DNA from: an uncultured Acetatifactor sp.
GTDB taxonomy: Bacteria; Bacillota; Clostridia; Lachnospirales; Lachnospiraceae
Length of the DNA: 64,000 bases
Assembly: GCA_947588705.1 (NCBI GenBank)
Contig: CANPYT010000002.1
Span: forward strand, 1 to 64,000
Reading direction: 5' to 3'
Part shown: one piece after another, positions 1 to 64,000 of the stretch
Position numbering within the stretch: the first letter of the stretch is position 1
Layout of the letters: each line of letters begins with the position of its first letter
The notes under the pieces: model-generated
What the model was told of the DNA's origin: nothing
The model's database searches: none
The model's input: the letters and a program-made list of their open reading frames with translations, nothing else
Program-made: the position numbers and the translations under genes

Positions 1-117
1 CTGCAAATCATTTATTGTTTCAAGACGTACCGTTCGGTCTGCATCACTCTCTTCAAGACGTCTCTGCAAATCATTTATTGTTTCAAGACGTGCCGCCCTG
101 TCAAATTCACTCTCCTC
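1..117 (-). repeat. 63-bp tandem repeat inside the methyltransferase gene
   Basis: Bases 1-27 and 64-90 are identical, and the rest of each 63-bp unit is similar at the protein level. Each unit encodes 21 residues, so copy-number change keeps the frame and lengthens or shortens a predicted coiled coil by three heptads. The array continues beyond the left window edge, so the number of copies is unknown. Confidence 0.75.
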
Positions 118-1062
118 CATTTTATTTTGGATACTTTTAATAGTCATTAATCTTTTCTGATTGTCAACATGCTCCCTTAATAAATTTTCACCTAACTCCT
201 TGTTTCTTTTATAAAAAAGAATAAGACTTTTAACAATCCTTCCATATTTTACATAATTTAGCGAATTAATTACCTCTTCACTAGACTTCACAACAATCTG
301 TTTTTTTGAAGCAAATAAGAATATATCATAATCATCGCCAAAACATGCCGGTTCCTCATAAAAATATTTAAAACCATATTTTTCTAACAACAACCTTATC
401 GACTTTGCACTATAAAGATAAATATGCTCTTTCTCCTTTAGTTGCTCAGCGAATCTGGGAGTTTTTTCTAACATTTCATCATATGTGAGATTATCTCTGT
501 ATCGTGGAGTTTGAATACAAAAAACCCCACCATCCCTTAACCGCTTCACAACTTCTGAAACAAACAACTCAGGTTCCATAATATGCTCTATCACGTCAAA
601 TGCTAGTATTGCATCATAAGTTTCCTCTGAAACCTGCAGTTCCCCGCATTTCACATTAATTCCCAATTCTTTCGATATATAACAACATATTTCCGGACTC
701 ATCTCAAAAGCCGTCTGCTGAAAACCGATCGTTTTCATTAAATACGCCAATTGCCCTAACCCACACCCCACTTCAGCTACACTGGAAGATAACGGCACAT
801 ATTTAAGTATCTTTTCCAGCCAATAGGGAACTCTATCATAGAAATATCTATCTATGACCCCCCCAAGGGAATCCTGACCAGTTGCCTTTTCCATTTTATC
901 TTCCCAATAATTTTTTCCATACAAGTCATTTTCTTCGTCTCGTACAGAATATATGGTTTTGTTAAAATTCAATTTGGAAACTAGTGTACCACATTTTTGA
1001 CACTTATAATAATACTGGGAATATTCAATAAGTTCTGTATTACCACACCAACACGTTTTCAT
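1..1062 (-). CDS. SAM-dependent methyltransferase with C-terminal coiled-coil repeats (partial, runs off window)
   Basis: The reading frame is open from an ATG at 1062 to the window edge (354 codons seen, no stop). A ribosome site AGAAGGGAG lies just upstream. The first ~25 residues hold CWC and CQKC cysteine pairs, a small zinc-ribbon-like knuckle. A class I methyltransferase domain follows, with motif I VAEVGCGLGQLAYL and a following acidic/DVIEH segment typical of the Methyltransf_23/UbiG-like group. After ~residue 270 the chain becomes charged and helical. It ends in repeats of 21 residues (RLEESDADRTVRLETINDLQ is one copy; 21 residues is three heptads), so a coiled coil is likely. It lies directly downstream of the Wzm/Wzt-type transporter genes. 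I infer that it modifies the end of an ABC-exported glycan, as WbdD does in E. coli O9a. The kinase domain of WbdD is not visible here. Confidence 0.8.
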   Translation of the reverse strand, partial: MKTCWCGNTELIEYSQYYYKCQKCGTLVSKLNFNKTIYSVRDEENDLYGKNYWEDKMEKATGQDSLGGVIDRYFYDRVPYWLEKILKYVPLSSSVAEVGCGLGQLAYLMKTIGFQQTAFEMSPEICCYISKELGINVKCGELQVSEETYDAILAFDVIEHIMEPELFVSEVVKRLRDGGVFCIQTPRYRDNLTYDEMLEKTPRFAEQLKEKEHIYLYSAKSIRLLLEKYGFKYFYEEPACFGDDYDIFLFASKKQIVVKSSEEVINSLNYVKYGRIVKSLILFYKRNKELGENLLREHVDNQKRLMTIKSIQNKMEESEFDRAARLETINDLQRRLEESDADRTVRLETINDLQ

Positions 1063-1114
1063 GATCTATACTCCCTTCTATAACAAATTATAGGTAGTAT
1101 ACCCTATAACTTAT

Positions 1115-2506
1115 TTAGAAATTCCTTAACTGTATTTCTCCCGGCAAATCACAACAGCCATGAAAAGATATCTTCATAGGTGCACCTATTTTCCTTGGAA
1201 GAACTGCAAATGAAGCTATTCCCGGCCTAATGCATAGCTTCTCAAAAGTGTTGTTTACTTCCTCTTGACTTCTCATATACCTCTTTTCATAGTCACCATG
1301 TTGAATTGACGCCAACCCTAATTCCAACGAGTACTCTCCAACCGCAACATTAAGTTCCACCCTCTGCAAAAAATACAGTACCTTCCCAGCCGGTACATTT
1401 TCCGGCAACTGCATATCGTATTGTAAATTATCCTTTCCGTGTACAATAATATTTTTTTGGTCTGTCAAAACACAACTTACAATCGGACAATTAATTGGTT
1501 CTTTTACCAGCACTTCCATATACACATATAGGCTTTCGCCCTGTTCAAAAGAATACCTGGGATAACCGTTCTTGTCAAACAATCCAACTCTTAAAAAAGT
1601 TGCTTTACCATTTCCAATTTCCTTAGAGACATTCAAATCAATAAACGATTCTTCCCTTAAGATCCATCCCTCAAACTGGATATCACTATTATTTTCAACA
1701 GTATTATCACCTTCCTCATCTTTTACATCTTCTTTATGATCTCCCACCTGCAAATCATGCAAACGATCTTCCTGTTCCAAAAAATAATACTGCTTAACAC
1801 ATTCCTTACTATCTCCTTGCACCATTACTTGTCCATGATGCAAGAGCAACGCCCTGTCGCAAAACTGTTCCACCTCGTTCATGCCATGGCTAACCAATAT
1901 TATCGTCTTTCCCTCTGCCTTTAACTGATTCAACTTTGCATAACATTTCTGTCTAAAAAATATATCTCCAACAGCCAGCGCCTCATCAATCAACAATATA
2001 TCCGCATCTACATTTATTGCAACGGCGAATGCCAATCTGACAAACATTCCGCTGGAATAGGTTTTAACAGGCTGATTAATAAAATCTCCTATATCTGCAA
2101 AGTCTATTATCTCTGCAATTTTTGTTTCGATGTCGTTTTTATTCACCCCTAAAATTGCAGCGTTCATATATATATTCTCATAACCAGTGCTTTCCGGATC
2201 AAATCCACTTCCCAACTCAAGCAACGCCGCAACGCGTCCGTTAACCTCAACTTCTCCGGAAGATACCTTTAGAATTCCGGCTAATATTTGTAATAATGTA
2301 CTTTTACCACTGCCATTTTTACCAATGATTCCATATGTTTCGCCTTTTTTTATAGTAAAACTTACATTATCTAGAGCCACAAAGTCCCTTCCAGAATTCA
2401 TATGAAACATATGATAAAGAAATCTTTTCCCCGGCGAATCAAAAATTTTATATATCTTTGTTAAATTCGCAGCTCGAACCGCAATCTTATTCGCATCCTG
2501 GCACAT
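1115..2506 (-). CDS. Wzt/TagH-type ABC transporter ATPase with C-terminal glycan-binding-like domain
   Basis: 463 residues. The N-terminal ~240 residues are a polysaccharide-export ATPase: Walker A GKNGSGKST, signature YSSGMFVRLAFA, Walker B DILLIDEALAVGD, and the switch histidine in ILVSHG. A charged linker (about 250-275) leads to a ~180-residue beta-rich domain like the C-terminal carbohydrate-binding domain of Wzt proteins. In the Wzt family that domain recognises the modified non-reducing end of a finished glycan and licenses export. The permease gene is immediately upstream and the methyltransferase follows, as expected for terminal-modification-dependent export. The start has a GAGGAG site 9 bases away. 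The C-terminal domain assignment rests on position, length and general sequence character, not on a search. Confidence 0.85.
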   Translation of the reverse strand: MCQDANKIAVRAANLTKIYKIFDSPGKRFLYHMFHMNSGRDFVALDNVSFTIKKGETYGIIGKNGSGKSTLLQILAGILKVSSGEVEVNGRVAALLELGSGFDPESTGYENIYMNAAILGVNKNDIETKIAEIIDFADIGDFINQPVKTYSSGMFVRLAFAVAINVDADILLIDEALAVGDIFFRQKCYAKLNQLKAEGKTIILVSHGMNEVEQFCDRALLLHHGQVMVQGDSKECVKQYYFLEQEDRLHDLQVGDHKEDVKDEEGDNTVENNSDIQFEGWILREESFIDLNVSKEIGNGKATFLRVGLFDKNGYPRYSFEQGESLYVYMEVLVKEPINCPIVSCVLTDQKNIIVHGKDNLQYDMQLPENVPAGKVLYFLQRVELNVAVGEYSLELGLASIQHGDYEKRYMRSQEEVNNTFEKLCIRPGIASFAVLPRKIGAPMKISFHGCCDLPGEIQLRNF

Positions 2507-2547
2507 CCATAAACTCTCCTCTGTTCTCTATTAAATAATACTGTCCA

Positions 2548-3336
2548 TTACAAAATATCCGCAAATCCTTCTTTTGATCGTTCAAACACTAACCAGCCAA
2601 GTATCAAAAATACAACCGAATATATCATACTAAACAAGAAATAATACATATCAAGACTATTGCCATACAACACCACATTTCTGAAATTCTCAATGATATA
2701 CGTCATCGGATTGCAACTGCATATAAACCTAAAACTTTCCGGAACCACCTCCAAAGAGAAAAATACCGGACTAATATACATTAGTACAGTTACGATAACA
2801 GAGATTGCATTTGCAACATCCTTTAAATAAACAGAAACCGCAGCGATAAAAAGACCTATCCCTATACAGAGTATGATTAATGGCAAAAAAGCGGGAAAAA
2901 TCAGAAATATCGTAACAGGAATTTTTTTATAAAGGATCAATTCTGCAATCATCAAAACTATATAACTAATAACAGCATTAAATAAAGCAGACATTGTAAT
3001 CATCACAGGAAGCAATTCCAAAGGAAATACTACTTTCTTAACATAATTTACATGAGAAGGGATTAAAGAAGTTGCCCTGTTCATTACTTCGCTGATCATA
3101 TTGAAGGAAGATAAACCGCAAAACAAAACCATGGCAAACCAGTACTTATCTGAGACCTCTCCCCCCCATTTAGCCTGAAATATCTCACTAAAGAAATATG
3201 TATACACAACTAGCATAAATATAGGAACTAATACTGACCATAAGAGTCCCAATATGGAACCCTTATACTTTTGTTCAATATCTTTTTTTATCAGACGACC
3301 TAGCAAATAGCCATTTTCTTTTATTATCCTAAACAT
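2548..3336 (-). CDS. Wzm/TagG-type polysaccharide ABC transporter permease
   Basis: 262 residues with about six hydrophobic segments and the N-terminal amphipathic stretch (KKDIEQKYKGSILGLLWSVL) typical of the ABC2 polysaccharide/teichoic-acid exporter permeases TagG, Wzm and RfbA. The usual family length is 250-280 residues, so it looks complete. It should form the membrane channel with the ATPase encoded 41 bases downstream and move a lipid-linked glycan across the membrane. It is AT-rich like its neighbours. Confidence 0.9.
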   Translation of the reverse strand: MFRIIKENGYLLGRLIKKDIEQKYKGSILGLLWSVLVPIFMLVVYTYFFSEIFQAKWGGEVSDKYWFAMVLFCGLSSFNMISEVMNRATSLIPSHVNYVKKVVFPLELLPVMITMSALFNAVISYIVLMIAELILYKKIPVTIFLIFPAFLPLIILCIGIGLFIAAVSVYLKDVANAISVIVTVLMYISPVFFSLEVVPESFRFICSCNPMTYIIENFRNVVLYGNSLDMYYFLFSMIYSVVFLILGWLVFERSKEGFADIL

Positions 3337-3383
3337 TACTCAATATAACCTCCAGCCGCAGCATCTAAAGTCGATCATTCTTT

Positions 3384-4217
3384 TTAACCCTCTTCATTAC
3401 AAACAATTGTTTTTGCTATAATTCTTTTCTTAAAAGGATATAACAAAATCATTAATATCCTTTTAGGGATCAAATCAAGCCACCTATTCTGATAGTCCTC
3501 TAATACCTTTGTTACCACCCAGTGCATAGGAACCCTATGATAGTACTTAAGTAAAATAATCATTGCCTCCCTTAAATGAATTCTTTTTAACCGAGAGGTC
3601 TTTGTATCTTCATATAAGCGTGTAGCTCCAATATATTCTCTCAAAAAACCAAAATCATAGAATTGAGCTAACCTTATCCAATATTCATAATCCAAGCACG
3701 TTTTTAATTTTTCATTAAGTAAACCGGTTCTCTTATAAGCCGTCTGACTGAATAATACGCTTGGTTGACTCAAAAAGCACCTCTTCCCTAAATTGGCATA
3801 AGAGAAAGATTCTACAGGATATTCCCCTATCATATCACCGTTCTTATCAATAAAATGGGATAAGCCGTAACACACCTCATAGTTTCCTGTGATGGCAAAC
3901 TCCAGCAACTTTGCAACAGCCCTTTCATCTTCATAGACATCATCGGAATTCAGCCAGAGGTAAAAATCACAATCCGATAGTTTTTGGATTCCTTTATTAA
4001 TTGCATCCGCCTGACCCTTGTCAGGTTCTGAACACCAGAATTTTAATTCCTTCTCGTATTTTTTTATAATGGATACGGAATTGTCCTCCGAGCCACCGTC
4101 TATCACCGCAATGTCCATCTCTACGTTTCTACGATTGGCAATTGCGCTTAATAATGCTTTCTCAAGATATTGTCCCTGATTATAGCTTGGTATGACCACG
4201 CCAACCCTTTTTCCCAT
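3384..4217 (-). CDS. Glycosyltransferase family 2
   Basis: 277 residues. The GT-A fold is shown by VGVVIPSYNQGQYL at the start, IDGGSEDNS, and the metal-binding region WLNSDDVYED near residue 110. A substrate-side QPSVLF...YWIRLAQ block is like WcaA-type transferases. It adds one sugar to the glycan made by this locus; donor and acceptor cannot be read from sequence. It precedes the transporter permease by 47 bases and is probably co-transcribed. Its start follows directly after the remnant at 4230-4423. Confidence 0.85.
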   Translation of the reverse strand: MGKRVGVVIPSYNQGQYLEKALLSAIANRRNVEMDIAVIDGGSEDNSVSIIKKYEKELKFWCSEPDKGQADAINKGIQKLSDCDFYLWLNSDDVYEDERAVAKLLEFAITGNYEVCYGLSHFIDKNGDMIGEYPVESFSYANLGKRCFLSQPSVLFSQTAYKRTGLLNEKLKTCLDYEYWIRLAQFYDFGFLREYIGATRLYEDTKTSRLKRIHLREAMIILLKYYHRVPMHWVVTKVLEDYQNRWLDLIPKRILMILLYPFKKRIIAKTIVCNEEG

Positions 4218-4229
4218 AGCAAGTCTCCA

Positions 4230-4423
4230 TTATTTAACCCATTGCGCCCATTCCATCCGATATTCCTCAGTGGACATATTTTCATTCTCTCTAAACAGCC
4301 GCTGCATCGCAACAACATCCTTCATTCCGGACTCCACAATAATCTGTTTGATTACTATATAATTCTTCGATAAGATAATTTTCCACAAAACCCACCGCTC
4401 CTATTATTAATAACTTTTTTCAT
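4230..4423 (-). pseudogene. Remnant of a short-chain (SDR) sugar-nucleotide enzyme gene
   Basis: A good ribosome site (GGGATGGGA) and an ATG at 4423 are kept, but the next frame is broken. Skipping one base in the A6 run after the start gives KKLLIIGAVGFVENYLIEEL, which looks like the first beta-alpha unit of a Rossmann-fold epimerase or dehydratase. A further frame change gives a plausible C-terminal stretch ending RMEWAQWVK and a stop just before the GT2 start. The middle ~250 residues expected for an SDR are absent. I read it as an internally deleted, frameshifted gene. The C-terminal part could come from a different protein. Confidence 0.5.
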
Positions 4424-4438
4424 ATTCCCATCCCTATT

Positions 4439-5599
4439 TTAGAAGTTATCGAATTGACTTAGAATATTTTTATAAAATTCTGCGCTTTCTTCCCAAGTAA
4501 CAAAACGTAATTTCTTCATTTCCGCCTTCAAATTACAATACAATTCCTCATCTTCATATTTTCTGATCAAATTACACAACATTTCTACGTTATCCTGCTC
4601 AAACCATACACAGCATCCTTCCGCTACCTCCTTTAACACTTCAACGTCAGCAGCAATCACAGGAGTACCCTTTGCAATTGCTTCAATGATCGGCAAGCCA
4701 AATCCTTCCATATAACTGCAAAACGCCAGAAATCTTGCATGTTGATATAGATAAATTATACTAACATCATCCAAACCGCTAAAATGAAAAATACGTTTTC
4801 CGTAATCCCGGTGATGAAACAAACGATTTTGAAATTCCTCCATCTTCCATCCCATATAACCTGCAAAAATAATATTATATCCCATCTCCCGCAGCCCCTT
4901 ATCATATGCTTCCAACAAGAGCTTATGATTTTTACGCGGTTCTATTGTGCCCACCATAAGAATATAAGGAAATCCCGATGCTATCTTAAACAACTTATCC
5001 GGCACTTCAGCATCCGAAATCGTTCTCTGTGTTCCAAAATCGGCCCCAAGAGGAACTACATAACATGGGGGCATAACGACATTTGTTCTTTCCCCTAATT
5101 TCTTCAAATCATTTTTAGTTGCCTGCGCATTAACGATAATAGCATCTGCATATTGAATATGGGCACCGATATAATCCATAAAGTTATAAACTCCGCGCTC
5201 CAAACAAAATTGCGGGTAATTAATGGAAATAATATCGTATATATGAGCAATAATTCTTGTTCCTTGATTTTTAAGAACCGGAAGTAAATAGCTTCTTTTC
5301 ACACGACTCATCCATGACGCATCCAAGTCAAAAAAACAAGTTCCTTTTCCAATCTCTTTTAATGGAACTTCTCTCCTCGTGATCATCATTTCCTTTATTC
5401 CCAAATGCTTGCAATAATATTCGCAAAACTTTTTATTATCTATTTGATAATAACAATTCTTTTTTGCATTATAATGTATTAATACTATTTCGAAGCGTAC
5501 ATCCTGTATTAATCGCACTGCTACTTCTCTTGTCACACGCTGAATTCCCGTAACAAAAGTTGCCAGGGTTAATACCGTAACGTCAATGTACACTTTCAT
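4439..5599 (-). CDS. Glycosyltransferase family 4 (GT-B)
   Basis: 386 residues from the ATG at 5599, which overlaps the previous stop as ATGA and has AGGAAGG upstream. The longer frame to 5665 only re-reads the neighbouring gene. The C-terminal half carries the donor-binding signature GTIEPRKNHKLLLEAY and the EGFGLPIIEAIAKGTPVIA motif with the EX7E glutamates. It is a retaining transferase using a nucleotide sugar, probably cytosolic or loosely membrane-bound. The N-terminal YIDVTVL...TGIQRVTREV matches the start of mannosyltransferase-type GT4 enzymes. It is coupled to the DUF4214-like gene. Confidence 0.88.
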   Translation of the reverse strand: MKVYIDVTVLTLATFVTGIQRVTREVAVRLIQDVRFEIVLIHYNAKKNCYYQIDNKKFCEYYCKHLGIKEMMITRREVPLKEIGKGTCFFDLDASWMSRVKRSYLLPVLKNQGTRIIAHIYDIISINYPQFCLERGVYNFMDYIGAHIQYADAIIVNAQATKNDLKKLGERTNVVMPPCYVVPLGADFGTQRTISDAEVPDKLFKIASGFPYILMVGTIEPRKNHKLLLEAYDKGLREMGYNIIFAGYMGWKMEEFQNRLFHHRDYGKRIFHFSGLDDVSIIYLYQHARFLAFCSYMEGFGLPIIEAIAKGTPVIAADVEVLKEVAEGCCVWFEQDNVEMLCNLIRKYEDEELYCNLKAEMKKLRFVTWEESAEFYKNILSQFDNF

Positions 5600-6063
5600 A
5601 AAAATACCTTCCTGATCAGCTTTTGAATCGGTTGGGGAAGCTTCTTGCCAAACTCCCTCAAACAAGATTTGTCTGTTAACCCGTACAAAATGCCCATAAA
5701 ATGATATTTTAATCCTATCTTTTGATTAAAATATGGATTATTGATCAGTTTGATCTGATTGATCGCAACTACACTGGACCCAGCAATATTTTTAAGCACT
5801 TCTTTCTGAAACTGCTCCTTAGGTAACATTTCTTTTCCTTCCCAGAAAGCTATCTCTTTTTTCTCTGGAAGACGTCTGTAAGCTACAACATAAATAGCTT
5901 CATAAAAATGATGATTATCGAGCTCAAGGAAACGGGTTATATCAATACTCTGAGGATGCATACCTACATCGCATAGGAAGGTGCTTTTCTGGTATCCAAA
6001 ATGCTCTCCTTTTTCTTCCATGTTTCCAGCCACAATATCGTAAATTGAATTATAAACTTCCAT
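5596..6063 (-). CDS. DUF4214-like protein
   Basis: 155 residues from ATG 6063, with TTTGAGGAT upstream; the longer frame to 6171 enters the insertion remnant. Residues ~50-100 (HFYEAIYVVAYRRLPEKKE, EIAFWEG, EQFQKEVLKNI) resemble the DUF4214 repeat, a small helical module found in glycosyltransferase gene clusters and in some secreted proteins. No signal peptide is seen. It is translationally coupled (ATGA) to the following GT4, so it may be a partner or former domain of that enzyme. Function is not established. The promoter region was probably replaced by the insertion at about 6130. Confidence 0.55.
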   Translation of the reverse strand: MEVYNSIYDIVAGNMEEKGEHFGYQKSTFLCDVGMHPQSIDITRFLELDNHHFYEAIYVVAYRRLPEKKEIAFWEGKEMLPKEQFQKEVLKNIAGSSVVAINQIKLINNPYFNQKIGLKYHFMGILYGLTDKSCLREFGKKLPQPIQKLIRKVFL

Positions 6064-6129
6064 TTTATCCTCAAACCGTTTTTTATAGTATATACTAATC
6101 TTATAGAGATTGCAAGAACCGATTTCCTG

Positions 6130-6860
6130 TTGCGATATGAAATGCATTTTAATAATACAGAATGGCGTCAATCACATCCGGCTCAAAGCCGGCTAAACAA
6201 ATGGCATGAAAATGACTGCCCGTTTTGCTATAAGCATTGTGAGAGCTATGCCAACAAGAATCCCCAACCCCGTACCTGGAAGGAACTGGACTGGGGCAGC
6301 ACACTGGTGGAGGTGTGATACGATACTCACCGCGTTGAGTATCCTGTCCACGGTGTTCTGGTTGCCGATGTGCCATTGTCAACCATGACACGAACACTGT
6401 TGCGTGGGCGGCCTAGGAACACAGATTCCATGTCATCCAATGGCCGATGGAGATCCTTGACAAAGTCCGCCGCGAGGTCTGGCGTGAAGCCTACAACGAA
6501 GCAGAGCGTCTCGTAAAGAAAAATCCCAGAAAGATGGAACACCCCAAGGAGGACGATCCGACAATGGCAATGCTGCGCATCGTAAAAGCCAAAGCGGAAG
6601 AGATAAAGAACTCCGTGTATGCCCATGGCAAAACCCCGGAACATCTGACCGAGAAGCAACGAGTCAAGATAGCCATGATCACCGAAAACAATAACTGTCT
6701 CTATCGTGCCTGCCAGATAAAGGAAATGCTCAGGCTTCTGTTGAAGCTTAAGAATATTAATGAAGCTAAGTCGGAACTGAAACGCTGGTTATGGTGGGCA
6801 AGCCACAGTCGCATTATGGCCTTTCAAAAGCACTATTAAAAAATCAAGCGACATAAATGC
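6130..6860 (+). pseudogene. ISL3-family transposase remnant
   Basis: In one plus-strand frame (6193-6390) there is CPFCYKHCESY, TWKELDWGSTLVEV, a TGA stop at 6319, then YDTHRVEYPVHGVLVADVPL. This is the zinc-binding N-terminal part of ISL3 transposases. From about 6432 another frame continues with ILDKVRREVWREAY, VKKNPR and the helical region to RIMAFQKHY near 6839, then KIKRHK after a stop. Relative to a full ISL3 transposase (~400-430 residues) the start, most of the DDE core and the end are missing, with at least one stop and one frameshift. The element is dead. It separates the AT-rich glycan genes from the G+C-richer ones. Confidence 0.75.
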
Positions 6861-6861
6861 T

Positions 6862-6892
6862 GGGGATGTGGGTGATTCTCACCCACATCCCC
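6862..6892. repeat. Perfect 14-bp inverted repeat with 3-base loop
   Basis: ggggatgtgggtga, ttc, tcacccacatcccc form a perfect hairpin between the ISL3 remnant and the stop of the next GT4 gene. There is no T-run on either side, so it is not a typical intrinsic terminator. It could be an element end, a transcription barrier for the GT4 transcript, or a protein site. Confidence 0.6.
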
Positions 6893-6911
6893 TAAGAGCC
6901 CCAAAAACCAG

Positions 6912-8021
6912 TTAATAACAAGCTATCGCTTCCCGCAATACCTCCACATACTGCCCCACAATCTTCTCCAGCTCATATTTCTCAAACTTCTCTTCCTTGG
7001 GCGGAAGAGTCCTGGCATACGCTATTTTTTCCACCCATTTTGCCACATCATAGGGGTCATCCACATAGACCGCCTTCCCCTCCGTAATTTCCTGAAGGCA
7101 CGTCTCTCTGGTCATCACTACTCTCCGTCCCTTGCGCATGGCTTCAATGGGAGGCATCCCGAACCCTTCAAAAATGCTGGGAAACAGAAAAAGCTGGCAA
7201 TTTTCATAAAGGCAGTCTCTCTCCGCATTGGTCACAAATCCCGTCTGTATCACACGATCCGAAATGTCAAGCCCGGCTAACATCTGCTCAAACTCCTGGC
7301 TGTTGCCTCCCACGCCGCTTAACACCAGCTTTGCAGGATCCCCCATATCCTTCAATCGAGCCATCACCTTTAATACAGTAGTCAGATTCTTATGCGGCAT
7401 CAGTGCGCTGACGCAATAAAAATAGGTTCCGGGATCTATCGCATATTTTTCCTTTAATTCCTCCGCCGTCATCGCAGATGCCTCTGTGACGATAGGATCA
7501 TACACAGTGCGCAGCTTCTTTTTTGCAAAGGGATATTGTCTGGTCAGATCCTCCCTGCAATAGTCGGAAATAGTAATGACGAACCTGGAACTTTTACAGG
7601 TATAATACCAGCTCCGCCGGAGGAAACATCTTTTCAACCAGGAAAAATACTGCGGAAAATGCAACGCCTGCAGGTCGTGAATGACGCTCACATAAGGAAT
7701 CGTTCCACATGATCTTGGTTTGCTGTACACGGGGATCAGCATGACATCCACCCGTTCCTTAGCCGCATACCGATCCAGATGTCGGTTTTCCCATAAAATA
7801 CGTTTATACGGTACCGAACACTTTACGGAACAGACCCTCATCTCCATATTGACATTCTGCCCATACTTGCAAAAACTGTCTGCGTTATCTTCCGTCACAA
7901 ATAATAGGTAATGGCTTTCTTTGTCATATTTGGAAAATCCATCCATCAGGTTTCGAATAAACGACTCCGTACCTCCGCAAAGTCCCGGCCTGACCCATAA
8001 CAAATCAATTCCAACACGCAT
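6912..8021 (-). CDS. Glycosyltransferase family 4 (GT-B)
   Basis: 369 residues. MRVGIDLLWVRPGLCGGTESF at the start is the usual glycine-rich acceptor-side loop. YVSALMPHKN-type donor-domain entry (YFYCVSALMPHKNLTTVLKV) and FPSIFEGFGMPPIEAMRKG with the EX7E glutamates follow. It is a complete retaining glycosyltransferase. It is the last intact gene of the G+C-rich part of the glycan operon and lies 31 bases after the GT2 gene. Confidence 0.9.
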   Translation of the reverse strand: MRVGIDLLWVRPGLCGGTESFIRNLMDGFSKYDKESHYLLFVTEDNADSFCKYGQNVNMEMRVCSVKCSVPYKRILWENRHLDRYAAKERVDVMLIPVYSKPRSCGTIPYVSVIHDLQALHFPQYFSWLKRCFLRRSWYYTCKSSRFVITISDYCREDLTRQYPFAKKKLRTVYDPIVTEASAMTAEELKEKYAIDPGTYFYCVSALMPHKNLTTVLKVMARLKDMGDPAKLVLSGVGGNSQEFEQMLAGLDISDRVIQTGFVTNAERDCLYENCQLFLFPSIFEGFGMPPIEAMRKGRRVVMTRETCLQEITEGKAVYVDDPYDVAKWVEKIAYARTLPPKEEKFEKYELEKIVGQYVEVLREAIACY

Positions 8022-8052
8022 ATGCCTTGAGCCTCCGATCAGGAGCCTGCCT

Positions 8053-8802
8053 TCAGTCCCAAAAAAGCTTAGCAGCCTCTATCATGACACATTCCACCCA
8101 GTACCATCTGCTGTAACCGTTGTTTCTGTAACATCGATACCGATCCCTGCAGCGCCTTCCGCAGGCGGAGAGAGACTTGTCATGGCTTACACCGCCGACC
8201 CGGAAATTGGCCAGCACGACATTTTTTATCACAACTTTCCTGCCTGCTTTCCGAATGCGCAGCATGAGGTCAAAATCGTCATGCACCCCACTGTTGCTGT
8301 AACCGCCCAATTCCCGGTATGTGCTTTTTGTGATGAATGTAGTCGGGTGGTTCCAGTGCCTGCTGGTGGGAAAACGGTCATACCGGGAATGTTTGACCAT
8401 GCTCCGGCCATCCTTTTTGATCAGGCGGACATCCGCGTAAAACATGTCATACGCATTTTCAAGATAGGCATTCACAGCGGTTTCTGCCGCCAGCTCCTCG
8501 TACCAGTCGTCACTGTTGATAATTCCGATCAGTTCTCCATGGGCCAGGTCAATCCCTTTGTTCATCGCATCATAAAGCCCTTTGTCCTTTTCACTCACCA
8601 CTCGGAAAAGGTAGCCCCTGGAGCGAAACAATTCTTCATATCCGTGTGCGATCTGGACGGTATTGTCGGATGACTGTCCGTCAATGATAAGGTACTCTAT
8701 TTTCTCATAGGTCTGGTTCAGCACCGACTCTATGGTCCTTCGGATCGTATCTTCACTGTTATAACAAACTGTTATAATGCTTACTAAAATATCTTTCTGC
8801 AT
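8053..8802 (-). CDS. Glycosyltransferase family 2
   Basis: 249 residues from the ATG at 8802 (AAAGG 8 bases upstream); an in-frame ATG at 8823 is possible. GT-A motifs: VSIITVCYNSEDT, IIDGQSSDNT, KDKGLYDAMNKG and the metal site INSDDWYEE. The C-terminal NHPTTFITKSTYRELGGY block is of the WcaA/Colanic type. It adds a sugar during assembly of the repeat unit on the lipid carrier. Co-transcribed with the neighbouring phosphotransferase-epimerase. Confidence 0.88.
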   Translation of the reverse strand: MQKDILVSIITVCYNSEDTIRRTIESVLNQTYEKIEYLIIDGQSSDNTVQIAHGYEELFRSRGYLFRVVSEKDKGLYDAMNKGIDLAHGELIGIINSDDWYEELAAETAVNAYLENAYDMFYADVRLIKKDGRSMVKHSRYDRFPTSRHWNHPTTFITKSTYRELGGYSNSGVHDDFDLMLRIRKAGRKVVIKNVVLANFRVGGVSHDKSLSACGRRCRDRYRCYRNNGYSRWYWVECVMIEAAKLFWD

Positions 8803-8844
8803 AGCAAACCTTTTCCAGGCCAAACTTTTTCCACATTTCCTACA

Positions 8845-10578
8845 TCATCCCTTTTCCGCCGCAGGCCCTTCGCCTTCCGTATAGCGGATAGAGTCGGCCA
8901 TACTTACCTTTTGATAGTCAAGTCCGTCATATTTTGAAAGCCTCTGGTCATAACAGTTATTTCCAAACGCCTTTGCCGCCAGCTTTTTTATCTTCCCCGG
9001 AATATGAAGCGCTATCCACACTGCGGGAGACAACAGTCTGGTGACATGTACCGGCCGATGTGCCTGCTCCCCGATCTGTTTTACCATCTCAGCGGTTTTC
9101 GTGTATTCCGCGTTTTGCGGAAAGTATACCCCGCCTTCGCCGCAAAGCACCAGCTGGCTCACAAGTTCACACAGGTTGTCTATATACAGCATCGACCGCT
9201 TATTGTCGTAATCCGGAAATAGCGGAAATTGCTTTGCTACCTTAGCCAGCGTCGGATAATTGCCTTTTGAGTTCTTTCCGTAGACCATAGGCGCCCGAAG
9301 GACCGCGACCCGGAAGCCGCTATCGCTCATTTGCCGTACTCCCTTATCCGCCCGCCATTTAGAATCACCGTAAAAGTCAGCCGGCTCCGGTACCGTATGG
9401 GCGTCAATAAACTCTTTCCCCCCATACACGATCATGCTGGACATAAGCAGAAACTGCCCTACCCCTTCCTTCTTTGCCTTCTCCGCCGTCTCGATTGCAA
9501 GATCCGTGTTGACCTCATAGTACTTTGCCTTCTCTTCTTCCGTCACCTTCCCCACGTCCGCATGGGCGATCCCGGCTACATGAAAGACGGCGTCATAAGG
9601 CGAAAAGTCAAACTTGCGCCATGCCTCCTGCCTCATGTCGAGCGTATCGACGCGAAGCGTCGGGTAATACTTCTCACAATACGCTTTAAAAGATTCCCCG
9701 ATATAGGAACCGGCCCCCGTGACCAGCACCCTTTTCTGAGCCGTCCTGTCCACATAAAAATGTTTCTGAAACCCGTAATCCACTGCTTCCAGCGTTCCTG
9801 TTCCTCCCTCGACGACACCGTCATGTCTGAGTACGCTGCCTATCGTCAGGAAAAACATCTTTACATCAAAACAAAATGCCTTCCATCCTCCCTGTTTCAG
9901 GACCTTAACATAATCGCCGTCTAATTTTGCCTTGTCGGAGATCAAAAGCTCGTCTCTGCCCTGGATCTGCGCAAGGCCGGTAAGGCCGGGAAGCACATCG
10001 TTTGCCCCGTATTTTTCACGTTCCGCCACCAGGTCGTCCTGATTCCAAAGCGCCGGGCGCGGCCCTATGATGCTCATTCTTCCGCGAAAAATATCCCATA
10101 TCTGAGGCAGTTCATCCAGGCTCGTCCGCCGCAGTATCTTTCCTACCCTGGTAATATACTGTTCAGGATCAGCCAGCTGGTGCGTCGGGACATCATGGGG
10201 CGTGGACATACGCATGGATCTGAATTTATGGATCAATATATACTGTTTTCCCTTCCCCACCCGCTTCTGTGTAAAAAACACAGGCCCGGGATCGTCTATC
10301 CACACTGCCAGAGATATCAAAAGGAACACCGGGAACAGGATCAGCAGGCCGCAGAAAGCCAGCAGCTTATCTGTCGCCGGCTTGACGCTGTCCATGTAGA
10401 TCCTTTTGCTTTCAGAGGAACATTTCCCTTTCCCGCCCTCAAAATACATGCCGAGATAGGGATTGTCGTTATCTATATCGCTTCCTTCCGTGCGCGTTTT
10501 GGCGATCCGCTGCAGGATCAGGAATGCGCCTGTAAGGAAAGCACCTGTTTTCAAGACATTTCGCGATCTTTTTTTCAA
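8845..10578 (-). CDS. PglC-like phosphoglycosyltransferase fused to NAD-dependent epimerase/dehydratase
   Basis: 577 residues, two enzymes in one chain. Residues ~60-270 are a bacterial sugar transferase: a re-entrant hydrophobic helix (LLAFCGLLILFPVFLLIS), HKFRSMRMS, DELPQIWDIFRGRMS and IIGPRPAL. This type moves a sugar-phosphate from UDP-sugar to polyprenyl phosphate, the first step of glycan assembly. Residues ~283-570 are an extended SDR: RVLVTGAGSYIGES for NAD binding, the catalytic serine region LLMSSMIVYGG and YGDSK (YxxxK). The epimerase probably makes or adjusts the donor of the fused transferase. The TTG start overlaps the previous stop (TTGA), with GGGAG upstream. Confidence 0.88.
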   Translation of the reverse strand: MKKRSRNVLKTGAFLTGAFLILQRIAKTRTEGSDIDNDNPYLGMYFEGGKGKCSSESKRIYMDSVKPATDKLLAFCGLLILFPVFLLISLAVWIDDPGPVFFTQKRVGKGKQYILIHKFRSMRMSTPHDVPTHQLADPEQYITRVGKILRRTSLDELPQIWDIFRGRMSIIGPRPALWNQDDLVAEREKYGANDVLPGLTGLAQIQGRDELLISDKAKLDGDYVKVLKQGGWKAFCFDVKMFFLTIGSVLRHDGVVEGGTGTLEAVDYGFQKHFYVDRTAQKRVLVTGAGSYIGESFKAYCEKYYPTLRVDTLDMRQEAWRKFDFSPYDAVFHVAGIAHADVGKVTEEEKAKYYEVNTDLAIETAEKAKKEGVGQFLLMSSMIVYGGKEFIDAHTVPEPADFYGDSKWRADKGVRQMSDSGFRVAVLRAPMVYGKNSKGNYPTLAKVAKQFPLFPDYDNKRSMLYIDNLCELVSQLVLCGEGGVYFPQNAEYTKTAEMVKQIGEQAHRPVHVTRLLSPAVWIALHIPGKIKKLAAKAFGNNCYDQRLSKYDGLDYQKVSMADSIRYTEGEGPAAEKG

Positions 10579-12458
10579 ATCCCGTCCGCTCCCTTTTCAT
10601 TATAATTATAGGTTCCCACGATCTCTTTTACCGTCTTTCGGATATCTTCCGTCTCCTGCTGCGCATCCTTAGCCAGCTGCTCCAACTGTCTTTCAAATTT
10701 TTGTTCGTCAAATTCTATGGGCCTGCCGATAAAAATCATTTTGTTGGCGGTCTTCCTCAGCCCTTCTTCGTCTCTCAGCAGTTCCTCGTACATTTTCTCG
10801 CCGGGCCGCAGGCCGGTAAACTTGATCTCGATGTCTTCCCCCACCCGATAGCCGGACAGTTTGATCAGGTTTTCGGCCAGATCCAGGATCTTTATGGGTT
10901 CTCCCATATCAAGGACAAAAATTTCCCCGCCTTTTGCGTAAGCTCCGGCCTGCAGCACCAGGGAGACTGCCTCCGGGATAGTCATAAAGTACCGTATAAT
11001 GTTCGGATCCGTTACCGTCACCGGCCCGCCCTCGGCGATCTGTTTCTTAAACAGCGGGATCACGCTGCCGTTGCTGCCCAGCACATTCCCGAAACGCACC
11101 GCCACAAAGTTCGTTTTGGAGCGCTGGTTCATCATCTGGATCACCATCTCGCAGATCCGTTTGGAAGCCCCCATAATATTGGTGGGGTTTACCGCCTTAT
11201 CCGTGGAGATCAGCACAAACTTCTCCGCCCCGTACTTGTCCGCCGCCATGGCGGTCTTATATGTGCCAAACACGTTATTTTTGATGGCCTCGTTAGGGCT
11301 TGCCTCCATAAGGGGCACATGTTTATGGGCCGCCGCATGATAGATGATCGCAGGCCGATATGTGGCAAAGATCTGGTTCATACGGTTGGTATTCCGCACG
11401 GAAGCGATCAGCACGACCAGATTCAGATTCGGATATTTCCGGATGAGTTCCTGCTGGATATCATAGGCATTATTTTCGTAAATATCCACGATGATCAGCT
11501 GCCTCGGCGCGTGGGAGGCGATCTGACGGCAGAGTTCACTGCCGATAGAGCCCCCTCCTCCGGTGACCATCACGACCTTCCCGCTGACGTACTTCCATAC
11601 CTCCTCCGTGTTGATCTGAATAGGTTCCCTGCCCAGCAGGTCTTCGATCTCCACCTCTTTCAGCTTGGACACCGACACATCCCCGTTGATCAGCTGGTAC
11701 ATGCCCGGAAGGGTACGCAGCTTACAGCCTGACTCCGTGCATATCTCCAGGATCTCTTTTCGTGCCTGCATACCGGCGGAGGGTATGGCATAGATGATCT
11801 CGTCGATGCCGTACTGCGCTACCGCATCCAGTATCTTATCCCGGCCTCCCACGATGGGAACTCCCTGTAATAATTTCCCGTGGCATCCCGGCTGGTCATC
11901 GATAATACATTTCGCCTGGAGGTTCAGGTACCGGCTGCCCGCGATCTCCTTGAGGATCATGTTCCCCGCGGCGCCCGCTCCGATCACCATCACGTTGCTG
12001 CGGTTGTTTTTCTCTGAGATAGCGACCCGCTTATTGTTTATTATCCGCAGCAGCCTATAGCCAAAACGTGTACAGCAGGTCAGTATCATAAGCAGAAACC
12101 AGTACAATACGTAATAGCTCCGGGGCATAAACCTTTTTGCCACATTACAGTAAACCACCTGTGTCGCGGCCGCGCAGAAGGAGGCAAGTACGATATTGAT
12201 CAGTTCATTCGCGCTGGCATACCGCCATACACTCTTATAGAGCTTCCACAGCACAAAAAACAGCAACGTAAACAGGATATTGGGAACAATGATCTTTTCA
12301 AAAGTATTTAAAAACCGCTGCGGGATCCCGATAAAGCTGAAGTCAAAGCGGATGTATAAGGCCGCAAAGGCGGACACCACTATAGATAAAATATCCACCA
12401 GCACTAGCGCCAGGATCCTGTTTGCAGGTATTTTCAAAAAATTATTTTTCTCCATCAC
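10575..12458 (-). CDS. CapD/PglF-type UDP-sugar 4,6-dehydratase (membrane)
   Basis: 627 residues. About four N-terminal membrane segments (to ~residue 130) are followed by a nucleotide-binding domain (VMVIGAGAAGNMIL) and a C-terminal dehydratase domain with VMVTGGGGSIGSELC, STDKAVNPTNIMGASKR and GLRPGEKMYEELL. This is the FlaA1/PglF/CapD family that converts UDP-GlcNAc to the 4-keto-6-deoxy sugar. The family's Thr-Asp-Lys active site is present, with methionine in place of the usual tyrosine. The product would feed the phosphotransferase-epimerase encoded next, whose start overlaps this stop. The true start may be the ATG at 12455. Confidence 0.9.
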   Translation of the reverse strand: MMEKNNFLKIPANRILALVLVDILSIVVSAFAALYIRFDFSFIGIPQRFLNTFEKIIVPNILFTLLFFVLWKLYKSVWRYASANELINIVLASFCAAATQVVYCNVAKRFMPRSYYVLYWFLLMILTCCTRFGYRLLRIINNKRVAISEKNNRSNVMVIGAGAAGNMILKEIAGSRYLNLQAKCIIDDQPGCHGKLLQGVPIVGGRDKILDAVAQYGIDEIIYAIPSAGMQARKEILEICTESGCKLRTLPGMYQLINGDVSVSKLKEVEIEDLLGREPIQINTEEVWKYVSGKVVMVTGGGGSIGSELCRQIASHAPRQLIIVDIYENNAYDIQQELIRKYPNLNLVVLIASVRNTNRMNQIFATYRPAIIYHAAAHKHVPLMEASPNEAIKNNVFGTYKTAMAADKYGAEKFVLISTDKAVNPTNIMGASKRICEMVIQMMNQRSKTNFVAVRFGNVLGSNGSVIPLFKKQIAEGGPVTVTDPNIIRYFMTIPEAVSLVLQAGAYAKGGEIFVLDMGEPIKILDLAENLIKLSGYRVGEDIEIKFTGLRPGEKMYEELLRDEEGLRKTANKMIFIGRPIEFDEQKFERQLEQLAKDAQQETEDIRKTVKEIVGTYNYNEKGADGI

Positions 12459-14001
12459 AAATGACCTTTCTCCAAGCCATAAACATCAGTAAAGTACTCA
12501 GGCTCCCTGTTCCCCAGGAATATTCAAACATGCCGAAAATGGCGGGCAGCAGCAAAAACATCCAAGATCCGGCATCCGTCTCCGAACCCGTCCGGGAATA
12601 TCGTCTCCATAAGCGGATCCCTCCGCACAGGAACAGCGCCGCCAGCATGACCATGACCGGAACGCCGAAATCTGACCCATACTGCAGAAAGATATTGTGG
12701 GCATGGGGCACCCAATAGGTTGGCGTCAGCAAAAATCCCAGTTCCCCATTCGAATGTCCCAGGAGGTTCAGACTCTGCAAGTAATGCTTATAAATAGCCC
12801 CCCTGACCAGAAGGGAATCCTGCTCGCTCGCCAGGATCGCGCTTTCCTCCCCGGAAAGTTCCTCCGCTTCCGTGACCAGCAGGAACGGGCTGTGCTCCAG
12901 CAGGTCTTCAAAGCTTCCCAGGATCCTCCCCCATGCTTCCGCCGTGTATTCGTTTAGGTCGATATACTTCTCCGAATCCCAGGGATCCCAGGAATGGACC
13001 CTCTCGGGCCTCCATTCCCCCTCAAACCACACCGGGTGGTGAAAAAGCGGCGGCAAATACCGGACAGCCCCAAAAGTCAGCGGAAACGCGATAATGACAA
13101 AGGCGCATAGCTTCAGCAGGTTTTTCCATGCCCTGACGGACGGCTGGTGCTTTCTCAAAAAATGGAAAAAAGCCAAAGACAGCAGCACCGCGGTCATCCA
13201 TCCGGTCCGCCCAATAGTCAGCAGCTCAAGAGAAAGCACCGCTCCCGCTCCCATCCAATAATATAGCTTGATCCATTTATTGGAACCGGACCGCGTCACA
13301 TATATGATCTTTGCGTACACCGCCGCCAGCACATACAGATAAAACTGCGCATTCTGGTTGCAGTTGGAGTATACCCCCTTATAGCGGGCCACATCATAAG
13401 GCCGGAAGACAAAACAAAACCCCTGCAGGACAAAAAAGCCCAGGATAATACCATCCAGCATACCCTGAAACAGATCCCCGCGCTCTTCCGCCGAAAAATC
13501 AGCCAGATAGAAACATCCAAACATCGCCAGGTAGCACACAGGCCAGAAATAATTGCTCCTGGACAGTATCATCCATAACATCATAGCAAGCCAGAGGATC
13601 CCCGTCCTTTTATCCAGCCTGGGGTACTTCTTTTCTATTGCCACCCGGATAACGGTATAAAGGATAATATACCCGAACAGTATGATATCTAAAACAACTA
13701 TCGGCCATTCTCCGGGGATCATCGCCAGCCTATACCGATAGAAATAGGATATCGGAGCGCCGATCAGCCACACAGCGGTCCACGCCAGGTATGGTATTTT
13801 CCATTTTAAAAGATCCTTCCAGCGGAAATGCGACAGGAGGATCACCGCCATGCCGATCCCCGTCAGATCCTGAAATACTTCCTTCCCCACGTAGGTTTTG
13901 CATCTCTGGTCGATCACGCAGAAAAAGAAAAAGCACAGCGCATACACCAATCGCCTTACAGAATACGTATATACCGCTTTCCCCTTCACCTTGATCTGCA
14001 T
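12442..14001 (-). CDS. O-antigen ligase/polymerase-like (Wzy) membrane protein
   Basis: 519 residues with about a dozen hydrophobic segments, a long external loop (~residues 320-400, rich in acidic and aromatic residues) and LTIGRTGWMTAVLL just before it. This is the layout of the WaaL/Wzy O-antigen ligase superfamily. It most likely joins repeat units outside the membrane or transfers the finished glycan to its anchor. It overlaps the dehydratase start by 17 bases. It is the second candidate polymerase of the locus besides EpsG at 21067. Confidence 0.75.
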   Translation of the reverse strand: MQIKVKGKAVYTYSVRRLVYALCFFFFCVIDQRCKTYVGKEVFQDLTGIGMAVILLSHFRWKDLLKWKIPYLAWTAVWLIGAPISYFYRYRLAMIPGEWPIVVLDIILFGYIILYTVIRVAIEKKYPRLDKRTGILWLAMMLWMILSRSNYFWPVCYLAMFGCFYLADFSAEERGDLFQGMLDGIILGFFVLQGFCFVFRPYDVARYKGVYSNCNQNAQFYLYVLAAVYAKIIYVTRSGSNKWIKLYYWMGAGAVLSLELLTIGRTGWMTAVLLSLAFFHFLRKHQPSVRAWKNLLKLCAFVIIAFPLTFGAVRYLPPLFHHPVWFEGEWRPERVHSWDPWDSEKYIDLNEYTAEAWGRILGSFEDLLEHSPFLLVTEAEELSGEESAILASEQDSLLVRGAIYKHYLQSLNLLGHSNGELGFLLTPTYWVPHAHNIFLQYGSDFGVPVMVMLAALFLCGGIRLWRRYSRTGSETDAGSWMFLLLPAIFGMFEYSWGTGSLSTLLMFMAWRKVICDGEK

Positions 14002-14073
14002 ATTCTTACTCCTGTCTCGCCTGGTTTCTTCATTTTAGCATTTCCCAAAGGAAAATACAACCGTAAAGGAAAA

Positions 14074-15231
14074 TTACAGCAAATCCTCAGACCATCCCAC
14101 ATCCACATCTCCGCCGCCGGGCGTAGGCGTTGGTTCCGGAGTAGGTTCCGGAGTCGGTTCCGGCGTAGGTTCCGGAGTCGGATCAGCGGGAACTGCAGGG
14201 GCCGCAGGCGGTTCCGGCGTTGGTTCCGGGGTTGGCTCCGGCGTAGATACCGGGGCATGCGGTTCCGAAGCCGGATTAGCGGGAGCTGCAGGGGCCGCAG
14301 GCGGTTCCGGCGTTGGCGTAGGCGTTGGTTCCGGGGTTGGCTCCGGCGTAGCGGGGACCGGGGTGGCGGGAACCGGGGTGGCGGGGATCGGGGTGGCAGG
14401 GATCGGCGTGGGCGGCGCCGGGGTAGCGGGCTTTCTTGTCGGCGCGGTGGTGGGCTCAGGGGTAGGCTCAGGAACCGGCTCCCCCTGTTCATCATATTCT
14501 GTTGTCACGGTTTCATAAGAAAATCCCGTCCGGTTTGTCCACAAGTCGAACACTGCCCCGGGGGCCGCCGAACATGTGGATACGGAATATTCCCCCACGA
14601 TCACTCCCCTGGAATAGTTTCCCTGTTCCTGGCGTATGTCGCCGGTAGCGCTGTCGATCTCCCAGCGCTCAAAGGCTCCGTCGTACTCGCCCTCCTCCGT
14701 GACAGATGCCTGCAGCAGACGGGTTACATGTCCTTCCTGTTGCAGCAGCACCACATGGCCATCCGCCGCCGCGCAAAAAACATTGGCGCTGGGCTCCCCC
14801 GAGAAATCAAGGCTCACCTGCACAGACAGCAATACCTCTTCTCCCTTTTGCAGCGCATAATTCCGGGAGCCCTCATAAAGCCGTACCGCCATGCCCTCAA
14901 ACCATTCCTCGCTGCTGACCATGCTGATCCCTTCCCCAAAATATTCAGGCAGCTCCAGATTCTGCCGCAGCGTCATCATGCTGTCCAGCACCGCCTTCTC
15001 CTCCTCCTCGGTGAGGTATCCGGTGCCGTATATCAATTCCGGCCGTGCCGGCGGCTCGACCGTAGCTTCCGCAGGCGTTTCCGTGACATCCGGGGGCAGC
15101 GTGGCCGGCGGCTCAATTGCCACAGTATTCCCGCTTCCGTCCCCGCATCCGGCAAGTCCGGCCGTCAGCGCCAAAACTGCCAGGATCTTCCACATTTTTC
15201 TATGTTTGCTGTTCCTAAATCTGCTGTCCAT
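14074..15231 (-). CDS. Surface lipoprotein with proline-rich repetitive tail
   Basis: 385 residues. A lipoprotein signal ends at LAGCGDG (lipobox LAGC, cysteine about residue 29). A globular part of ~210 residues with no family I recognise follows. From ~235 the chain is a low-complexity stalk of PEPTPEP, PATPIP and PEPPAAP repeats, as in wall-spanning linkers, ending in GGGDVDVGWSEDLL. Anchored by lipid at the N-terminus, the stalk could carry the terminal motif through the wall, or span between membrane and glycan layer. It sits between the glucosaminidase and the Wzy-like gene and shares their transcript. Repetitive DNA at 14100-14480 comes from this stalk. Confidence 0.75.
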   Translation of the reverse strand: MDSRFRNSKHRKMWKILAVLALTAGLAGCGDGSGNTVAIEPPATLPPDVTETPAEATVEPPARPELIYGTGYLTEEEEKAVLDSMMTLRQNLELPEYFGEGISMVSSEEWFEGMAVRLYEGSRNYALQKGEEVLLSVQVSLDFSGEPSANVFCAAADGHVVLLQQEGHVTRLLQASVTEEGEYDGAFERWEIDSATGDIRQEQGNYSRGVIVGEYSVSTCSAAPGAVFDLWTNRTGFSYETVTTEYDEQGEPVPEPTPEPTTAPTRKPATPAPPTPIPATPIPATPVPATPVPATPEPTPEPTPTPTPEPPAAPAAPANPASEPHAPVSTPEPTPEPTPEPPAAPAVPADPTPEPTPEPTPEPTPEPTPTPGGGDVDVGWSEDLL

Positions 15232-15257
15232 AAACCAATCATCCTCCGTCCGGCCTG

Positions 15258-17387
15258 TCAGGGCGCCTGTTCCAGGGCATCCGCGTCGCTGATCAGCTGC
15301 TGCAGGAAAGCGTAAGCATCGCTGCCCTGAGCGTAACTGCCCCGCCCTAACAACTGTTTTGCCAGAGAGTAAATGCTTCTGGCCTGCACCGGGCCATAGA
15401 TCACCGCCTGCTGCCCTCCCTTTTCCAGTACCGCGTACCCCCGGAAGGCAAAGTCCGTTTTGTACTGGGCCGCCGGAACTCCCACCAGGACCGAGGTATA
15501 GCGGTATCTTCCTTCCAGGGTCTCAAAGATCACGTCCTGCAGCTGCCCGCTTTGGTCTCTTCCGTAAGCCATGCCTCCGGCCACTTTTTCACCGCCCCGG
15601 ACCATGGCATACCGATCCCTGTTGTTATTATTCATGATCAGTGTGCCATATTCCTTCAGCGTATAACCGTTTACCCCCGTAGAAAGCAGCTGTTCCCGCA
15701 GTTCAGCGGAAATCCCCGTCTTAAACCGGATCCCGGACTCCCCCGTTATCCGGATGGAAAAGCCGTGGTAAGTCAGCAGATTTTCCAGCAGCGGCTCGGC
15801 TGTCGCCACGTAAAACAGTCCATTATACCGAAGGCTCCACACATACATGTTCACCGGCACGCCGGAAGAGTCGTACTGATACACCACCGCCGTCTTTGCC
15901 TTGGTATCCGGCGCATGGGCCACTAGCTTCCCGTCCGTCATCACCCCCTGGAAAGACACGCCGTCCAGCCAGACTACCGTATCCGTGTAGCCGGCAGGCA
16001 GCGTCAGACGCACGTCGGTAGTGGCCTCCGGGATCCCACAGGGCTTTTCCGGCATGTTTTCATAGACGGGGATCTTGAACACAAAGGTACTGTCCAGGGA
16101 AGCGGCGCTTTCATACAGTTTCCGGATGCTCGCCGCTTCCGTTACCGGGGCGGAAATGTTCTGCATATACTGGTGCGTATAGGGCTTATAATAACCGTTG
16201 GGCTGCACATTGAATTTTTGCAGGTACAATGTGTCCTGGCCCATCCTGATATAATTTGCCGAAATGATATCGGATCCCCCAAGTATGGAATAGTATGCCC
16301 CTTTCCAATCGTGTTCCCTGGCATACTTTAAGCCATTTTCAATGATCTCGGCATTTGAGGTGCCGCTTGCCCCAATGTTGAAATAATTATAGTATCCCTC
16401 ATATCCGGGATAAGTTCCCGAAATCAGCGGCGATGTCCCGTCTCCCTGTTCCTGCAGCACTCTTGCCGCCAGGTGGAAGGGGCTTACCTTGCGCCCTTCC
16501 TCCTCACCGATCTCCCAGAAAATCTTTGCAAAGGTCATATCGGTCATGGGCGCATTCTTTCCGCTGTTCATAAAGGTGTTCTCCAGAAACGCCTCTACTG
16601 CTTCCTGCGTATGGTATTCCTCATTGTAAGTCAGCTGCTCAAACTGGAAGATCCCATTCTCGGCCAGGTGGTTCCGGGGATCCATATACATCTTCAGCGC
16701 CTCTTCCGTCGCGTAATACCATGACCCGCTGTCATACAGGCCATTCTTCATCCACTCCGGCATACTCTTATGTACCAGGCTCCGGCCGCCCTGCATTTCA
16801 TTATAGACAGCGGTATTCCAGTCCAGCGTAGTTTTCATCATCACAAAGATCCAGTTGGGATGTTTTTGTTTCAGGCTGACCAGTGCCTCCCGGTAGCTTT
16901 CCGGGAATTGTTCCACGTCAGGATAAGTTACCTCATCTTCCAGGCCGATATACTGGGGGGTATCGGGATACAGCCCGTATTCCAGCTCCCATTCCAGGAA
17001 CCTGCTGTCAGAACAGGCAAGGTTCGTCCTGGGCACATACCCGTAAAAGACCTCCTGGCCGTACTCCAGCCGGACATATTCCCAGATACCGTCCTGGCTC
17101 ACCTGCACATCCAGTATATCTACCAGCTGCCCGCTTCGCACCGTCACCGCCGTCTCGCTGTCATAGGAAGGCGCGGTGCGCACAGGATACTCATCGCTCA
17201 GATATACCAGCGCCATGATCTCGCGCTCCTGCGCGATCTCCGCCAGCGCTGCCCGGGCCGTATTGACCCAGTCCGCAAATTCCGGATCCTCTGGCATCTG
17301 CCCTGCAAAAACCGGGCCAGCCTGTCCAAAACTGCCCCACAGCAAAGCTGCCGCTATCAAAATTGCCAAAATCTTAACTCGTCTCAT
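15258..17387 (-). CDS. Secreted SH3-domain endo-beta-N-acetylglucosaminidase
   Basis: 709 residues from the ATG at 17387, which overlaps the GT2 stop as ATGA. There is an N-terminal signal peptide (VKILAILIAAALLWGSF...VFA). A bacterial SH3 domain follows at ~65-115 (YPVRTAPSYDSE, VRLEYGQEVFYGYV), then a LytD-like glucosaminidase domain at ~230-400: PFHLAARVLQEQGDGTS holds the likely catalytic glutamate, and YYNYFNIGASG matches the family. A further ~150-residue C-terminal domain begins near GESGIRFKTGI. It should cleave N-acetylglucosamine linkages in peptidoglycan, perhaps opening the wall for glycan attachment or release. Its place inside a glycosyltransferase operon is notable. Confidence 0.88.
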   Translation of the reverse strand: MRRVKILAILIAAALLWGSFGQAGPVFAGQMPEDPEFADWVNTARAALAEIAQEREIMALVYLSDEYPVRTAPSYDSETAVTVRSGQLVDILDVQVSQDGIWEYVRLEYGQEVFYGYVPRTNLACSDSRFLEWELEYGLYPDTPQYIGLEDEVTYPDVEQFPESYREALVSLKQKHPNWIFVMMKTTLDWNTAVYNEMQGGRSLVHKSMPEWMKNGLYDSGSWYYATEEALKMYMDPRNHLAENGIFQFEQLTYNEEYHTQEAVEAFLENTFMNSGKNAPMTDMTFAKIFWEIGEEEGRKVSPFHLAARVLQEQGDGTSPLISGTYPGYEGYYNYFNIGASGTSNAEIIENGLKYAREHDWKGAYYSILGGSDIISANYIRMGQDTLYLQKFNVQPNGYYKPYTHQYMQNISAPVTEAASIRKLYESAASLDSTFVFKIPVYENMPEKPCGIPEATTDVRLTLPAGYTDTVVWLDGVSFQGVMTDGKLVAHAPDTKAKTAVVYQYDSSGVPVNMYVWSLRYNGLFYVATAEPLLENLLTYHGFSIRITGESGIRFKTGISAELREQLLSTGVNGYTLKEYGTLIMNNNNRDRYAMVRGGEKVAGGMAYGRDQSGQLQDVIFETLEGRYRYTSVLVGVPAAQYKTDFAFRGYAVLEKGGQQAVIYGPVQARSIYSLAKQLLGRGSYAQGSDAYAFLQQLISDADALEQAP

Positions 17388-18379
17388 AAGTGCCAGCCTT
17401 TTAACCATCTGTGCAATTTCCTGATTCCCCTCGGCGACAGCGCAAATAAAGTGTGATAAAGCTTATTTTTCCCTGTCAGCACGGGGTTCCTCATCGCTTT
17501 CGCCCAGTTCTTCCGAAGGTAAACCACGATTTCCCGATAAGTTCCATTCTCTTTTTCCATCTGGGAGACAGGAATATGCAGAAGATACTCCAGCCGCTGA
17601 TAAACGCCGAAGCGAAAGGCTGTCTCCCTCAATTCCCGGTCTTCCTCCGCCACCATCTTTTCCACCAGATCCGCGTTCTCCACAGAATCCCTGTATACCG
17701 TGGAAAAACTCTCGCTCCCCGCTTTTCTGGAATTGCTGCCGATTCGGTAAAACACATGATATCCCTGCTGCGGCAGAGACACCAGCCGCCCGATCCGGGG
17801 CAGCATACGCACAAGGAGATGGAAGTCCTCATTCAGCTTCCCTTCCGGGAAGCGGTCCCTGCCAAAAAGCTCCCTTCGGATCAGCTTGGTGCAAAAAGAG
17901 CAGTCGCCTCTGTGCAGAAGCAGCTCCCGAAGGAAATCCCTGCTCTCCCATATTTCCGGCTCCCTGGGAGGAGTGCAGATATCGGGCAGCCGTTTCCCTT
18001 CCTCGTCTATTTCATCCCGGCCGATCTGCGCGGCACCTACCCCATACCGGACCACGGCATCCAAAAGCCTCTCATATACATCCGGGTCCAGATAGTCGTC
18101 GCTATCCACAAAGCCCACATATTCCCCCGCCGCATACGCCATCCCCAGGTTCCTGGCGGAGGAAGAGCCGCCGTTTTCCTTGTGGAACACGCGGATGCGG
18201 GAGTCGGACGCTCCAAGCCGGTCGCAGAGCTCCCCCGTTCCGTCTGTGGAGCCGTCGTCCACCAGAAAGATCTCCAGCCTTTCATAGGTCTGGGCGGTGA
18301 TAGACTCCACGCAGCGCGGCAGAAACTCCATCACATTATATACCGGCACTATCACTGTGATCAATGGATTTTTATTCAT
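17384..18379 (-). CDS. Glycosyltransferase family 2
   Basis: 331 residues. Standard GT-A motifs: ITVIVPVYNVMEFL, LVDDGSTDGT, NGGSSSARNLGM and the metal site VDSDDYLDP. A C-terminal ~100-residue helical part may contact the membrane. It overlaps the upstream GT4 stop by 8 bases (ATGAATAA) and has AGAAGG before the start, so the two are translationally coupled. Sugar specificity unknown. Confidence 0.9.
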   Translation of the reverse strand: MNKNPLITVIVPVYNVMEFLPRCVESITAQTYERLEIFLVDDGSTDGTGELCDRLGASDSRIRVFHKENGGSSSARNLGMAYAAGEYVGFVDSDDYLDPDVYERLLDAVVRYGVGAAQIGRDEIDEEGKRLPDICTPPREPEIWESRDFLRELLLHRGDCSFCTKLIRRELFGRDRFPEGKLNEDFHLLVRMLPRIGRLVSLPQQGYHVFYRIGSNSRKAGSESFSTVYRDSVENADLVEKMVAEEDRELRETAFRFGVYQRLEYLLHIPVSQMEKENGTYREIVVYLRKNWAKAMRNPVLTGKNKLYHTLFALSPRGIRKLHRWLKGWHL

Positions 18380-19613
18380 ACCGGCCTTCTGTTCCTTTCA
18401 CTGCATTCCTCACAAGTCTTCCGGCCTCCCTCTCCCGTAGGCGCGGGGCGGGGGCGCAGGGAGACAGCCGGCCCTGAAAGCATCCCCCCCGCGGCAGTTG
18501 CCCGCTTTCCGTCTCCGGCAGCTTTTCCATCAGCGCCAACAGACTAGCCGCCGCGTTCTCGGCGTTCCATACCTCCGTTATGGTGCGGTACGCCTCCAGG
18601 CCCAATCTCCGACACAGCTCCGGATGTTCCACCAGTTCGCCGGCCTGCGCAAAAAGCTGCTCCGGACAGCCGTCTCCGTACACAAGGCCATTCACTCCAT
18701 GATGCACCAGATATGGCACAGCGCCGATCATATGGTCTGCGATAAGCGCGCAGCCGCTGTTCATGGCCTCATTGGCAACGGCTCCCCAGCCTTCCCTCCT
18801 GTCGCTGGTAAACAGGAAGATATTGGCACATTCCATATGGCGCCTCACCTCCTCCGGCGGCTGAAACCCGAGAAAACGTACCTGTTCTTCCAAACCATAT
18901 TTCTGCCGGAGCTGTTCCATTTCCACGCGCATCTCCCCATCTCCGATCATATCCAGACGGAAGGCAAGCTCCCGCTCTTTCAGATATCTGGCTGTTTCCA
19001 GCGCCAGCTCCGGATGTTTCCAGCCGATCATCCTGCCCGCCCATAGCAGGTATGGCACACGCCCCCCGGGATCCTGACGCCATCCCTTCCCTTCAAACAG
19101 CGCTTCCAAGTCGTATCTGCGCGTCTCCGGAAAATAGCCCCAGCAATACATTTTCCCGGGATAGGCCCGCACAATATGGAAATCCGATGGCACATAGGCC
19201 CCATAGCAGAGCAGGTACACATTACTTTTTCTATAACGGGTGTGATCGAAATATTTTTTCCTGAGCCCCCGAGGGGAAACCGCCTTCCACTGGCCTTCTT
19301 TATAAAGCCGTTCACTCAGACGTATCACCGTCTTTCCGGCCCGCAGCCTCTCTTGAATATAGCTCTCGTCATCCGTGCCGCCAAAAAGCGCCACGTCGCA
19401 GTCCAGGAGCAGGCGCCTGCAGGCTTCCGGCTCTTCATACCAGCATCTGACATACGCCGGCCTCTCCTCCTGATGCCAGCCCATTTTCACCCGTTCCGTT
19501 TCCATCCGCTCTGTCTGGAAAAAGGCGAACTCCCCCTCCAGGAGACGATACATCTCATTACAGAAAGGAATCTGATGGTGATTAATGTAATTTGACACAA
19601 ACACTACTCTCAT
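18372..19613 (-). CDS. Glycosyltransferase family 4 (GT-B)
   Basis: 413 residues. Donor-domain motifs WAGRMIGWKHPELALE and LFTSDRREGWGAVANEAMNSG, the latter carrying the EX7E glutamates in a WGxVxNE form. The N-terminus MRVVFVSNYINHHQIPFCNEM is typical of enzymes making short surface glycans. The last ~40 residues are extra and basic. The start overlaps the previous stop as ATGA. Complete and probably active. Confidence 0.88.
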   Translation of the reverse strand: MRVVFVSNYINHHQIPFCNEMYRLLEGEFAFFQTERMETERVKMGWHQEERPAYVRCWYEEPEACRRLLLDCDVALFGGTDDESYIQERLRAGKTVIRLSERLYKEGQWKAVSPRGLRKKYFDHTRYRKSNVYLLCYGAYVPSDFHIVRAYPGKMYCWGYFPETRRYDLEALFEGKGWRQDPGGRVPYLLWAGRMIGWKHPELALETARYLKERELAFRLDMIGDGEMRVEMEQLRQKYGLEEQVRFLGFQPPEEVRRHMECANIFLFTSDRREGWGAVANEAMNSGCALIADHMIGAVPYLVHHGVNGLVYGDGCPEQLFAQAGELVEHPELCRRLGLEAYRTITEVWNAENAAASLLALMEKLPETESGQLPRGGCFQGRLSPCAPAPRLREREAGRLVRNAVKGTEGRYE

Positions 19614-21013
19614 GTGATGTCGTCCTTCTCATCTCCCGGCTGTTCGTTGGAAATTATTTTTGCATAAATTTCCATCAATTTCATGTAATTTATCTCTCTT
19701 TTGTGCGTTCTTCTTGCATGTTTTCTTGCATTCTTACAATATTCAGCCTGTTTTTCCGGATCTCGCCACATCTCTATAACTGCGTTTGCAAGGCGTTTTG
19801 ACACAATTTTCAGCTGTTTTCCATCCTCGTCAGATTTGTTACTGCTGTTATTTTTTGTGTTTTTCCGGATCCGGAATCCCTCATACATGATCCCGTCCTC
19901 GCCGTCTACAAACAGGCTGGGAATCCCTCCCACATCGGCGCTGACGCAGGGCATTCCGAGCAGCATCGCCTCTCCCAGCGAATTGGGAGAGTTTTCCAGG
20001 GTAGAGCAGCATACGAACAGGCTGCTTTTGAGATACCTGGCCCTCATCTGCTCCGCATTCAGTTTTCCCACAAACTTTACCTTATCCGTCAGGCCGTATT
20101 CCTTCATCAGCTTTCGCAGATATTTCCCATAGGCGGAGATCTTGAGCTTCTGCTTCAGCGTAGAATAGTTTACGATACTGTTTCCCGCCACATAAACTGT
20201 CGCATCCGGGTACTTCGCCAAAATAGCCGGCATGGCCGTGAGCATATAATGAAGCCCTTTGATGGGGTAATCGCCCTGGCTTAAGAATATAGAATGAGGG
20301 ATACATTGGTCCACCTTCCATTCCGCCTCATAAAACTCCGGGCGCAGTATCTCGTTCATATTAAAATAACGAGCGGTTGTATTCCATTTCCTCGTACAGA
20401 GACGGTCCCATTCCGTGCGCCCGGTGATATTGCCTGCCAGCGTAATGGCCTCCTTCTCCATGACTCCCCGCTTCACAAATTTCTGCTGCTGTTCCATCAG
20501 GCTATCTTTCTTCAACGAATCCCGCAGCGTCACTTTCTTCAACACCTTCCGGGGCAGGTCCGCAGTATATGCCTCCGCGTACAGCGCGCAGATCCCCTGA
20601 AGGCCGATGAGGATCCGCTGCTTATCGGGAAAGACCCTGCACATCGCCAGAGTATGGGGATATTCCGTGCCAAAACAATGGACGATATCCGGTTTCGCAT
20701 CCTCCAGGATCTTTTTCAGCATTCCCTCCAGGGCCGGATCATAGACCTCCGCCTGGCTTGTGTCTTCGTGAAACCCGTAACAGATCAGCGCGGCGTTTCC
20801 TATGCGGATCACTTTTTTACAAATATCATGGTTTTCCGGGAACATAACCTTGGGCGCCGGAAATGCAATAGACAGTTCTATCTGGTTTTCCTGCTGTTTC
20901 CGCAGGACCACCTCCGCCAGGCCCGAGATCCATCCCTCTTTATTGCTGGCATCCAGATTCAGTTGTCTGGCCACCATCGGTATGATCATGTTGCACAGCC
21001 ATAAAACCTTCAT
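19610..21013 (-). CDS. Glycosyltransferase family 4 (GT-B)
   Basis: 467 residues, longer than its neighbour because of an insert in the N-terminal domain (~150-215). Donor side: FLSQGDYPIKGLHYMLTAM and LFVCCSTLENSPNSLGEAMLLG, with the EX7E glutamates as ENSPNSLGE. A lysine- and asparagine-rich loop (RKNTKNNSSNKSDED) near 395 looks like a species-specific insertion. It is coupled by an ATGA overlap to the next GT4 and follows epsG by 53 bases. Confidence 0.87.
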   Translation of the reverse strand: MKVLWLCNMIIPMVARQLNLDASNKEGWISGLAEVVLRKQQENQIELSIAFPAPKVMFPENHDICKKVIRIGNAALICYGFHEDTSQAEVYDPALEGMLKKILEDAKPDIVHCFGTEYPHTLAMCRVFPDKQRILIGLQGICALYAEAYTADLPRKVLKKVTLRDSLKKDSLMEQQQKFVKRGVMEKEAITLAGNITGRTEWDRLCTRKWNTTARYFNMNEILRPEFYEAEWKVDQCIPHSIFLSQGDYPIKGLHYMLTAMPAILAKYPDATVYVAGNSIVNYSTLKQKLKISAYGKYLRKLMKEYGLTDKVKFVGKLNAEQMRARYLKSSLFVCCSTLENSPNSLGEAMLLGMPCVSADVGGIPSLFVDGEDGIMYEGFRIRKNTKNNSSNKSDEDGKQLKIVSKRLANAVIEMWRDPEKQAEYCKNARKHARRTHKREINYMKLMEIYAKIISNEQPGDEKDDIT

Positions 21014-21066
21014 CTATCCCTCCCATTCTGCCGCCAAGGAAGCGGCACTGCATAATATATATGACA

Positions 21067-22200
21067 TCAGTCAAAGATCCAGTTCAGATAGGGCAGAAGC
21101 CTGACATCCACCGCGTACATCCCCTTGAGCAGCAGCGCAAAATACACGCCGAAGGCGCCTATGACTCCCGCACAGCCCAGCCTGCGCAGCCATTTTTTTT
21201 CTATCTGCGCCAGCATCCGGGGCAAAAGGAAGATCTGAGATATGATCATATAATATCCCACTCTTGACACCTCCGGAATAAAGGAACCGCAGCAGTAAAC
21301 CACGAGCCCGAACAAGTTCAGGAAAAAATAGAACCGGTTCATCAGGTCGTCTGCAAGCGCTTTCCGGCAAAATATAAGTCCAAGAAGCATCACACAGACA
21401 CATTTCAAGATATTGGCATAGGACAGCTGGCCATTATCAAAGGCGGAATCCCTGTAGTAGGGATAAAAATAGAATATGATCTCCCGGTAGATCCCCTGCC
21501 CGAGCACCAGGCTGGCAAGGAATCCGCCGCCCAGGACATAATGCCAGGTTTTCAGTCTCCCTGCCGCCAGGAACCGGGCTGCCAGGTACACCGGGATCAC
21601 CAGCAGGACCGACTTGTGGAATTGGGCTCCCGCCAGCACCCATGCCGCAAACTTGCCATACTCAGCCCGCAGCACATATTTCATAGAAAAGAGCGCTATG
21701 GCCAAAGCCAGATAATACCGCACGGAATTCAGGCTGTTGAAATAATAGCCTCCCGTCAGCAGAAGATACAGTGAAAAAGCGTAATAGCTCCCCTGGTCAT
21801 GCAGCGCCTTTACAAAGAAAAAAACGGTCACGACAGAAAAGAAACCAAATACCGGCAGATACCTGTCATATCCAAAAAACATCTGGAGCCACTTTACGAT
21901 CAGGTTAAATCCTGTCTCAGAGGCCACATGGCGGCTCTGGGCGATCAGATTGAAATTATCCCGATAGACCCAGTAATCGTTTCCCACCGCGATCCGGCAG
22001 GCGCTGACCCCCGTCAGGAGACAGTATATGGCAAATCCCGCGACACGGTTCCTTGCCAGCTGCCTGTCGGCTCCCGGCCGCTCTCCCCTTGCCCTTCCCC
22101 CTCTGATATACAGGGGCACGTAGGCTTTATTGTCCACACACATCCCCAGAAGTACCGTCACCAGGGTCAGTGTGATGTAGATCCACGCGCTTCTTTCCAT
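21067..22200 (-). CDS. EpsG-family polysaccharide polymerase
   Basis: 377 residues with about ten hydrophobic segments and the EpsG-type sequence around VGNDYWVYRDNFNLIA and ETGFNLIVKWLQ in the N-terminal third, plus SVRYYLALAIALFSMKY. EpsG proteins are membrane polymerases that join lipid-linked repeat units of exopolysaccharide in Firmicutes. The gene lies among glycosyltransferases between a GT2 and a GT4, as in eps-type operons. Confidence 0.85.
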   Translation of the reverse strand: MERSAWIYITLTLVTVLLGMCVDNKAYVPLYIRGGRARGERPGADRQLARNRVAGFAIYCLLTGVSACRIAVGNDYWVYRDNFNLIAQSRHVASETGFNLIVKWLQMFFGYDRYLPVFGFFSVVTVFFFVKALHDQGSYYAFSLYLLLTGGYYFNSLNSVRYYLALAIALFSMKYVLRAEYGKFAAWVLAGAQFHKSVLLVIPVYLAARFLAAGRLKTWHYVLGGGFLASLVLGQGIYREIIFYFYPYYRDSAFDNGQLSYANILKCVCVMLLGLIFCRKALADDLMNRFYFFLNLFGLVVYCCGSFIPEVSRVGYYMIISQIFLLPRMLAQIEKKWLRRLGCAGVIGAFGVYFALLLKGMYAVDVRLLPYLNWIFD

Positions 22201-22233
22201 TTTTCCTCTTATTCTGCCGCTTAAACGGCCATC

Positions 22234-23022
22234 CTATAAGCGGGGATTTTTCGCCTCGCCCATGCCCTGCCTCATCCAGGCAAAGCATTGTCGCAGGCCC
22301 GCCTGACCGCACAGTTTCCGCCGGTGGACCGCCAGAAAACGCAGGGCCATGGCCCAGTCCAGATTCCCATACAGATAACGATAAAGCACACCCCTGTCAT
22401 GAAAGAACTTCTCGTTGTACCCCTCAAACCAGGTAGACCCGTCCGCCTGCTCACGCCCTATAATAACAGGTGTTTTGTAAACATGGAACCCTTTTGCCAT
22501 AAACTCCTTTAAGAAGAGGCTGTCCTCACCGCTGGCATATCTGGCGCCCCCGCCGAAAAGGAGGGAGAATGTCACGCCGGAGGCCAGAAGGCTCTCCCTC
22601 CGCACGGCAAAACTCACCGCGCCGTACCTGCCGCAGTTGTACCAATGGACCTTTTCCCGCCGGGTAATGTGGTACGTCCTGCGTTCCTCCTCCACTATAA
22701 CATTAAAAAGTATCATATCTGCATCGGGATTCTTTTCAAATTCCGCCGCTATAGCCCGCTCATATCCCGGCTCATATACAATGTCCTGATCCGAAAAGAG
22801 ACAGATATCTCCTTTTGCCCGCAAGATCGCCTCGTTCCGGCTTCGCCCAACACCCCTGTCAGGAAAAGAAAAAAAACGAAGCAGATGTCCGTTTTTCTTT
22901 TTTTCTTCATATCCAAGGCTGTCACATTGGTTTATGATAACCGCATCGGATTCCAGCCGCATCTTTTCTGCTATGGAGTCCAGGCTTTGATCCATAACAG
23001 ATGCCAGTACCTCCACCCTCAT
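22234..23022 (-). CDS. Glycosyltransferase family 2
   Basis: 262 residues. The nucleotide-binding part is short at the N-terminus (MRVEVLASVMDQ), followed by PDRGVGRSRNEAILRAKG and the metal-binding LFSDQDIVYEPG, then YASGEDSLFLKEFMAKGF. This is a GT-A enzyme of the type with ED near the acceptor site. It lies 3 bases after the Wzz-like gene and 33 before epsG, within the same transcript. Confidence 0.82.
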   Translation of the reverse strand: MRVEVLASVMDQSLDSIAEKMRLESDAVIINQCDSLGYEEKKKNGHLLRFFSFPDRGVGRSRNEAILRAKGDICLFSDQDIVYEPGYERAIAAEFEKNPDADMILFNVIVEEERRTYHITRREKVHWYNCGRYGAVSFAVRRESLLASGVTFSLLFGGGARYASGEDSLFLKEFMAKGFHVYKTPVIIGREQADGSTWFEGYNEKFFHDRGVLYRYLYGNLDWAMALRFLAVHRRKLCGQAGLRQCFAWMRQGMGEAKNPRL

Positions 23023-23025
23023 AGG

Positions 23026-24105
23026 CTAATCCTCCGTTCCTTTCTGAAAAGCCGGCTGTTTTCGAAACCCATAATACACCCTCAGCAGCGTTTCATCTGC
23101 CCCCCATAAAAGAACACAAGTTATTTTGCAGTCCTGCTGCTCCAGAAATTCCAGGGTCCTCTCCAGCTGTTTTCCCGCATGGCTGCCCGCCGCCACTGCC
23201 AGCAGGATCCCGTCCGCCTGCCGGAGCGCACGACAGCTCTCCGGGCAGAGAAGCGGCGCCGGGACCGGCACCCACTCTGCATCCTGCCAAAGCTCCTCCT
23301 TCGGGCACATCCGCCGCAGTTCATCCGCCACCTGCGCCGGATCCGTGCCCTCCTGTACCGGGCAGACCGCGATCTCTTTCTTTCCCCGGAAAAAAAAGCC
23401 GAGATTTTCCCACAGCTCCGGGCTGTGCATCGTACCTGCAGGACGCAGGCCGTAGCGGCGCCACAAGGTGGAGGGCAGCCAGATGCTGTCGCTCCCCAGC
23501 TCTCTCAAGAGGACAAACACCAGGGCAAAGAAAAAAGACAACAGCGCACTGAGAAGCACCGCCCGGAGCGGTCTCACATCCGGGTAGATCTCCTCGGTAC
23601 CCGCCGCCGGATCCATGACGGAGATCGATATGACCTCGCTGAGCTGTGAGGGAAAGTCCCGGGTCAGGGCAGACTCCGCCGCGCCCGCGATCTCAAGGCT
23701 CTTTTCCGGCGAATCCGTGACAACTACAGTGGATATCACCCTCAGGTTGGAAGCCATGACCACGTTCACCGCCTCCGCCAGTTCTTCTCCCGAATAGGAA
23801 TTCTTCAGATACTGTTCCATTTCGTCCAGAAACAGCTGTGTATCCACATATGTGTTCCAGGTCATCTCATTGATGTGTACGGTGCTCACATCCGTTTCCT
23901 CCGCTACCCGGTATTCCACCCGGTAAGTGGAAGCGGCACGGTAAGAGGGATCCGGCCGGAGCAGTACATTCTTTACATAGTATCCTCCGCCAAAGAGCAG
24001 GGTTCCGCCAATAGCCGCCGCCAGGATCAGGCCGAAATTTCGGATCACACGCAATACTGTAAGCCTTAAGTCAAAGGGTTCCTTTCCGTAACTCGCTTCC
24101 CACAT
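23026..24105 (-). CDS. Wzz-like chain-length protein with degenerate tyrosine-kinase-like domain
   Basis: 359 residues from the ATG at 24105; a GTG at 24114, directly after the previous stop, is an alternative. Residues ~25-45 and ~180-200 are membrane segments flanking an extracellular domain (YRAASTYRVEYRV, TWNTYVDTQLFLDEMEQYL) like Wzz/CpsC chain-length regulators. The cytosolic ~150-residue tail resembles the P-loop kinase fold of CpsD/Wzc (ALRQADGILLAVAAGSHAGK, ITCVLLWGAD), but no Walker A motif or tyrosine cluster is seen. It may set chain length without phosphorylation, or need another kinase. It sits directly after the initiating transferase. Confidence 0.8.
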   Translation of the reverse strand: MWEASYGKEPFDLRLTVLRVIRNFGLILAAAIGGTLLFGGGYYVKNVLLRPDPSYRAASTYRVEYRVAEETDVSTVHINEMTWNTYVDTQLFLDEMEQYLKNSYSGEELAEAVNVVMASNLRVISTVVVTDSPEKSLEIAGAAESALTRDFPSQLSEVISISVMDPAAGTEEIYPDVRPLRAVLLSALLSFFFALVFVLLRELGSDSIWLPSTLWRRYGLRPAGTMHSPELWENLGFFFRGKKEIAVCPVQEGTDPAQVADELRRMCPKEELWQDAEWVPVPAPLLCPESCRALRQADGILLAVAAGSHAGKQLERTLEFLEQQDCKITCVLLWGADETLLRVYYGFRKQPAFQKGTED

Positions 24106-24114
24106 TCCGCCCAC

Positions 24115-25572
24115 CTACTCTGTCTTTCCTCTCTTTTCCGCCAGCTCCTTCTGATGACACTCTTCCCGCAGGGCCGTGATTTGCTGGGCCTCCACGCCCT
24201 CGGTGCTGTCCGGCCAGAATAAGACCTTGATCGTCAGGATCATCAGCTTTATATCAAGCCACAGACTATAGTTTTCAATATAAGTCAGATCCAGTTTCAG
24301 CTTGTCATAGGGAGAAGTATTATACTTCCCATACACCTGGGCAAACCCGGCCAGTCCCGCGCGTACCTTCATACGAAAGGCAAATTCCGGCATGACCTCC
24401 AGGTACTGCTCTATGATCTCCGGGCGCTCCGGCCTCGGTCCTATAAAAGACATGTCTCCCCGCAGGATATTAAACAACTGCGGCAGCTCGTCCAGCCTGC
24501 ATTTCCTGATAAATCGTCCGACCGGGGTGATCCTGTCGTCATTCTTTTTCGCCAGCCTTGCCACCCCGTCCTTTTCCGCATCTGTCCGCATACTCCTGAA
24601 CTTTAGGATGGAAAACGGACGCTGGTCTATGGTACAGCGCACCTGCCGATACAGTATGGGGCCGCCATCGTACAGCTTTATGGCCAGAGCCGTCAGCAGC
24701 ATAAAAGGCGATGTGGCCACCAGCAGGACCAATGCGCACACAATGTCGATCGTGCGCTTGAAAAAGCGTTCCTCCACAGAAAGGCTGTATTCCCTCGTCA
24801 GCAGCATGGGGCTGTCAAACACATGGATCTCCTCGGCCCCCGTCAATATAACATCTGTTATCTTTGGAATAAGGTACACCCTGTAAGACTTGCCGTAACA
24901 AAATTTCAGAAGGGGGCTCCTCTCCTCCACGGAAATATCCCCAATGACTACCGCGTTGCACCGGCCTGTCTGAAACGATTCCTCAATAGCCCTGCAGACA
25001 GCCGCATACCCCTCCCCGACATGGATCTTTCCGGTTATCACATATTTATCGCTGCGGCTTGCAAACTTGCCGCAGAGCTCTTCAACAGACTTATCGCCGT
25101 GAATCAGGAGCAGCTTGCGCGGCGGGAAAATAGACCGGTAGATCTTGTTTGCCAGATTCATATAGAGCAGCACGATGACGGCCTGCTCCGCCATCATCAT
25201 AAGAAATACATTGGGCACAAAAGCCTGGTGGGCCATGATGGACAGCTCACAGTAAATGATGATATTCGCCAGCAGCGTGGAGAGCACCTGCGAAAACACG
25301 ATCTCCGCATTCTTCTGGTACCCCAGCCGCACACTGCCGTAAGTCGCCGACAAAAAGATCAGTACAATGGCGTAGAACGCGACTTCCGCCATATTTCCCG
25401 CATACCAGAAGTTCCGCAGGCCCTCCACCACGCTATAGCGGAAATCCACCAGCCAGTGAAAAGCAAAATCAGCGATCTCCAGCGCAAGGCAGACAGCGAT
25501 CAGCCCGAGATTGATCAGTCTCTTATAGATCTCCAGTTTTCTTATTTTTTTTTCATTGGTACTGGCTCTCAA
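24115..25572 (-). CDS. Polyprenyl-phosphate sugar phosphotransferase (EPS initiating enzyme)
   Basis: 485 residues. Four N-terminal membrane segments and a nucleotide-binding-like middle domain precede the C-terminal catalytic domain: a hydrophobic helix (RTIDIVCALVLLVATSPF), LKFRSMRTDAEKD, DELPQLFNILRGDMSFIG and PRPERPEI. This is the WbaP/CpsE type that starts exopolysaccharide by loading a sugar-phosphate on undecaprenyl phosphate. The start is TTG with GGAGG 8 bases upstream. A possible -10 (TATACT on the minus strand, 25630-25635) and a small hairpin (25600-25619) precede it, so it may have its own promoter as well. Confidence 0.92.
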   Translation of the reverse strand: MRASTNEKKIRKLEIYKRLINLGLIAVCLALEIADFAFHWLVDFRYSVVEGLRNFWYAGNMAEVAFYAIVLIFLSATYGSVRLGYQKNAEIVFSQVLSTLLANIIIYCELSIMAHQAFVPNVFLMMMAEQAVIVLLYMNLANKIYRSIFPPRKLLLIHGDKSVEELCGKFASRSDKYVITGKIHVGEGYAAVCRAIEESFQTGRCNAVVIGDISVEERSPLLKFCYGKSYRVYLIPKITDVILTGAEEIHVFDSPMLLTREYSLSVEERFFKRTIDIVCALVLLVATSPFMLLTALAIKLYDGGPILYRQVRCTIDQRPFSILKFRSMRTDAEKDGVARLAKKNDDRITPVGRFIRKCRLDELPQLFNILRGDMSFIGPRPERPEIIEQYLEVMPEFAFRMKVRAGLAGFAQVYGKYNTSPYDKLKLDLTYIENYSLWLDIKLMILTIKVLFWPDSTEGVEAQQITALREECHQKELAEKRGKTE

Positions 25573-25664
25573 ACCATTTCCCTCCGAATCTCCCTCAAAA
25601 GCCGGCAGAAAACCCGGCTGTTAAAGGATAGTATACCACATTTTCTCAATTTCGTACAGCCCCA

Positions 25665-26423
25665 CTATACTCTCCTCCACACGGCCCGGGCCGCCCAGAA
25701 ACAGAAATGCCATATGCTGCCGGCCAGGCTGATCCCCTCCACCTTTCGGTACAGGTTCCAGATCCGCCGGATGGCCTCCAGCTTGTTGGAGGAAAGTGTA
25801 CGGCCCGCCCTTCGGTATCTTGCCAGATTCTCATCCAGCCCGTAGGCCGTATATCCCATTCGCAATACCTTCCACCAAAGCGCCGTATCCTCGCTCTTGA
25901 CCAGCGGCATTTCCAGCAGCTCCGCAGGTATCCGTTCCGTGTCGAACATCACTGTGGTGGTAAAAATAGTTGTGTTGCTCAAAGCCTGTTTATACGTAAG
26001 GGTTGCCGGCACCCGCACCACCTTTCCCAGCCCCGCGCCATGTTCATCCGCAAATTCATAGCCGGTAAAGGCAAAGGCCGCGCCCTTTTCCTCCATAAAC
26101 CTCAGCTCGTGTTCCAGCTTTTCCGGCTCCCACAGGTCGTCCCCGTCCAGATAAGCGATATATCTCCCCGCCGCCTCCCGAAGCCCCCGGTTTCTGGCCC
26201 GGGCCGCCCCCTGGTTGGAAGGCTGGCGAATCAGCCTGATCCGGTCCTCCCGCTTTTCCCGGATATAATCGGTAATTGCTTTTTCCGTGCCATCGCTGCT
26301 GCCGTCCTCCACCAGCAAAAGCTCCCAATGGGAGTATGTCTGCGCCAACACGCTGTCCATGGTCTCCCGAATGAACTTTTCCAAATTATATACCGGTACG
26401 ATGATACTGACAAGCTCGTTCAA
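25665..26423 (-). CDS. Glycosyltransferase family 2
   Basis: 252 residues. Typical EpsE/WcaA-like motifs: VSIIVPVYNLEKFI, LVEDGSSDGT, NQGAARARNRGL, the metal site LDGDDLWEPEKLE, and FTGYEF with KSEDTALWWKVLRMG downstream. It is likely an early transferase of the repeat unit, because it precedes the initiating phosphotransferase gene in the operon. Spacing to the upstream gene is 10 bases. Confidence 0.9.
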   Translation of the reverse strand: MNELVSIIVPVYNLEKFIRETMDSVLAQTYSHWELLLVEDGSSDGTEKAITDYIREKREDRIRLIRQPSNQGAARARNRGLREAAGRYIAYLDGDDLWEPEKLEHELRFMEEKGAAFAFTGYEFADEHGAGLGKVVRVPATLTYKQALSNTTIFTTTVMFDTERIPAELLEMPLVKSEDTALWWKVLRMGYTAYGLDENLARYRRAGRTLSSNKLEAIRRIWNLYRKVEGISLAGSIWHFCFWAARAVWRRV

Positions 26424-26433
26424 ATCTTTTCCC

Positions 26434-27288
26434 TCACCTTATCAAAAGATAATAGTCTTCCAGCTGCTGAACGCTGCCCCCAAATGCCTCCGACAGCCTC
26501 TCCACCGTTCTCTTTTTCAGGCTTTCCGGCAGCAATATGCAGTTGACGCCTGCCTCCGCCGCTGCAGTAACGCAGTCCGCCCCCCGCAGCACCAGGTCTC
26601 CCTTCTCTCCCCTTCCGAAAACCGCTTCCCCCGTCGGCTTCACATTCTCCATCCATAGGTAGAGTTCCTTCGTCTCCTGGGAATATGTGTCATAGGAATA
26701 AGCGTTCAGCGCTTCCTCCCACATGTTCCGGCCATAGAGAAGCCGGGCGTCGCCTACTTCTTCCCTGGCATATTTCAGGACTTCCTGAGGGGCCCAGAGG
26801 CAAAGTTCCTCCTGTTCCTGTCCGGCCAGATCCCACACTTGTGTTAAGACCTGCCGCACCTGCTGTCTCTCCTCAGCCTCTTCTCTCCGCTCCTGCCCGG
26901 TTTGGCCCAGGCCCCCGCTCAAGAGCAGCGCCGCCAAAAGCAGAAGCGTAACCGGCGCTCCCTGCCGCCACCGGGAAAGGGACAGCTCTTTCCACTGGCT
27001 GCCCAAAAACTCTGTCATCCCCCAGGCCGCCGCCACATTCATGGGCACCAGGCTCCAGATCCATTCATAATCATAAAACCGGGTCTGGTACAGCATTAAC
27101 AAAACAGCCGTTATCGGTACTATGCTAAACACAGTCACGATTGCCGTATATAGGAAAAGCTCCCCGTGCTTTTTCCAAAAGCCGCTCAAATACAGATAGA
27201 GCAGCGCCGCGAGCAGGATCGCCGCGACCTTTCCCCCGTCCGTAAACTGACGCCAGCCCAACCATGCGTTTTGCATGAGTTCCGTCAT
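26434..27288 (-). CDS. Membrane protein, C-terminal part of a probably split gene
   Basis: 284 residues from the ATG at 27288, overlapping the previous stop as ATGA. Three or four hydrophobic segments fill the first half (GGKVAAILLAALLYLYLSGF, FLYTAIVTVFSIVPITAVLL, VTLLLLAALLLSG). The rest is soluble, rich in glutamate and without a family I can name. Inserting one base in the A6 run at 27288-27293 would join it in frame to the gene before, giving a 609-residue protein. Either it is a separate coupled subunit, or the pair is a frameshifted single gene. It belongs to the glycan operon. Confidence 0.6.
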   Translation of the reverse strand: MTELMQNAWLGWRQFTDGGKVAAILLAALLYLYLSGFWKKHGELFLYTAIVTVFSIVPITAVLLMLYQTRFYDYEWIWSLVPMNVAAAWGMTEFLGSQWKELSLSRWRQGAPVTLLLLAALLLSGGLGQTGQERREEAEERQQVRQVLTQVWDLAGQEQEELCLWAPQEVLKYAREEVGDARLLYGRNMWEEALNAYSYDTYSQETKELYLWMENVKPTGEAVFGRGEKGDLVLRGADCVTAAAEAGVNCILLPESLKKRTVERLSEAFGGSVQQLEDYYLLIR

Positions 27289-28262
27289 TTTTTGCGCTCC
27301 TTCCCGGCAGATTTGCCATATTTCTGCCATACGAACAGACAGGCCGCCATGCCCAGATCCACAAACATACACGCCCCCGCCCCATAAAGCGTCCAGACCA
27401 GACATGCTTCCGCCGCTATACAGAGAAGCGTAGTCTTCCATCTTCTTCTCAGGCAAAGGGAGATCAGATAGGGGATCAATACTGCATTACGGATCGTTCC
27501 CCCCCGCCATCCACTGTAGAACAGCCCAAAGCCGTCCATACCCAAAGCGTAGCTCCCCACGCCCAGCAGCACCGCCGTCAATACCAGGAACAGATCCTGC
27601 TGCGCGGCAGATCGCGGAAACAGGGCCTTTCCCACACAGTAAAAGCTGCTGTAGCTGCATACAACCATCACGCACGGGATCACCATCCACACCAGCGTTC
27701 CCGGTTCCGCCGCAAAAAGCCTGCACAGCGCGCTGTACAGCGTTGGCAGGCATAAGATCTCCAATCTCAGGGGAATGCCGCTCTCATAGGCCGTCCCCGT
27801 CATAGGATTCACCAGATATGCCCCGTCTGTCTGCAAGAAGCTTACCACTGTCTCCAGGGTCATATCCCGCGACAGACAGACCTCCCCCCGGAACCATATA
27901 AGGAGGACCTGCCCAAGGCAAATGGCGGCGGCCGCCCAGAACAGCGGTGTGCGGCGCCACCCCGCCCTGCGCCTGTCCGGCGATTTCGTCCGAAGAAGGG
28001 AGAAAACACATACAGCCAGAGATCCCATGCCGACTACAGCCATGATGCCGCCAAACACCATAGCGCATACCGTTATGGAAACATGCAGGAAGACCGCGCA
28101 GAGGTGGACCGCCTCCGCGGCCCCGATCACGCCGATCCATCCGACGACAAGGGCTTCCCCTCCGCGGATCCCTTTCTCTTTTCTGTCTATCACGTATAGA
28201 ATGCCGTTCCCCGCCATCCAGGGGATCAGCAGCAGCAATAAAATCAAAATAACAGGCGTCAT
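27285..28262 (-). CDS. Multi-pass membrane protein of the glycan operon, N-terminal part
   Basis: 325 residues from the ATG at 28262 (AAAGAG upstream). The longer frame to 28409 runs through the promoter and a terminator and is not credible. About eight hydrophobic segments; a conserved-looking loop reads CLSRDMTLETVVSFL, then TGTAYESGIPLRLEIL. The arrangement is like GT-C-fold or DUF6077-type membrane proteins of Lachnospiraceae glycan clusters, though I cannot confirm the family. It is the first gene after the candidate operon promoter. It ends GKERKK at an A6 run that may mark a frameshift. Confidence 0.6.
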   Translation of the reverse strand: MTPVILILLLLLIPWMAGNGILYVIDRKEKGIRGGEALVVGWIGVIGAAEAVHLCAVFLHVSITVCAMVFGGIMAVVGMGSLAVCVFSLLRTKSPDRRRAGWRRTPLFWAAAAICLGQVLLIWFRGEVCLSRDMTLETVVSFLQTDGAYLVNPMTGTAYESGIPLRLEILCLPTLYSALCRLFAAEPGTLVWMVIPCVMVVCSYSSFYCVGKALFPRSAAQQDLFLVLTAVLLGVGSYALGMDGFGLFYSGWRGGTIRNAVLIPYLISLCLRRRWKTTLLCIAAEACLVWTLYGAGACMFVDLGMAACLFVWQKYGKSAGKERKK

Positions 28263-28335
28263 ATTTTTCTCTTTCTGCCATATCGCTTGGCGCCGCATTG
28301 GGGCCCTTTCGCCATAAACACTTTTTTGCAGGACT

Positions 28336-28364
28336 ATTGTAACATATTTCCACATACCGCACAA
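28336..28364 (-). promoter_or_regulatory. Candidate promoter of the glycan operon
   Basis: On the minus strand TTGTGC, 17 bases, TACAAT. The -10 matches five of six consensus bases, the -35 is weak. It lies between the terminator of the Spo0A-like gene and the first glycan gene at 28262. Confidence 0.5.
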
Positions 28365-28366
28365 GC

Positions 28367-28399
28367 AAAAGCGGCCGGCGGAACACTTCCGCCGGCCGC
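28367..28399 (-). terminator. Intrinsic terminator after the Spo0A-like gene
   Basis: A perfect 13-bp G+C-rich stem (gcggccggcggaa with its complement, 3-base loop) is followed by TTTT on the minus strand. It lies 60 bases past the stop of the Spo0A-like gene and isolates it from the glycan operon. Confidence 0.8.
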
Positions 28400-28458
28400 C
28401 CGCATCCACATCTCCTAAGGGCCCGTTAACTTTTGTTACGTATCATTTAATTTCTATA

Positions 28459-28836
28459 TCACATGGCTTTGATGTCAAGACGTATTTTATCCGCTATCCG
28501 CGCTATATACTCGCTGTTCGTTGGCCTTGTCCTTCCTGATTCCGCAGAGTAACCGAACAATTTCTCGAATGTCTCCGCATTTCCCCTGTTCCAAGACACT
28601 TCGATCGCGTTGCGTATAGCGCGCTCCACTTTCTGATCCGTGGTCCGGAAACGTTTGGCGATGGTGGGATACAAGAGCTTTGTCACGCTGCTCACCACCT
28701 CCATATCCCTTCCGGACAGCAAAATAGCTTCTCTGAGATAATGATACCCTTTTAAATGTGCCGGAACCCCTATATCCAGCATAATGTCAGTGATATATCT
28801 CTCCAATTCGCAATCTTTCACAAACCTAAGTTCCAC
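28459..28836 (-). CDS. Stand-alone Spo0A C-terminal (effector) domain protein
   Basis: 125 residues. Nearly the whole chain matches the Spo0A DNA-binding domain: ITDIMLDIGVPAHLKGYHYL, YPTIAKRFRTTDQKVERAIR, EVSWNRGNAETFEKLFGY and RPTNSEYIARIADKIRL. True Spo0A is about 260 residues with an N-terminal phospho-receiver; here that domain is missing and no space exists for it upstream. It should bind 0A-box-like DNA without phosphorylation control, possibly competing with Spo0A. The start is GTG with AGGAAGGGG upstream. A 7-of-9 match to the 0A box lies at 28859-28867. It is next to the glycan operon, which it may regulate. Confidence 0.85.
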   Translation of the reverse strand: MELRFVKDCELERYITDIMLDIGVPAHLKGYHYLREAILLSGRDMEVVSSVTKLLYPTIAKRFRTTDQKVERAIRNAIEVSWNRGNAETFEKLFGYSAESGRTRPTNSEYIARIADKIRLDIKAM

Positions 28837-28858
28837 TTGTTATTGATCCCCTTCCTTA

Positions 28859-28867
28859 TTCGACTGA
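28859..28867 (-). promoter_or_regulatory. Possible 0A box upstream of the Spo0A-like gene
   Basis: TCAGTCGAA on the minus strand matches the B. subtilis Spo0A box (TTTGTCRAA) at 7 of 9 positions, about 23 bases before the start codon. One short imperfect site is weak evidence. Confidence 0.25.
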
Positions 28868-28972
28868 AGACCCTTATCAGTTGTGAATAGAATGATTTTA
28901 CCATATCTTCCGGGATTCGCATAGTACCCGGGCCGCTAAGATTCTGTTAAGGTTTTCTCTTTCACGCTTTTT

Positions 28973-29902
28973 TTAAAAATTTTCCTTGACAAGGTAAACT
29001 GGCCTTCTCTTTACCTCCATGTAGGTTTTCGCCAGATACTGGCCAAGGATCCCCGTGCAGAAAAACTGTACGCCGCTGGTCATCAGTATGATGCACACCA
29101 GGGACGGCCACCCGGAAACCGGGTCTCCAAAGATCAGTTTCCGCACGATAATAAAGAGGATCATCACAAATGCCAGCACACAGAAAAGTACGCCCACCAC
29201 AGACGCCAGCATCAGCGGGGCGGTGGAGAATGCCGTGATCCCGTCCAGAGAGTAGAGAAACAGCCTCCAGAAGTTCCACTTGGTCTCTCCTCTGGCCCGC
29301 TCCACATTTTCGTATTCCAGCCATTTTGTCTCAAAGCCGACCCAGCCGAAGATCCCCTTTGTAAATCGATTGTACTCCTGCATAGAGAGGATGGCATCCA
29401 CCATCTGCCTGGTCATCAGCCTGTAATCCCTGGCGCCATCCATGATCTCTGTCCTGGATATGCGCTTCATGAGCCGGTAAAACATCCTTGCAAAGAAACT
29501 CCGGATCGGCGGCTCCCCTTTGCGGCTCACACGCCTGGTGGCCACAGAGTCATACCCCTGTTCCATATAGGAAAACATCTCCGGCAGCAGCGAGGGCGGA
29601 TCCTGAAGATCCACATCCATGAGCACCACGTAATCTCCCCGGGCATTTTCCAATCCTGCGTACATAGCGGCCTCTTTCCCGAAATTCCTGGAAAAAGATA
29701 CAAGATGTATCCTCTCGTCCCGCTCCCTCAGCTTTTTTACTTCTTTCACCGTTCCGTCCCTGGAGCCGTCATCAATGTAAAGCACCTCCAGCTCTATCTG
29801 CCTCTCATCCAAGAAGGAGGTGTGCCGCATCAGCTCCTCATAAAAGGGCGCTACGTTTTCCTCCTCGTTATAGCAGGGAACAACTACGCTCAGCATACTC
29901 AT
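28973..29902 (-). CDS. Polyprenol-phosphate glycosyltransferase (GtrB/DPM1-like GT2)
   Basis: 309 residues. GT-A domain with LSVVVPCYNEEENV, YIDDGSRDGT, SFSRNFGKEAAMYAGLENA and VLMDVDLQDPPSLLPEM, then two C-terminal membrane helices (~230-255 and ~262-285). This is the GtrB type that loads glucose or a related sugar on undecaprenyl phosphate for later transfer outside the cell. Length and layout are complete. A clear AGGAGG precedes the start. No flippase or final transferase gene is adjacent. Confidence 0.88.
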   Translation of the reverse strand: MSMLSVVVPCYNEEENVAPFYEELMRHTSFLDERQIELEVLYIDDGSRDGTVKEVKKLRERDERIHLVSFSRNFGKEAAMYAGLENARGDYVVLMDVDLQDPPSLLPEMFSYMEQGYDSVATRRVSRKGEPPIRSFFARMFYRLMKRISRTEIMDGARDYRLMTRQMVDAILSMQEYNRFTKGIFGWVGFETKWLEYENVERARGETKWNFWRLFLYSLDGITAFSTAPLMLASVVGVLFCVLAFVMILFIIVRKLIFGDPVSGWPSLVCIILMTSGVQFFCTGILGQYLAKTYMEVKRRPVYLVKENF

Positions 29903-30028
29903 GAAATTGATTCCTCCTTCCCGGTCTCCTTCTTTACCAGTATACTATTTTATGGCCCGATCCGCAAGTCGCGCCGCCGGGCTGATCCGTTACTGTTTCT
30001 TAAAAAAAATTAATTTTATCGCCGCCGG

Positions 30029-30057
30029 ATGACGTAGCAGTAAAAATGTGGTAGAAT
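30029..30057 (+). promoter_or_regulatory. Candidate promoter of the yerB-like gene
   Basis: ATGACG, 17 bases, TAGAAT on the plus strand, 45 bases before the ATG at 30102 and in front of a CAGGAG ribosome site. Confidence 0.45.
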
Positions 30058-30101
30058 AATTGACATATGCAGAGATTTTTGCCATTACAGGAGAATACGT
30101 C

Positions 30102-31268
30102 ATGAAAAAACTACGCATATGGCTTGCTCTCGGGGCCGTGGCCGCTCTTCTGTGCGCATGTGCCGGAGTCGAGCCGCCGGACTCCCCTATTATTCCGGAC
30201 ACTTTCGGAGAAGATTCGGGGCTCAGCGAGGGGCCGGTAGGGACCGTGCCTGTTCCCGAACCGTCGGACGGCTCCGCCGAAGAAGAGACGGATGACACAA
30301 TACCTCCCCGGGAGGGAATGGTGCGCAGCCGCCTGACCAACGAATGGGTGACGCCGGAAGTCGCCGAGACCCGCCCTATCGCGGTGATCATACCAAACGA
30401 GACCGGCGCCCTGCCGCAATACAACCTCTCCGAGGCTTCCATCCTCTATGAGACCCTTGTGGAGGATAGGATGTCGCGAATGATGGCCGTGTACGAGGAC
30501 TGGGAAAACCTCGACACCATCGGCAACGTGCGGAGCCTTCGGACTTATTTTGCCTACTGGGCCTTTGAGTGGGACGCTTTTCTGGTGCACAGCGGCGGCC
30601 CGTACTTTATCGACGACCTGCTGGCGGAGCCTATCACCCAGAATATCAATGACCATGTAGGCACCGATACCGACGCTTTTTTTCGAGACAGCCGCCGCGC
30701 AAGCCCTCATAACCTTTATGTCACGGGACAGGGGCTGCTGAAAACGATCAACAAAAAGGGATATCCGCTGGCATACAGGGGCCTGACGGACTCGTACCAT
30801 TACCTTTTTACGGACCGCACCAACCAAAACACCCTCACGCAGTATGGGAACGACGCCAAAAGCGCGGTCTATATTGACATGTCCGGCTGCTTTCCCCTGA
30901 CACGGTGCTATTTCGAGTACAATGAGAGCGACGGGCTTTACTACCGCTCCCAGCACCTTTCCGGAGGCGCCGACGAGCCCCATGTTGACGCGGTCACCGG
31001 GCAGCAGCTGACCTTTAAAAACATCCTGGTCCAGTACATCGCCTATGAGGAATTGAACGAAGAGGGCTATATGGTATACGGCTGTCACGACAACACCAAG
31101 GACGGCTGGTTTTTCACCAACGGCCGGGGCATTCACGTAAACTGGGAAAAGTCCGACGACTACGGCTCCACCAGATATTATGACGACTATGGCAACGAAA
31201 TTATTCTAAACACGGGCAAAACCATGATCTGCGTGGTTCTTGAGGGCGACAATTTTACCTTCCGCTAA
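30102..31268 (+). CDS. YerB-like lipoprotein (DUF3048)
   Basis: 388 residues from the ATG at 30102 (CAGGAG at 30088-30093). The lipoprotein signal MKKLRIWLALGAVAALLCAC ends at a cysteine. The mature part matches DUF3048 proteins such as B. subtilis YerB: RPIAVIIPNE, LSEASILYETLVEDRMSRMM, GNVRSLRTYF and the C-terminal GWFFTNGRGIHVNWEKS. The role of the family is unknown; it is an exported, lipid-anchored surface protein. This is the only confident protein gene on the plus strand, convergent with ptsH. Confidence 0.88.
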   Translation: MKKLRIWLALGAVAALLCACAGVEPPDSPIIPDTFGEDSGLSEGPVGTVPVPEPSDGSAEEETDDTIPPREGMVRSRLTNEWVTPEVAETRPIAVIIPNETGALPQYNLSEASILYETLVEDRMSRMMAVYEDWENLDTIGNVRSLRTYFAYWAFEWDAFLVHSGGPYFIDDLLAEPITQNINDHVGTDTDAFFRDSRRASPHNLYVTGQGLLKTINKKGYPLAYRGLTDSYHYLFTDRTNQNTLTQYGNDAKSAVYIDMSGCFPLTRCYFEYNESDGLYYRSQHLSGGADEPHVDAVTGQQLTFKNILVQYIAYEELNEEGYMVYGCHDNTKDGWFFTNGRGIHVNWEKSDDYGSTRYYDDYGNEIILNTGKTMICVVLEGDNFTFR

Positions 31269-31296
31269 CCCGGAGCCCTTGCGGCGCCATGTCCGC

Positions 31297-31349
31297 GGGC
31301 AATATAAGAGCAGCTGTTATGTAATGATGCAGCTGCTTTTATATCGCCC
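31297..31349 (+). terminator. Terminator of the yerB-like gene
   Basis: A long imperfect stem (gggcaatataagagcagctg with its near complement ending in gctttt) with a 13-base loop, starting 29 bases after the stop. The upper stem agcagctg/cagctgct is followed by TTTTATAT. Confidence 0.65.
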
Positions 31350-31380
31350 TCACAGGCGCTAAAATCAGAATGGATACGCA

Positions 31381-31413
31381 AAACTTACGGGATACCTGAA
31401 AGCAGGCATCCCG
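31381..31413 (-). terminator. Terminator of ptsH
   Basis: An 11-bp stem (cgggatacctg on the plus strand, one G-T pair) with a 4-base loop, just past the ptsH stop, followed on the minus strand by TAAGTTTTG. Confidence 0.6.
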
Positions 31414-31419
31414 CTCAAC

Positions 31420-31683
31420 TTACTCTCCCAATCCGTTTTCCACCGCCTGGACCAACGTCTTCAAAGCCTCCTGCTCATCCTCGCCCTCACAGATCAGCTC
31501 TATCTCGTCTCCGCATTTGACACATGCGCCAAGTACGCTCAAAACGCTTTTGGCATTTGCCGTGTTATCCCGAAAGGTGAATGTGATAAGAGACTTAAAC
31601 TGCATTGCTTCCTTGCACAGAATACCCGCCGGCCGCAGATGCAGCCCGGTAGGATTTTTGATCACGATTTTCTGACTCACCAT
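31420..31683 (-). CDS. ptsH: HPr family phosphocarrier protein
   Basis: 87 residues from the ATG at 31683 (AGAGGAAGG upstream); the longer frame runs into the promoter. NPTGLHLRPAGIL carries the active-site histidine that EI phosphorylates, and NAKSVLSVL the regulatory serine targeted by HPr kinase. So both PTS transport and carbon catabolite signalling are possible. It is monocistronic between a promoter and a terminator, without ptsI next to it, as in many Clostridia. Confidence 0.9.
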   Translation of the reverse strand: MVSQKIVIKNPTGLHLRPAGILCKEAMQFKSLITFTFRDNTANAKSVLSVLGACVKCGDEIELICEGEDEQEALKTLVQAVENGLGE

Positions 31684-31738
31684 AATAAATACCTTCCTCT
31701 GAAATGAAATCCCCGCCCAATACCTTACTGATATATTT

Positions 31739-31767
31739 AATGTAACATGATTGAATGGGAAATACAA
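31739..31767 (-). promoter_or_regulatory. Candidate ptsH promoter
   Basis: Minus strand TTGTAT, 17 bases, TACATT, with TG one base before the -10 (extended -10). About 56 bases before the start codon. Confidence 0.45.
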
Positions 31768-31809
31768 GCTTATTTGTCAAACAGTAACAAAACAGTAACA
31801 AAATACATC

Positions 31810-31841
31810 GTAACAGTTCAGCCGCCTGGCCGAACTGTTCC
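31810..31841. repeat. Short palindromic copy of the gtaacagttcagcc repeat family
   Basis: gtaacagttcagcc, a 3-base spacer region and the near-complement ggccgaactgttc form a hairpin directly after the glmM stop codon. The ends match the terminal repeats of the larger element at 57957-58120, so it looks like a minimal or internally deleted copy. It may also act as a 3' end hairpin for glmM mRNA. Confidence 0.6.
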
Positions 31842-31842
31842 C

Positions 31843-33192
31843 TTAAAACATGACGTCCTGGATCAGGCTGGCCAGCTTCTGGGCCTCCTCCTGAATGATC
31901 TGCTGATCCTTCCCCTCGATCATAACGCGGACCAGGGGTTCCGTCCCGGAAGGTCTGACCAATACCCGGCCCTCTCCCGCAAACTTGGCTTCCAGCTCCC
32001 GGATGGCTTCTACGATCACAGGGTACTCCATATATTTGTCTTTCCTATAATCCGCTACCCTGGCGTTCACAAGCGCCTGCGGAAGCACCTCCATGACCTT
32101 TGTAAGCTCGGACAGGCTCTTGCCTGACTCGGTCATCACCTGAAGCAGATGCAGTGCGCTGAGCAGGCCGTCCCCCGTAGTATTTTCGTCCAGGAAGATA
32201 ATATGGCCGGACTGTTCTCCTCCCAGGCTGGCGCCGATCTCTTTCATCCGCTCCAGCACATAACGGTCTCCCACCTTGGTCTGTTCAATCGTGATCCCAT
32301 TCTTTTTCCCCATCAGGAAAAATCCCAGGTTACTCATGACAGTAGCCACAATGGTGTCCTTTTTCAGCTTTCCGTGGGCCTTCATATAATTTCCCACGAT
32401 AGCCATGATCTGATCGCCGTCCACCACTTTGCCATTCTCGTCCACTGCCTGCAGTCTGTCCGCATCCCCGTCAAAAGCCAGGCCCACGTCCGCTTTCTCA
32501 TACACCACCCTTGCCTGAAGCTCCTCCGGGTGTGTGGAGCCGCAGCTGGAATTGATGTTTGTGCCGTCCGGGTTGTTGTGGATGGCAACCACGTTGCCCC
32601 CAAGTTCTTTCAGCGCTTCCACAGAAGTGTAAAAGGAAGCGCCCTCGGCACAGTCCACCACGATCTTCAGGCCGGACAGGTTCACCGGAACAGCCCTGAT
32701 CGAATGGTTTATGTACTCCTCCCTGGCATCTGTCCGATACTTTATTTTTCCCACGCCGGGACCGATGGGAAACTGGATGCCCTGCATTCCTCCCTGGAGC
32801 ATCTCCTCGATCTCATCCTCCAGGGCGTCCGGCAGCTTATAGCCATCGCCGTCAAAAAATTTGATCCCATTAAATTCTACCGGATTGTGGGAAGCCGAGA
32901 TCACCACTCCCGCGTCTACCCGGTACTTTTGCGTCAGATAGGCCACCGCCGGAGTAGGGATCACCCCCACATACACACAATTCGCGCCTACGGAGCAGGC
33001 CCCCGCCATGAGGGCGTTGGCAAGCATGTCGCCGGAAATACGAGTATCACAGCCCACCATGATCGTCGGTTTATACTGTTTTTCTTTTGTGAGCACATAC
33101 GCCCCTGCCTGCCCCAGCTGCATCGCCAGGGTCGGCGTCAACTCCTCGTTTGCAATTCCTCTGATCCCATCGGTCCCAAATAATCTTGCCAT
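31843..33192 (-). CDS. glmM: Phosphoglucosamine mutase
   Basis: 449 residues, usual length for GlmM. The start MARLFGTDGIRG, the phosphoserine loop VVISASHNPVEFNGIKFF, the metal-binding DGDADR (AFDGDADRLQAVD) and the C-terminal VRPSGTEPLVRVM are all present. It interconverts glucosamine-6-phosphate and glucosamine-1-phosphate, a step to UDP-GlcNAc for peptidoglycan. It is the third gene of the cdaA-cdaR-glmM operon, where GlmM is known in Firmicutes to bind and restrain CdaA. Spacing to cdaR is 3 bases. Confidence 0.97.
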   Translation of the reverse strand: MARLFGTDGIRGIANEELTPTLAMQLGQAGAYVLTKEKQYKPTIMVGCDTRISGDMLANALMAGACSVGANCVYVGVIPTPAVAYLTQKYRVDAGVVISASHNPVEFNGIKFFDGDGYKLPDALEDEIEEMLQGGMQGIQFPIGPGVGKIKYRTDAREEYINHSIRAVPVNLSGLKIVVDCAEGASFYTSVEALKELGGNVVAIHNNPDGTNINSSCGSTHPEELQARVVYEKADVGLAFDGDADRLQAVDENGKVVDGDQIMAIVGNYMKAHGKLKKDTIVATVMSNLGFFLMGKKNGITIEQTKVGDRYVLERMKEIGASLGGEQSGHIIFLDENTTGDGLLSALHLLQVMTESGKSLSELTKVMEVLPQALVNARVADYRKDKYMEYPVIVEAIRELEAKFAGEGRVLVRPSGTEPLVRVMIEGKDQQIIQEEAQKLASLIQDVMF

Positions 33193-33195
33193 GCC

Positions 33196-34506
33196 TTACT
33201 CTTCCTCCACCTGAACAATATTGATCTGCAGCATCACATCATTTTCCACCACAACACTGTCCGGCAGGTCAAATGTGACGGGGATCTGGTACTCGCCGGG
33301 CCCCAGCGTCTCCATCTCCTGCTCAGCCATCCACGCGGCCAGATCCACCCGGGGATTCAGCGCTTCTTTCAGTACGGCATTCACATCCGCCGCCAATCCT
33401 GAGAAATTCAGCTGATAGAGGCCCTCCGTCTCCGGATACTCTACTTCCATATCTTCCGGCAGGTTGAGGATCTGGATCTCTTCCGGCGCAAATTCCAGCG
33501 TCCTCTCCATCTCCGGTTCAATAAACACAGTTGCGGAGACGTTGCCGTCAAAAGAGCTATCGGCAAATCTCACGTTGCTTTCCGCCAGCAGTTTCCGGAT
33601 GTTAATGGTTTTTGTCACATCGTCGTCGGCATCCGTGATATCCAGATCTTCAGCCGGGATGACCAGCCTGTTCACATTGTTCAGATCCGCCGCTTCCCCT
33701 GCCAGCAGAACAGTCGCAGGCTCACACCGCACCTCGCCGGTGAGCAGGTAATTGTCCGCAGGCTCACCCGTGTAATTCAAAACCACAGGCACTTCCTTCG
33801 TCGCCAGCACTTCCACTTCAATGTGCACATTGTTCACGCTCTTTGAGACAGTTGGCAGGTCCAAAAGATTCCCGTCGGCATCCAGAAGCTGTGCCTCCAC
33901 GTTAGCCGAGACATCCGTGACCGCTCCCGTCACATCGATCTCCACCATCGCTTTGCTGATCTGGGATACAGCGGAAGCCGGGCCTGTCACCTCTATTCTG
34001 TTCTGGTCCGTCCGCACACTGGACACAATGTGCTCCTCAGCCACTTCGCCTACGATATTGGAACTCACATTGATCCACTTGGAGAGCCGGTCTTCCACAT
34101 TCAGCCGAAGCACATCCGGATTCGCCCTGATATTGTCCACATTGTCCGCATTCTGTACGGAAAGGGATATCGCGATCGTATTGATCTCCGTCAGCTTGCT
34201 CATGTCCGCAACCGCCACGATATCGCTCATATCCAGGTCTTTTATGACGCTCCTGGGCGCCCGGACAGTGACCGTGATGCTGTCTGTTCCGTCCAAGACC
34301 GCATATACCTTATCCTGCTGATCCAACAGCTCTGTGTTTGTCAGCGTCACAGGAATGCCCCGAAATGTTTTGTTCTCCGCCGGATCGTCAAACTGGATCA
34401 CCAGAAGCCAAAACAGGTACGCCAACACCAGGGATCCTATTTTCAGCACCCCGTTATGAAAAATTTTCTTTCTCATTTTTCCTTGTTCCTGCGCCTTCCC
34501 CGCCAT
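33196..34506 (-). CDS. cdaR: CdaA regulatory protein (YbbR domains)
   Basis: 436 residues. One membrane anchor (LKIGSLVLAYLFWLLVIQF) and then extracellular YbbR repeats, recognisable by recurring patterns such as FRGIPVTLTNTE, ITVTVRAPRSVI, IEVTGPASAVSQI and VPVVLNYTGEP. CdaR modulates the diadenylate cyclase. The gene overlaps cdaA by 34 bases, so synthesis is probably coupled. Confidence 0.93.
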   Translation of the reverse strand: MAGKAQEQGKMRKKIFHNGVLKIGSLVLAYLFWLLVIQFDDPAENKTFRGIPVTLTNTELLDQQDKVYAVLDGTDSITVTVRAPRSVIKDLDMSDIVAVADMSKLTEINTIAISLSVQNADNVDNIRANPDVLRLNVEDRLSKWINVSSNIVGEVAEEHIVSSVRTDQNRIEVTGPASAVSQISKAMVEIDVTGAVTDVSANVEAQLLDADGNLLDLPTVSKSVNNVHIEVEVLATKEVPVVLNYTGEPADNYLLTGEVRCEPATVLLAGEAADLNNVNRLVIPAEDLDITDADDDVTKTINIRKLLAESNVRFADSSFDGNVSATVFIEPEMERTLEFAPEEIQILNLPEDMEVEYPETEGLYQLNFSGLAADVNAVLKEALNPRVDLAAWMAEQEMETLGPGEYQIPVTFDLPDSVVVENDVMLQINIVQVEEE

Positions 34507-35369
34507 TTACGCCTGCCGCCTGACTTATCATTCGGACTCTTGTTGTTCAAAATTACCTGTAAGCGTTCTTTCAGCTGTTCCGAGTTCAGGCTTCTCTCCA
34601 GTTCTCCCTGGAAGGCCACACTGATCTTACCGGTCTCCTCCGATACGATCACCGTCAGGGAATCCGTCACCTCCGAGATCCCAACGCCGGCCCTGTGCCT
34701 GGTTCCCAGTTCCTTGCTCAGCCCCAGGTTATCGGAGAGCGGCAGATAGCAGGTGGCGGATGTGACCCGATTTCCCCGGATGATCACAGCCCCGTCGTGA
34801 AGCGGCGTATTATGTTCAAAAATATTGATGAGGAGCTGGCTGGAGACGATGGCGTCCACGTCGATACCGGTCCGCTCATAATCTTTCAGCGATTCTTTCT
34901 GTTCGATCACGATCAGGGCGCCCGTCTTCATTTTTCCCATCTCCACACAGGCTTTTGTGATCTCATTGATGGTTTTTTCGGAAAAGATCTCCTGCTCCTG
35001 GTGATTCGAGTCCGAAAAAAGCGCTGACGGCAAAAAATTGCGGCGGCCAAGATTCTCCAGGGCATGGCGAAGCTCCGGCTGAAGCACCACCAACAGGGCG
35101 ATCACCGCAAAGCTCAGCACATGCTCCGCCAGCCACATGATGGTACTCATATCCATCACATAAGCCAACAGCAGAAATACGCAGATCACGATCATGCCCC
35201 TGAGCAGAAGCCAAGCCCTTGTCGCCTTCACCCAGACCAAAATGTAATACATTAAAAATGCGATGATAAGGATTTCAAATATATCGTATATATTCATCGT
35301 TGTTCCGTAATATACGGAACTTTTCAGGAAGCCGCCCATCCTATCGACAATCGCGTCAAACCACTGCAT
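34473..35369 (-). CDS. cdaA: Diadenylate cyclase
   Basis: 298 residues. Three N-terminal membrane helices (~28-90), then the DAC domain with the catalytic DGA in TPLHDGAVIIRG and RHRAG in GTRHRAGVGISE. It makes the second messenger c-di-AMP from two ATP, which controls potassium, osmotic balance and wall homeostasis. First gene of the cdaA-cdaR-glmM operon. The weak ribosome site (AGAG) before the ATG at 35369 is the best available start. Confidence 0.95.
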   Translation of the reverse strand: MQWFDAIVDRMGGFLKSSVYYGTTMNIYDIFEILIIAFLMYYILVWVKATRAWLLLRGMIVICVFLLLAYVMDMSTIMWLAEHVLSFAVIALLVVLQPELRHALENLGRRNFLPSALFSDSNHQEQEIFSEKTINEITKACVEMGKMKTGALIVIEQKESLKDYERTGIDVDAIVSSQLLINIFEHNTPLHDGAVIIRGNRVTSATCYLPLSDNLGLSKELGTRHRAGVGISEVTDSLTVIVSEETGKISVAFQGELERSLNSEQLKERLQVILNNKSPNDKSGGRRKWRGRRRNKEK

Positions 35370-35519
35370 TTTTCTCTAACCCGCATTTCCCATTTATTCC
35401 TGCCTGCAATAAACCGCCACCCGTCTGTGTGTCCGGTAAACGCCGCAAGTTCCATCCCCTTCTGCCCGCGGCGCCGCAAACTGCCCGGCCGCCCGCAGCG
35501 GGGTATCTGATCCTGTTTT

Positions 35520-36686
35520 CTAATACAATTCCTCAAAATCCTCAGAGCCGTCCGCCCCATCGTTCTGATCAGTATTTCCGATCGTGACGCTCCGGCTCCT
35601 TCTCCGGTCGTCCTGCACGGTGCTCCGGGCTGTTCCATACCCCCTGCGGTCCCCCGTCCTCTCCGTGGTCACTCTCCGGCCCGCGCCGCTTCTCTGCGCC
35701 TGGGGGTTCCTGGCCTGATACCCTGACCCAGCGCCTCTGCCGGCCCCGTTCCTGGTATGCTGGGTATTGATCTTCTTCACTGTCTTTGTGGACATAGACA
35801 CTGACATCTTGGGCACGGCCTTCACATAATAATAATATTCATCATCCTCGAACTGTACCTTCTCTGTCCTGCTATAATCCACGCAAAACCGGAAAAACTC
35901 TATGACCTTTGCCGCCGCCAGCGCCAGGAGGGATCCCAAGAGCGCACTGACGAGCGACGTATTGATATCATAGATCAGGTCTCCGATCAGCAGGATCACA
36001 ATATCGATCAGCGCACCCGATACCATGGCTATGGTCCATGCGTAATCGATGGAAAGCCTGCGAATCAGATATACCGTCAGGATAGTGATGGAAAACGCCG
36101 CGATCATGACCATCATCTCCCGATTGCCGATCATGGCGTCGATCATCATTCTCAGCTTGGCCATGGCCGCGTCCGCATCATCGCTCATCGTGCTGATCGT
36201 AGCGGCATTGTCCGTGACCGCCTGCAACAGGTAATGGACCGCCACCCCGCACCCTACCGAAATGATAGAGGCGGGCCCGCAGACCAGCCCCACCGCTATG
36301 GGAACCACGTAAGGGATATGGAGCGCAAAAAGCAGCGGTGTCAGCACTACCACCAGGGAATCTTTTAAGCTGAACCGGAAGAACAGCAGGAACATCAGCA
36401 GGTACATGCACAGCCCCGCCAGCGCCACTTCCACGGAGAGCGCGTACATATGGAGCAGGCTGAACAGCATCCCAAAGAAAACGATAGCCCCCGTCGGCAG
36501 GAAAGAGCACGTCAGCGCCACGATCAGCACAAGCGCCACATTGTCCAGCTGGCCCATATAGCTCATTCCGGAGTTCAAAGTCGAAAGTACCACAAACGCC
36601 AGGAGGAATTTTGCCAGCGGCAGGATAAACGTCTCGAACCTGCTGTAAAACAATTTGATTTTTTCCCTTATTTCTAGTAACTCGGT
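35520..36686 (-). CDS. Conserved-looking multi-pass membrane protein of unknown function
   Basis: 388 residues from the ATG at 36686; an upstream in-frame GTG would add 16 basic residues. About ten hydrophobic segments in two blocks, separated by a soluble helical stretch (TISTMSDDADAAMAKLRMM). A cytosolic tail begins with DDEYYYYVKAVPKMSVS and ends in a disordered, Arg/Gly-rich part. The layout is like large membrane domains of sporulation or transport proteins, but I do not recognise the family. It precedes cdaA by 150 bases. Confidence 0.7.
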   Translation of the reverse strand, partial: TELLEIREKIKLFYSRFETFILPLAKFLLAFVVLSTLNSGMSYMGQLDNVALVLIVALTCSFLPTGAIVFFGMLFSLLHMYALSVEVALAGLCMYLLMFLLFFRFSLKDSLVVVLTPLLFALHIPYVVPIAVGLVCGPASIISVGCGVAVHYLLQAVTDNAATISTMSDDADAAMAKLRMMIDAMIGNREMMVMIAAFSITILTVYLIRRLSIDYAWTIAMVSGALIDIVILLIGDLIYDINTSLVSALLGSLLALAAAKVIEFFRFCVDYSRTEKVQFEDDEYYYYVKAVPKMSVSMSTKTVKKINTQHTRNGAGRGAGSGYQARNPQAQRSGAGRRVTTERTGDRRGYGTARSTVQDDRRRSRSVTIGNTDQNDGADGSEDFEELY

Positions 36687-36753
36687 CATACTGATAATCT
36701 TGCCTTTCCGTGTCGCGGACACACTGAGCCGCACTTAGGGCGCAAACGCCCCC

Positions 36754-37143
36754 TTATTGCTGCTCATATAGAGCATTCAGCTTTTTTAAATTATGATAAT
36801 ACAGCTTCAGGCTGCTCTTCGCCTTGGCATACCGATAAGTGCTTATCACATAGGTCACGATCCCGTATCCCACCACGGTCACGCCGTAATAGATCAGCAC
36901 ATTCTTAGCAAACGCGATCAGATCCATCTGGTATAGGCCCTGCATAAACGTTTCAAAATTGTAGAAAACATACAGTGCAAACACAATAACAAAGGCGATC
37001 GACGAACAGATCACCGATTTCAGGATCTGAACGGCAATATAGTCGCTCCGGAAATAATTTCCGATCTTAACGTTGCGCTTCCCTTCCCCGCTTTCATAGG
37101 AAGCCATGTGTGTCATCAGTATGATGCGATCCTCATTTAACAT
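36754..37143 (-). CDS. Small membrane protein of unknown function
   Basis: 129 residues with two membrane helices (~40-63 and ~80-105) between a basic N-terminal and a basic C-terminal segment (YRYAKAKSSLKLYYHNLKKL). GGGAGAA precedes the ATG. It probably shares a transcript with yvyF and with the larger membrane protein that follows. No family recognised. Confidence 0.7.
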   Translation of the reverse strand: MLNEDRIILMTHMASYESGEGKRNVKIGNYFRSDYIAVQILKSVICSSIAFVIVFALYVFYNFETFMQGLYQMDLIAFAKNVLIYYGVTVVGYGIVTYVISTYRYAKAKSSLKLYYHNLKKLNALYEQQ

Positions 37144-37194
37144 ATTTTTCTCCCGTCTCTTCCGCCATACAGCTTTCCCGGGCCCAGCCGCCTT

Positions 37195-37608
37195 TTACAG
37201 GAAGCGCATCTTCGCGCCGGGATTTTCCCCGCTGGTCTTGGGCTTCGGCGCGGCCGGTTCCGGATGATTCGTTTTCAGCACCTCGTTAAATCCCCTCGAC
37301 ATGCTGGATTTGCACTTCTCGCAGTATTTGCCGCTGCGGATCGGTTCCCCGCAGGATTCACAGGTCAAAACCATGGGCGAATCCTCTGTCACTTCCAGCC
37401 GGTCGTCCCTCAGCCACTGGCGGATCTGGTTGGGATCCACATCACAGGCTTCCGCCACCTCCGAGATCCCCACGCCGCGATGCTCACGGATGTATTCCTT
37501 TACTTCCTGGAATTTAGCTTCCATGCTCTCTTTGCAAACAGGACACACGGGCGCCCCTGAAATGTAATTAAAAATACGGCCACACACCCTGCAATTTCTG
37601 ATATTCAT
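37195..37608 (-). CDS. yvyF: YvyF-like flagellar operon protein (zinc-ribbon)
   Basis: 137 residues. Two Cys4 knuckles, CRVCGRIF...CPVCKESM and CESCGEPI...CEKCKSSM, surround a small helix-turn-helix (VGISEVAEACDVDPNQIRQWL). This is the layout of the TIGR03826 YvyF family, found beside flgM in Firmicutes flagellar regions and next to comF in B. subtilis. Here comFC lies next to it upstream, so the comF-yvyF linkage is kept. Likely a regulator, mechanism unknown. GGAGGGA precedes the start. Confidence 0.82.
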   Translation of the reverse strand: MNIRNCRVCGRIFNYISGAPVCPVCKESMEAKFQEVKEYIREHRGVGISEVAEACDVDPNQIRQWLRDDRLEVTEDSPMVLTCESCGEPIRSGKYCEKCKSSMSRGFNEVLKTNHPEPAAPKPKTSGENPGAKMRFL

Positions 37609-37682
37609 AGTATCCCTCCATTTTCTGCGGCTAATGTACCCCCGCCAACAAACTTACTGCGTCTGTTATGACTCAGCCCCAT

Positions 37683-38420
37683 TTACATCCAGCCCGTTCC
37701 ACAGGCAAGCGCTATGAAGTAGACGCGTTCCACACCGGCCGCCCTCAAAACCCTGGCAGCCTCATCCACCGTCGCCCCGGTCGTGTATATGTCATCTACT
37801 ATAAGAATCGTCTTTAATTTTACATCATTTGGCGCTATATTAAAAGCTTTTTTCAAATTATTTTGGCGTTCTTTTGAATTTAACCGTTTTAAGGGGATGG
37901 TATTCTTCACGCGGACCAGAAGGTCGGAGTATACCGGAAGGCCCATCCGGCCGCCAACAGCCCTCGCCAGCAGCTCCGCCTGATTATAGCCGCGGACTGC
38001 CAGGCGCCGGGGGTGAAGCGGAATAGGGACCATGCCTTCCGGTTTCGCTGCCCTGATAAAATCTCCCAGGAATTCCGCCATCTGCTCCCCGTAAAAATCC
38101 GCGTATTCCTGCCGCCCGCCGTATTTAAACCGGTAGATGGACCCGGCCGCGCTCCCGTATTCGTACAGGGACCGGCCGCGGATGTAGCCGTGCTTCCCGG
38201 GGCCGCAGCTCCCGCAATACTCCGCCTCCTCCGCCAGCTTTCTCCCGCACTGCATACACCAGGGCGCCGCCAGCGGCTTCAATTTACGCAGGCACTCCGG
38301 GCAGGCCCTTTCCCCCCAGGGCCTGACAATCCTGTCACAAACCGGACAATGCCGTGGATACAACAGCTGCACCGCCGTTTCCCCGGCCTTTTTAATACCG
38401 TTCGTTATTTTATTTTCCAA
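37683..38420 (-). CDS. comFC: ComFC-like phosphoribosyltransferase-fold protein
   Basis: 245 residues. An N-terminal zinc finger (CPVCDRI, CPECLRK, CMQCGRK, CGSCG) precedes a PRTase fold with the PRPP loop ILIVDDIYTTGATVDEAA and VPIPLHPRRLAVRGYNQAELLA. ComFC/GntX proteins are needed for uptake of transforming DNA, role unclear. TTG start with GGAG 6-7 bases upstream. It follows recD2 by 12 bases, so helicase and ComFC are probably co-expressed. Confidence 0.9.
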   Translation of the reverse strand: MENKITNGIKKAGETAVQLLYPRHCPVCDRIVRPWGERACPECLRKLKPLAAPWCMQCGRKLAEEAEYCGSCGPGKHGYIRGRSLYEYGSAAGSIYRFKYGGRQEYADFYGEQMAEFLGDFIRAAKPEGMVPIPLHPRRLAVRGYNQAELLARAVGGRMGLPVYSDLLVRVKNTIPLKRLNSKERQNNLKKAFNIAPNDVKLKTILIVDDIYTTGATVDEAARVLRAAGVERVYFIALACGTGWM

Positions 38421-38432
38421 TCATGGCTCCTT

Positions 38433-40673
38433 TCAGAAGCCTTCCCCGACATTCATAACCTCCTGTATCCTCTGCGCCAGCGCCGTGTAACGCCTGTTTT
38501 CGCTGACATTGTCTATCATGCCGCGCACTGTGTCGCTACTGCCCAGGATAGTGACACAGCTCTTCGCCCTTGTGATGGCGGTGTACAGCAGATTCCGGTT
38601 GAACAGCATCTTCGGGCCGGAAAGCAGCGGCAGGATCACCGCCGGATACTCGCTCCCCTGCGCTTTGTGGATGGTGACCGCGTAACAGAGTTCCAGCTCC
38701 TCCAGCATGGAAAAAGGATAAGACACACGGCGCTGTTCGTCATATTCCACCACCATCTGAGACACCGCGTCATTGATCTCCAGGATCCTCCCCATGTCGC
38801 CGTTAAAGACCCCCGTTCCCCGGTCTACCGGGATCCCGTAGCGGCTGACCACTTCCCATTCCAGCTGGTAATCGTTCTTCACCTGCATGACTTTGTCGCC
38901 CTCACGGTATACCGTATCTCCGCTTATATATTCCTTTTTCCCCGCGTCCGGCGGATTCAGGTACCTCTGCAGGATCCCGTTCAGCGTCTCGCAGCCCAAA
39001 GGCCCCTTCCTCATAGGTGTCAGCACCTGAATGTCGAAGGGCGTCGCTTTCACATACTTTGGCAGTTTCTCCTGGATCAGCTGGATCATATGCTTATATA
39101 TGACATTTACGTCATTTCTTTCCAGGTGAAAGAAGTCCCTTGACTTATTGTCCAGCATTATCTGCTGCCCGCTATTGATCCGATGCGCATTGACAATAAT
39201 GTCACTTTTTTCCGCCTGACGGAAAATCTTCCGGAGCGTGACCATAGGAAAGGCTCCGCTTTCGATCAGGTCCCGCAGCACCTGCCCCGGCCCTACGCTT
39301 GGCAGCTGGTCCACATCGCCCACCAGGATCAGCCTTGTTCCCGGCGTCACCGCCCGGAGAAGGGCTTGAAACAGCTGAATATCGACCATGGACATCTCAT
39401 CAATAATGATCACATCCGCTTCCAGAGGGTTCTCCTCATTTCTCTCAAACCTCACCTTTCGGGAAGTTTCGTCGGACAAAGCGCTGTTCAGCTCCAGCAT
39501 CCGATGAATGGTCCTGGCTTCAAAGCCGGTGGCCTCTGTCATGCGTTTCGCGGCCCTTCCGGTCGGCGCCGCCAGAAAAATGTCAAGCCCCGCTGCGTCA
39601 AAATACCGTATGATCATGTTGATGGTGGTAGTTTTTCCCGTGCCGGGGCCGCCGGAAAGAAGGAAGAGCCCGTTGCGGATGCTCCGGGTCACCGCTTCCA
39701 GCTGCAGCTGGTCCAGCTCCATATTCAGGCTTTCCGCCAGTTCCCTCAGACGTTTTTCCAGCGCTGCGTCCTGGGAGGGAAGATTTTCCGCCTCATCCAT
39801 AGGGATGTTCAGCTCATACAGCATCCGCGCACAGTTCAGTTCCGCATAATAGTAGGAGGCGGCAAAGACACAATCCTTTTTCACCACCAGTTTCTTATCC
39901 ATCACAAGATTGTCTATCTGAGGCTGAATGCTTTCCGTTTCTACATTCAACAGCGTATGCGCCCGCTCCAGAAGGACTTCCCTTGGCAGGTAACAATGTC
40001 CTTCCCCTACCGCCCCCGTCAGCGTGTAAAAAATGCCGCTGCGTATCCGGTAGTCCGAATCCATGTGTATACCGATCCTGGCGGCAAGCTCATCCGCCAT
40101 CCGAAATCCTACGCCGCTCACATCTTCCGCGAGACGATACGGATTCTCCTTCAGTACGCTGTACAGCTCCATGCCATAGGTATCATATATTTTTACCGCC
40201 AGGGCATTGGAGATGCCATACTGCTGCAAATACACCATGGCATCCCGCAGTTCTCTTTTCTCCTCCATCTGAACGGCGATCTCCCGGGCCTTCCTTTCGC
40301 TGATCCCCTTAACCTCCGTCAGCCGCTCCGGTTCCTCCTCTATGATGCGAAAAGTATCGTCGCCGAATTTTTTCACGATCCGGGCCGCCAGCGCCGCTCC
40401 CACTCCCTTGACCGCCCCTGATCCAAGGTAGCGCTCCATGCTGACTTTGTCGCGGGGAGCCGTCACCTGGAACCCGCTGATCTTCAGCTGCCTTCCATAC
40501 ACAGGATGCTCTACAAATTCGCCCCTGGCAGTAATGTTTTCCCCCTGGCCCAATCCCCGGCACATCCCCACACAGGTAATCTCTTCGCCGTCGGATACCA
40601 GATTCATCACCGTATATCCATTTTCCGCATTCTGAAAGATGATATGATCCACATATCCGCTGACTGTTTCCAT
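38433..40673 (-). CDS. recD2: RecD2 ATP-dependent DNA helicase
   Basis: 746 residues, family length. N-terminal OB-like region, helix-hairpin-helix area (GAVKGVGAALAARIV, VKGISERKAREIA), then SF1B helicase motifs: Walker A LSGGPGTGKTTTINM, DEMSMVD (motif II), GDVDQLPSVGPG, and C-terminal YAVTIHKAQGSEYPAVILP. It unwinds DNA 5' to 3' in repair and replication restart, without RecBC. Confidence 0.95.
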   Translation of the reverse strand: METVSGYVDHIIFQNAENGYTVMNLVSDGEEITCVGMCRGLGQGENITARGEFVEHPVYGRQLKISGFQVTAPRDKVSMERYLGSGAVKGVGAALAARIVKKFGDDTFRIIEEEPERLTEVKGISERKAREIAVQMEEKRELRDAMVYLQQYGISNALAVKIYDTYGMELYSVLKENPYRLAEDVSGVGFRMADELAARIGIHMDSDYRIRSGIFYTLTGAVGEGHCYLPREVLLERAHTLLNVETESIQPQIDNLVMDKKLVVKKDCVFAASYYYAELNCARMLYELNIPMDEAENLPSQDAALEKRLRELAESLNMELDQLQLEAVTRSIRNGLFLLSGGPGTGKTTTINMIIRYFDAAGLDIFLAAPTGRAAKRMTEATGFEARTIHRMLELNSALSDETSRKVRFERNEENPLEADVIIIDEMSMVDIQLFQALLRAVTPGTRLILVGDVDQLPSVGPGQVLRDLIESGAFPMVTLRKIFRQAEKSDIIVNAHRINSGQQIMLDNKSRDFFHLERNDVNVIYKHMIQLIQEKLPKYVKATPFDIQVLTPMRKGPLGCETLNGILQRYLNPPDAGKKEYISGDTVYREGDKVMQVKNDYQLEWEVVSRYGIPVDRGTGVFNGDMGRILEINDAVSQMVVEYDEQRRVSYPFSMLEELELCYAVTIHKAQGSEYPAVILPLLSGPKMLFNRNLLYTAITRAKSCVTILGSSDTVRGMIDNVSENRRYTALAQRIQEVMNVGEGF

Positions 40674-40742
40674 AGGCCCTCCCTGCGGCGCAACAGACAG
40701 ATCTTTTGTTCCTGTCCCACTTGTATCTTCTCACACATTACA

Positions 40743-40776
40743 AAAGAAGGCCGCCGAATAACAGCCGCCTTTCTTT
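40743..40776 (-). terminator. Candidate terminator after flgJ
   Basis: aaagaaggc and gcctttcttt pair across a ~16-base loop; the minus-strand transcript ends in TTCTTTTG. About 35 bases past the flgJ stop and before recD2. Confidence 0.5.
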
Positions 40777-40810
40777 AGGAGCCAAATCCCCATTCCAAGT
40801 ATGCCTTCTG

Positions 40811-41242
40811 TCACAACTGCGCCGTTCCGCCCACAGCTCCCTGGCTTTCGTCGGATACTTCCGCCTCTTCCTCTGCCGGAAGCAGGTCCGCAGGCCCATA
40901 GTTGCGCTTCATCTGCTCATAGAGCATCTGTGCCAGGCCCAGGCCGGTCTGTTCCGTCGTCTGCTCCGCCATGTTCTGTATAAACTGATCCTTATAAAAA
41001 TCCATCATCGAGGAGGCATAATTGGACGTTCCCTCACTCTGAGGGATGGTCTTCATCATTCCCTTATAGAGCTGCTCTATGAAATAGGCTTCGAACTGCT
41101 TGCACGCATCCATCAGCTCATCGTCTGCAGCCTGGGAATAGTCGGTCTCCTTCAGCTTGTTCTGCAGCCTGCCTGCCGTCTGGTTGGCGGCGGAAGCGTA
41201 TACATCGCTGTACATGGAAGTAATATCTGTCATGTCTACCAT
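40811..41242 (-). CDS. flgJ: Rod-binding protein FlgJ-like
   Basis: 143 residues. DDELMDACKQFEAYFIEQLY and SSMMDFYKDQFIQNMAEQ match the rod-binding N-terminal domain of FlgJ. The muramidase domain found in proteobacterial FlgJ is absent, as usual for Firmicutes single-domain forms. It helps assemble the flagellar rod through the wall. It follows flgG by 25 bases and has AGGAGGGAAG before the ATG. Confidence 0.87.
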   Translation of the reverse strand: MVDMTDITSMYSDVYASAANQTAGRLQNKLKETDYSQAADDELMDACKQFEAYFIEQLYKGMMKTIPQSEGTSNYASSMMDFYKDQFIQNMAEQTTEQTGLGLAQMLYEQMKRNYGPADLLPAEEEAEVSDESQGAVGGTAQL

Positions 41243-41267
41243 TGATCTTCCCTCCTGTATCTCTCAC

Positions 41268-42083
41268 TTAACGGCGCAGGTTGTTTGCCTGCTGAAGCAT
41301 CTCATCCGATGCCTGGATCGCCTTGGAGTTCATCTCATACGCGCGTTGAGCCACGATCATATTTACCATTTCGTCGGCCACCTCCACGTTAGAGCCCTCC
41401 AGGTATCCCTGCAGGATCTGGCTCCGCTCTACATTTGCATTGGTTGCCTCGTTGATGGGCTGGCCGCTGGCCGCGCTCTGCGCAAAGAGGCTGTCCGACA
41501 TTTTTTCCAGGCCGTTGGGATTGTTAAACTGGAACACGCCGATGGTGACTCCCATGGGCTGGGGGTTGTTGTCCTCATCCGGGTAACAAAGCTCCCCGTC
41601 AACATTTACCGACACATTGCCCAGTATCAGGTCATCGTCCAGAATGATCGGATTCCCGGCGCTGTTCAGGACAGGCAGTCCATCCGAGTTCGTCAGCATA
41701 TTGCCGTTGCTTCCCAGCGTGAAACCCAGGTTCCCGTTTCTGGTATAATAGGTATTGCCGTCTTCTCCCCGCACGGCAAAGAAGCCCTTCCCGTTGATAT
41801 AAAAATCCGTGTCGCTCTCGGATGTGATCATCTTACCGGGAGTAAAGATAGATGAGATAGCGGAATTCCGCACACCCAGGCCCACCTGGGCGCCAACCGG
41901 CTTCTGCTCGCCGTTCGCCGTGGTAGTCCTCGTCTGCAGCGTCTGATATAATAGGGTCTTAAACTCACTCACCTGAGTCTTATAACCGGCTGTATTCACA
42001 TTTGACAGGTTATTTGCGACGGTATCCAGATTCACCTGCTGCGCGATCATTCCCGTTGCCGCTGTCCATAAACTCCTAACCAT
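41268..42083 (-). CDS. flgG: Flagellar rod/hook-basal-body protein (FlhP/FlgG-like)
   Basis: 271 residues. N-terminal MVRSLWTAATGMIAQQ and LDTVANNLSNVNTAGYK, plus C-terminal LEGSNVEVADEMVNMIVAQR and the helical RAYEMNSKAIQASDEML, are the shared termini of rod proteins. GFF and TRNGN elements lie in the middle. In B. subtilis the corresponding pair is flhO-flhP downstream of mbl; the same order is seen here. AGGAGAGG precedes the start. Confidence 0.92.
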   Translation of the reverse strand: MVRSLWTAATGMIAQQVNLDTVANNLSNVNTAGYKTQVSEFKTLLYQTLQTRTTTANGEQKPVGAQVGLGVRNSAISSIFTPGKMITSESDTDFYINGKGFFAVRGEDGNTYYTRNGNLGFTLGSNGNMLTNSDGLPVLNSAGNPIILDDDLILGNVSVNVDGELCYPDEDNNPQPMGVTIGVFQFNNPNGLEKMSDSLFAQSAASGQPINEATNANVERSQILQGYLEGSNVEVADEMVNMIVAQRAYEMNSKAIQASDEMLQQANNLRR

Positions 42084-42118
42084 ATGTATCCTCTCCTTTT
42101 CCGCGATCCGTCAACCGC

Positions 42119-42898
42119 TTACTGAAGTCTTCCCAGCTGGGACACCGAGATCTCCAGCGAGCTGTCATAGGTCTGAATGATCTTCTGGTTGCTCTCGTAA
42201 GCCCTTGTGATGGCGATCAGATTTACCATCTCAGACACCACCTGCATATTCGCCATCTCCAGATAGCCGGAGTTGACTGTGGCATCCGCCTGGGTCACCA
42301 CCGCCCCTTCCACCGGCCGGTAGTAAGTTTCCGCGTACTTCTCCAGATAATTGTAATCTTCAAAATCCGTGACCTGGATCCTTGCCACAGCCGTCCCGTT
42401 CTGATAGATCGTGCCGTCTCTCTCTATCCTCGAATCCGTCAGGGTATCTAGCTGAATACGCCGGTTCTGCGTGTCAAGCACATAATCGCCGTCCTCCGTC
42501 ACCAGGTACCCCTCCCTGTTCAGGGTAAACTGTCCTGCCCGGGTATACATGGTGCTGGTCTCCCCCGCCTTGTTGGTAAATTCGATGGTAAAGAAGCCAT
42601 CCCCGTCCAGCGCCAGGTCATAGGTATTTCCCGTGACCCGGAACGACCCCTGCGAGAAATCCGTATAATTCTCACCGATCTTTACGCCGGGATTGTTATA
42701 TCCGATAGGCTGCGCAAGCTTCTTCCCCACGGACTCATCCTTGATCTTCAGGGCCAGCAGATCCCCAAAGGACTGGCTGGTTGACCCCTCCTTCTTAAAT
42801 CCCACCGTATCGGCATTGGCCAGATTGTTTGTCAGGGTGTCCATCCTGTGCTGTTCGTTGATCATACCCGTATAAGCGGTGTAAAGTCCCTTTAACAT
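42119..42898 (-). CDS. flgF: Flagellar rod/hook-basal-body protein (FlhO/FlgF-like)
   Basis: 259 residues from the ATG at 42898, with AGGAAGGAG upstream; the longer frame enters mbl. N-terminal MLKGLYTAYTGMINEQ and MDTLTNNLANADTVGFK, C-terminal LEMANMQVVSEMVNLIAITR and RAYESNQKIIQTYDSSLEI are the rod-protein ends. It forms part of the proximal or distal rod together with the next gene, 35 bases on. Confidence 0.9.
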   Translation of the reverse strand: MLKGLYTAYTGMINEQHRMDTLTNNLANADTVGFKKEGSTSQSFGDLLALKIKDESVGKKLAQPIGYNNPGVKIGENYTDFSQGSFRVTGNTYDLALDGDGFFTIEFTNKAGETSTMYTRAGQFTLNREGYLVTEDGDYVLDTQNRRIQLDTLTDSRIERDGTIYQNGTAVARIQVTDFEDYNYLEKYAETYYRPVEGAVVTQADATVNSGYLEMANMQVVSEMVNLIAITRAYESNQKIIQTYDSSLEISVSQLGRLQ

Positions 42899-42954
42899 CC
42901 CGTGCTCCTTCCTCTCCGGCCCGAGCCGGCGCTTTTTACGTCTGATCGTCCTGG

Positions 42955-43950
42955 TCACGCGTTGTCGCGATATCCGGACAAAAATTCTACATATTTCCCG
43001 GTTCCGATGGCAACCGCCGTCATGGGATCCTCGGCAGTCATCGTGTTGATACCCGTCTTGGCGGAGATCAGCTCTTCCAATCCTCTCAGCAGGCTTCCGC
43101 CTCCGGTAAGGACGATCCCCCGGTCCGCAATATCCGCCGCCAGCTCAGGAGGCGTTTTCTCCAGGACGCTGTGAATGGTCTCCACGATCTGGGCCGTGGT
43201 TTCTTTCAGCGCCTCCTCCGTCTCCTCGGAGGATACTTTGACAGTCTTCGGCAGACCTGTCACCAAATTGCGGCCCCTCACATCCATATAGTCCACTTCG
43301 GAGCGCCTGTACGCCGAACCGATCTTTATTTTCAGGTCCTCCGCTGTCCTCTCGCCGATCAGAAGGTTGTGCTTCTTCCTCATATAACGGACAATGGCTT
43401 CGTCAAAATCATCGCCCGCGATCTTGATAGAAGCGCTGACCACCGTTCCCCCCAGGGAAATCACGGCGATATCGGATGTGCCGCCCCCAATGTCCACGAT
43501 CATGTTGCCGCAGGGCTTGGAAATATCGATACCGGCCCCGATAGCGGCCGCAATAGGCTCCTCGATAATGGAAACTTCCCTGGCTCCCGCCTGATAAGTG
43601 GCATCCTCCACCGCCTTTTTCTCTACTTCCGTGACGCCGCTGGGAACACACACCGCGATCCTGGGCTTACGAAACGTCCTCCGGCCCAGTGCTTTCTGGA
43701 TAAAATACTTCATCATCTTCTCTGTGACGGTATAGTCGGAAATCACGCCCTGGCGCAGGGGCCTTACCGCCACAATATTGCCGGGCGTCCTGCCCAGCAT
43801 CAGACGGGCGTCCTCGCCGATCGCCTTGATCTTATTGGTATCTCTATCGAAAGCAACAACAGAGGGCTCCTTGAGGACAACACCCTTTCCTCTGATGTAT
43901 ACTAAAATGCTGGCTGTACCCAAATCGATGCCTATATCTGTACACTGCAT
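42955..43950 (-). CDS. mbl: MreB/Mbl actin-like cell-shape protein
   Basis: 331 residues. Actin-fold signatures: DIGIDLGTASILVYIRGKG, IIEEPIAAAIGAG, MIVDIGGGTSDIAVISLGG and GIVLTGGGSLLRGLEELI. It polymerises under the membrane and directs wall elongation. I call it Mbl rather than MreB because no mreCD follows and flhO-flhP do, the B. subtilis mbl order. A TATAAT-like -10 lies at 44016-44021 (minus strand). Confidence 0.9.
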   Translation of the reverse strand: MQCTDIGIDLGTASILVYIRGKGVVLKEPSVVAFDRDTNKIKAIGEDARLMLGRTPGNIVAVRPLRQGVISDYTVTEKMMKYFIQKALGRRTFRKPRIAVCVPSGVTEVEKKAVEDATYQAGAREVSIIEEPIAAAIGAGIDISKPCGNMIVDIGGGTSDIAVISLGGTVVSASIKIAGDDFDEAIVRYMRKKHNLLIGERTAEDLKIKIGSAYRRSEVDYMDVRGRNLVTGLPKTVKVSSEETEEALKETTAQIVETIHSVLEKTPPELAADIADRGIVLTGGGSLLRGLEELISAKTGINTMTAEDPMTAVAIGTGKYVEFLSGYRDNA

Positions 43951-44015
43951 ATTCCTGTTACCCCTTTCTGATGGATTCGGATAGTCTAACGCATAATTCT
44001 AGCCATACATGGTAT

Positions 44016-44021
44016 ATTATA
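44016..44021 (-). promoter_or_regulatory. Candidate -10 element of the mbl promoter
   Basis: A perfect TATAAT on the minus strand, 66 bases before the mbl start. No convincing -35 is seen at 16-18 bases. Confidence 0.35.
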
Positions 44022-44054
44022 ACCGAAATACTTCCATTTTCATAGGGGGTTTTG

Positions 44055-44131
44055 AAAAAAAATATCAGCGGGCGGAACGGATATAAATTTCCGTAAATAT
44101 AAGCACGGAGAAAAGAACGGTTCCATCCGCT
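44055..44131 (-). terminator. Terminator of the uvrBA operon
   Basis: AGCGGATGGAAC pairs with GTTCCGCCCGCT (11 of 12, minus strand) around a smaller inner hairpin, followed by eight T. It starts 66 bases past the uvrA stop. Confidence 0.65.
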
Positions 44132-44196
44132 CCTTTCTCCGCATCCATGCCCTTTGTAAATAATATATCGGCAGACCTGCCGGAAATCTTTAGGCT

Positions 44197-47097
44197 TCAC
44201 TCAGAACTTTTTACCGGCCGCACAGCGCCCGGATCCCGCCTCTGGCTGTCTCGCTCCAGCATCTTCCTGATATACAGGCCCGTGTAGGACTTCTTGTTTT
44301 CAGCCACTTCCTCCGGCGTACCCTTTGCGATCACCGTTCCGCCGCCATCGCCGCCCTCCGGCCCGATATCAAGAATGTAGTCCGCCGTCTTGATCACGTC
44401 CAGATTGTGCTCGATGACCACCACCGTGTTCCCGCCGTCCGCCAGCCTGTGCAGGATCTCCACCAGCTTGTGCACATCCGCAAAATGCAGCCCTGTAGTC
44501 GGCTCATCCAGGATATAGATGGTTTTTCCCGTGCTCCGCCGGGAGAGCTCTGTTGCAAGCTTGATCCGCTGGGCCTCTCCGCCGGACAGGGTGGTGGAAG
44601 GCTGCCCCAGCTTTACATAAGACAGGCCCACATCGTAAAGCGTCTCTATCTTCCGGCGGATAGCAGGCAGATTTTCAAAAAAAGCATACGCCTCTTCCAC
44701 CGTCATATCCAACACATCATAAATACTCTTCCCCTTGTACTTTACGTCCAGGGTCTCCCGGTTATAGCGCTTGCCGCCACAGACCTCACAGGGCACATAC
44801 ACATCGGGAAGGAAGTGCATCTCGATCTTTATGATGCCGTCGCCGCCGCAGGCTTCGCAGCGCCCCCCTTTCACATTAAAGCTGAACCTTCCCTTGCCGT
44901 ATCCCCTTGCCTTTGCGTCCGCCGTGGAGGCGAAAAGATCCCGGATCTGGTCGAACACGCCCGTATAAGTAGCGGGATTTGACCGGGGTGTGCGCCCGAT
45001 CGGCGACTGGTCGATGGCGATCACCTTGTCCAGCTGTTCCAGGCCGTTTATATCCCTGTGCTTTCCGGGTATGCACCGCGCCCGGTTCAGGTCCCTGGCC
45101 AGACGCTTATACAAGATCTCATTGACCAGCGAACTCTTTCCGGAACCGGACACGCCGGTCACACAGGTCATGACCCCAAGCGGAAACGCCACGTCTATAT
45201 TTTTAAGGTTATTCTCCCGGGCGCCCAGCACCTTGATCCATCCCGTGGGCACCCTGCGCTCTTTCGGCACGGGGATCCCCTTTTTGCCGCTGAGGTACTG
45301 GCCCGTGACGGACTCCGGCACCTTCATGATCTCCTCCGCCGTACCGCAGGCCACCACTTCCCCGCCGTGGGAACCGGCGCCGGGGCCGATATCCACCACA
45401 TAATCCGCCGCCAACATCGTGTCCTCGTCGTGCTCTACGACGATCAGCGTATTGCCCAGGTCCCGCAGGCTTTTCAACGTATTTAAAAGCTTATCGTTAT
45501 CCCGCTGGTGCAGGCCGATGCTGGGCTCATCCAGGATATAACAGACGCCCACCAGGCCGGAGCCGATCTGGGTCGCCAGGCGGATCCGCTGTGCCTCCCC
45601 GCCGGAAAGCGTACCCGTAGCCCTGGCAAGGGACAGGTACTCCAGCCCCACGTCAACCAGGAATCCCACCCTTGCGTCGATTTCCTTCAGGATCTGTTTC
45701 CCGATCAGCTGCTGCTGGCTGGTCAGCTCCATAGACTTTAAAAATTCGCTCAGGGCGCCGATGGACATGGATGTGATCTCATAAATATTTTTATCACATA
45801 CCGTCACCGCCAGAGATTCCTTTTTCAAACGCCTTCCGCCGCATTCCTTACAGGGTGTGATCCGCATGAAGGTCTCATACTCCTGCTTCATCGTGTCTGA
45901 AAAGGTCTCTTTATACTTCCGCTCCACGTTGCGTATCAGGCCCTCGAAAGCCACGGGATACACCCCGCGTCCGCGCTGGCCCTGGTAATGCACCTCCACT
46001 TCCCTGCCCTCCGTGCCGTGCAGGAGGATCTTTTTTATCTTTTCCGGATATTTCTCAAAAGGCGTATCCAGGTCAAAATGATATTCCTTGCAGAGCGCCC
46101 GGAGAACAGCGTTGGTAAAGCTGGACTTGTCCGTGCAGGACTGCCAGCCTGTGACCGTGATCGCCCCCTCGTTGATGCTCAGGCTCTTGTCCGGGATCAT
46201 CAGATCCTCGTCAAACTCCATCTTATAGCCCAGGCCAAAACAGACCGGGCAGGCCCCGAAAGGATTGTTAAAGGAGAAGCTGCGCGGCTCGATCTCACTG
46301 ACCCCAATGCCGCAGTCCGGGCAGGAAAAGCTCTGGCTGAAAGTCAAAGGCTCCCCGTCGATCACATCTACCACCAAAAGGCCCTCCGCCAGTTCCAGCA
46401 CATTTTCAATGGAATCCGCCAGCCTCCGCTCAATGCCAGCCTTTACCACAAGGCGGTCCACCACGATATCAATATTGTGTTTCACATTCTTGTCCAGGGA
46501 GATCTCTTCCGTCAGCTCGTATAGGCTGCCATCCACCCGAACGCGGACATAACCTCCCTTTTTTGCGCGTTCCAATACTTTCGCATGTTCACCCTTGCGG
46601 CCTCTGACTACAGGGGCGAGCAGTTGGATCCTTGTTCCCTCCCGCAGCGCCATGATCTGATCCACCATCTGGTCCACGGTCTGCCTCGCGATCTCCCGGC
46701 CGCATTTCGGACAGTGCGGTATTCCGATCCTGGCATAGAGAAGCCTGAAATAGTCGTAGATCTCCGTCACCGTTCCCACAGTGGAGCGGGGATTCCGGTT
46801 GGTAGACTTCTGATCGATGGATATGGCCGGGGAAAGCCCTTCTATCTTTTCCACATTCGGTTTCTCCATCTGCCCCAAAAACATGCGGGCATAGGAGGAT
46901 AGGGATTCCATATACCGCCTCTGTCCTTCCGCATAAATGGTATCGAAAGCCAGGGAGGACTTTCCGGAACCTGACATTCCTGTCAGAACCACCAGTTCGT
47001 TTCGGGGAATATCCACATCTATATTCTTCAGATTATGTTCCCGCGCACCGCGGATCCGGATGTACTCTCTTGGCCTCATCTTCTTTGCTTCTTCCAT
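44197..47097 (-). CDS. uvrA: Excinuclease ABC subunit A
   Basis: 966 residues from the ATG at 47097, preceded by AGAAGGAG; the longer frame to 47157 overlaps uvrB. Two ABC modules with Walker [21 protein letters not shown] and [16 protein letters not shown], signatures [14 protein letters not shown] and [14 protein letters not shown], and zinc modules CPKCG, CPDCG...CPVC and CEACGGDG...CEVCGGKRY. It finds helix-distorting DNA damage and loads UvrB. Co-transcribed with uvrB, 56 bases downstream of it. Confidence 0.98.
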
Positions 47098-47153
47098 GAC
47101 TGTATTCTCCTTCTGAGGGCATTCCTGTGACAGCTGCAGCACTGCCTGCCTTC

Positions 47154-49145
47154 TCAATCCTTGTCCATATCGCGCAGCTTTTCCTTTAGCTCGATCATCT
47201 TGTCCCTCAACTCTGCCGCCGCCTCAAAATTCAGGTCGGCCGCCGCCCGCTGCATCTTTTTCTGCACCTCCGCGATCAGCTTCTCCAGCTCCCTGCGGCT
47301 CATGGATTCCGGATCCTTCTCAAACTGCATCTCTTCTTTTGCTATAACCTTTGAAATGCTGATAAGGTCCCTGACCGCTTTTCGGATAGTCTGGGGGGTG
47401 ATGCCGTGCTCCTCGTTGTATTTCATCTGGATCTCCCGGCGGCGGTTTGTCTCTTCCAGGGCGATCCGCATGGAGTCGGTGATCACGTCGGCATACATGA
47501 TCACATGGCCATCCGCGTTTCTGGCAGCGCGGCCGATCGTCTGGATCAGGGAAGTGCTGCTTCTCAAGAACCCCTCCTTATCCGCGTCCAGGATCGCAAC
47601 CAGGGAAATTTCCGGAATATCAAGGCCCTCCCGCAGCAGGTTGATCCCCACCAGCACATCAAACACATCCAGCCGCATATCCCGGATGATCTCCGCCCGC
47701 TCCAGCGTGTCGATGTCCGAGTGAAGGTATTTCACCCGAATGCCAACTTCTTTCATATAGTCTGTCAGGTCTTCCGCCATCCGCTTGGTGAGCGTGGTCA
47801 CCAGGACCTTGTTATGCTTCTCCGTCTCTTTGTTCACAGCGGCGATCAGGTCATCGATCTGGCCCTCCACCGGCCGCACATCCACTTCCGGGTCAAGCAG
47901 GCCCGTGGGCCGTATGATCTGCTCTGTCCGCAAAAGCTCATGCTCCGCCTCATAGTCGGAGGGCGTGGCGGAGACAAACAGCATCTGGTCGATATGGGCC
48001 TCAAACTCCTGGAAATTCAGGGGCCGGTTATCCAGCGCCGAGGGCAGCCGAAAGCCATAATCCACCAGAGTGGTCTTCCGGGAGCGATCCCCGGCATACA
48101 TGCCTCGGATCTGGGGGATCGTCATGTGGGACTCGTCGATAATGATCAGGAAATCGTCGGGAAAGAAATCCATGAGCGTCATCGGCGGCGCTCCCGGCGG
48201 CATTCCGTTCAGATGCCGGGAATAGTTCTCTATTCCGGAACAGAACCCAGTCTCCCGCAGCATCTCCACGTCAAAATTCGTCCGCTCCGCGATACGCTGG
48301 GCCTCGATAAGCTTGTCCTCCCCCTTGAAAAAACGTACCCGTTCCTCCATCTCCTTTTCGATATTATCACAGGCGGCTTTGATCTTCTCCTGGGAGACTA
48401 CGTAATGGGAGGCGGGAAAGATCGCCACATGATTCAACGCCGCATGGATCTTGCCGGAAAGCGGCTCCACCTCCGTGATCCTGTCGATCTCATCGCCGAA
48501 AAACTCGATCCTGATAAAATACTCTCCTCCCTGGGCCGGGTATACTTCCACCACGTCCCCGTGGACCCGAAAGCATCCCCTCTGCATGTCCATTTCGTTC
48601 CGGGTGTATTGAATATCCACCAGTTCCCGCAGCACCTGATCCCGGTCCTTGACCATGCCGGGGCGCAGGGAAACTACCATATCCTGGTATTCGTCAGGAC
48701 TTCCAAGGCCATAGATGCAGGACACGCTGGCCACCACGACCACATCCCGCCGCTCAGTCAGGGAGGCGGTGGCGGACAGCCGCAGCTTATCGATCTCGTC
48801 ATTGATAGCGGAGTCCTTGGCGATATAAGTATCCGAGGAAGGAACATACGCCTCCGGCTGATAATAATCATAGTAGCTCACGAAATATTCCACCGCGTTT
48901 TCCGGGAAAAATTCCTTGAACTCCCCGTATAACTGGCCCGCCAGCGTCTTGTTATGGGCGATAACAAGGGTGGGCTTGTTCAATGCCTGGATCACATTGG
49001 CCATGGTAAAGGTCTTGCCGGAGCCGGTGACGCCAAGAAGCGTCTGGAACTGGTTTCCCTGGCGGAAACCGTTCACCAGGTCCGCGATCGCCTGAGGCTG
49101 GTCTCCGGTAGGCTGATATTCGGAATGTAATACAAAATGATCCAC
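47154..49145 (-). CDS. uvrB: Excinuclease ABC subunit B
   Basis: 663 residues. Walker [16 protein letters not shown], the beta-hairpin [20 protein letters not shown] that probes the strand, helicase motif DESHMT, and the C-terminal UVR motif ([20 protein letters not shown]) for UvrC contact. It verifies the lesion and prepares incision. GTG start with GGGAGGAGGGAC upstream. Confidence 0.98.
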
Positions 49146-49170
49146 GACAGTCCCTCCTCCCTGTACGGGT

Positions 49171-49200
49171 ATTCTATCCCACAGTATAACAGAATATCAA
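49171..49200 (-). promoter_or_regulatory. Candidate uvrB promoter
   Basis: TTGATA, 18 bases, TAGAAT on the minus strand, 26 bases before the GTG. It directly follows the ctpA terminator T-run. No SOS-box (GAAC-N4-GTTC type) is evident between the promoter and the start. Confidence 0.5.
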
Positions 49201-49201
49201 G

Positions 49202-49238
49202 AAAAAGTACAGAACAAAATCGAACTTTTGTTCTGTAC
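49202..49238 (-). terminator. Terminator of ctpA
   Basis: A perfect 13-bp stem (gtacagaacaaaa with its complement, 6-base loop) followed by TTTTT on the minus strand. An outer aatatcaag/ttgatatt pair extends the symmetry. It ends just before the uvrB promoter. Confidence 0.85.
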
Positions 49239-49251
49239 TCCCCTTGATATT

Positions 49252-49265
49252 GTAACAGTTCAGCC
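49252..49265. repeat. Single end of the gtaacagttcagcc repeat family
   Basis: gtaacagttcagcc, identical to the left arm at 31810, lies 8 bases past the ctpA stop with no matching right arm nearby. Confidence 0.5.
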
Positions 49266-49273
49266 GGGCAAAA

Positions 49274-50587
49274 CTACTCTCCCATCAGCCCCTTCAGCAC
49301 TTCCTTCGCCTTCTCCAGCTGGTTATCCGGGTGTTCTTCACTTCCATAATACGCCTCTCCGTCAAAGGGGCATTGTACATCCGGCTCGATACCGATGCCG
49401 TGAATGTTGTTGCCGTTCGGAGTATAATAGGCGCTTATGGTGATCTTGATGGCCGAACCGTCCCGGAAAGGAATGACCTGCTGCACGATGCCCTTTCCAA
49501 AGGTAGTGGTTCCCACCAGAGTACCGATGCCGTAATCCTTGATGGCCCCCGCCATGATCTCGGCCGCGCTGGCGGAATTTCCGTCCACCAGGACCACCAG
49601 CGGCACTTCCAGTTCCCGGGAGCCGTCACATGTGTGCTCCTCCCGGTGCCCGTACTTATCCTCCGTATATACCACCATTCCCTTCGGAAGGATCATACGG
49701 CACATCTCCACCACGGCGTCCAGGCTTCCCCCTGGATTTCCCCGCAGATCGATGATCAGCCCTTTCATATCCGATCCCCTTGCCACAGCCAGCGCTTCGG
49801 CAAACTGATCCACAGACACATCGTCAAACTCCACGATTTCCACATATGCCATACCGTCTTCCATCATAGTCAATGTCACGGTAGGAGTCTCCACCCGGGC
49901 CCGGGTCAGCGTAAATTCCAGAAAATCGTCTTCACCATCGCGGACGATCTTGAGCACTACCTCCGTGCCCTCCGGCCCTTTGATCCGGCTTACGGCCTCG
50001 TCAAGAGACATTCCTGCGACCGATACGCCGTCCACCTCATAGATCAGGTCGTTGGACCGCAGTCCCGCGCTCTCCGCCGGCGCCCCGGACATCACATCCG
50101 TGATCAGGGGAAGGCCGGTCGCCGTATCCTGCCTCATATAAGCCCCGATGCCATAATAAGTCCCCTCCGTCTGCTGCAGGAAGGAATCCAGTTCTTCTTT
50201 GGAGTAATACACGGAATAAGGATCTCCAAGGGCATCCATCAGCCCTCTGTAAATACCTGTCTGAAGCTCCTCATCGCTGACCTCTTCCAGATAATAGTAT
50301 TTGTCAATGGTGTCTACAAGCATCTGGAGCTTCGAGACCAGCGTCTCGTTCACAGGCGAATCTTCCGCAAGCACCGGCTGGTCCTGACGTTCCATCACCG
50401 CCTGGAGGCCAAAACCCAGATACGCAATAGCCACGACCAAAAGCGTCAGCCCGATCCCTGCGATCAGCCCAACCAAAAACAGCCCTTTGCCGCTTCCCTT
50501 TTCCCCTTTCTGAGGACCGGCTGCCGCCGTATTCTCAGGTACCGCCTCCTGGCCCGTGTAATCAAAATATACTTTGTTCTCGTCCAT
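49274..50587 (-). CDS. ctpA: CtpA-type S41 processing protease with PDZ domain
   Basis: 437 residues from the ATG at 50587 (GAGGAG 5 bases upstream). One membrane anchor (GLFLVGLIAGIGLTLLVVAI), a PDZ domain (~140-220, MSGAPAESAGLRSNDLIYEVDG), then the S41 protease: VLVDGNSASAAEIMAGAI holds the catalytic serine and TTFGKGIVQQV the lysine. It cuts exported or membrane proteins from the C-terminal side. Co-located with ftsEX and an M23 protein, so its substrates may be wall-hydrolase regulators. Confidence 0.93.
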   Translation of the reverse strand: MDENKVYFDYTGQEAVPENTAAAGPQKGEKGSGKGLFLVGLIAGIGLTLLVVAIAYLGFGLQAVMERQDQPVLAEDSPVNETLVSKLQMLVDTIDKYYYLEEVSDEELQTGIYRGLMDALGDPYSVYYSKEELDSFLQQTEGTYYGIGAYMRQDTATGLPLITDVMSGAPAESAGLRSNDLIYEVDGVSVAGMSLDEAVSRIKGPEGTEVVLKIVRDGEDDFLEFTLTRARVETPTVTLTMMEDGMAYVEIVEFDDVSVDQFAEALAVARGSDMKGLIIDLRGNPGGSLDAVVEMCRMILPKGMVVYTEDKYGHREEHTCDGSRELEVPLVVLVDGNSASAAEIMAGAIKDYGIGTLVGTTTFGKGIVQQVIPFRDGSAIKITISAYYTPNGNNIHGIGIEPDVQCPFDGEAYYGSEEHPDNQLEKAKEVLKGLMGE

Positions 50588-50634
50588 CTGACTCCTCATT
50601 TCCGCGCTTATGCGCCAGATATTCGCCGTTTCCG

Positions 50635-51870
50635 TTATTCACTCAGATAATTCCAGGGAGATGTATACTGACCGTTCAGCCGCACACTGAAATGAAGGTG
50701 GTTTCCCGTTGAACGTCCTGTACTTCCCACACCGGCAATGGTTTCTCCCCTGACAACAATATCCCCCTCCTCAACATACAGCTGCGAAGCATGCATATAA
50801 ATAGTGTAAAGGCCGCTTCCGTGGTCAATCATAACGTAATTCCCCATGGTTGCGCTGTAAGTGGCCGCCACTACTTTCCCGTCATACGCGGCATAGATAG
50901 CGGTTCCCTTCGGGGCCGCAAAATCCACGCCATTGTGAAACTGTTCCACCCCCAGGGTAGGATGTATCCTCATTCCGTACTCGTCGGAGACCCTGGTGTA
51001 CGATGCCAGCGGGAACTTAAAGATACCGCCGTCATATTTCAAAACAGAGCCGTTGTCAGCGAGGATCCGCTTTTTTTCCTCGGCGATCGCCGCCTCCAGC
51101 GAGGAAATCTCCTCTTCCTGCGCCTGAATCTCTTCCTCCAGCTCCCGGATCGCCTGTTCTTTATTGTTGATATCCGACTCGTAATTGCGGATGTCACGGT
51201 TCTTCTGGTCGATCAGATCTTCCAAGTTCTTCTGTTCTGTCTCCACATTCACTTTTGTCTGGTCTAATACCTCTTTCTCCAGCTCAAGCTGCTGCATACA
51301 GAGTTCCACATACTCCCGGGTCACCTTATAGTCCTGCCACAGCTTGCTCTCATAGGAGACCACTTTTTCCACATAGTCCGCACGGTTCAAGAAATCGCTT
51401 AAACTGGCGGATGCCAGCAGGATCTCTATGACCTGAGGCGTTCCCTGCTCATACGCGAACCGGATGTAACGCATCAGGGATTCCATCTGGGCATCCTCCC
51501 GGGTCTGGGCCGCCTCAAGCTCCCCCTGTGTCCGGGCGATATCGCTCTCCTTTTCTTCGATCTGAATATTCAGATCCGCTATGTTTTCCTCAATCTCCGC
51601 CAGGTCCGCATCCAGCTCTGACACATAATTCTTCAGATTTGACCGCTTGGATTCCAGATCCTGCTTCATCTTCTGCAGGTCCGAGAGGCCGCTCTGCAGA
51701 TTTTCCTTATCTTTCTTCACCTGCGCGATCTGGTCTTCTTTCTCCCGGATGCTTTCTGATGTGATGGAGGACATAGAGGCGGCTTCCGCCCTCCGCGGCG
51801 CTGTCCCTGTTAAAATAATAACACAAAGCAGCAGACTGAGCACACAGCAAATTCTGGTTTTTTTCTTCAT
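50635..51870 (-). CDS. M23 peptidase with N-terminal coiled coil (EnvC-like)
   Basis: 411 residues. A signal peptide (ICCVLSLLLCVIILTG) is followed by a long coiled coil (~40-260, ISSLEAAIAEEKK and similar heptads), then a LytM domain with both metal sites, HNGVDFAAPKGT and HLHFSV. The zinc ligands are all present, so it may be an active endopeptidase. FtsX-coupled coiled-coil M23 proteins (EnvC, PcsB-like CwlO) are the known outputs of FtsEX; this gene lies 15 bases after ftsX. Confidence 0.92.
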   Translation of the reverse strand: MKKKTRICCVLSLLLCVIILTGTAPRRAEAASMSSITSESIREKEDQIAQVKKDKENLQSGLSDLQKMKQDLESKRSNLKNYVSELDADLAEIEENIADLNIQIEEKESDIARTQGELEAAQTREDAQMESLMRYIRFAYEQGTPQVIEILLASASLSDFLNRADYVEKVVSYESKLWQDYKVTREYVELCMQQLELEKEVLDQTKVNVETEQKNLEDLIDQKNRDIRNYESDINNKEQAIRELEEEIQAQEEEISSLEAAIAEEKKRILADNGSVLKYDGGIFKFPLASYTRVSDEYGMRIHPTLGVEQFHNGVDFAAPKGTAIYAAYDGKVVAATYSATMGNYVMIDHGSGLYTIYMHASQLYVEEGDIVVRGETIAGVGSTGRSTGNHLHFSVRLNGQYTSPWNYLSE

Positions 51871-51885
51871 GATCTTACCTATGTT

Positions 51886-52836
51886 TTATACCTGCAAGTG
51901 CTTCCTCACTGTCGAGACGCTTCCCATAAAGCCAATTCCCACGCCGAGCAAAATCGACACTGGTGTCAGTATGTTAAAGATCTCCTCCACCGGCAGGAAA
52001 TTCAGGAAGCCGCTCAGTACGGTAAATCTTTCAACAATATATGTCAGGGCATAATTGTATATACTGTATATGATCCAAAGCGGGATCGCGGCGCCCATAA
52101 GCCCGATCAGCATACCTTCCAGCACAAAGGGAGCCCTGACAAAAAAGTCCGTGGCGCCGATATATTTCATGATATTGATCTCCTCTGACCGCACCGAGAT
52201 CCCGATAGCTACCGTGTTGCTGATCAGGAAGATGCTCACTGCCAGAAGGATCAGGATGATCCCCAGCGACACATAGGCGATCAGCAGGTTTGCGCCGCTG
52301 AGCATGTCCGCGGTAACGGCGGAATACCTGACCTCCCGCACCTCCGGGATGGATTCCAGCCAGGTCACAAGGGCGCTTTGCCGGGATACGTCGCTCAGAT
52401 AAACCTCATAGCTGTTATCTCCCGCCAGGGGATTCTCCGGGAACCCCACCGCGTACTGCTCACCGTACCATTCCTCCGCGAATGTCTGCCAGGCTTCGTC
52501 GTCAGAGACAAAGACAACCTTTGACACTTCCGAGCGCCGGGCGATCATCTGGCCGATCTCCTCCAGCCGCGCGTCTCCGGCGATCTGCTCCGGCGTGTGC
52601 CCCTCGGTGCATCCATCCCCCAGCGGCCCCTCCTCGTAATGAAAGAATACGGTGAGGGACACGCCCTCCTCCACCTTCATAACGATACTCTGAAAGTTTG
52701 CGACGATGGCATAAAAAAGGCCGAACAAAAACAGGCAGGCGGATATGGTGGCGATAGACGCCAGGGAATACCACTTATTGCGGAAGATATTGGCAAAACC
52801 CTGCTTAATCGTATAAAGCAGCGTACTAATCTTCAT
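51886..52836 (-). CDS. ftsX: Cell-division ABC transporter permease FtsX
   Basis: 316 residues. Four membrane helices with an extracellular loop of ~135 residues after the first (VSLTVFFHYEEG, VVFVSDDEAW, SIPEVREVRYS), then AVSIFLISNTVAIGISVR...IMKYIGATDFFVRAPFVLEG. It passes ATP-driven motion of FtsE to the hydrolase outside. Overlaps ftsE by 11 bases. Confidence 0.95.
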   Translation of the reverse strand: MKISTLLYTIKQGFANIFRNKWYSLASIATISACLFLFGLFYAIVANFQSIVMKVEEGVSLTVFFHYEEGPLGDGCTEGHTPEQIAGDARLEEIGQMIARRSEVSKVVFVSDDEAWQTFAEEWYGEQYAVGFPENPLAGDNSYEVYLSDVSRQSALVTWLESIPEVREVRYSAVTADMLSGANLLIAYVSLGIILILLAVSIFLISNTVAIGISVRSEEINIMKYIGATDFFVRAPFVLEGMLIGLMGAAIPLWIIYSIYNYALTYIVERFTVLSGFLNFLPVEEIFNILTPVSILLGVGIGFMGSVSTVRKHLQV

Positions 52837-53569
52837 CGATGTACTCTCCTCCCTCTTCGTCGCTGACGATCACACCTCTCTTCATGGTGACCACCCGCTT
52901 GTGCATCGCGTTGACGATCTCTCTGTTATGAGTGACCACGACCACGGTAGTTCCGCTCTCATTGATCTCTTCCAGCAGACGCATGATCTCCCATGAGTTC
53001 CTGGGGTCCAGGTTGCCGGTAGGCTCGTCCGCCAGAAGGATGGCGGGATTGTTGATCAATGCCCGCGCCATGGCCACGCGCTGCTGCTCACCGCCGGAAA
53101 GCTCCTTGGTCTTCGCCTTGTACTTTCCCGCCAGGCCCACTGTAGCCAGGATGGTGGGAACGTTCCTGCGTATCTCCGCGTTGGGCGTCTCTACGATCCT
53201 CTGGGCGAAGGCCACGTTCTCATACACGTTTCTGTCGTTCAGCAGGCGGAAATCCTGAAAGACTACGCCGATGTTCCTGCGAAATTTCGGCACCTGGTTG
53301 TGCTTCAGCTTCGCCAGGTCGTTTCCCATAACATAAACGCTGCCGCTGGAAGCGGTAAGCTCCCGCAGCAGAAGTTTTATCATGGTGGACTTGCCGGAAC
53401 CGGTCTCCCCTACAATAAATACAAACTCTCCCCTTCCGATACTAAGCGTGACACCGTTCAGGGCGGGGGCGGCGGCAGAATAAGCTTTCGTCACGTTGTC
53501 CAGGTAAATAACGCCCTTTTCCTCAATAAGCTGCTCCCTCTTTCTTCTCAGCAGTTCCTTGTTTGCCAT
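52826..53569 (-). CDS. ftsE: Cell-division ABC transporter ATPase FtsE
   Basis: 247 residues. Walker [31 protein letters not shown], Walker [14 protein letters not shown] and the ftsE-typical [18 protein letters not shown]. An ~18-residue basic N-terminal extension ([17 protein letters not shown]) precedes the usual start [11 protein letters not shown]. No start codon exists at the usual position, and TGGAGGA precedes the ATG at 53569, so the extension is real. Confidence 0.95.
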
Positions 53570-53600
53570 CAGTATTCCTCCAAACAGACGATTGGTCGCC

Positions 53601-54686
53601 TCAATAATCCGTACTCTCCATATATTTCATGTATTTTACCACCATCAGCGCAATTTTGAACGTGATCGCATCTTCAAAGACCCTCAGGTCCAGCCCGGTG
53701 CTCTTTTGAAGCTTATCCAACCGATACACCAGGGTATTTCTATGTATAAACAGCTGCCTGGAAGTCTCGGACACATTCAGGCTGTTCTCAAAAAACTTGT
53801 GGATCGTGCTCAATGTCTCCTCGTCAAAATCGTCGGGGCTCTTTCCTCCAAAAATTTCTCTGATGAACATCTTGCAGAGGGGGATCGGCAGCTGATAGAT
53901 CAGGCGCCCAATGCCAAGCTCGCTGTACGCCACGATATCACGCTCGTCAAAGAAGATCTTTCCCACATCAAGGGCCATCTTTGCTTCCTTGTAAGAACGG
54001 CTGACCTCCTTGAGCTCCTGGACCACCGTGCCGTAGGCGATGCGGATGTCGCTGATGTTTTCCTTCTGCAGGAAACCGGCCAGCCCCTGGGCCATCCTTT
54101 CGATCTCTCTGGGCATGTCCGGCTCTACCAGTTCCTTCACCACGATCACATTGTTTTCATCCACTGCGGTGACAATATCCTTGCCGTTACTGCCAAGGTG
54201 GGCCCGGGTCAGCTCCAGGGCGTTGTTGTCGCGCCCGTTTCCCGATTCCACGATGATGACCACACGCGGAACGTCCGTCTGGATGTGGAGCTTCTTGGAA
54301 CGCCCGTAAATATCCACCAGCAGCAGATTGTCCAAAAGAAGGTTCTTTATAAAATTATCCTTGTCAAAGCGCTCCTTATAGGCCACCAGCAGATTCTGGA
54401 TCTGGAATGCGGCCATTTTTCCTACCATATATACATCTTCCCCGGTGCCCCCGGCTACCAGCACATATTCCAGCTGCTGATCGTCAAAGACCTTGAAATA
54501 CTGATACCCCTGTATTTCCTGAGAATCTGCCGGTGACGCGGCAAAATCCACTGCGGCTTTGGAACTGTATCCCATGTCAGCGGTGGACGCGACTTCCTTT
54601 CCGTCCACGTCCATAACGCATAGTTCTACTCTGGCAATACTCTTCAGGCCGTCAATGGTGTTCTGCAAGATCTGATTTGAAATCAT
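53601..54686 (-). CDS. PucR-type transcription regulator (CdaR/sugar-diacid family)
   Basis: 361 residues from the ATG at 54686 (AAGGAG 8 bases upstream). The N-terminal ~130 residues look like a diacid-recognition sensor domain (VELCVMDVDGKEVAS...), then a GGDEF-like-derived middle, then the PucR C-terminal helix-turn-helix: LNVSETSRQLFIHRNTLVYRLDKLQ. Ligand unknown; the family includes carbohydrate-diacid regulators. It lies 31 bases before ftsE and may belong to the same transcript. A palindrome near its promoter suggests self-control. Confidence 0.85.
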   Translation of the reverse strand: MISNQILQNTIDGLKSIARVELCVMDVDGKEVASTADMGYSSKAAVDFAASPADSQEIQGYQYFKVFDDQQLEYVLVAGGTGEDVYMVGKMAAFQIQNLLVAYKERFDKDNFIKNLLLDNLLLVDIYGRSKKLHIQTDVPRVVIIVESGNGRDNNALELTRAHLGSNGKDIVTAVDENNVIVVKELVEPDMPREIERMAQGLAGFLQKENISDIRIAYGTVVQELKEVSRSYKEAKMALDVGKIFFDERDIVAYSELGIGRLIYQLPIPLCKMFIREIFGGKSPDDFDEETLSTIHKFFENSLNVSETSRQLFIHRNTLVYRLDKLQKSTGLDLRVFEDAITFKIALMVVKYMKYMESTDY

Positions 54687-54737
54687 AACCCCCACTCCTT
54701 TGCCCTTCTCAAATCACAGATGTACAAATGTTCCCAT

Positions 54738-54756
54738 GCCATATGTTCTATATGGC
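54738..54756. promoter_or_regulatory. Candidate operator upstream of the PucR-type gene
   Basis: gccatat, gttct, atatggc is a perfect 7-bp inverted repeat immediately downstream of the TATAAT at 54761-54766 (minus strand). It is therefore near the transcription start. The stretch acaaatgt is repeated on both sides (54724 and 54770 regions). Confidence 0.4.
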
Positions 54757-54824
54757 GTACATTATAATACAAATGTACAAAAAACAAGGGAAAAAAGCAA
54801 TAGGGATTTATGGAAAATCACAAA

Positions 54825-54858
54825 AAAACTGCCTGATATCGTTATGTCAGGCAGTTTT
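54825..54858 (-). terminator. Terminator of the yjfB-like gene
   Basis: aaaactgcctga and its perfect complement with a 10-base loop. The minus-strand transcript ends in seven T. 19 bases past the stop; the symmetrical A and T runs would also stop plus-strand transcripts. Confidence 0.85.
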
Positions 54859-54877
54859 CAGAGTCAATTTCCCAAAT

Positions 54878-55069
54878 TTACACCCACATATCAAAGTTGG
54901 AACCTACGCTAGGATTCACGCTGCGCTCCATCGCCGCCGAATCGATCATCTCCACCATACCGGCTCCCAAGGCTTCGTTGGTATCCATCGCCTTGCTCAA
55001 CACCGCCACTCCCACTTTAGACTGAAGGGAAACATTTGACAGTGCTGTGGAAACTCCTGCTATATCCAT
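54878..55069 (-). CDS. YjfB-family putative motility protein
   Basis: 63 residues, whole length of the family. MDIAGVSTALSNVSLQSKVG, then VAVLSKAMDTNEALGAGMVEM match YjfB proteins of motile Firmicutes, whose function is unknown. A GGGGGAATG spacing element precedes the ATG at 55069. It is monocistronic, ending at a strong terminator. Confidence 0.82.
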   Translation of the reverse strand: MDIAGVSTALSNVSLQSKVGVAVLSKAMDTNEALGAGMVEMIDSAAMERSVNPSVGSNFDMWV

Positions 55070-55213
55070 TTTTCATTCCCCCTTTTCGCTGGCCGCCGTT
55101 TCATCAGCTTTCCTTTCTCTCTTATTCTACCACATCCACGTCTGTTTTTCCATAACCTTCTTCCTGTTTTTGTTTTTTTAACAATTTATCATCATTCCGT
55201 TTGTTTTTAATTG

Positions 55214-56065
55214 TCATTCAGGTCTGCCCGTCCCTGTCCGCCGGATAACTTTGTCTCCGATCTGGATCCTTCCCTCTTTCAACAGCCTTCCCACCGCCCG
55301 CTTAAACTCATTTTTGCTCATGCCGGTCTCATGCCGGATCACTTCCGGCGCCGCTTTATCATTGAAAGGCAGCGCCCCCTCATAACTGTCAAGCAGTTTC
55401 AAGATCGTCTCCACATCCCGGTCTATCTGCAGATATGCCTTTTCGCGGATGCTCAGGTTCAGCCTTCCGTCCTCCAGCACCTTGGTCACCCTTGCCGTTA
55501 TATCCCTGCCGAGCTCCACCTTCCCGTACAGTTCTCTTGCGGGGATCAACGCGGAATACCGATTGTCCACCGCCACAAAAGCGCCATAGTTATCGCTAAG
55601 CTCATATACCCGTCCGGTGACCTGATCCCCTGCCTGATATGGGCTGTCGCTCTTCAGATTTTTATATACATTCATGGTGGCGCAGAGACGGTCGCTCTTG
55701 TCCACATACAGGGAGACCAGCACTTTCTGCCCCTGTTCCACCCTGCCCCTCTGCTGCCGGAACGGCAGGAACAGATCCTTTTCCAGCCCCCAGTCCAGGA
55801 ATGCGCCGATGGATCCGATCTGCGCCACTGTCAGTTCCGCGACGTCTCCCATCTGAAGCAAAGGCTCCCTTACGGTGGCAGTCATCCGATCCTGGGAATC
55901 CCGATAGATAAACACCCGGATCTTATCCCCTATTTTGCTGTCCTGGGGAACCTGCTTCCGCGGAAGGAGCACACGCTCTTCCTTTTCCTGGCCACAGGCC
56001 AGATACACCCCGAAATCCACTATCTTCACAATCTCCAGTTCCTGTGTTTCCCCCAGCCGTATCAT
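55214..56065 (-). CDS. cvfB: CvfB-like S1 RNA-binding protein
   Basis: 283 residues from the ATG at 56065 (GGGAG upstream); the TTG at 56080 overlaps the previous stop and is less likely. Successive S1/OB domains (VKIVDFGVYLACGQEKE; SIGAFLDWGLEKDLFLPF; NYGAFVAVDNRYSALIP) and a C-terminal winged helix (LGMSKNEFKRAVGRLLKEGR region) correspond to CvfB/YitL. It binds RNA, and in Staphylococcus affects virulence-gene expression. Coupled to the thioesterase gene. Confidence 0.9.
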   Translation of the reverse strand: MIRLGETQELEIVKIVDFGVYLACGQEKEERVLLPRKQVPQDSKIGDKIRVFIYRDSQDRMTATVREPLLQMGDVAELTVAQIGSIGAFLDWGLEKDLFLPFRQQRGRVEQGQKVLVSLYVDKSDRLCATMNVYKNLKSDSPYQAGDQVTGRVYELSDNYGAFVAVDNRYSALIPARELYGKVELGRDITARVTKVLEDGRLNLSIREKAYLQIDRDVETILKLLDSYEGALPFNDKAAPEVIRHETGMSKNEFKRAVGRLLKEGRIQIGDKVIRRTGTGRPE

Positions 56066-56076
56066 AACCTCTCCCG

Positions 56077-56793
56077 TCAAACCGATCTCTCCCCCGAAAA
56101 TTCCACGACCGCATAAGGCGCTCCCGCCGGATCTTTCAGGGAGACCACTACCTTTTCTTCCTCTTCCGCCACATAGGGCTGCAGGATATCATCCAAAAAT
56201 GCCTGCTTTTTATACTCCGCCCTCAACTGCTTTACAGCGACGCCCTCCGGCAGGAAATCCATGGCCATATCCACAAATTGTTGATTGTTTACATGATGGT
56301 TGGTATCCAGATGGTGCTTTTTCACTGTGATAGGCTCCCGGTCCTCACCGCCGCCGGGAATCACGATCTTCCGGGGCGCATACTCCATCTCCAGCCTCGG
56401 GCCGATCCCATACGTCTCTGCCATTCCCTCCGGTATGCTGCTGGGCTTTCCCTTCCCTGTGTCCAGAAGGCTCCACAATGTATTGGCCTTGGCTACATAT
56501 CCGCCCTTCTCGTCCAGCATCCAGAAATTCCGATATCCGAGAAATCCCCTCAGATCATATGGCTGGGTGCCGATGGTCACCCTTTCCCCAAGCTCCGGAT
56601 ACCGCTCCACGACGATCTGCCAGGAGGACAAGACCCAGACCAGGCTGCGCTCCTTCAGATAAGCGATCCCCAACCCCACATCTTCCGCGTGGAAAGTGGA
56701 GCAGTCCTGAAAATAATTGATAAGAGACGCCAGGGTAAGTTTTCCCTCACTGTCCGTCTCACTGTACCGTATCCTGCTGTCAAAAGTATACAT
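56077..56793 (-). CDS. Acyl-ACP thioesterase
   Basis: 238 residues, two hot-dog folds. IRYSETDSEGKLTLASLINY and WVLSSWQIVVERYPELGE in the first, then KKHHLDTNHHVNNQQFVDMA in the second with the catalytic N-x-H-x-N-N pattern of FatA/FatB-type enzymes. It releases fatty acids from acyl carrier protein. AGAGGAAAAGG precedes the ATG. Confidence 0.9.
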   Translation of the reverse strand: MYTFDSRIRYSETDSEGKLTLASLINYFQDCSTFHAEDVGLGIAYLKERSLVWVLSSWQIVVERYPELGERVTIGTQPYDLRGFLGYRNFWMLDEKGGYVAKANTLWSLLDTGKGKPSSIPEGMAETYGIGPRLEMEYAPRKIVIPGGGEDREPITVKKHHLDTNHHVNNQQFVDMAMDFLPEGVAVKQLRAEYKKQAFLDDILQPYVAEEEEKVVVSLKDPAGAPYAVVEFSGERSV

Positions 56794-56813
56794 TTCCTTT
56801 TCCTCTCATCCCG

Positions 56814-57827
56814 TCATGAAAGCAGCTGCAAAAGAATGACAATGATCCAGAAAATGCAGAATAAAAGCATCCCCACGTTCAGGATCACTGTGCGGAACCG
56901 CTTCCCCCGGGGCAGTTGTACCTGGCCCGGCGCAAAGGTAACGCGCTTCATGGCAAGCGCTACGATCAGCAGCACCAGCCCCGTTATCACCACGCCGGCC
57001 ACACAGAAGAAATAGATCACCAAGAAGCTCATGGCAAGCAGGTGTTCCGTGTAAAATGCCGTGATCGCCGCGGGATCGCCTGACTGTGATATCCTCTCCA
57101 GCTCCCCGATGTCGATTCCGTCCATCACCAGCGAACCGGCTATCGTTCCCATAAAATTTACGATCATGTGGATACCGATAGTCACTTTTATGTTTCCGGT
57201 CTTTGCATACAAAAACGCAAGGAACGCGCCCAGGCTGAAAGCGTAGACAAACTGGTTCAGGTTTCCGTGGAACAGGCCGAACATCAGGCCGGACAGAAGC
57301 ACCGACACTCCCTGTCCATACCGTATAGTCCTGTCTACAAGCAGCTTCCGGAATGTATACTCTTCTATAATAGGCGCACAGAGCACTGTAAAGACAAACA
57401 GCAGCGGTAGATTAATAGAGTCCACTATTTCAAGCATCCGATTATCTACTTCCGATCCCTTGAAGGCCCCAATGACAAACGTTATGACCAACCCTACCAC
57501 ATTGGAAAGGATCATAAGCGCGTAACTTATAAAAGCGGCCTGCACAAAATGCCCCGCCTTCATAGGGTGCTGTTCCACCTCTTCCGCCGGCACCCGCCTG
57601 ACCAGCAGAACCAGCAGCGGGATCCCGATCACATACATAACGCCCTGTCCTAAGATCAGGCTGATATTGGGATCCGCCAGCCACTCCGGCTTCAGGAGCT
57701 GTACCACCCCGCTCACAAGAGCCTGCATCCCGTAGATGATCAGCACTCCCAGGAAATACATCAAGCCCAGCCTGGAAAAATGTTTTCTGGCTGCCTTTAG
57801 ATCCTGTACTTCGTCCTTTTCTTCCAT
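56814..57827 (-). CDS. CPBP intramembrane metalloprotease
   Basis: 337 residues from the ATG at 57827 (AGAGGTG 6 bases upstream). About eight membrane helices. The CPBP/Abi motifs are all present: EEYTFRKLL (EExxxR), FGLFHGN (FxxxH) and a C-terminal IHMIVNFMG (HxxxN type). Such enzymes process CAAX proteins in eukaryotes; in bacteria they are linked to peptide immunity or membrane-protein turnover. Function here unknown. Confidence 0.88.
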   Translation of the reverse strand: MEEKDEVQDLKAARKHFSRLGLMYFLGVLIIYGMQALVSGVVQLLKPEWLADPNISLILGQGVMYVIGIPLLVLLVRRVPAEEVEQHPMKAGHFVQAAFISYALMILSNVVGLVITFVIGAFKGSEVDNRMLEIVDSINLPLLFVFTVLCAPIIEEYTFRKLLVDRTIRYGQGVSVLLSGLMFGLFHGNLNQFVYAFSLGAFLAFLYAKTGNIKVTIGIHMIVNFMGTIAGSLVMDGIDIGELERISQSGDPAAITAFYTEHLLAMSFLVIYFFCVAGVVITGLVLLIVALAMKRVTFAPGQVQLPRGKRFRTVILNVGMLLFCIFWIIVILLQLLS

Positions 57828-57956
57828 TATCGTCACCTCTTTATCCTATGCCCCAAATCACATCGTCCGGCGAGCGCTTCTTCGTCTCACGCAAGCATAG
57901 TTTATCACAGATCCCGCCATTTGTATATAAAAAGCCATAATAAAAAAATCCATAAA

Positions 57957-58141
57957 GTAACCGTTCAGCCCGCGCCATTCGCAAAGCCGCGCTTACGCGC
58001 TTTTCGTCGCTCCGCGACTTCCTTTGCTCATAAAAAGGCGCTCCCTCAGCCGCCAGACATGATGGAAAATTCGTGCAAGCACGATTTTCCATCAAATCAG
58101 GCGGCTGGCTGAACTGTTACTCCATAAAAGTAACCGTTCAG
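57957..58141. repeat. MITE-like element with gtaacNgttcagcc terminal repeats, plus an extra end
   Basis: Left end gtaaccgttcagcc (57957-57970) and right end ggctgaactgttac (58107-58120) are 14-bp inverted repeats with one mismatch, enclosing ~136 bases. Inside, gatggaaaattcgtg and cacgattttccatc form another near-perfect hairpin. A further left end with the same flank (ccataaa-gtaaccgttcag) lies at 58130-58141, as if a second copy began and was lost. No credible coding frame; an ORF running through it is spurious. This fills the 395-base gap between the CPBP gene and the tRNA terminator. Confidence 0.7.
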
Positions 58142-58201
58142 TCTGGGGAGGGAGCATCGGCGGCGCCGGAGGGCGCCTGCGGGAATGGCAGCGGAATACC
58201 G

Positions 58202-58229
58202 AAAAAAAGCAGGAGACCTCTCTCCTGCT
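58202..58229 (-). terminator. Terminator of tRNA-Gln
   Basis: agcaggaga, cctc, tctcctgct form a perfect 9-bp stem followed by seven T on the minus strand, 7 bases past the tRNA 3' end. Confidence 0.9.
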
Positions 58230-58235
58230 CCCAAG

Positions 58236-58307
58236 CAGGGCTACAAGGATTCGAACCTTGAAATGACGGAGTCAGAGTCCGTTGCCTTACCGTTTGGCGA
58301 TAGCCCT
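58236..58307 (-). tRNA. tRNA-Gln (anticodon CUG)
   Basis: On the minus strand the acceptor AGGGCTA pairs with TAGCCCT. The D-arm is GCC...GGC, and the anticodon stem ACGGA/TCCGT encloses CTCTGAC with anticodon CTG, reading codon CAG. The T-arm contains GGTTCGAATCC. CCA is not encoded. Own promoter and terminator, so a single-tRNA transcript. Confidence 0.95.
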
Positions 58308-58325
58308 ATTTGCGTTACCTGATGT

Positions 58326-58354
58326 ATTATACATGAAGTATTCCCACTTTGCAA
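58326..58354 (-). promoter_or_regulatory. Promoter of tRNA-Gln
   Basis: TTGCAA, 17 bases, TATAAT on the minus strand, ending 18 bases before the tRNA. The -35 and the bases upstream of it (ttgcaatacccaaa on the plus strand) are repeated exactly at the glnN promoter. Confidence 0.75.
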
Positions 58355-58380
58355 TACCCAAATACAAAAAAATCAAAAAA

Positions 58381-58404
58381 CTTGTAAACTTGTAAACTTG
58401 TAAC
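58381..58404. repeat. Three tandem copies of an 8-bp unit
   Basis: cttgtaaa, cttgtaaa, cttgtaac, between the glnN terminator hairpin and the tRNA promoter. Role unknown. Confidence 0.8.
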
Positions 58405-58409
58405 AATCA

Positions 58410-58439
58410 GGCCGGGAGCGGGTCTTTTCGCCCCCGGCC
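58410..58439 (-). terminator. Candidate terminator of glnN
   Basis: ggccggg-agcg pairs with cgc-cccggcc around an 8-base loop, 29 bases past the glnN stop. The minus-strand T-run is not immediate (TGATTGTT), so efficiency is unclear. Confidence 0.5.
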
Positions 58440-58467
58440 CTTTTGCTGTCCTCATAAAACGCCCGGC

Positions 58468-60579
58468 TTACACCTCAAAGATCAGATCCCCATAGGTAGG
58501 GAATGGCCATACTTCCTTGTCTACCAGCATTTCCAGAGCGTCGCAGGGCGCCCTCAGCGCATCCATCGCCACGCGTACCTGGTCTTTGTAGAAAAAGGCA
58601 AGCTCTTTCTGATTCTCGATCGATACCGCCTTCTCCTCTTTTTCCTCCAGGTCAATAAGCGCTTTCTTTGCCTCGGCAAGCTTTGCGGATACCTCGTTCA
58701 ACAGCCCCGCCTGGACGCTGGCGTCAGCTCCCGCTTCCTTCACGGCGATCACCGTATCGGCAAGGCTTCTGGTATAGCGGACCACAGCGGGAAGGATCTG
58801 TTTCTTTGCCATATCGATCATGGTCAGCGCCTCGATATTGATGGTCTTTGAGTAGGTTTCATAGAGAATCTCCTCGCGGGATTCCAGCTCGACCCTTGTG
58901 AAAATCCCAAATTTCTCAAACAGCCGGATCGCCTTGTCCGTGGTAAGGGTCGATGACGCCTCCACCATGGATTTGATATTGGGAAGGCCGCGCCTTTCCG
59001 CTTCCGCCACCCACTCATCGGAATAGCCGTCGCCGTTAAAGATGATCCTCTGGTGCTCGGTCATGTACTTCTTGATCAGGTCATGCACCGCCACATCGAA
59101 ATCATCCGCTTTCTCCAGGATATCCGCCGCCTCGCAGAACGCCTCCGCAACGATCGCGTTCAGGATGGTATTAGGGCTCGCGATGGAATCGGCGCTTCCC
59201 ACCATTCGGAACTCAAACTTATTTCCTGTGAATGCAAAAGGCGACGTCCTGTTCCTATCGGTCGCATCCTTGTCAAGGTCAGGCAGCGTTGACACACCTG
59301 TCAAAAGCTTTCCGCCCTGAATGGAATGTGCCGCCTCGCCGGTTTCCACCAGCTGTCTCACCACATCCTCCAGCTGCTCGCCAAGGAACATGGAGATGAT
59401 GGCGGGAGGCGCCTCGTTGGCGCCCAGCCTGTGGTCGTTTCCCACATCGGAAGCGCTTTGGCGGAGCAGATCCGCATGGGTGTCTACCGCCTTCATGATG
59501 CAGGCCAGAACCAGAAGGAACTGGATGTTCTCGTTGGGCGTATCGCCGGGATCCAGCAGGTTTACGCCGTTGTCGGTACCTAACGACCAGTTATTGTGCT
59601 TGCCGGAGCCGTTCACGCCCGCGAAAGGCTTCTCGTGGAGCAGGCAGGTCAGTCCATGGCGTCCCGCCACCTTTTTCATGGTCTCCATCACCAGCTGGTT
59701 ATGGTCAACCGCAATATTTGCCGTCTCGTAAATAGGGGCCAGCTCATGCTGTGCGGGCGCCACCTCATTGTGCTGGGTCTTTGCGGTCACCCCAAGCTTC
59801 CACAATTCTATGTTCAGGTCTTTCATGTACGCGCCGATCCGCTCACGGATCGTTCCAAAATAGTGATCCTCCAGCTCCTGACCCTTGGGCGCGGGTGCGC
59901 CAAACAGGGTACGGCCTGCAAAGATCAGGTCTTCGCGCTTTAGGTATTTCTCCCTGTCCACAAGGAAATACTCCTGCTCAGGCCCCACGCTGGCCACCAC
60001 CTTGGTCGCCTCCGTGTTGCCGAACAGCCGGACGATCCTCAGCGCCTGCTGGCTGATCGCCTCCATGGAGCGAAGCAGCGGCGTTTTCTTGTCAAGGGCT
60101 TCGCCGGTGTAGGAACAGAACGCGGTGGGAATACAGAGGATCACGCCGGTGGCGTCCTCCTTCAAAAATGCGGGGGATGTGATATCCCAAGCGGTATAGC
60201 CCCTTGCCTCAAAGGTAGCGCGCAGGCCGCCGGAAGGGAAAGAAGAAGCGTCGGGCTCTCCCTTGATCAGCTCCTTGCCGGAGAACTCCATGATCATCTT
60301 CCCTTCGGAATCAGGGTGGGTCACAAATGCGTCATGCTTCTCGGCCGTGATCCCGGTCAGCGGCTGGAACCAGTGCGTGTAATGGGTCGCGCCGTGCTCA
60401 ACAGCCCAGTCCTTCATCGCTTTAGCCACAACATCGGCTGCTGCCAGCGACAGCTCGCCGCCCTGATCCATGACCTTCTTCACCTCCTTGTACACGCTCT
60501 TGGGCAGCCTCTCCTTCATCTTGCCCAGGGTGAACAGATTGCTGGCAAAGATCTCTTCCACATTTAATACTTCGCTCAT
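58468..60579 (-). CDS. glnN: Type III glutamine synthetase
   Basis: 703 residues from the ATG at 60579, chosen because GGAAGGGAG lies 7 bases before it; ATGs at 60585 and 60597 are too close to the site. Length and sequence are of the GSIII/GlnN type: [23 protein letters not shown] [63 protein letters not shown] and [15 protein letters not shown]. It makes glutamine from glutamate, ammonia and ATP. It has its own promoter and a leader terminator, suggesting nitrogen-dependent control. Confidence 0.96.
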
Positions 60580-60646
60580 TTTCATTCTCCCTTCCATTTT
60601 TGTACTTCGGCGCTTTCGCGCCGCTGGCTCTCACACCCACATCCGC

Positions 60647-60688
60647 AAAAAAAGAGTTCCAAAGTAAACCTGTTACTTATGGAACCTC
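60647..60688 (-). terminator. Leader terminator (possible attenuator) of glnN
   Basis: In the glnN leader the minus strand reads GAGGTTCCATAAGTAA, CAGG, TTTACTTTGGAACTC and then seven T, a stem of about 13 pairs with two bulges. It lies between the candidate promoter (60753-60781) and the start codon (60579), so it could abort transcription before glnN. Overlapping alternative pairings upstream (GTTCTT/AAGAAC; TGA-GCCG/CGGC-TCA) are compatible with a switch. It might instead end read-through from the U32 gene. Confidence 0.6.
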
Positions 60689-60752
60689 CTCGTTCTTTGA
60701 TGCCGATGTGAAGAACTGCCGGCTCACAATGACCGACATTTCATTTTCTATT

Positions 60753-60781
60753 AAGATACGCTATTTTCAGTGAAATTGCAA
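60753..60781 (-). promoter_or_regulatory. Candidate glnN promoter
   Basis: TTGCAA, 17 bases, TATCTT on the minus strand, giving a leader of about 165 bases. The -35 and upstream flank equal those of tRNA-Gln over 14 bases. Confidence 0.5.
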
Positions 60782-60874
60782 TACCCAAAATCATTTTTTT
60801 CCGTTTCGGCAAAAAAACGGCGCTTTTTCCTCTTTTTTCTGAACATTTTGACCAGAGGGCGCTCCCTCTGCCGA

Positions 60875-62218
60875 TCACCGCCCCGCCCCGGCATCCCCAG
60901 GCGATGGCGCCGTCTCCGCCCGCAGCAGGTCATACCGCCTGGCCGTGGCGGAAAGCTCCAGCCATATCTTTTGTTTTGAATGGGGGCAGCTGTCCACGGG
61001 CACACCCTCCTGATCATACATAGCCAGCACGGCGGCCTTTTCGTCCCTGCCGTCCGGACGCATGATCTCGATCTCATCCCCAACGGAGAATTTGTTGCGC
61101 TGGCGGATGCTGACCATACGGCCCCGGGAAGCCTCCCGATCCCCCCAGGGCGTACCCGGACGCTCCCATGTCTCCTCCACGGTTCCCAGATAAACATACT
61201 CGTTTACATAAGTGCTGCTGTCATAGATCTGGGCATCCTCATCCGGCCTCCCAAAATAAAAGCCGGTGGTGAAGCGCCGGTTGGTGCACTTTGCGACTTC
61301 CGCCCTGTACCAGTCCAGATTTTGCCGATATGTTTCCTCCGAGACCATACAATCGTCTATGGCCTTTCTATAGGCCCGGGCCACAGCGGCCACATAGAGC
61401 GCTGCCTTCATCCGCCCCTCCACTTTCAGGCTGTCAACGCCGGCCTCCAAAAGCTCCGGGACATGGTCTACCATGCAGAGATCCTTGGAATTAAAGAGAA
61501 ACGTTCCGCGGTCATTCTCATACACCGGCAGATATTCCCCCGGCCGGGTCTCCTCCACAACGGCATATTTCCAGCGGCAGGGATGGGTGCAGGCGCCCTT
61601 GTTGGCGTCCCTGCCCGTAAAATAATTGCTGAGCAGGCATCTCCCGGAATAAGAAATGCACATGGCGCCGTGGACAAAGCTTTCGATCTCCATCTCATCC
61701 GGAATGTGTTCCCTGATAGACCGCAGCTCCTTCAAGGTCAGCTCCCGGGCGGCAACCACCCGCTTTGCCCCCAGATCCCGCCAGAAAAGGTAAGTCTCAT
61801 AATTCGTGTTGTTCGCCTGGGTGGAAATATGGATCTCCGCCGACGGCCAGACCCTTCTGGCAACGGAAAACAGGCCCGGATCCGAGATGATCAGGGCGTC
61901 ACACCGCTCCGGCCGCATATCCCGCAGCGCCGCAAAATACTCCGCCGCCGCGTCCAGATCCCCGTTGTGAGCCAAAATATTTGCCGTCACATACACTTTC
62001 ACTCCGCGTCCGTGGGCAAAGGCGATCCCTTCCGCCATCTCCTCCATGGAAAAATTCTTTGCCTTGGCCCGAAGGCCGAAAGCATCGCCGCCGATGTAGA
62101 CCGCATCCGCCCCAAAGACAATAGCTGTCTTCAGCACTTCCAGGCTGCCCGCAGGCATCAGAAGCTCCGGTTTTCGCCGATGCGCCCTGTTCCCGGGGGT
62201 GTGTTCCGTTTTTTCCAT
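60875..62218 (-). CDS. U32 family peptidase
   Basis: 447 residues from the ATG at 62218 (GGAGGAG 8 bases upstream; the longer frame overlaps the previous gene). KPELLMPAGSLEVLKTAIVFGADAVYIGG-type start (first part LLMPAGSLEVLKTAI), EIHISTQANNTNYETY, and the U32 signature region ESFVHGAMCISYSGRCLLSN with downstream GACTHPCRW cysteines. Relatives act in tRNA hydroxylation (TrhP/RlhA type) or are called collagenases. Next to a TrmR-like methyltransferase, a tRNA wobble-uridine role (ho5U to mo5U) is the likeliest. Confidence 0.9.
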   Translation of the reverse strand: MEKTEHTPGNRAHRRKPELLMPAGSLEVLKTAIVFGADAVYIGGDAFGLRAKAKNFSMEEMAEGIAFAHGRGVKVYVTANILAHNGDLDAAAEYFAALRDMRPERCDALIISDPGLFSVARRVWPSAEIHISTQANNTNYETYLFWRDLGAKRVVAARELTLKELRSIREHIPDEMEIESFVHGAMCISYSGRCLLSNYFTGRDANKGACTHPCRWKYAVVEETRPGEYLPVYENDRGTFLFNSKDLCMVDHVPELLEAGVDSLKVEGRMKAALYVAAVARAYRKAIDDCMVSEETYRQNLDWYRAEVAKCTNRRFTTGFYFGRPDEDAQIYDSSTYVNEYVYLGTVEETWERPGTPWGDREASRGRMVSIRQRNKFSVGDEIEIMRPDGRDEKAAVLAMYDQEGVPVDSCPHSKQKIWLELSATARRYDLLRAETAPSPGDAGAGR

Positions 62219-62223
62219 TCCTT

Positions 62224-62919
62224 TTACTCCTCCGTCTTCCCGCCTGCGCTGCCGCATTCCTCCCGCCCCTGTCTTCCTTCTGCCTTCGTGGTCAGCGCCG
62301 CCCCGTCTCCGACGGGCAAAACCACCGTCTCCAATTCCGGCATATGCTTCAGCTGATACAGATATTCCCGCATACGGGCATGGATCGTCCGGTCCCGCCG
62401 GGGCACCGCAAACCTGGACTCCACGATGCTGCCCTCCTGAAGCACATTGTCAGACACTAAGATCCCGCCCGTTTCGAGCAGTCTCAGCACCTCCGGCAAA
62501 AAATGGATATACTGTCCTTTGGCCGCGTCCATAAAGATCAGGTCATACGGCCCGGACAGCTCCTTAAGGATTTCCGCCGCATCCCCCTCCAACAGGGTGA
62601 TCCTGCCCGCTCCGTCATGCTTCCTGAAATTTTCCCGGGCTATGGAGATCCGCTTCTCATATTTCTCGATCGTGGTAATATGGCAATCCGCGGGGGCATA
62701 CTCGCTCATCAACAATGCAGAAAAGCCGATGGCAGTCCCGACTTCCAGGATGTTTCTCGGCTTTGACAGCGCCAGCAGAAATTTCAGCAGGCTTTGCATG
62801 GATCTCCGTATCACAGGAACCTGATTTTCTACGGCATATTTTTCTATTTCATCCAAAAAGAGCGCGTTGCCCCTGTCCAGCGAATCTATAAAGGCGCTCA
62901 TTCTCTCGTCTGTGATCAC
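62224..62919 (-). CDS. trmR: TrmR-like tRNA 5-hydroxyuridine O-methyltransferase
   Basis: 231 residues from the GTG at 62919 (AAGGGTGGGG upstream), matching family starts such as ITDERMSAFIDSLD. SAM-binding motif RNILEVGTAIGFSALLM, metal and SAM site YDLIFMDAAKGQYIHFLPE and GGILVSDNVLQEG are of the YrrM/O-methyltransferase_3 type. In B. subtilis this protein methylates ho5U34 in tRNA. The next gene encodes a U32 protein, the family making ho5U, 5 bases on. Confidence 0.85.
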   Translation of the reverse strand: MITDERMSAFIDSLDRGNALFLDEIEKYAVENQVPVIRRSMQSLLKFLLALSKPRNILEVGTAIGFSALLMSEYAPADCHITTIEKYEKRISIARENFRKHDGAGRITLLEGDAAEILKELSGPYDLIFMDAAKGQYIHFLPEVLRLLETGGILVSDNVLQEGSIVESRFAVPRRDRTIHARMREYLYQLKHMPELETVVLPVGDGAALTTKAEGRQGREECGSAGGKTEE

Positions 62920-62988
62920 GACAGCCCCACCCTTTTCTCCTTCCGTTTTTCCGCGGCTCCGGCCGCATGGGCGCAAGCCCCTCCGGCT

Positions 62989-63369
62989 TTACTCTTCTTC
63001 CTCTTCCTCCGGGATCACCATAGCTTCCATCAGTTCCTCCGCCGTCATGGCGGTGTTTAGTTCAAAGATCCCGGGGCCCACGTCAGCCCGGAACTCGGAC
63101 AGATAATATTGGAGCGTAAAGAGCCTGCCGTCCCTGACCAGACCCTTACTTTCAAACAGCCTTCCAATATCCGCCGGAGACATATCCTCCGTGACGGCCA
63201 CCGTCACCGTCCTGCCCTCTCCGGCGGAAACGGCAGGTTCCGTAAAGATCCGGTACCCATAACGAAAACAGGTATCCGCCCCGCGGTAGATCAGATACAC
63301 CACCAATATTGTCACGACCACTCGGAAAATCGCGCCGAAAACAGCTACTATCACATTTCCTGACTTCAT
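62989..63369 (-). CDS. Short MltG/YceG-like protein lacking the catalytic domain
   Basis: 126 residues from the ATG at 63369. One membrane helix (~10-30, VVVTILVVYLIYRGA), then ~70 residues resembling the LysM-like subdomain that precedes the lytic transglycosylase domain of MltG (VTEDMSPADIGRLFESKGLV, FTLQYYLSE, PGIFELNTAMTAEELMEAM). A full MltG is ~330 residues or more with a catalytic glutamate; here the chain ends in an acidic tail with a normal stop. Could be a glycan-binding regulator. No remnant of the rest is seen downstream. Confidence 0.65.
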   Translation of the reverse strand: MKSGNVIVAVFGAIFRVVVTILVVYLIYRGADTCFRYGYRIFTEPAVSAGEGRTVTVAVTEDMSPADIGRLFESKGLVRDGRLFTLQYYLSEFRADVGPGIFELNTAMTAEELMEAMVIPEEEEEE

Positions 63370-63427
63370 ATACACTTCCCATCTGCGCACGTCGCGGTGC
63401 GCTGAATTCCCCTATTGGCCAGGATCT

Positions 63428-63748
63428 TTACTCAAAATCCAGACCGGCGGTGATCCGGGTATCGATCCGCTGCATCATCCTGCACAGATCCAGCTCCGCC
63501 GCCAGGAAGTCCGCCACAAGCGGATTCGACCGAAACTCTTCATATTCCTTTTCAAAGCGATCCAGCTTGTTGAAATCATTGTCCGCGTTTTCCTGGAACT
63601 CAAAATTGCGCTTCCGGTACTCGTCGATCTGTGCTTTCAAACCCGGCTCGCGCTTTACTTTCGCCAGTTCGTTCCGATAATTCCCGTACACTTCAGACGC
63701 CAGTATGGCGGCGATAAATTCATCTGTGGCATTGTCGATATTGTTCAT
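63428..63748 (-). CDS. ylbF: YlbF-family regulator
   Basis: 106 residues, all helical, with the family pattern: IAAILASEVYGNYRNELAKV, PGLKAQIDEYRKRNFEFQ, EYEEFRSNPLVADFLAAELD. YlbF with YmcA and YaaT forms the Y-complex that aids RNase Y-dependent mRNA maturation and Spo0A activation in B. subtilis. It lies downstream of an RNase J gene, so an RNA-processing context is likely. Confidence 0.85.
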   Translation of the reverse strand: MNNIDNATDEFIAAILASEVYGNYRNELAKVKREPGLKAQIDEYRKRNFEFQENADNDFNKLDRFEKEYEEFRSNPLVADFLAAELDLCRMMQRIDTRITAGLDFE

Positions 63749-63812
63749 ATGTCCTCTGTTCCGCTGCCCTTCCGCAGCTATGCGCTATGGTTTTATGCAA
63801 ACTCTCTTCCGG

Positions 63813-64000
63813 CTACACTTCCATGATGATCGGCAGGATCATAGGACGGCGCTTTGTCCTTTTCCAGACATAATCGCTGAGGGAATCCTTTGTGGTGTTC
63901 TTCAGCTTGCCCCAATCGGTGATCCCGCGGTCAAGGCATTTTTGCAGGGCCTCATCTACCGTATGGCGCGCCTCCTCGATCAGTTCGTCGGACTCTTTTA
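63813..64000 (-). CDS. rnj: Ribonuclease J, C-terminal end (partial)
   Basis: The last 62 codons before a stop at 63813-63815: EEARHTVDEALQKCLDRGI, TDWGKLKNTTKDSLSDYVW, KRTKRRPMILPIIMEV. This matches the C-terminal domain end of Firmicutes RNase J (the KRRPMILP-type ending is characteristic). The gene begins beyond the right window edge. Confidence 0.85.
   Translation of the reverse strand, partial: KESDELIEEARHTVDEALQKCLDRGITDWGKLKNTTKDSLSDYVWKRTKRRPMILPIIMEV

Follow-up and report, generated by a model that had tools for sequence, protein, structure and literature searches.

Can a Gram-positive bacterium cap, measure and export a surface glycan with a single methyltransferase joined to a coiled coil? 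The question is raised by one end of the window, the whole stretch of 64,000 nucleotides that was analyzed (contig CANPYT010000002.1, from an uncultured Acetatifactor sp. of the Lachnospiraceae), in which a sequence-only reading had proposed an ABC-exported glycan system working by the logic of the chain terminator WbdD. On balance, we think that the locus probably serves an ABC-transporter-dependent surface-glycan pathway in which the chain is ended by O-methylation. Cap-measure-export in this bacterium is a fresh example of a known design, not one that is new in kind.

Export genes and their surroundings

Three genes follow one another on the minus strand: first that for a Wzm-type permease (3336-2548), then that for a Wzt-type ATPase (2506-1115) and, after a gap of 52 bp, that for a class I methyltransferase (1062-1). 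The permease (262 aa, 2548..3336) matches the ABC-2 membrane family (PF01061 ABC2_membrane, 83.7 bits), and its top NCBIfam model, galactan Wzm/RfbD, scores 43.3 bits, far under that model's cut-off of 380. In the ATPase (463 aa, 1115..2506), a nucleotide-binding domain (PF00005 ABC_tran, 85.2 bits) is joined to a C-terminal domain of carbohydrate-binding type (residues 295-407, 1286..1624, minus strand), which matches positions 3-114 of the 143 in the Wzt_C profile (PF14524) at 68.4 bits, against a curated cut-off of 30.4 bits. These scores uphold the proposed pairing of permease and ATPase as well as the Wzt type of the C-terminal domain, and the locus almost certainly encodes an exporter with a glycan-binding-type domain.

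The C-terminal domain is related to the carbohydrate-binding domain of Aquifex aeolicus Wzt (chains 8dky, 7k2t, 8dku and 6o14; phmmer, E 1.0e-4 to 1.7e-4), and a Wzt-C profile built from two sequences matched no PDB chain at E<=10. The excerpted account of the Aquifex domain describes it as binding 3-O-methyl-mannose and not mannose (PMC9445017). The Aquifex cap-contact residues are not kept at the aligned positions of the window's Wzt C-domain: by a residue mapping of our own, which takes the chain index as the paper number plus one, Leu300, Thr346, Ala348, His350 and Asn313 correspond to Val, Glu, Gly, Ala and Asp; Trp362 lies beyond the aligned stretch. Because other caps may need other residues, this mismatch concerns the identity of the cap and not the domain family; the Wzt-C of the window itself belongs to a divergent type. 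The suggestion that the domain recognizes the cap is thus backed by its family and not by its aligned pocket.

Upstream of wzm lies a GT2 glycosyltransferase gene (3384..4217, minus strand; PF00535, 67.2 bits), and a GT4 glycosyltransferase gene occupies 4439..5665 on the same strand (PF00534, 82.7 bits). The export and cap genes sit in a low-GC segment (1..6100, 36% GC versus 54% for 8001-64000), within which, at this contig end, there is a recombination edge near position 4000. An EpsG-family protein and further glycosyltransferases are encoded at 17-25 kb, outside the low-GC segment; EpsG-family proteins are often polymerases, and this neighboring cluster may follow a Wzx/Wzy route. The host genome (91.7% complete) contains Spo0A_C and gave no match to LpxC, which agrees with the earlier assignment of the locus to a Gram-positive host, a spore-former-type gut bacterium.

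The methyltransferase and its repeat-built tail

The methyltransferase-coil protein is visible over 354 aa (1..1062, minus strand) and is cut by the contig end, with its frame open at the 3' end; window base 1 is the contig's first base, so the assembly has no sequence past position 1. Its class I SAM methyltransferase domain spans residues 81-233 (364..822, minus strand; PF13489, 69.8 bits, E 3e-19). Near the N terminus, a CxC...CxxC cysteine cluster read from the sequence (residues 4-25, 988..1053, minus strand) possibly forms a zinc ribbon, and all four cysteines recur in a related locus, L009. Gene order and repeats in L009 are as in the window, with protein identities of 81% for the methyltransferase, 88% for Wzt and 94% (247/262) for Wzm. 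Between the end of the methyltransferase model (259) and the start of the coil (307) there are 47 residues, which leave no room for a kinase, as the sequence-only reading had said; no kinase domain is visible before the coil, and one may lie past the contig end.

Close relatives of the methyltransferase were absent from 298 other genomes of the family (E<=1e-15) and from 397 other genomes of the phylum (E<=1e-12), and plasmids gave no match at E<=1e-10. One relative search returned three loci, L009, L010 (25% over 141 residues) and L011 (37% over 51), of which L010 served among the seeds for the methyltransferase model and L011 was left aside. Among the enzyme's 16 PDB matches at E<=1, no chain is named WbdD, and what the two enzymes share appears to go no further than membership of the broad class I methyltransferase fold family.

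The tail had been described as a coiled coil of 21-residue repeats, a description that holds more firmly for the repeats than for the coil. Lag-21 self-matching delimits, on the minus strand, a first unit of 63 nt (55..117), the first 18 residues of a second unit cut by the contig end (1..54) and a degenerate unit preceding the array (residues 295-315, 118..180), so that about 1.9 clear units and one degenerate unit are visible. Across residues 300-354, 20 of 34 lag-21 positions are identical, whereas 5000 shuffles had a mean of 2.4 and a maximum of 9, none reaching 20; the 21-residue periodicity is beyond chance. TRF called no DNA repeat in the window array at score 30. In L009, six full 63-nt units and a partial one also run to a contig end, with neighboring units up to 62/63 identical, a lag-21 identity of 111/133 and a TRF call of period 63, 5.9 copies and 90% matches. 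Repeat arrays commonly break assemblies.

The coiled coil (residues 307-354 and past the contig end; 1..144, minus strand) is predicted by our own heptad score only, a weaker assignment than that of the repeats: the maximum is 0.59 in the window and 0.64 in L009, and among 60 shuffled proteins the 95th percentile was 0.49 and one maximum was 0.66. The methyltransferase-then-coil layout is present in both loci, and the coil is long in L009 only, where the 143 residues that run from 311 up to the contig end would extend at least 21 nm if they form one helix, close to the roughly 20 nm given for WbdD in the excerpted account (PMC5082667).

The C terminus lies beyond the contig end in both copies, and searches of the host genome with protein, DNA, L009-repeat and L106-protein queries did not find the continuation: beyond the copy in the window itself they gave only four short matches with E above 1, from a single query. 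Nor did the repeat turn up in 390 other genomes of the class at E<=1e-12. In the L009 bin, a locus on another contig (L106, contig C141) carries the same 21-residue repeat; it was considered as the continuation of the gene and set aside, since the repeat there belongs to a different, SPASM-domain protein. A third match in that bin (C67, E 0.13), to a 708-aa frame, is at chance level.

Layout across the host's family

The same export and methyltransferase layout is common in the host's family. We compared 62 Wzt loci, comprising the window, L009, the host genome's second locus (L100) and loci from 59 other family genomes; 60 of them were the first 58 from other genomes in the Wzt match list together with the host's second locus and its genus-mate. 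Drawn from the top of that list, the sample favors full-length Wzt; ATPase matches occur in 266 of 299 family genomes (E<=1e-40), many covering the ATPase core only. By our own model, a methyltransferase lies at most four genes downstream of Wzt in 61 of the 62 loci, a count that is partly circular because 8 of the model's 11 seed proteins came from the surveyed loci. It is the next gene in 56, and within 3.5 kb of Wzt it lies downstream in 60/62 and upstream in 0/62. Pfam confirms a methyltransferase in at least 49 of 59 fetched family candidates (E<=0.001), or at least 51 with the window and L009, where 49 is the largest count for a single Pfam family and the union may be higher. When 14 candidates were scanned singly, Pfam found one in 10, the match in L073 falling short of the curated cut-off, and none in L060, L063, L069 and L094. 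A second set of 20 loci from 19 genomes, taken from lower matches covering mostly the ATPase core, had an adjacent methyltransferase in 13 of 15 loci with a family-typical Wzt-C and in none of 5 whose Wzt-C is divergent; a contig end cuts one of these 5.

The methyltransferase is fused to a coil in 15 of the 62 loci and to a coil plus a glycosyltransferase in 6, versus 33 loci with a coil-glycosyltransferase protein. Family-typical loci, including L100, thus likewise combine a Wzt C-domain with a nearby downstream methyltransferase, many with a coil on it or on a neighboring protein, while their average identity to the window is 20% for Wzt-C and 19% for the methyltransferase. What distinguishes the present locus is its divergent methyltransferase and Wzt C-domain, its low-GC segment and its near-exact repeat array.

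Two further lines of reasoning were dropped. Distances between Wzt-C and methyltransferase sequences correlated (rank r 0.41, 0/999 permutations as good), but this mirror-tree signal of coevolution was nearly gone once the ATPase core was accounted for (0.13, 49/999; 0.07, 126/999, without the window and L009). In the family's methyltransferase proteins of 683-774 aa, a further domain looked kinase-like by eye in 12 aligned, as in WbdD; their profile matched methyltransferases only in the PDB (E<=1), and in the two such proteins scanned whole Pfam reported no kinase.

Comparison with known systems

The sequence-only reading knew of no well-described Firmicutes example, but such systems are on record. 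In the S-layer glycan pathway of Geobacillus stearothermophilus NRS 2004/3a, as presented in the excerpted review (PMC2943079), wzm, wzt and wsaE overlap, Wzt is predicted to bind the methylated chain, and WsaE joins an N-terminal 2-O-methyltransferase to two glycosyltransferase domains and places a methyl cap at the non-reducing end. The locus described here resembles it in its Gram-positive host and in the order of wzm, wzt and a protein with an N-terminal methyltransferase. Compared by description, it differs in its repeat coil, the term coiled-coil being absent from the excerpted WsaE review (PMC2943079), and its protein is cut by the contig end before any glycosyltransferase domain. For Clostridioides difficile Ox247, an S-layer glycan that is exported by an ABC transporter and capped with phosphate is likewise described, in excerpt (PMC6254364). 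Nor is a single methyltransferase without a kinase new, since the WbdD of Escherichia coli O8 is already so described (PMC3482155, as excerpted).

The layout of an N-terminal methyltransferase followed by a coil is that reported for WbdD, in forms that add methyl only (E. coli O8, Klebsiella O5) or phosphate and methyl (O9a, O3) (PMC3482155), and the excerpted sources have the exporter's Wzt read the cap (PMC3482155, PMC11231755). Unlike WbdD, the present protein belongs to a host with Spo0A_C and without an LpxC match, shows no visible kinase and, in L009, is built on near-exact 63-nt tandem repeats. The methyltransferase protein of E. coli O101/O162, compared by description, is a close system but serves an LPS O-antigen. 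A 2019 survey in Glycobiology by Mann, Kimber and Whitfield reportedly, by its title, covers terminators and ABC transporters bearing CBMs, and may already include such loci.

Proposed mechanism and alternatives

In the mechanism that we propose, the chain would be assembled in the cytosol on a lipid carrier. By the precedents of WbdD, WbbB and WsaE, the repeat-built coiled coil would keep the methyltransferase away from the polymerizing glycosyltransferases, and a chain long enough to reach the enzyme would be methylated at its non-reducing end. From the function of their families, the Wzt C-terminal domain would pick the capped chain and Wzm/Wzt would export it. That the methyltransferase caps the exported chain is quite likely; whether the coil sets chain length is, by analogy, evenly balanced. 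The enzyme could instead cap or decorate the glycan while the coil acts as a scaffold that recruits glycosyltransferases, or as a membrane tether, which we regard as rather unlikely. It would fit the greater frequency of coils on glycosyltransferase proteins across the family, the presence of the repeat on the SPASM-domain protein of L106 and the excerpted report that WsaE methylation in vitro is independent of chain length (PMC2943079), but in the characterized terminators of the E. coli O9 serogroup and Klebsiella pneumoniae O12 a length-setting coil is described as keeping terminator and polymerase apart (PMC11231755, PMC5082667, as excerpted).

It is improbable that the methyltransferase acts on an in-chain sugar or a nucleotide-sugar precursor, with the Wzt C-domain reading something else. 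The PF13489 fold is generic, a sugar 3-C-methyltransferase (5t64, E 0.35) is among the enzyme's weak matches in the PDB, and neither the unconserved Aquifex contacts nor the slight covariation beyond the ATPase core speaks for a matched cap; however, the methyltransferase follows Wzt in the loci examined and is missing from the 3.5 kb upstream of it, and a nucleotide-sugar enzyme would have no obvious need of a 20-nm coil. A broken or silent acquired fragment without a product is very improbable: a low-GC segment with a recombination edge at a contig end and the missing continuation would suit it, but the frames visible in the window and L009 are all open, the two loci retain high identity in all three proteins, and the break falls where assemblies commonly break.

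Implications

Taken together with the family survey, the proposed pathway suggests that layouts for cap-measure-export belong to the usual equipment of one gut-type bacterial family and are not a Gram-negative speciality. Tandem-repeat rulers in glycan terminators were not reported among the literature matches listed. The near-exact array could allow length tuning by copy number, and, as a tentative and somewhat doubtful extension, the coil may be an evolvable ruler in which in-frame 63-nt units of three heptads are gained or lost whole, shifting glycan length stepwise between strains without upsetting the match of cap and exporter; with that module also on the L106 enzyme, one coil would serve two heads. 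The near-exact three-heptad array opens the ruler idea to test through natural differences in copy number. If the array varies between strains, surface-glycan length in these bacteria would be a repeat-encoded, changeable trait.

Export genes and their layout across the family

The sequence-only reading described a permease, an ATPase and a methyltransferase with repeats at 1-3336, and that set is real, as Pfam domains and a 21-residue periodicity attest. The minus-strand order, with every gene assigned by Pfam, is a GT4 glycosyltransferase (5665-4439), a GT2 glycosyltransferase (4217-3384), an ABC-2 permease (3336-2548), an ATPase with ABC_tran and Wzt_C domains (2506-1115) and the methyltransferase (1062-1). 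Wzt_C (PF14524; cut-off 30.4 bits) scored 68.4 bits on ATPase residues 295-407, covering profile positions 3-114 of 143. A CxC...CxxC cluster, read from the sequence, stands at the methyltransferase N terminus; PF13489 (residues 81-233) is followed by the repeat tail and then the contig edge, window base 1 being base 1 of contig C2 in a genome of 147 contigs. A 191-aa open reading frame (5596-6171, minus strand), kept in L009, a related locus with the same gene order in another genome, had no match in Pfam or NCBIfam.

Wzt matches (E ≤ 1e-40) occurred in 266 of 299 genomes of the host's family. Fifty-eight further family genomes, drawn from the top of that hit list, were joined with the window, L009, the genome's second Wzt locus (L100) and a genus-mate to give 62 loci. 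By our own model, a methyltransferase lay within four genes downstream of Wzt in 61 of them (the exception being L045) and directly after it in 56; by this model and our own coil score, it was fused to a coil in 15. Methyltransferase, coil and glycosyltransferase formed a single protein in 6/62 loci, and a coil-glycosyltransferase protein was present in 33/62. Because the model had been seeded partly from these loci, 59 fetched family candidates were scanned with Pfam; at least 49 matched a methyltransferase family (E ≤ 0.001), bringing the Pfam-supported loci, with the window and L009, to at least 51 of 62 and leaving up to 10 called by our model alone. In a 3.5-kb position control with the same model, a methyltransferase was found downstream in 60/62 loci and upstream in none of the 62. 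In a second set of 20 loci, one adjoined Wzt in 13 of 15 with a typical Wzt C-terminal domain and in none of five with a divergent domain, one of these five being cut by a contig end. By these counts, a methyltransferase downstream of Wzt is a common arrangement in this family.

The window copy is a sequence outlier: its mean identity to 59 other loci is 0.50 for the ATPase core, 0.20 for the Wzt C-domain and 0.19 for the methyltransferase, whereas these 59 average 0.72, 0.49 and 0.39 with one another. Separately, 12 methyltransferase proteins of 683-774 aa, including L100:8406-10538 (minus strand), share a second conserved domain (alignment A4), whose D...N...DYEW motifs look kinase-like by eye, a resemblance that neither PDB nor Pfam searches confirmed; some of these proteins have a predicted coil at their end.

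Proposed cap recognition and precedents

In a phmmer search of PDB, the window C-domain found four sequences at E ≤ 1 (1.0e-4 to 1.7e-4). Among them, 6O14 and 7K2T are structures of Aquifex Wzt, whose domain is reported to bind 3-O-methyl-mannose and not mannose (PMC9445017). However, the Aquifex cap-contact residues are not kept in the window, a two-sequence C-domain profile found nothing in PDB, and co-variation between C-domain and methyltransferase was weak once the ATPase core was accounted for. The window C-domain is thus of the same domain family as that of Aquifex Wzt, a methyl cap being a candidate for what it would read.

The wider reading, in which a chain would be capped, measured by the coil and exported, is partly supported: the Wzt_C family, the layout and the repeats favor it, and the differing contact residues count against it. 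Precedents include the WsaE pathway in Geobacillus (PMC2943079), a phosphate cap in Clostridium difficile Ox247 (PMC6254364), a termination strategy of such kind called widespread in work on Klebsiella pneumoniae O4/O7 (PMC11231755) and a methyltransferase-coil protein in Escherichia coli O101/O162 (PMC13168486); a ruler length of about 200 Å is also given (PMC5082667). The system is therefore of an already known kind, and WsaE and Ox247 contradict the earlier statement that no well-described Firmicutes example was known.

Host and origin of the segment

The window's genome (91.7% complete) had two Spo0A_C matches and none to LpxC; among 14 control genomes, Spo0A_C matched in Bacillus subtilis only and LpxC in four others. 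The host is likely of Firmicutes type and without LPS. The first 6.1 kb has 36% GC versus 54% over 8001-64000 and is therefore probably an acquired segment.

Beside it lies another polysaccharide cluster of normal GC, with an EpsG-family protein (21067-22200, minus strand) among glycosyltransferases and, nearby, a Bac_transf protein (24115-25572). Another Bac_transf sugar-phosphate transferase, fused to an epimerase/RmlD-like domain, spans 577 aa (8845-10578, minus strand). The second Spo0A_C match lies in a 126-aa open frame (28483-28794, minus strand).

Three loci came from a pattern scan of 84,980 species genomes, a method limited to close relatives, and only one of the three is close. This one, L009, has the same gene order and a methyltransferase 81% identical to the window's, and sits in a metagenome-assembled genome labelled Gastranaerophilales, where we think it is misbinned. 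DNA identity to L009 is 99.4-99.8% at window 4001-6000, 85-91% at 501-4000 and 75% at 1-500. The abrupt drop near 4000, to about 86% and inside the glycan locus, suggests recombination between the glycan loci of close strains.

The three-heptad repeat

In methyltransferase residues 300-354, 20 of 34 places matched at lag 21, a score reached by none of 5,000 shuffles, nor by any of 2,000 across all lags from 5 to 30. Twenty-one residues make three heptads; a coiled coil is predicted by our own rough heptad score, for which 1 of 60 shuffled proteins exceeded both the window and L009 maxima. The L009 array has six full 63-nt units and a partial seventh before the contig ends, adjacent units being identical at 42 to 62 of 63 positions. 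The repeats likely caused the breaks of both contigs, and unit counts are not comparable between window and L009 because contig ends cut both arrays.

Another contig of L009's bin (L106) encodes a SPASM-domain protein (3741-5042, minus strand, 5' end open) that ends in 3.4 copies of this 21-residue repeat (94% matches); GT4, GT2 and GT4 genes follow it. No tandem-repeat ruler in a glycan terminator appeared among the literature matches listed, by title or abstract start. The near-exact, in-frame three-heptad array may be a new feature, as may the sharing of this module between a methyltransferase and a SPASM-domain protein. While neither the array nor its L106 copy proves a change in copy number, both provide openings for a copy-number test.
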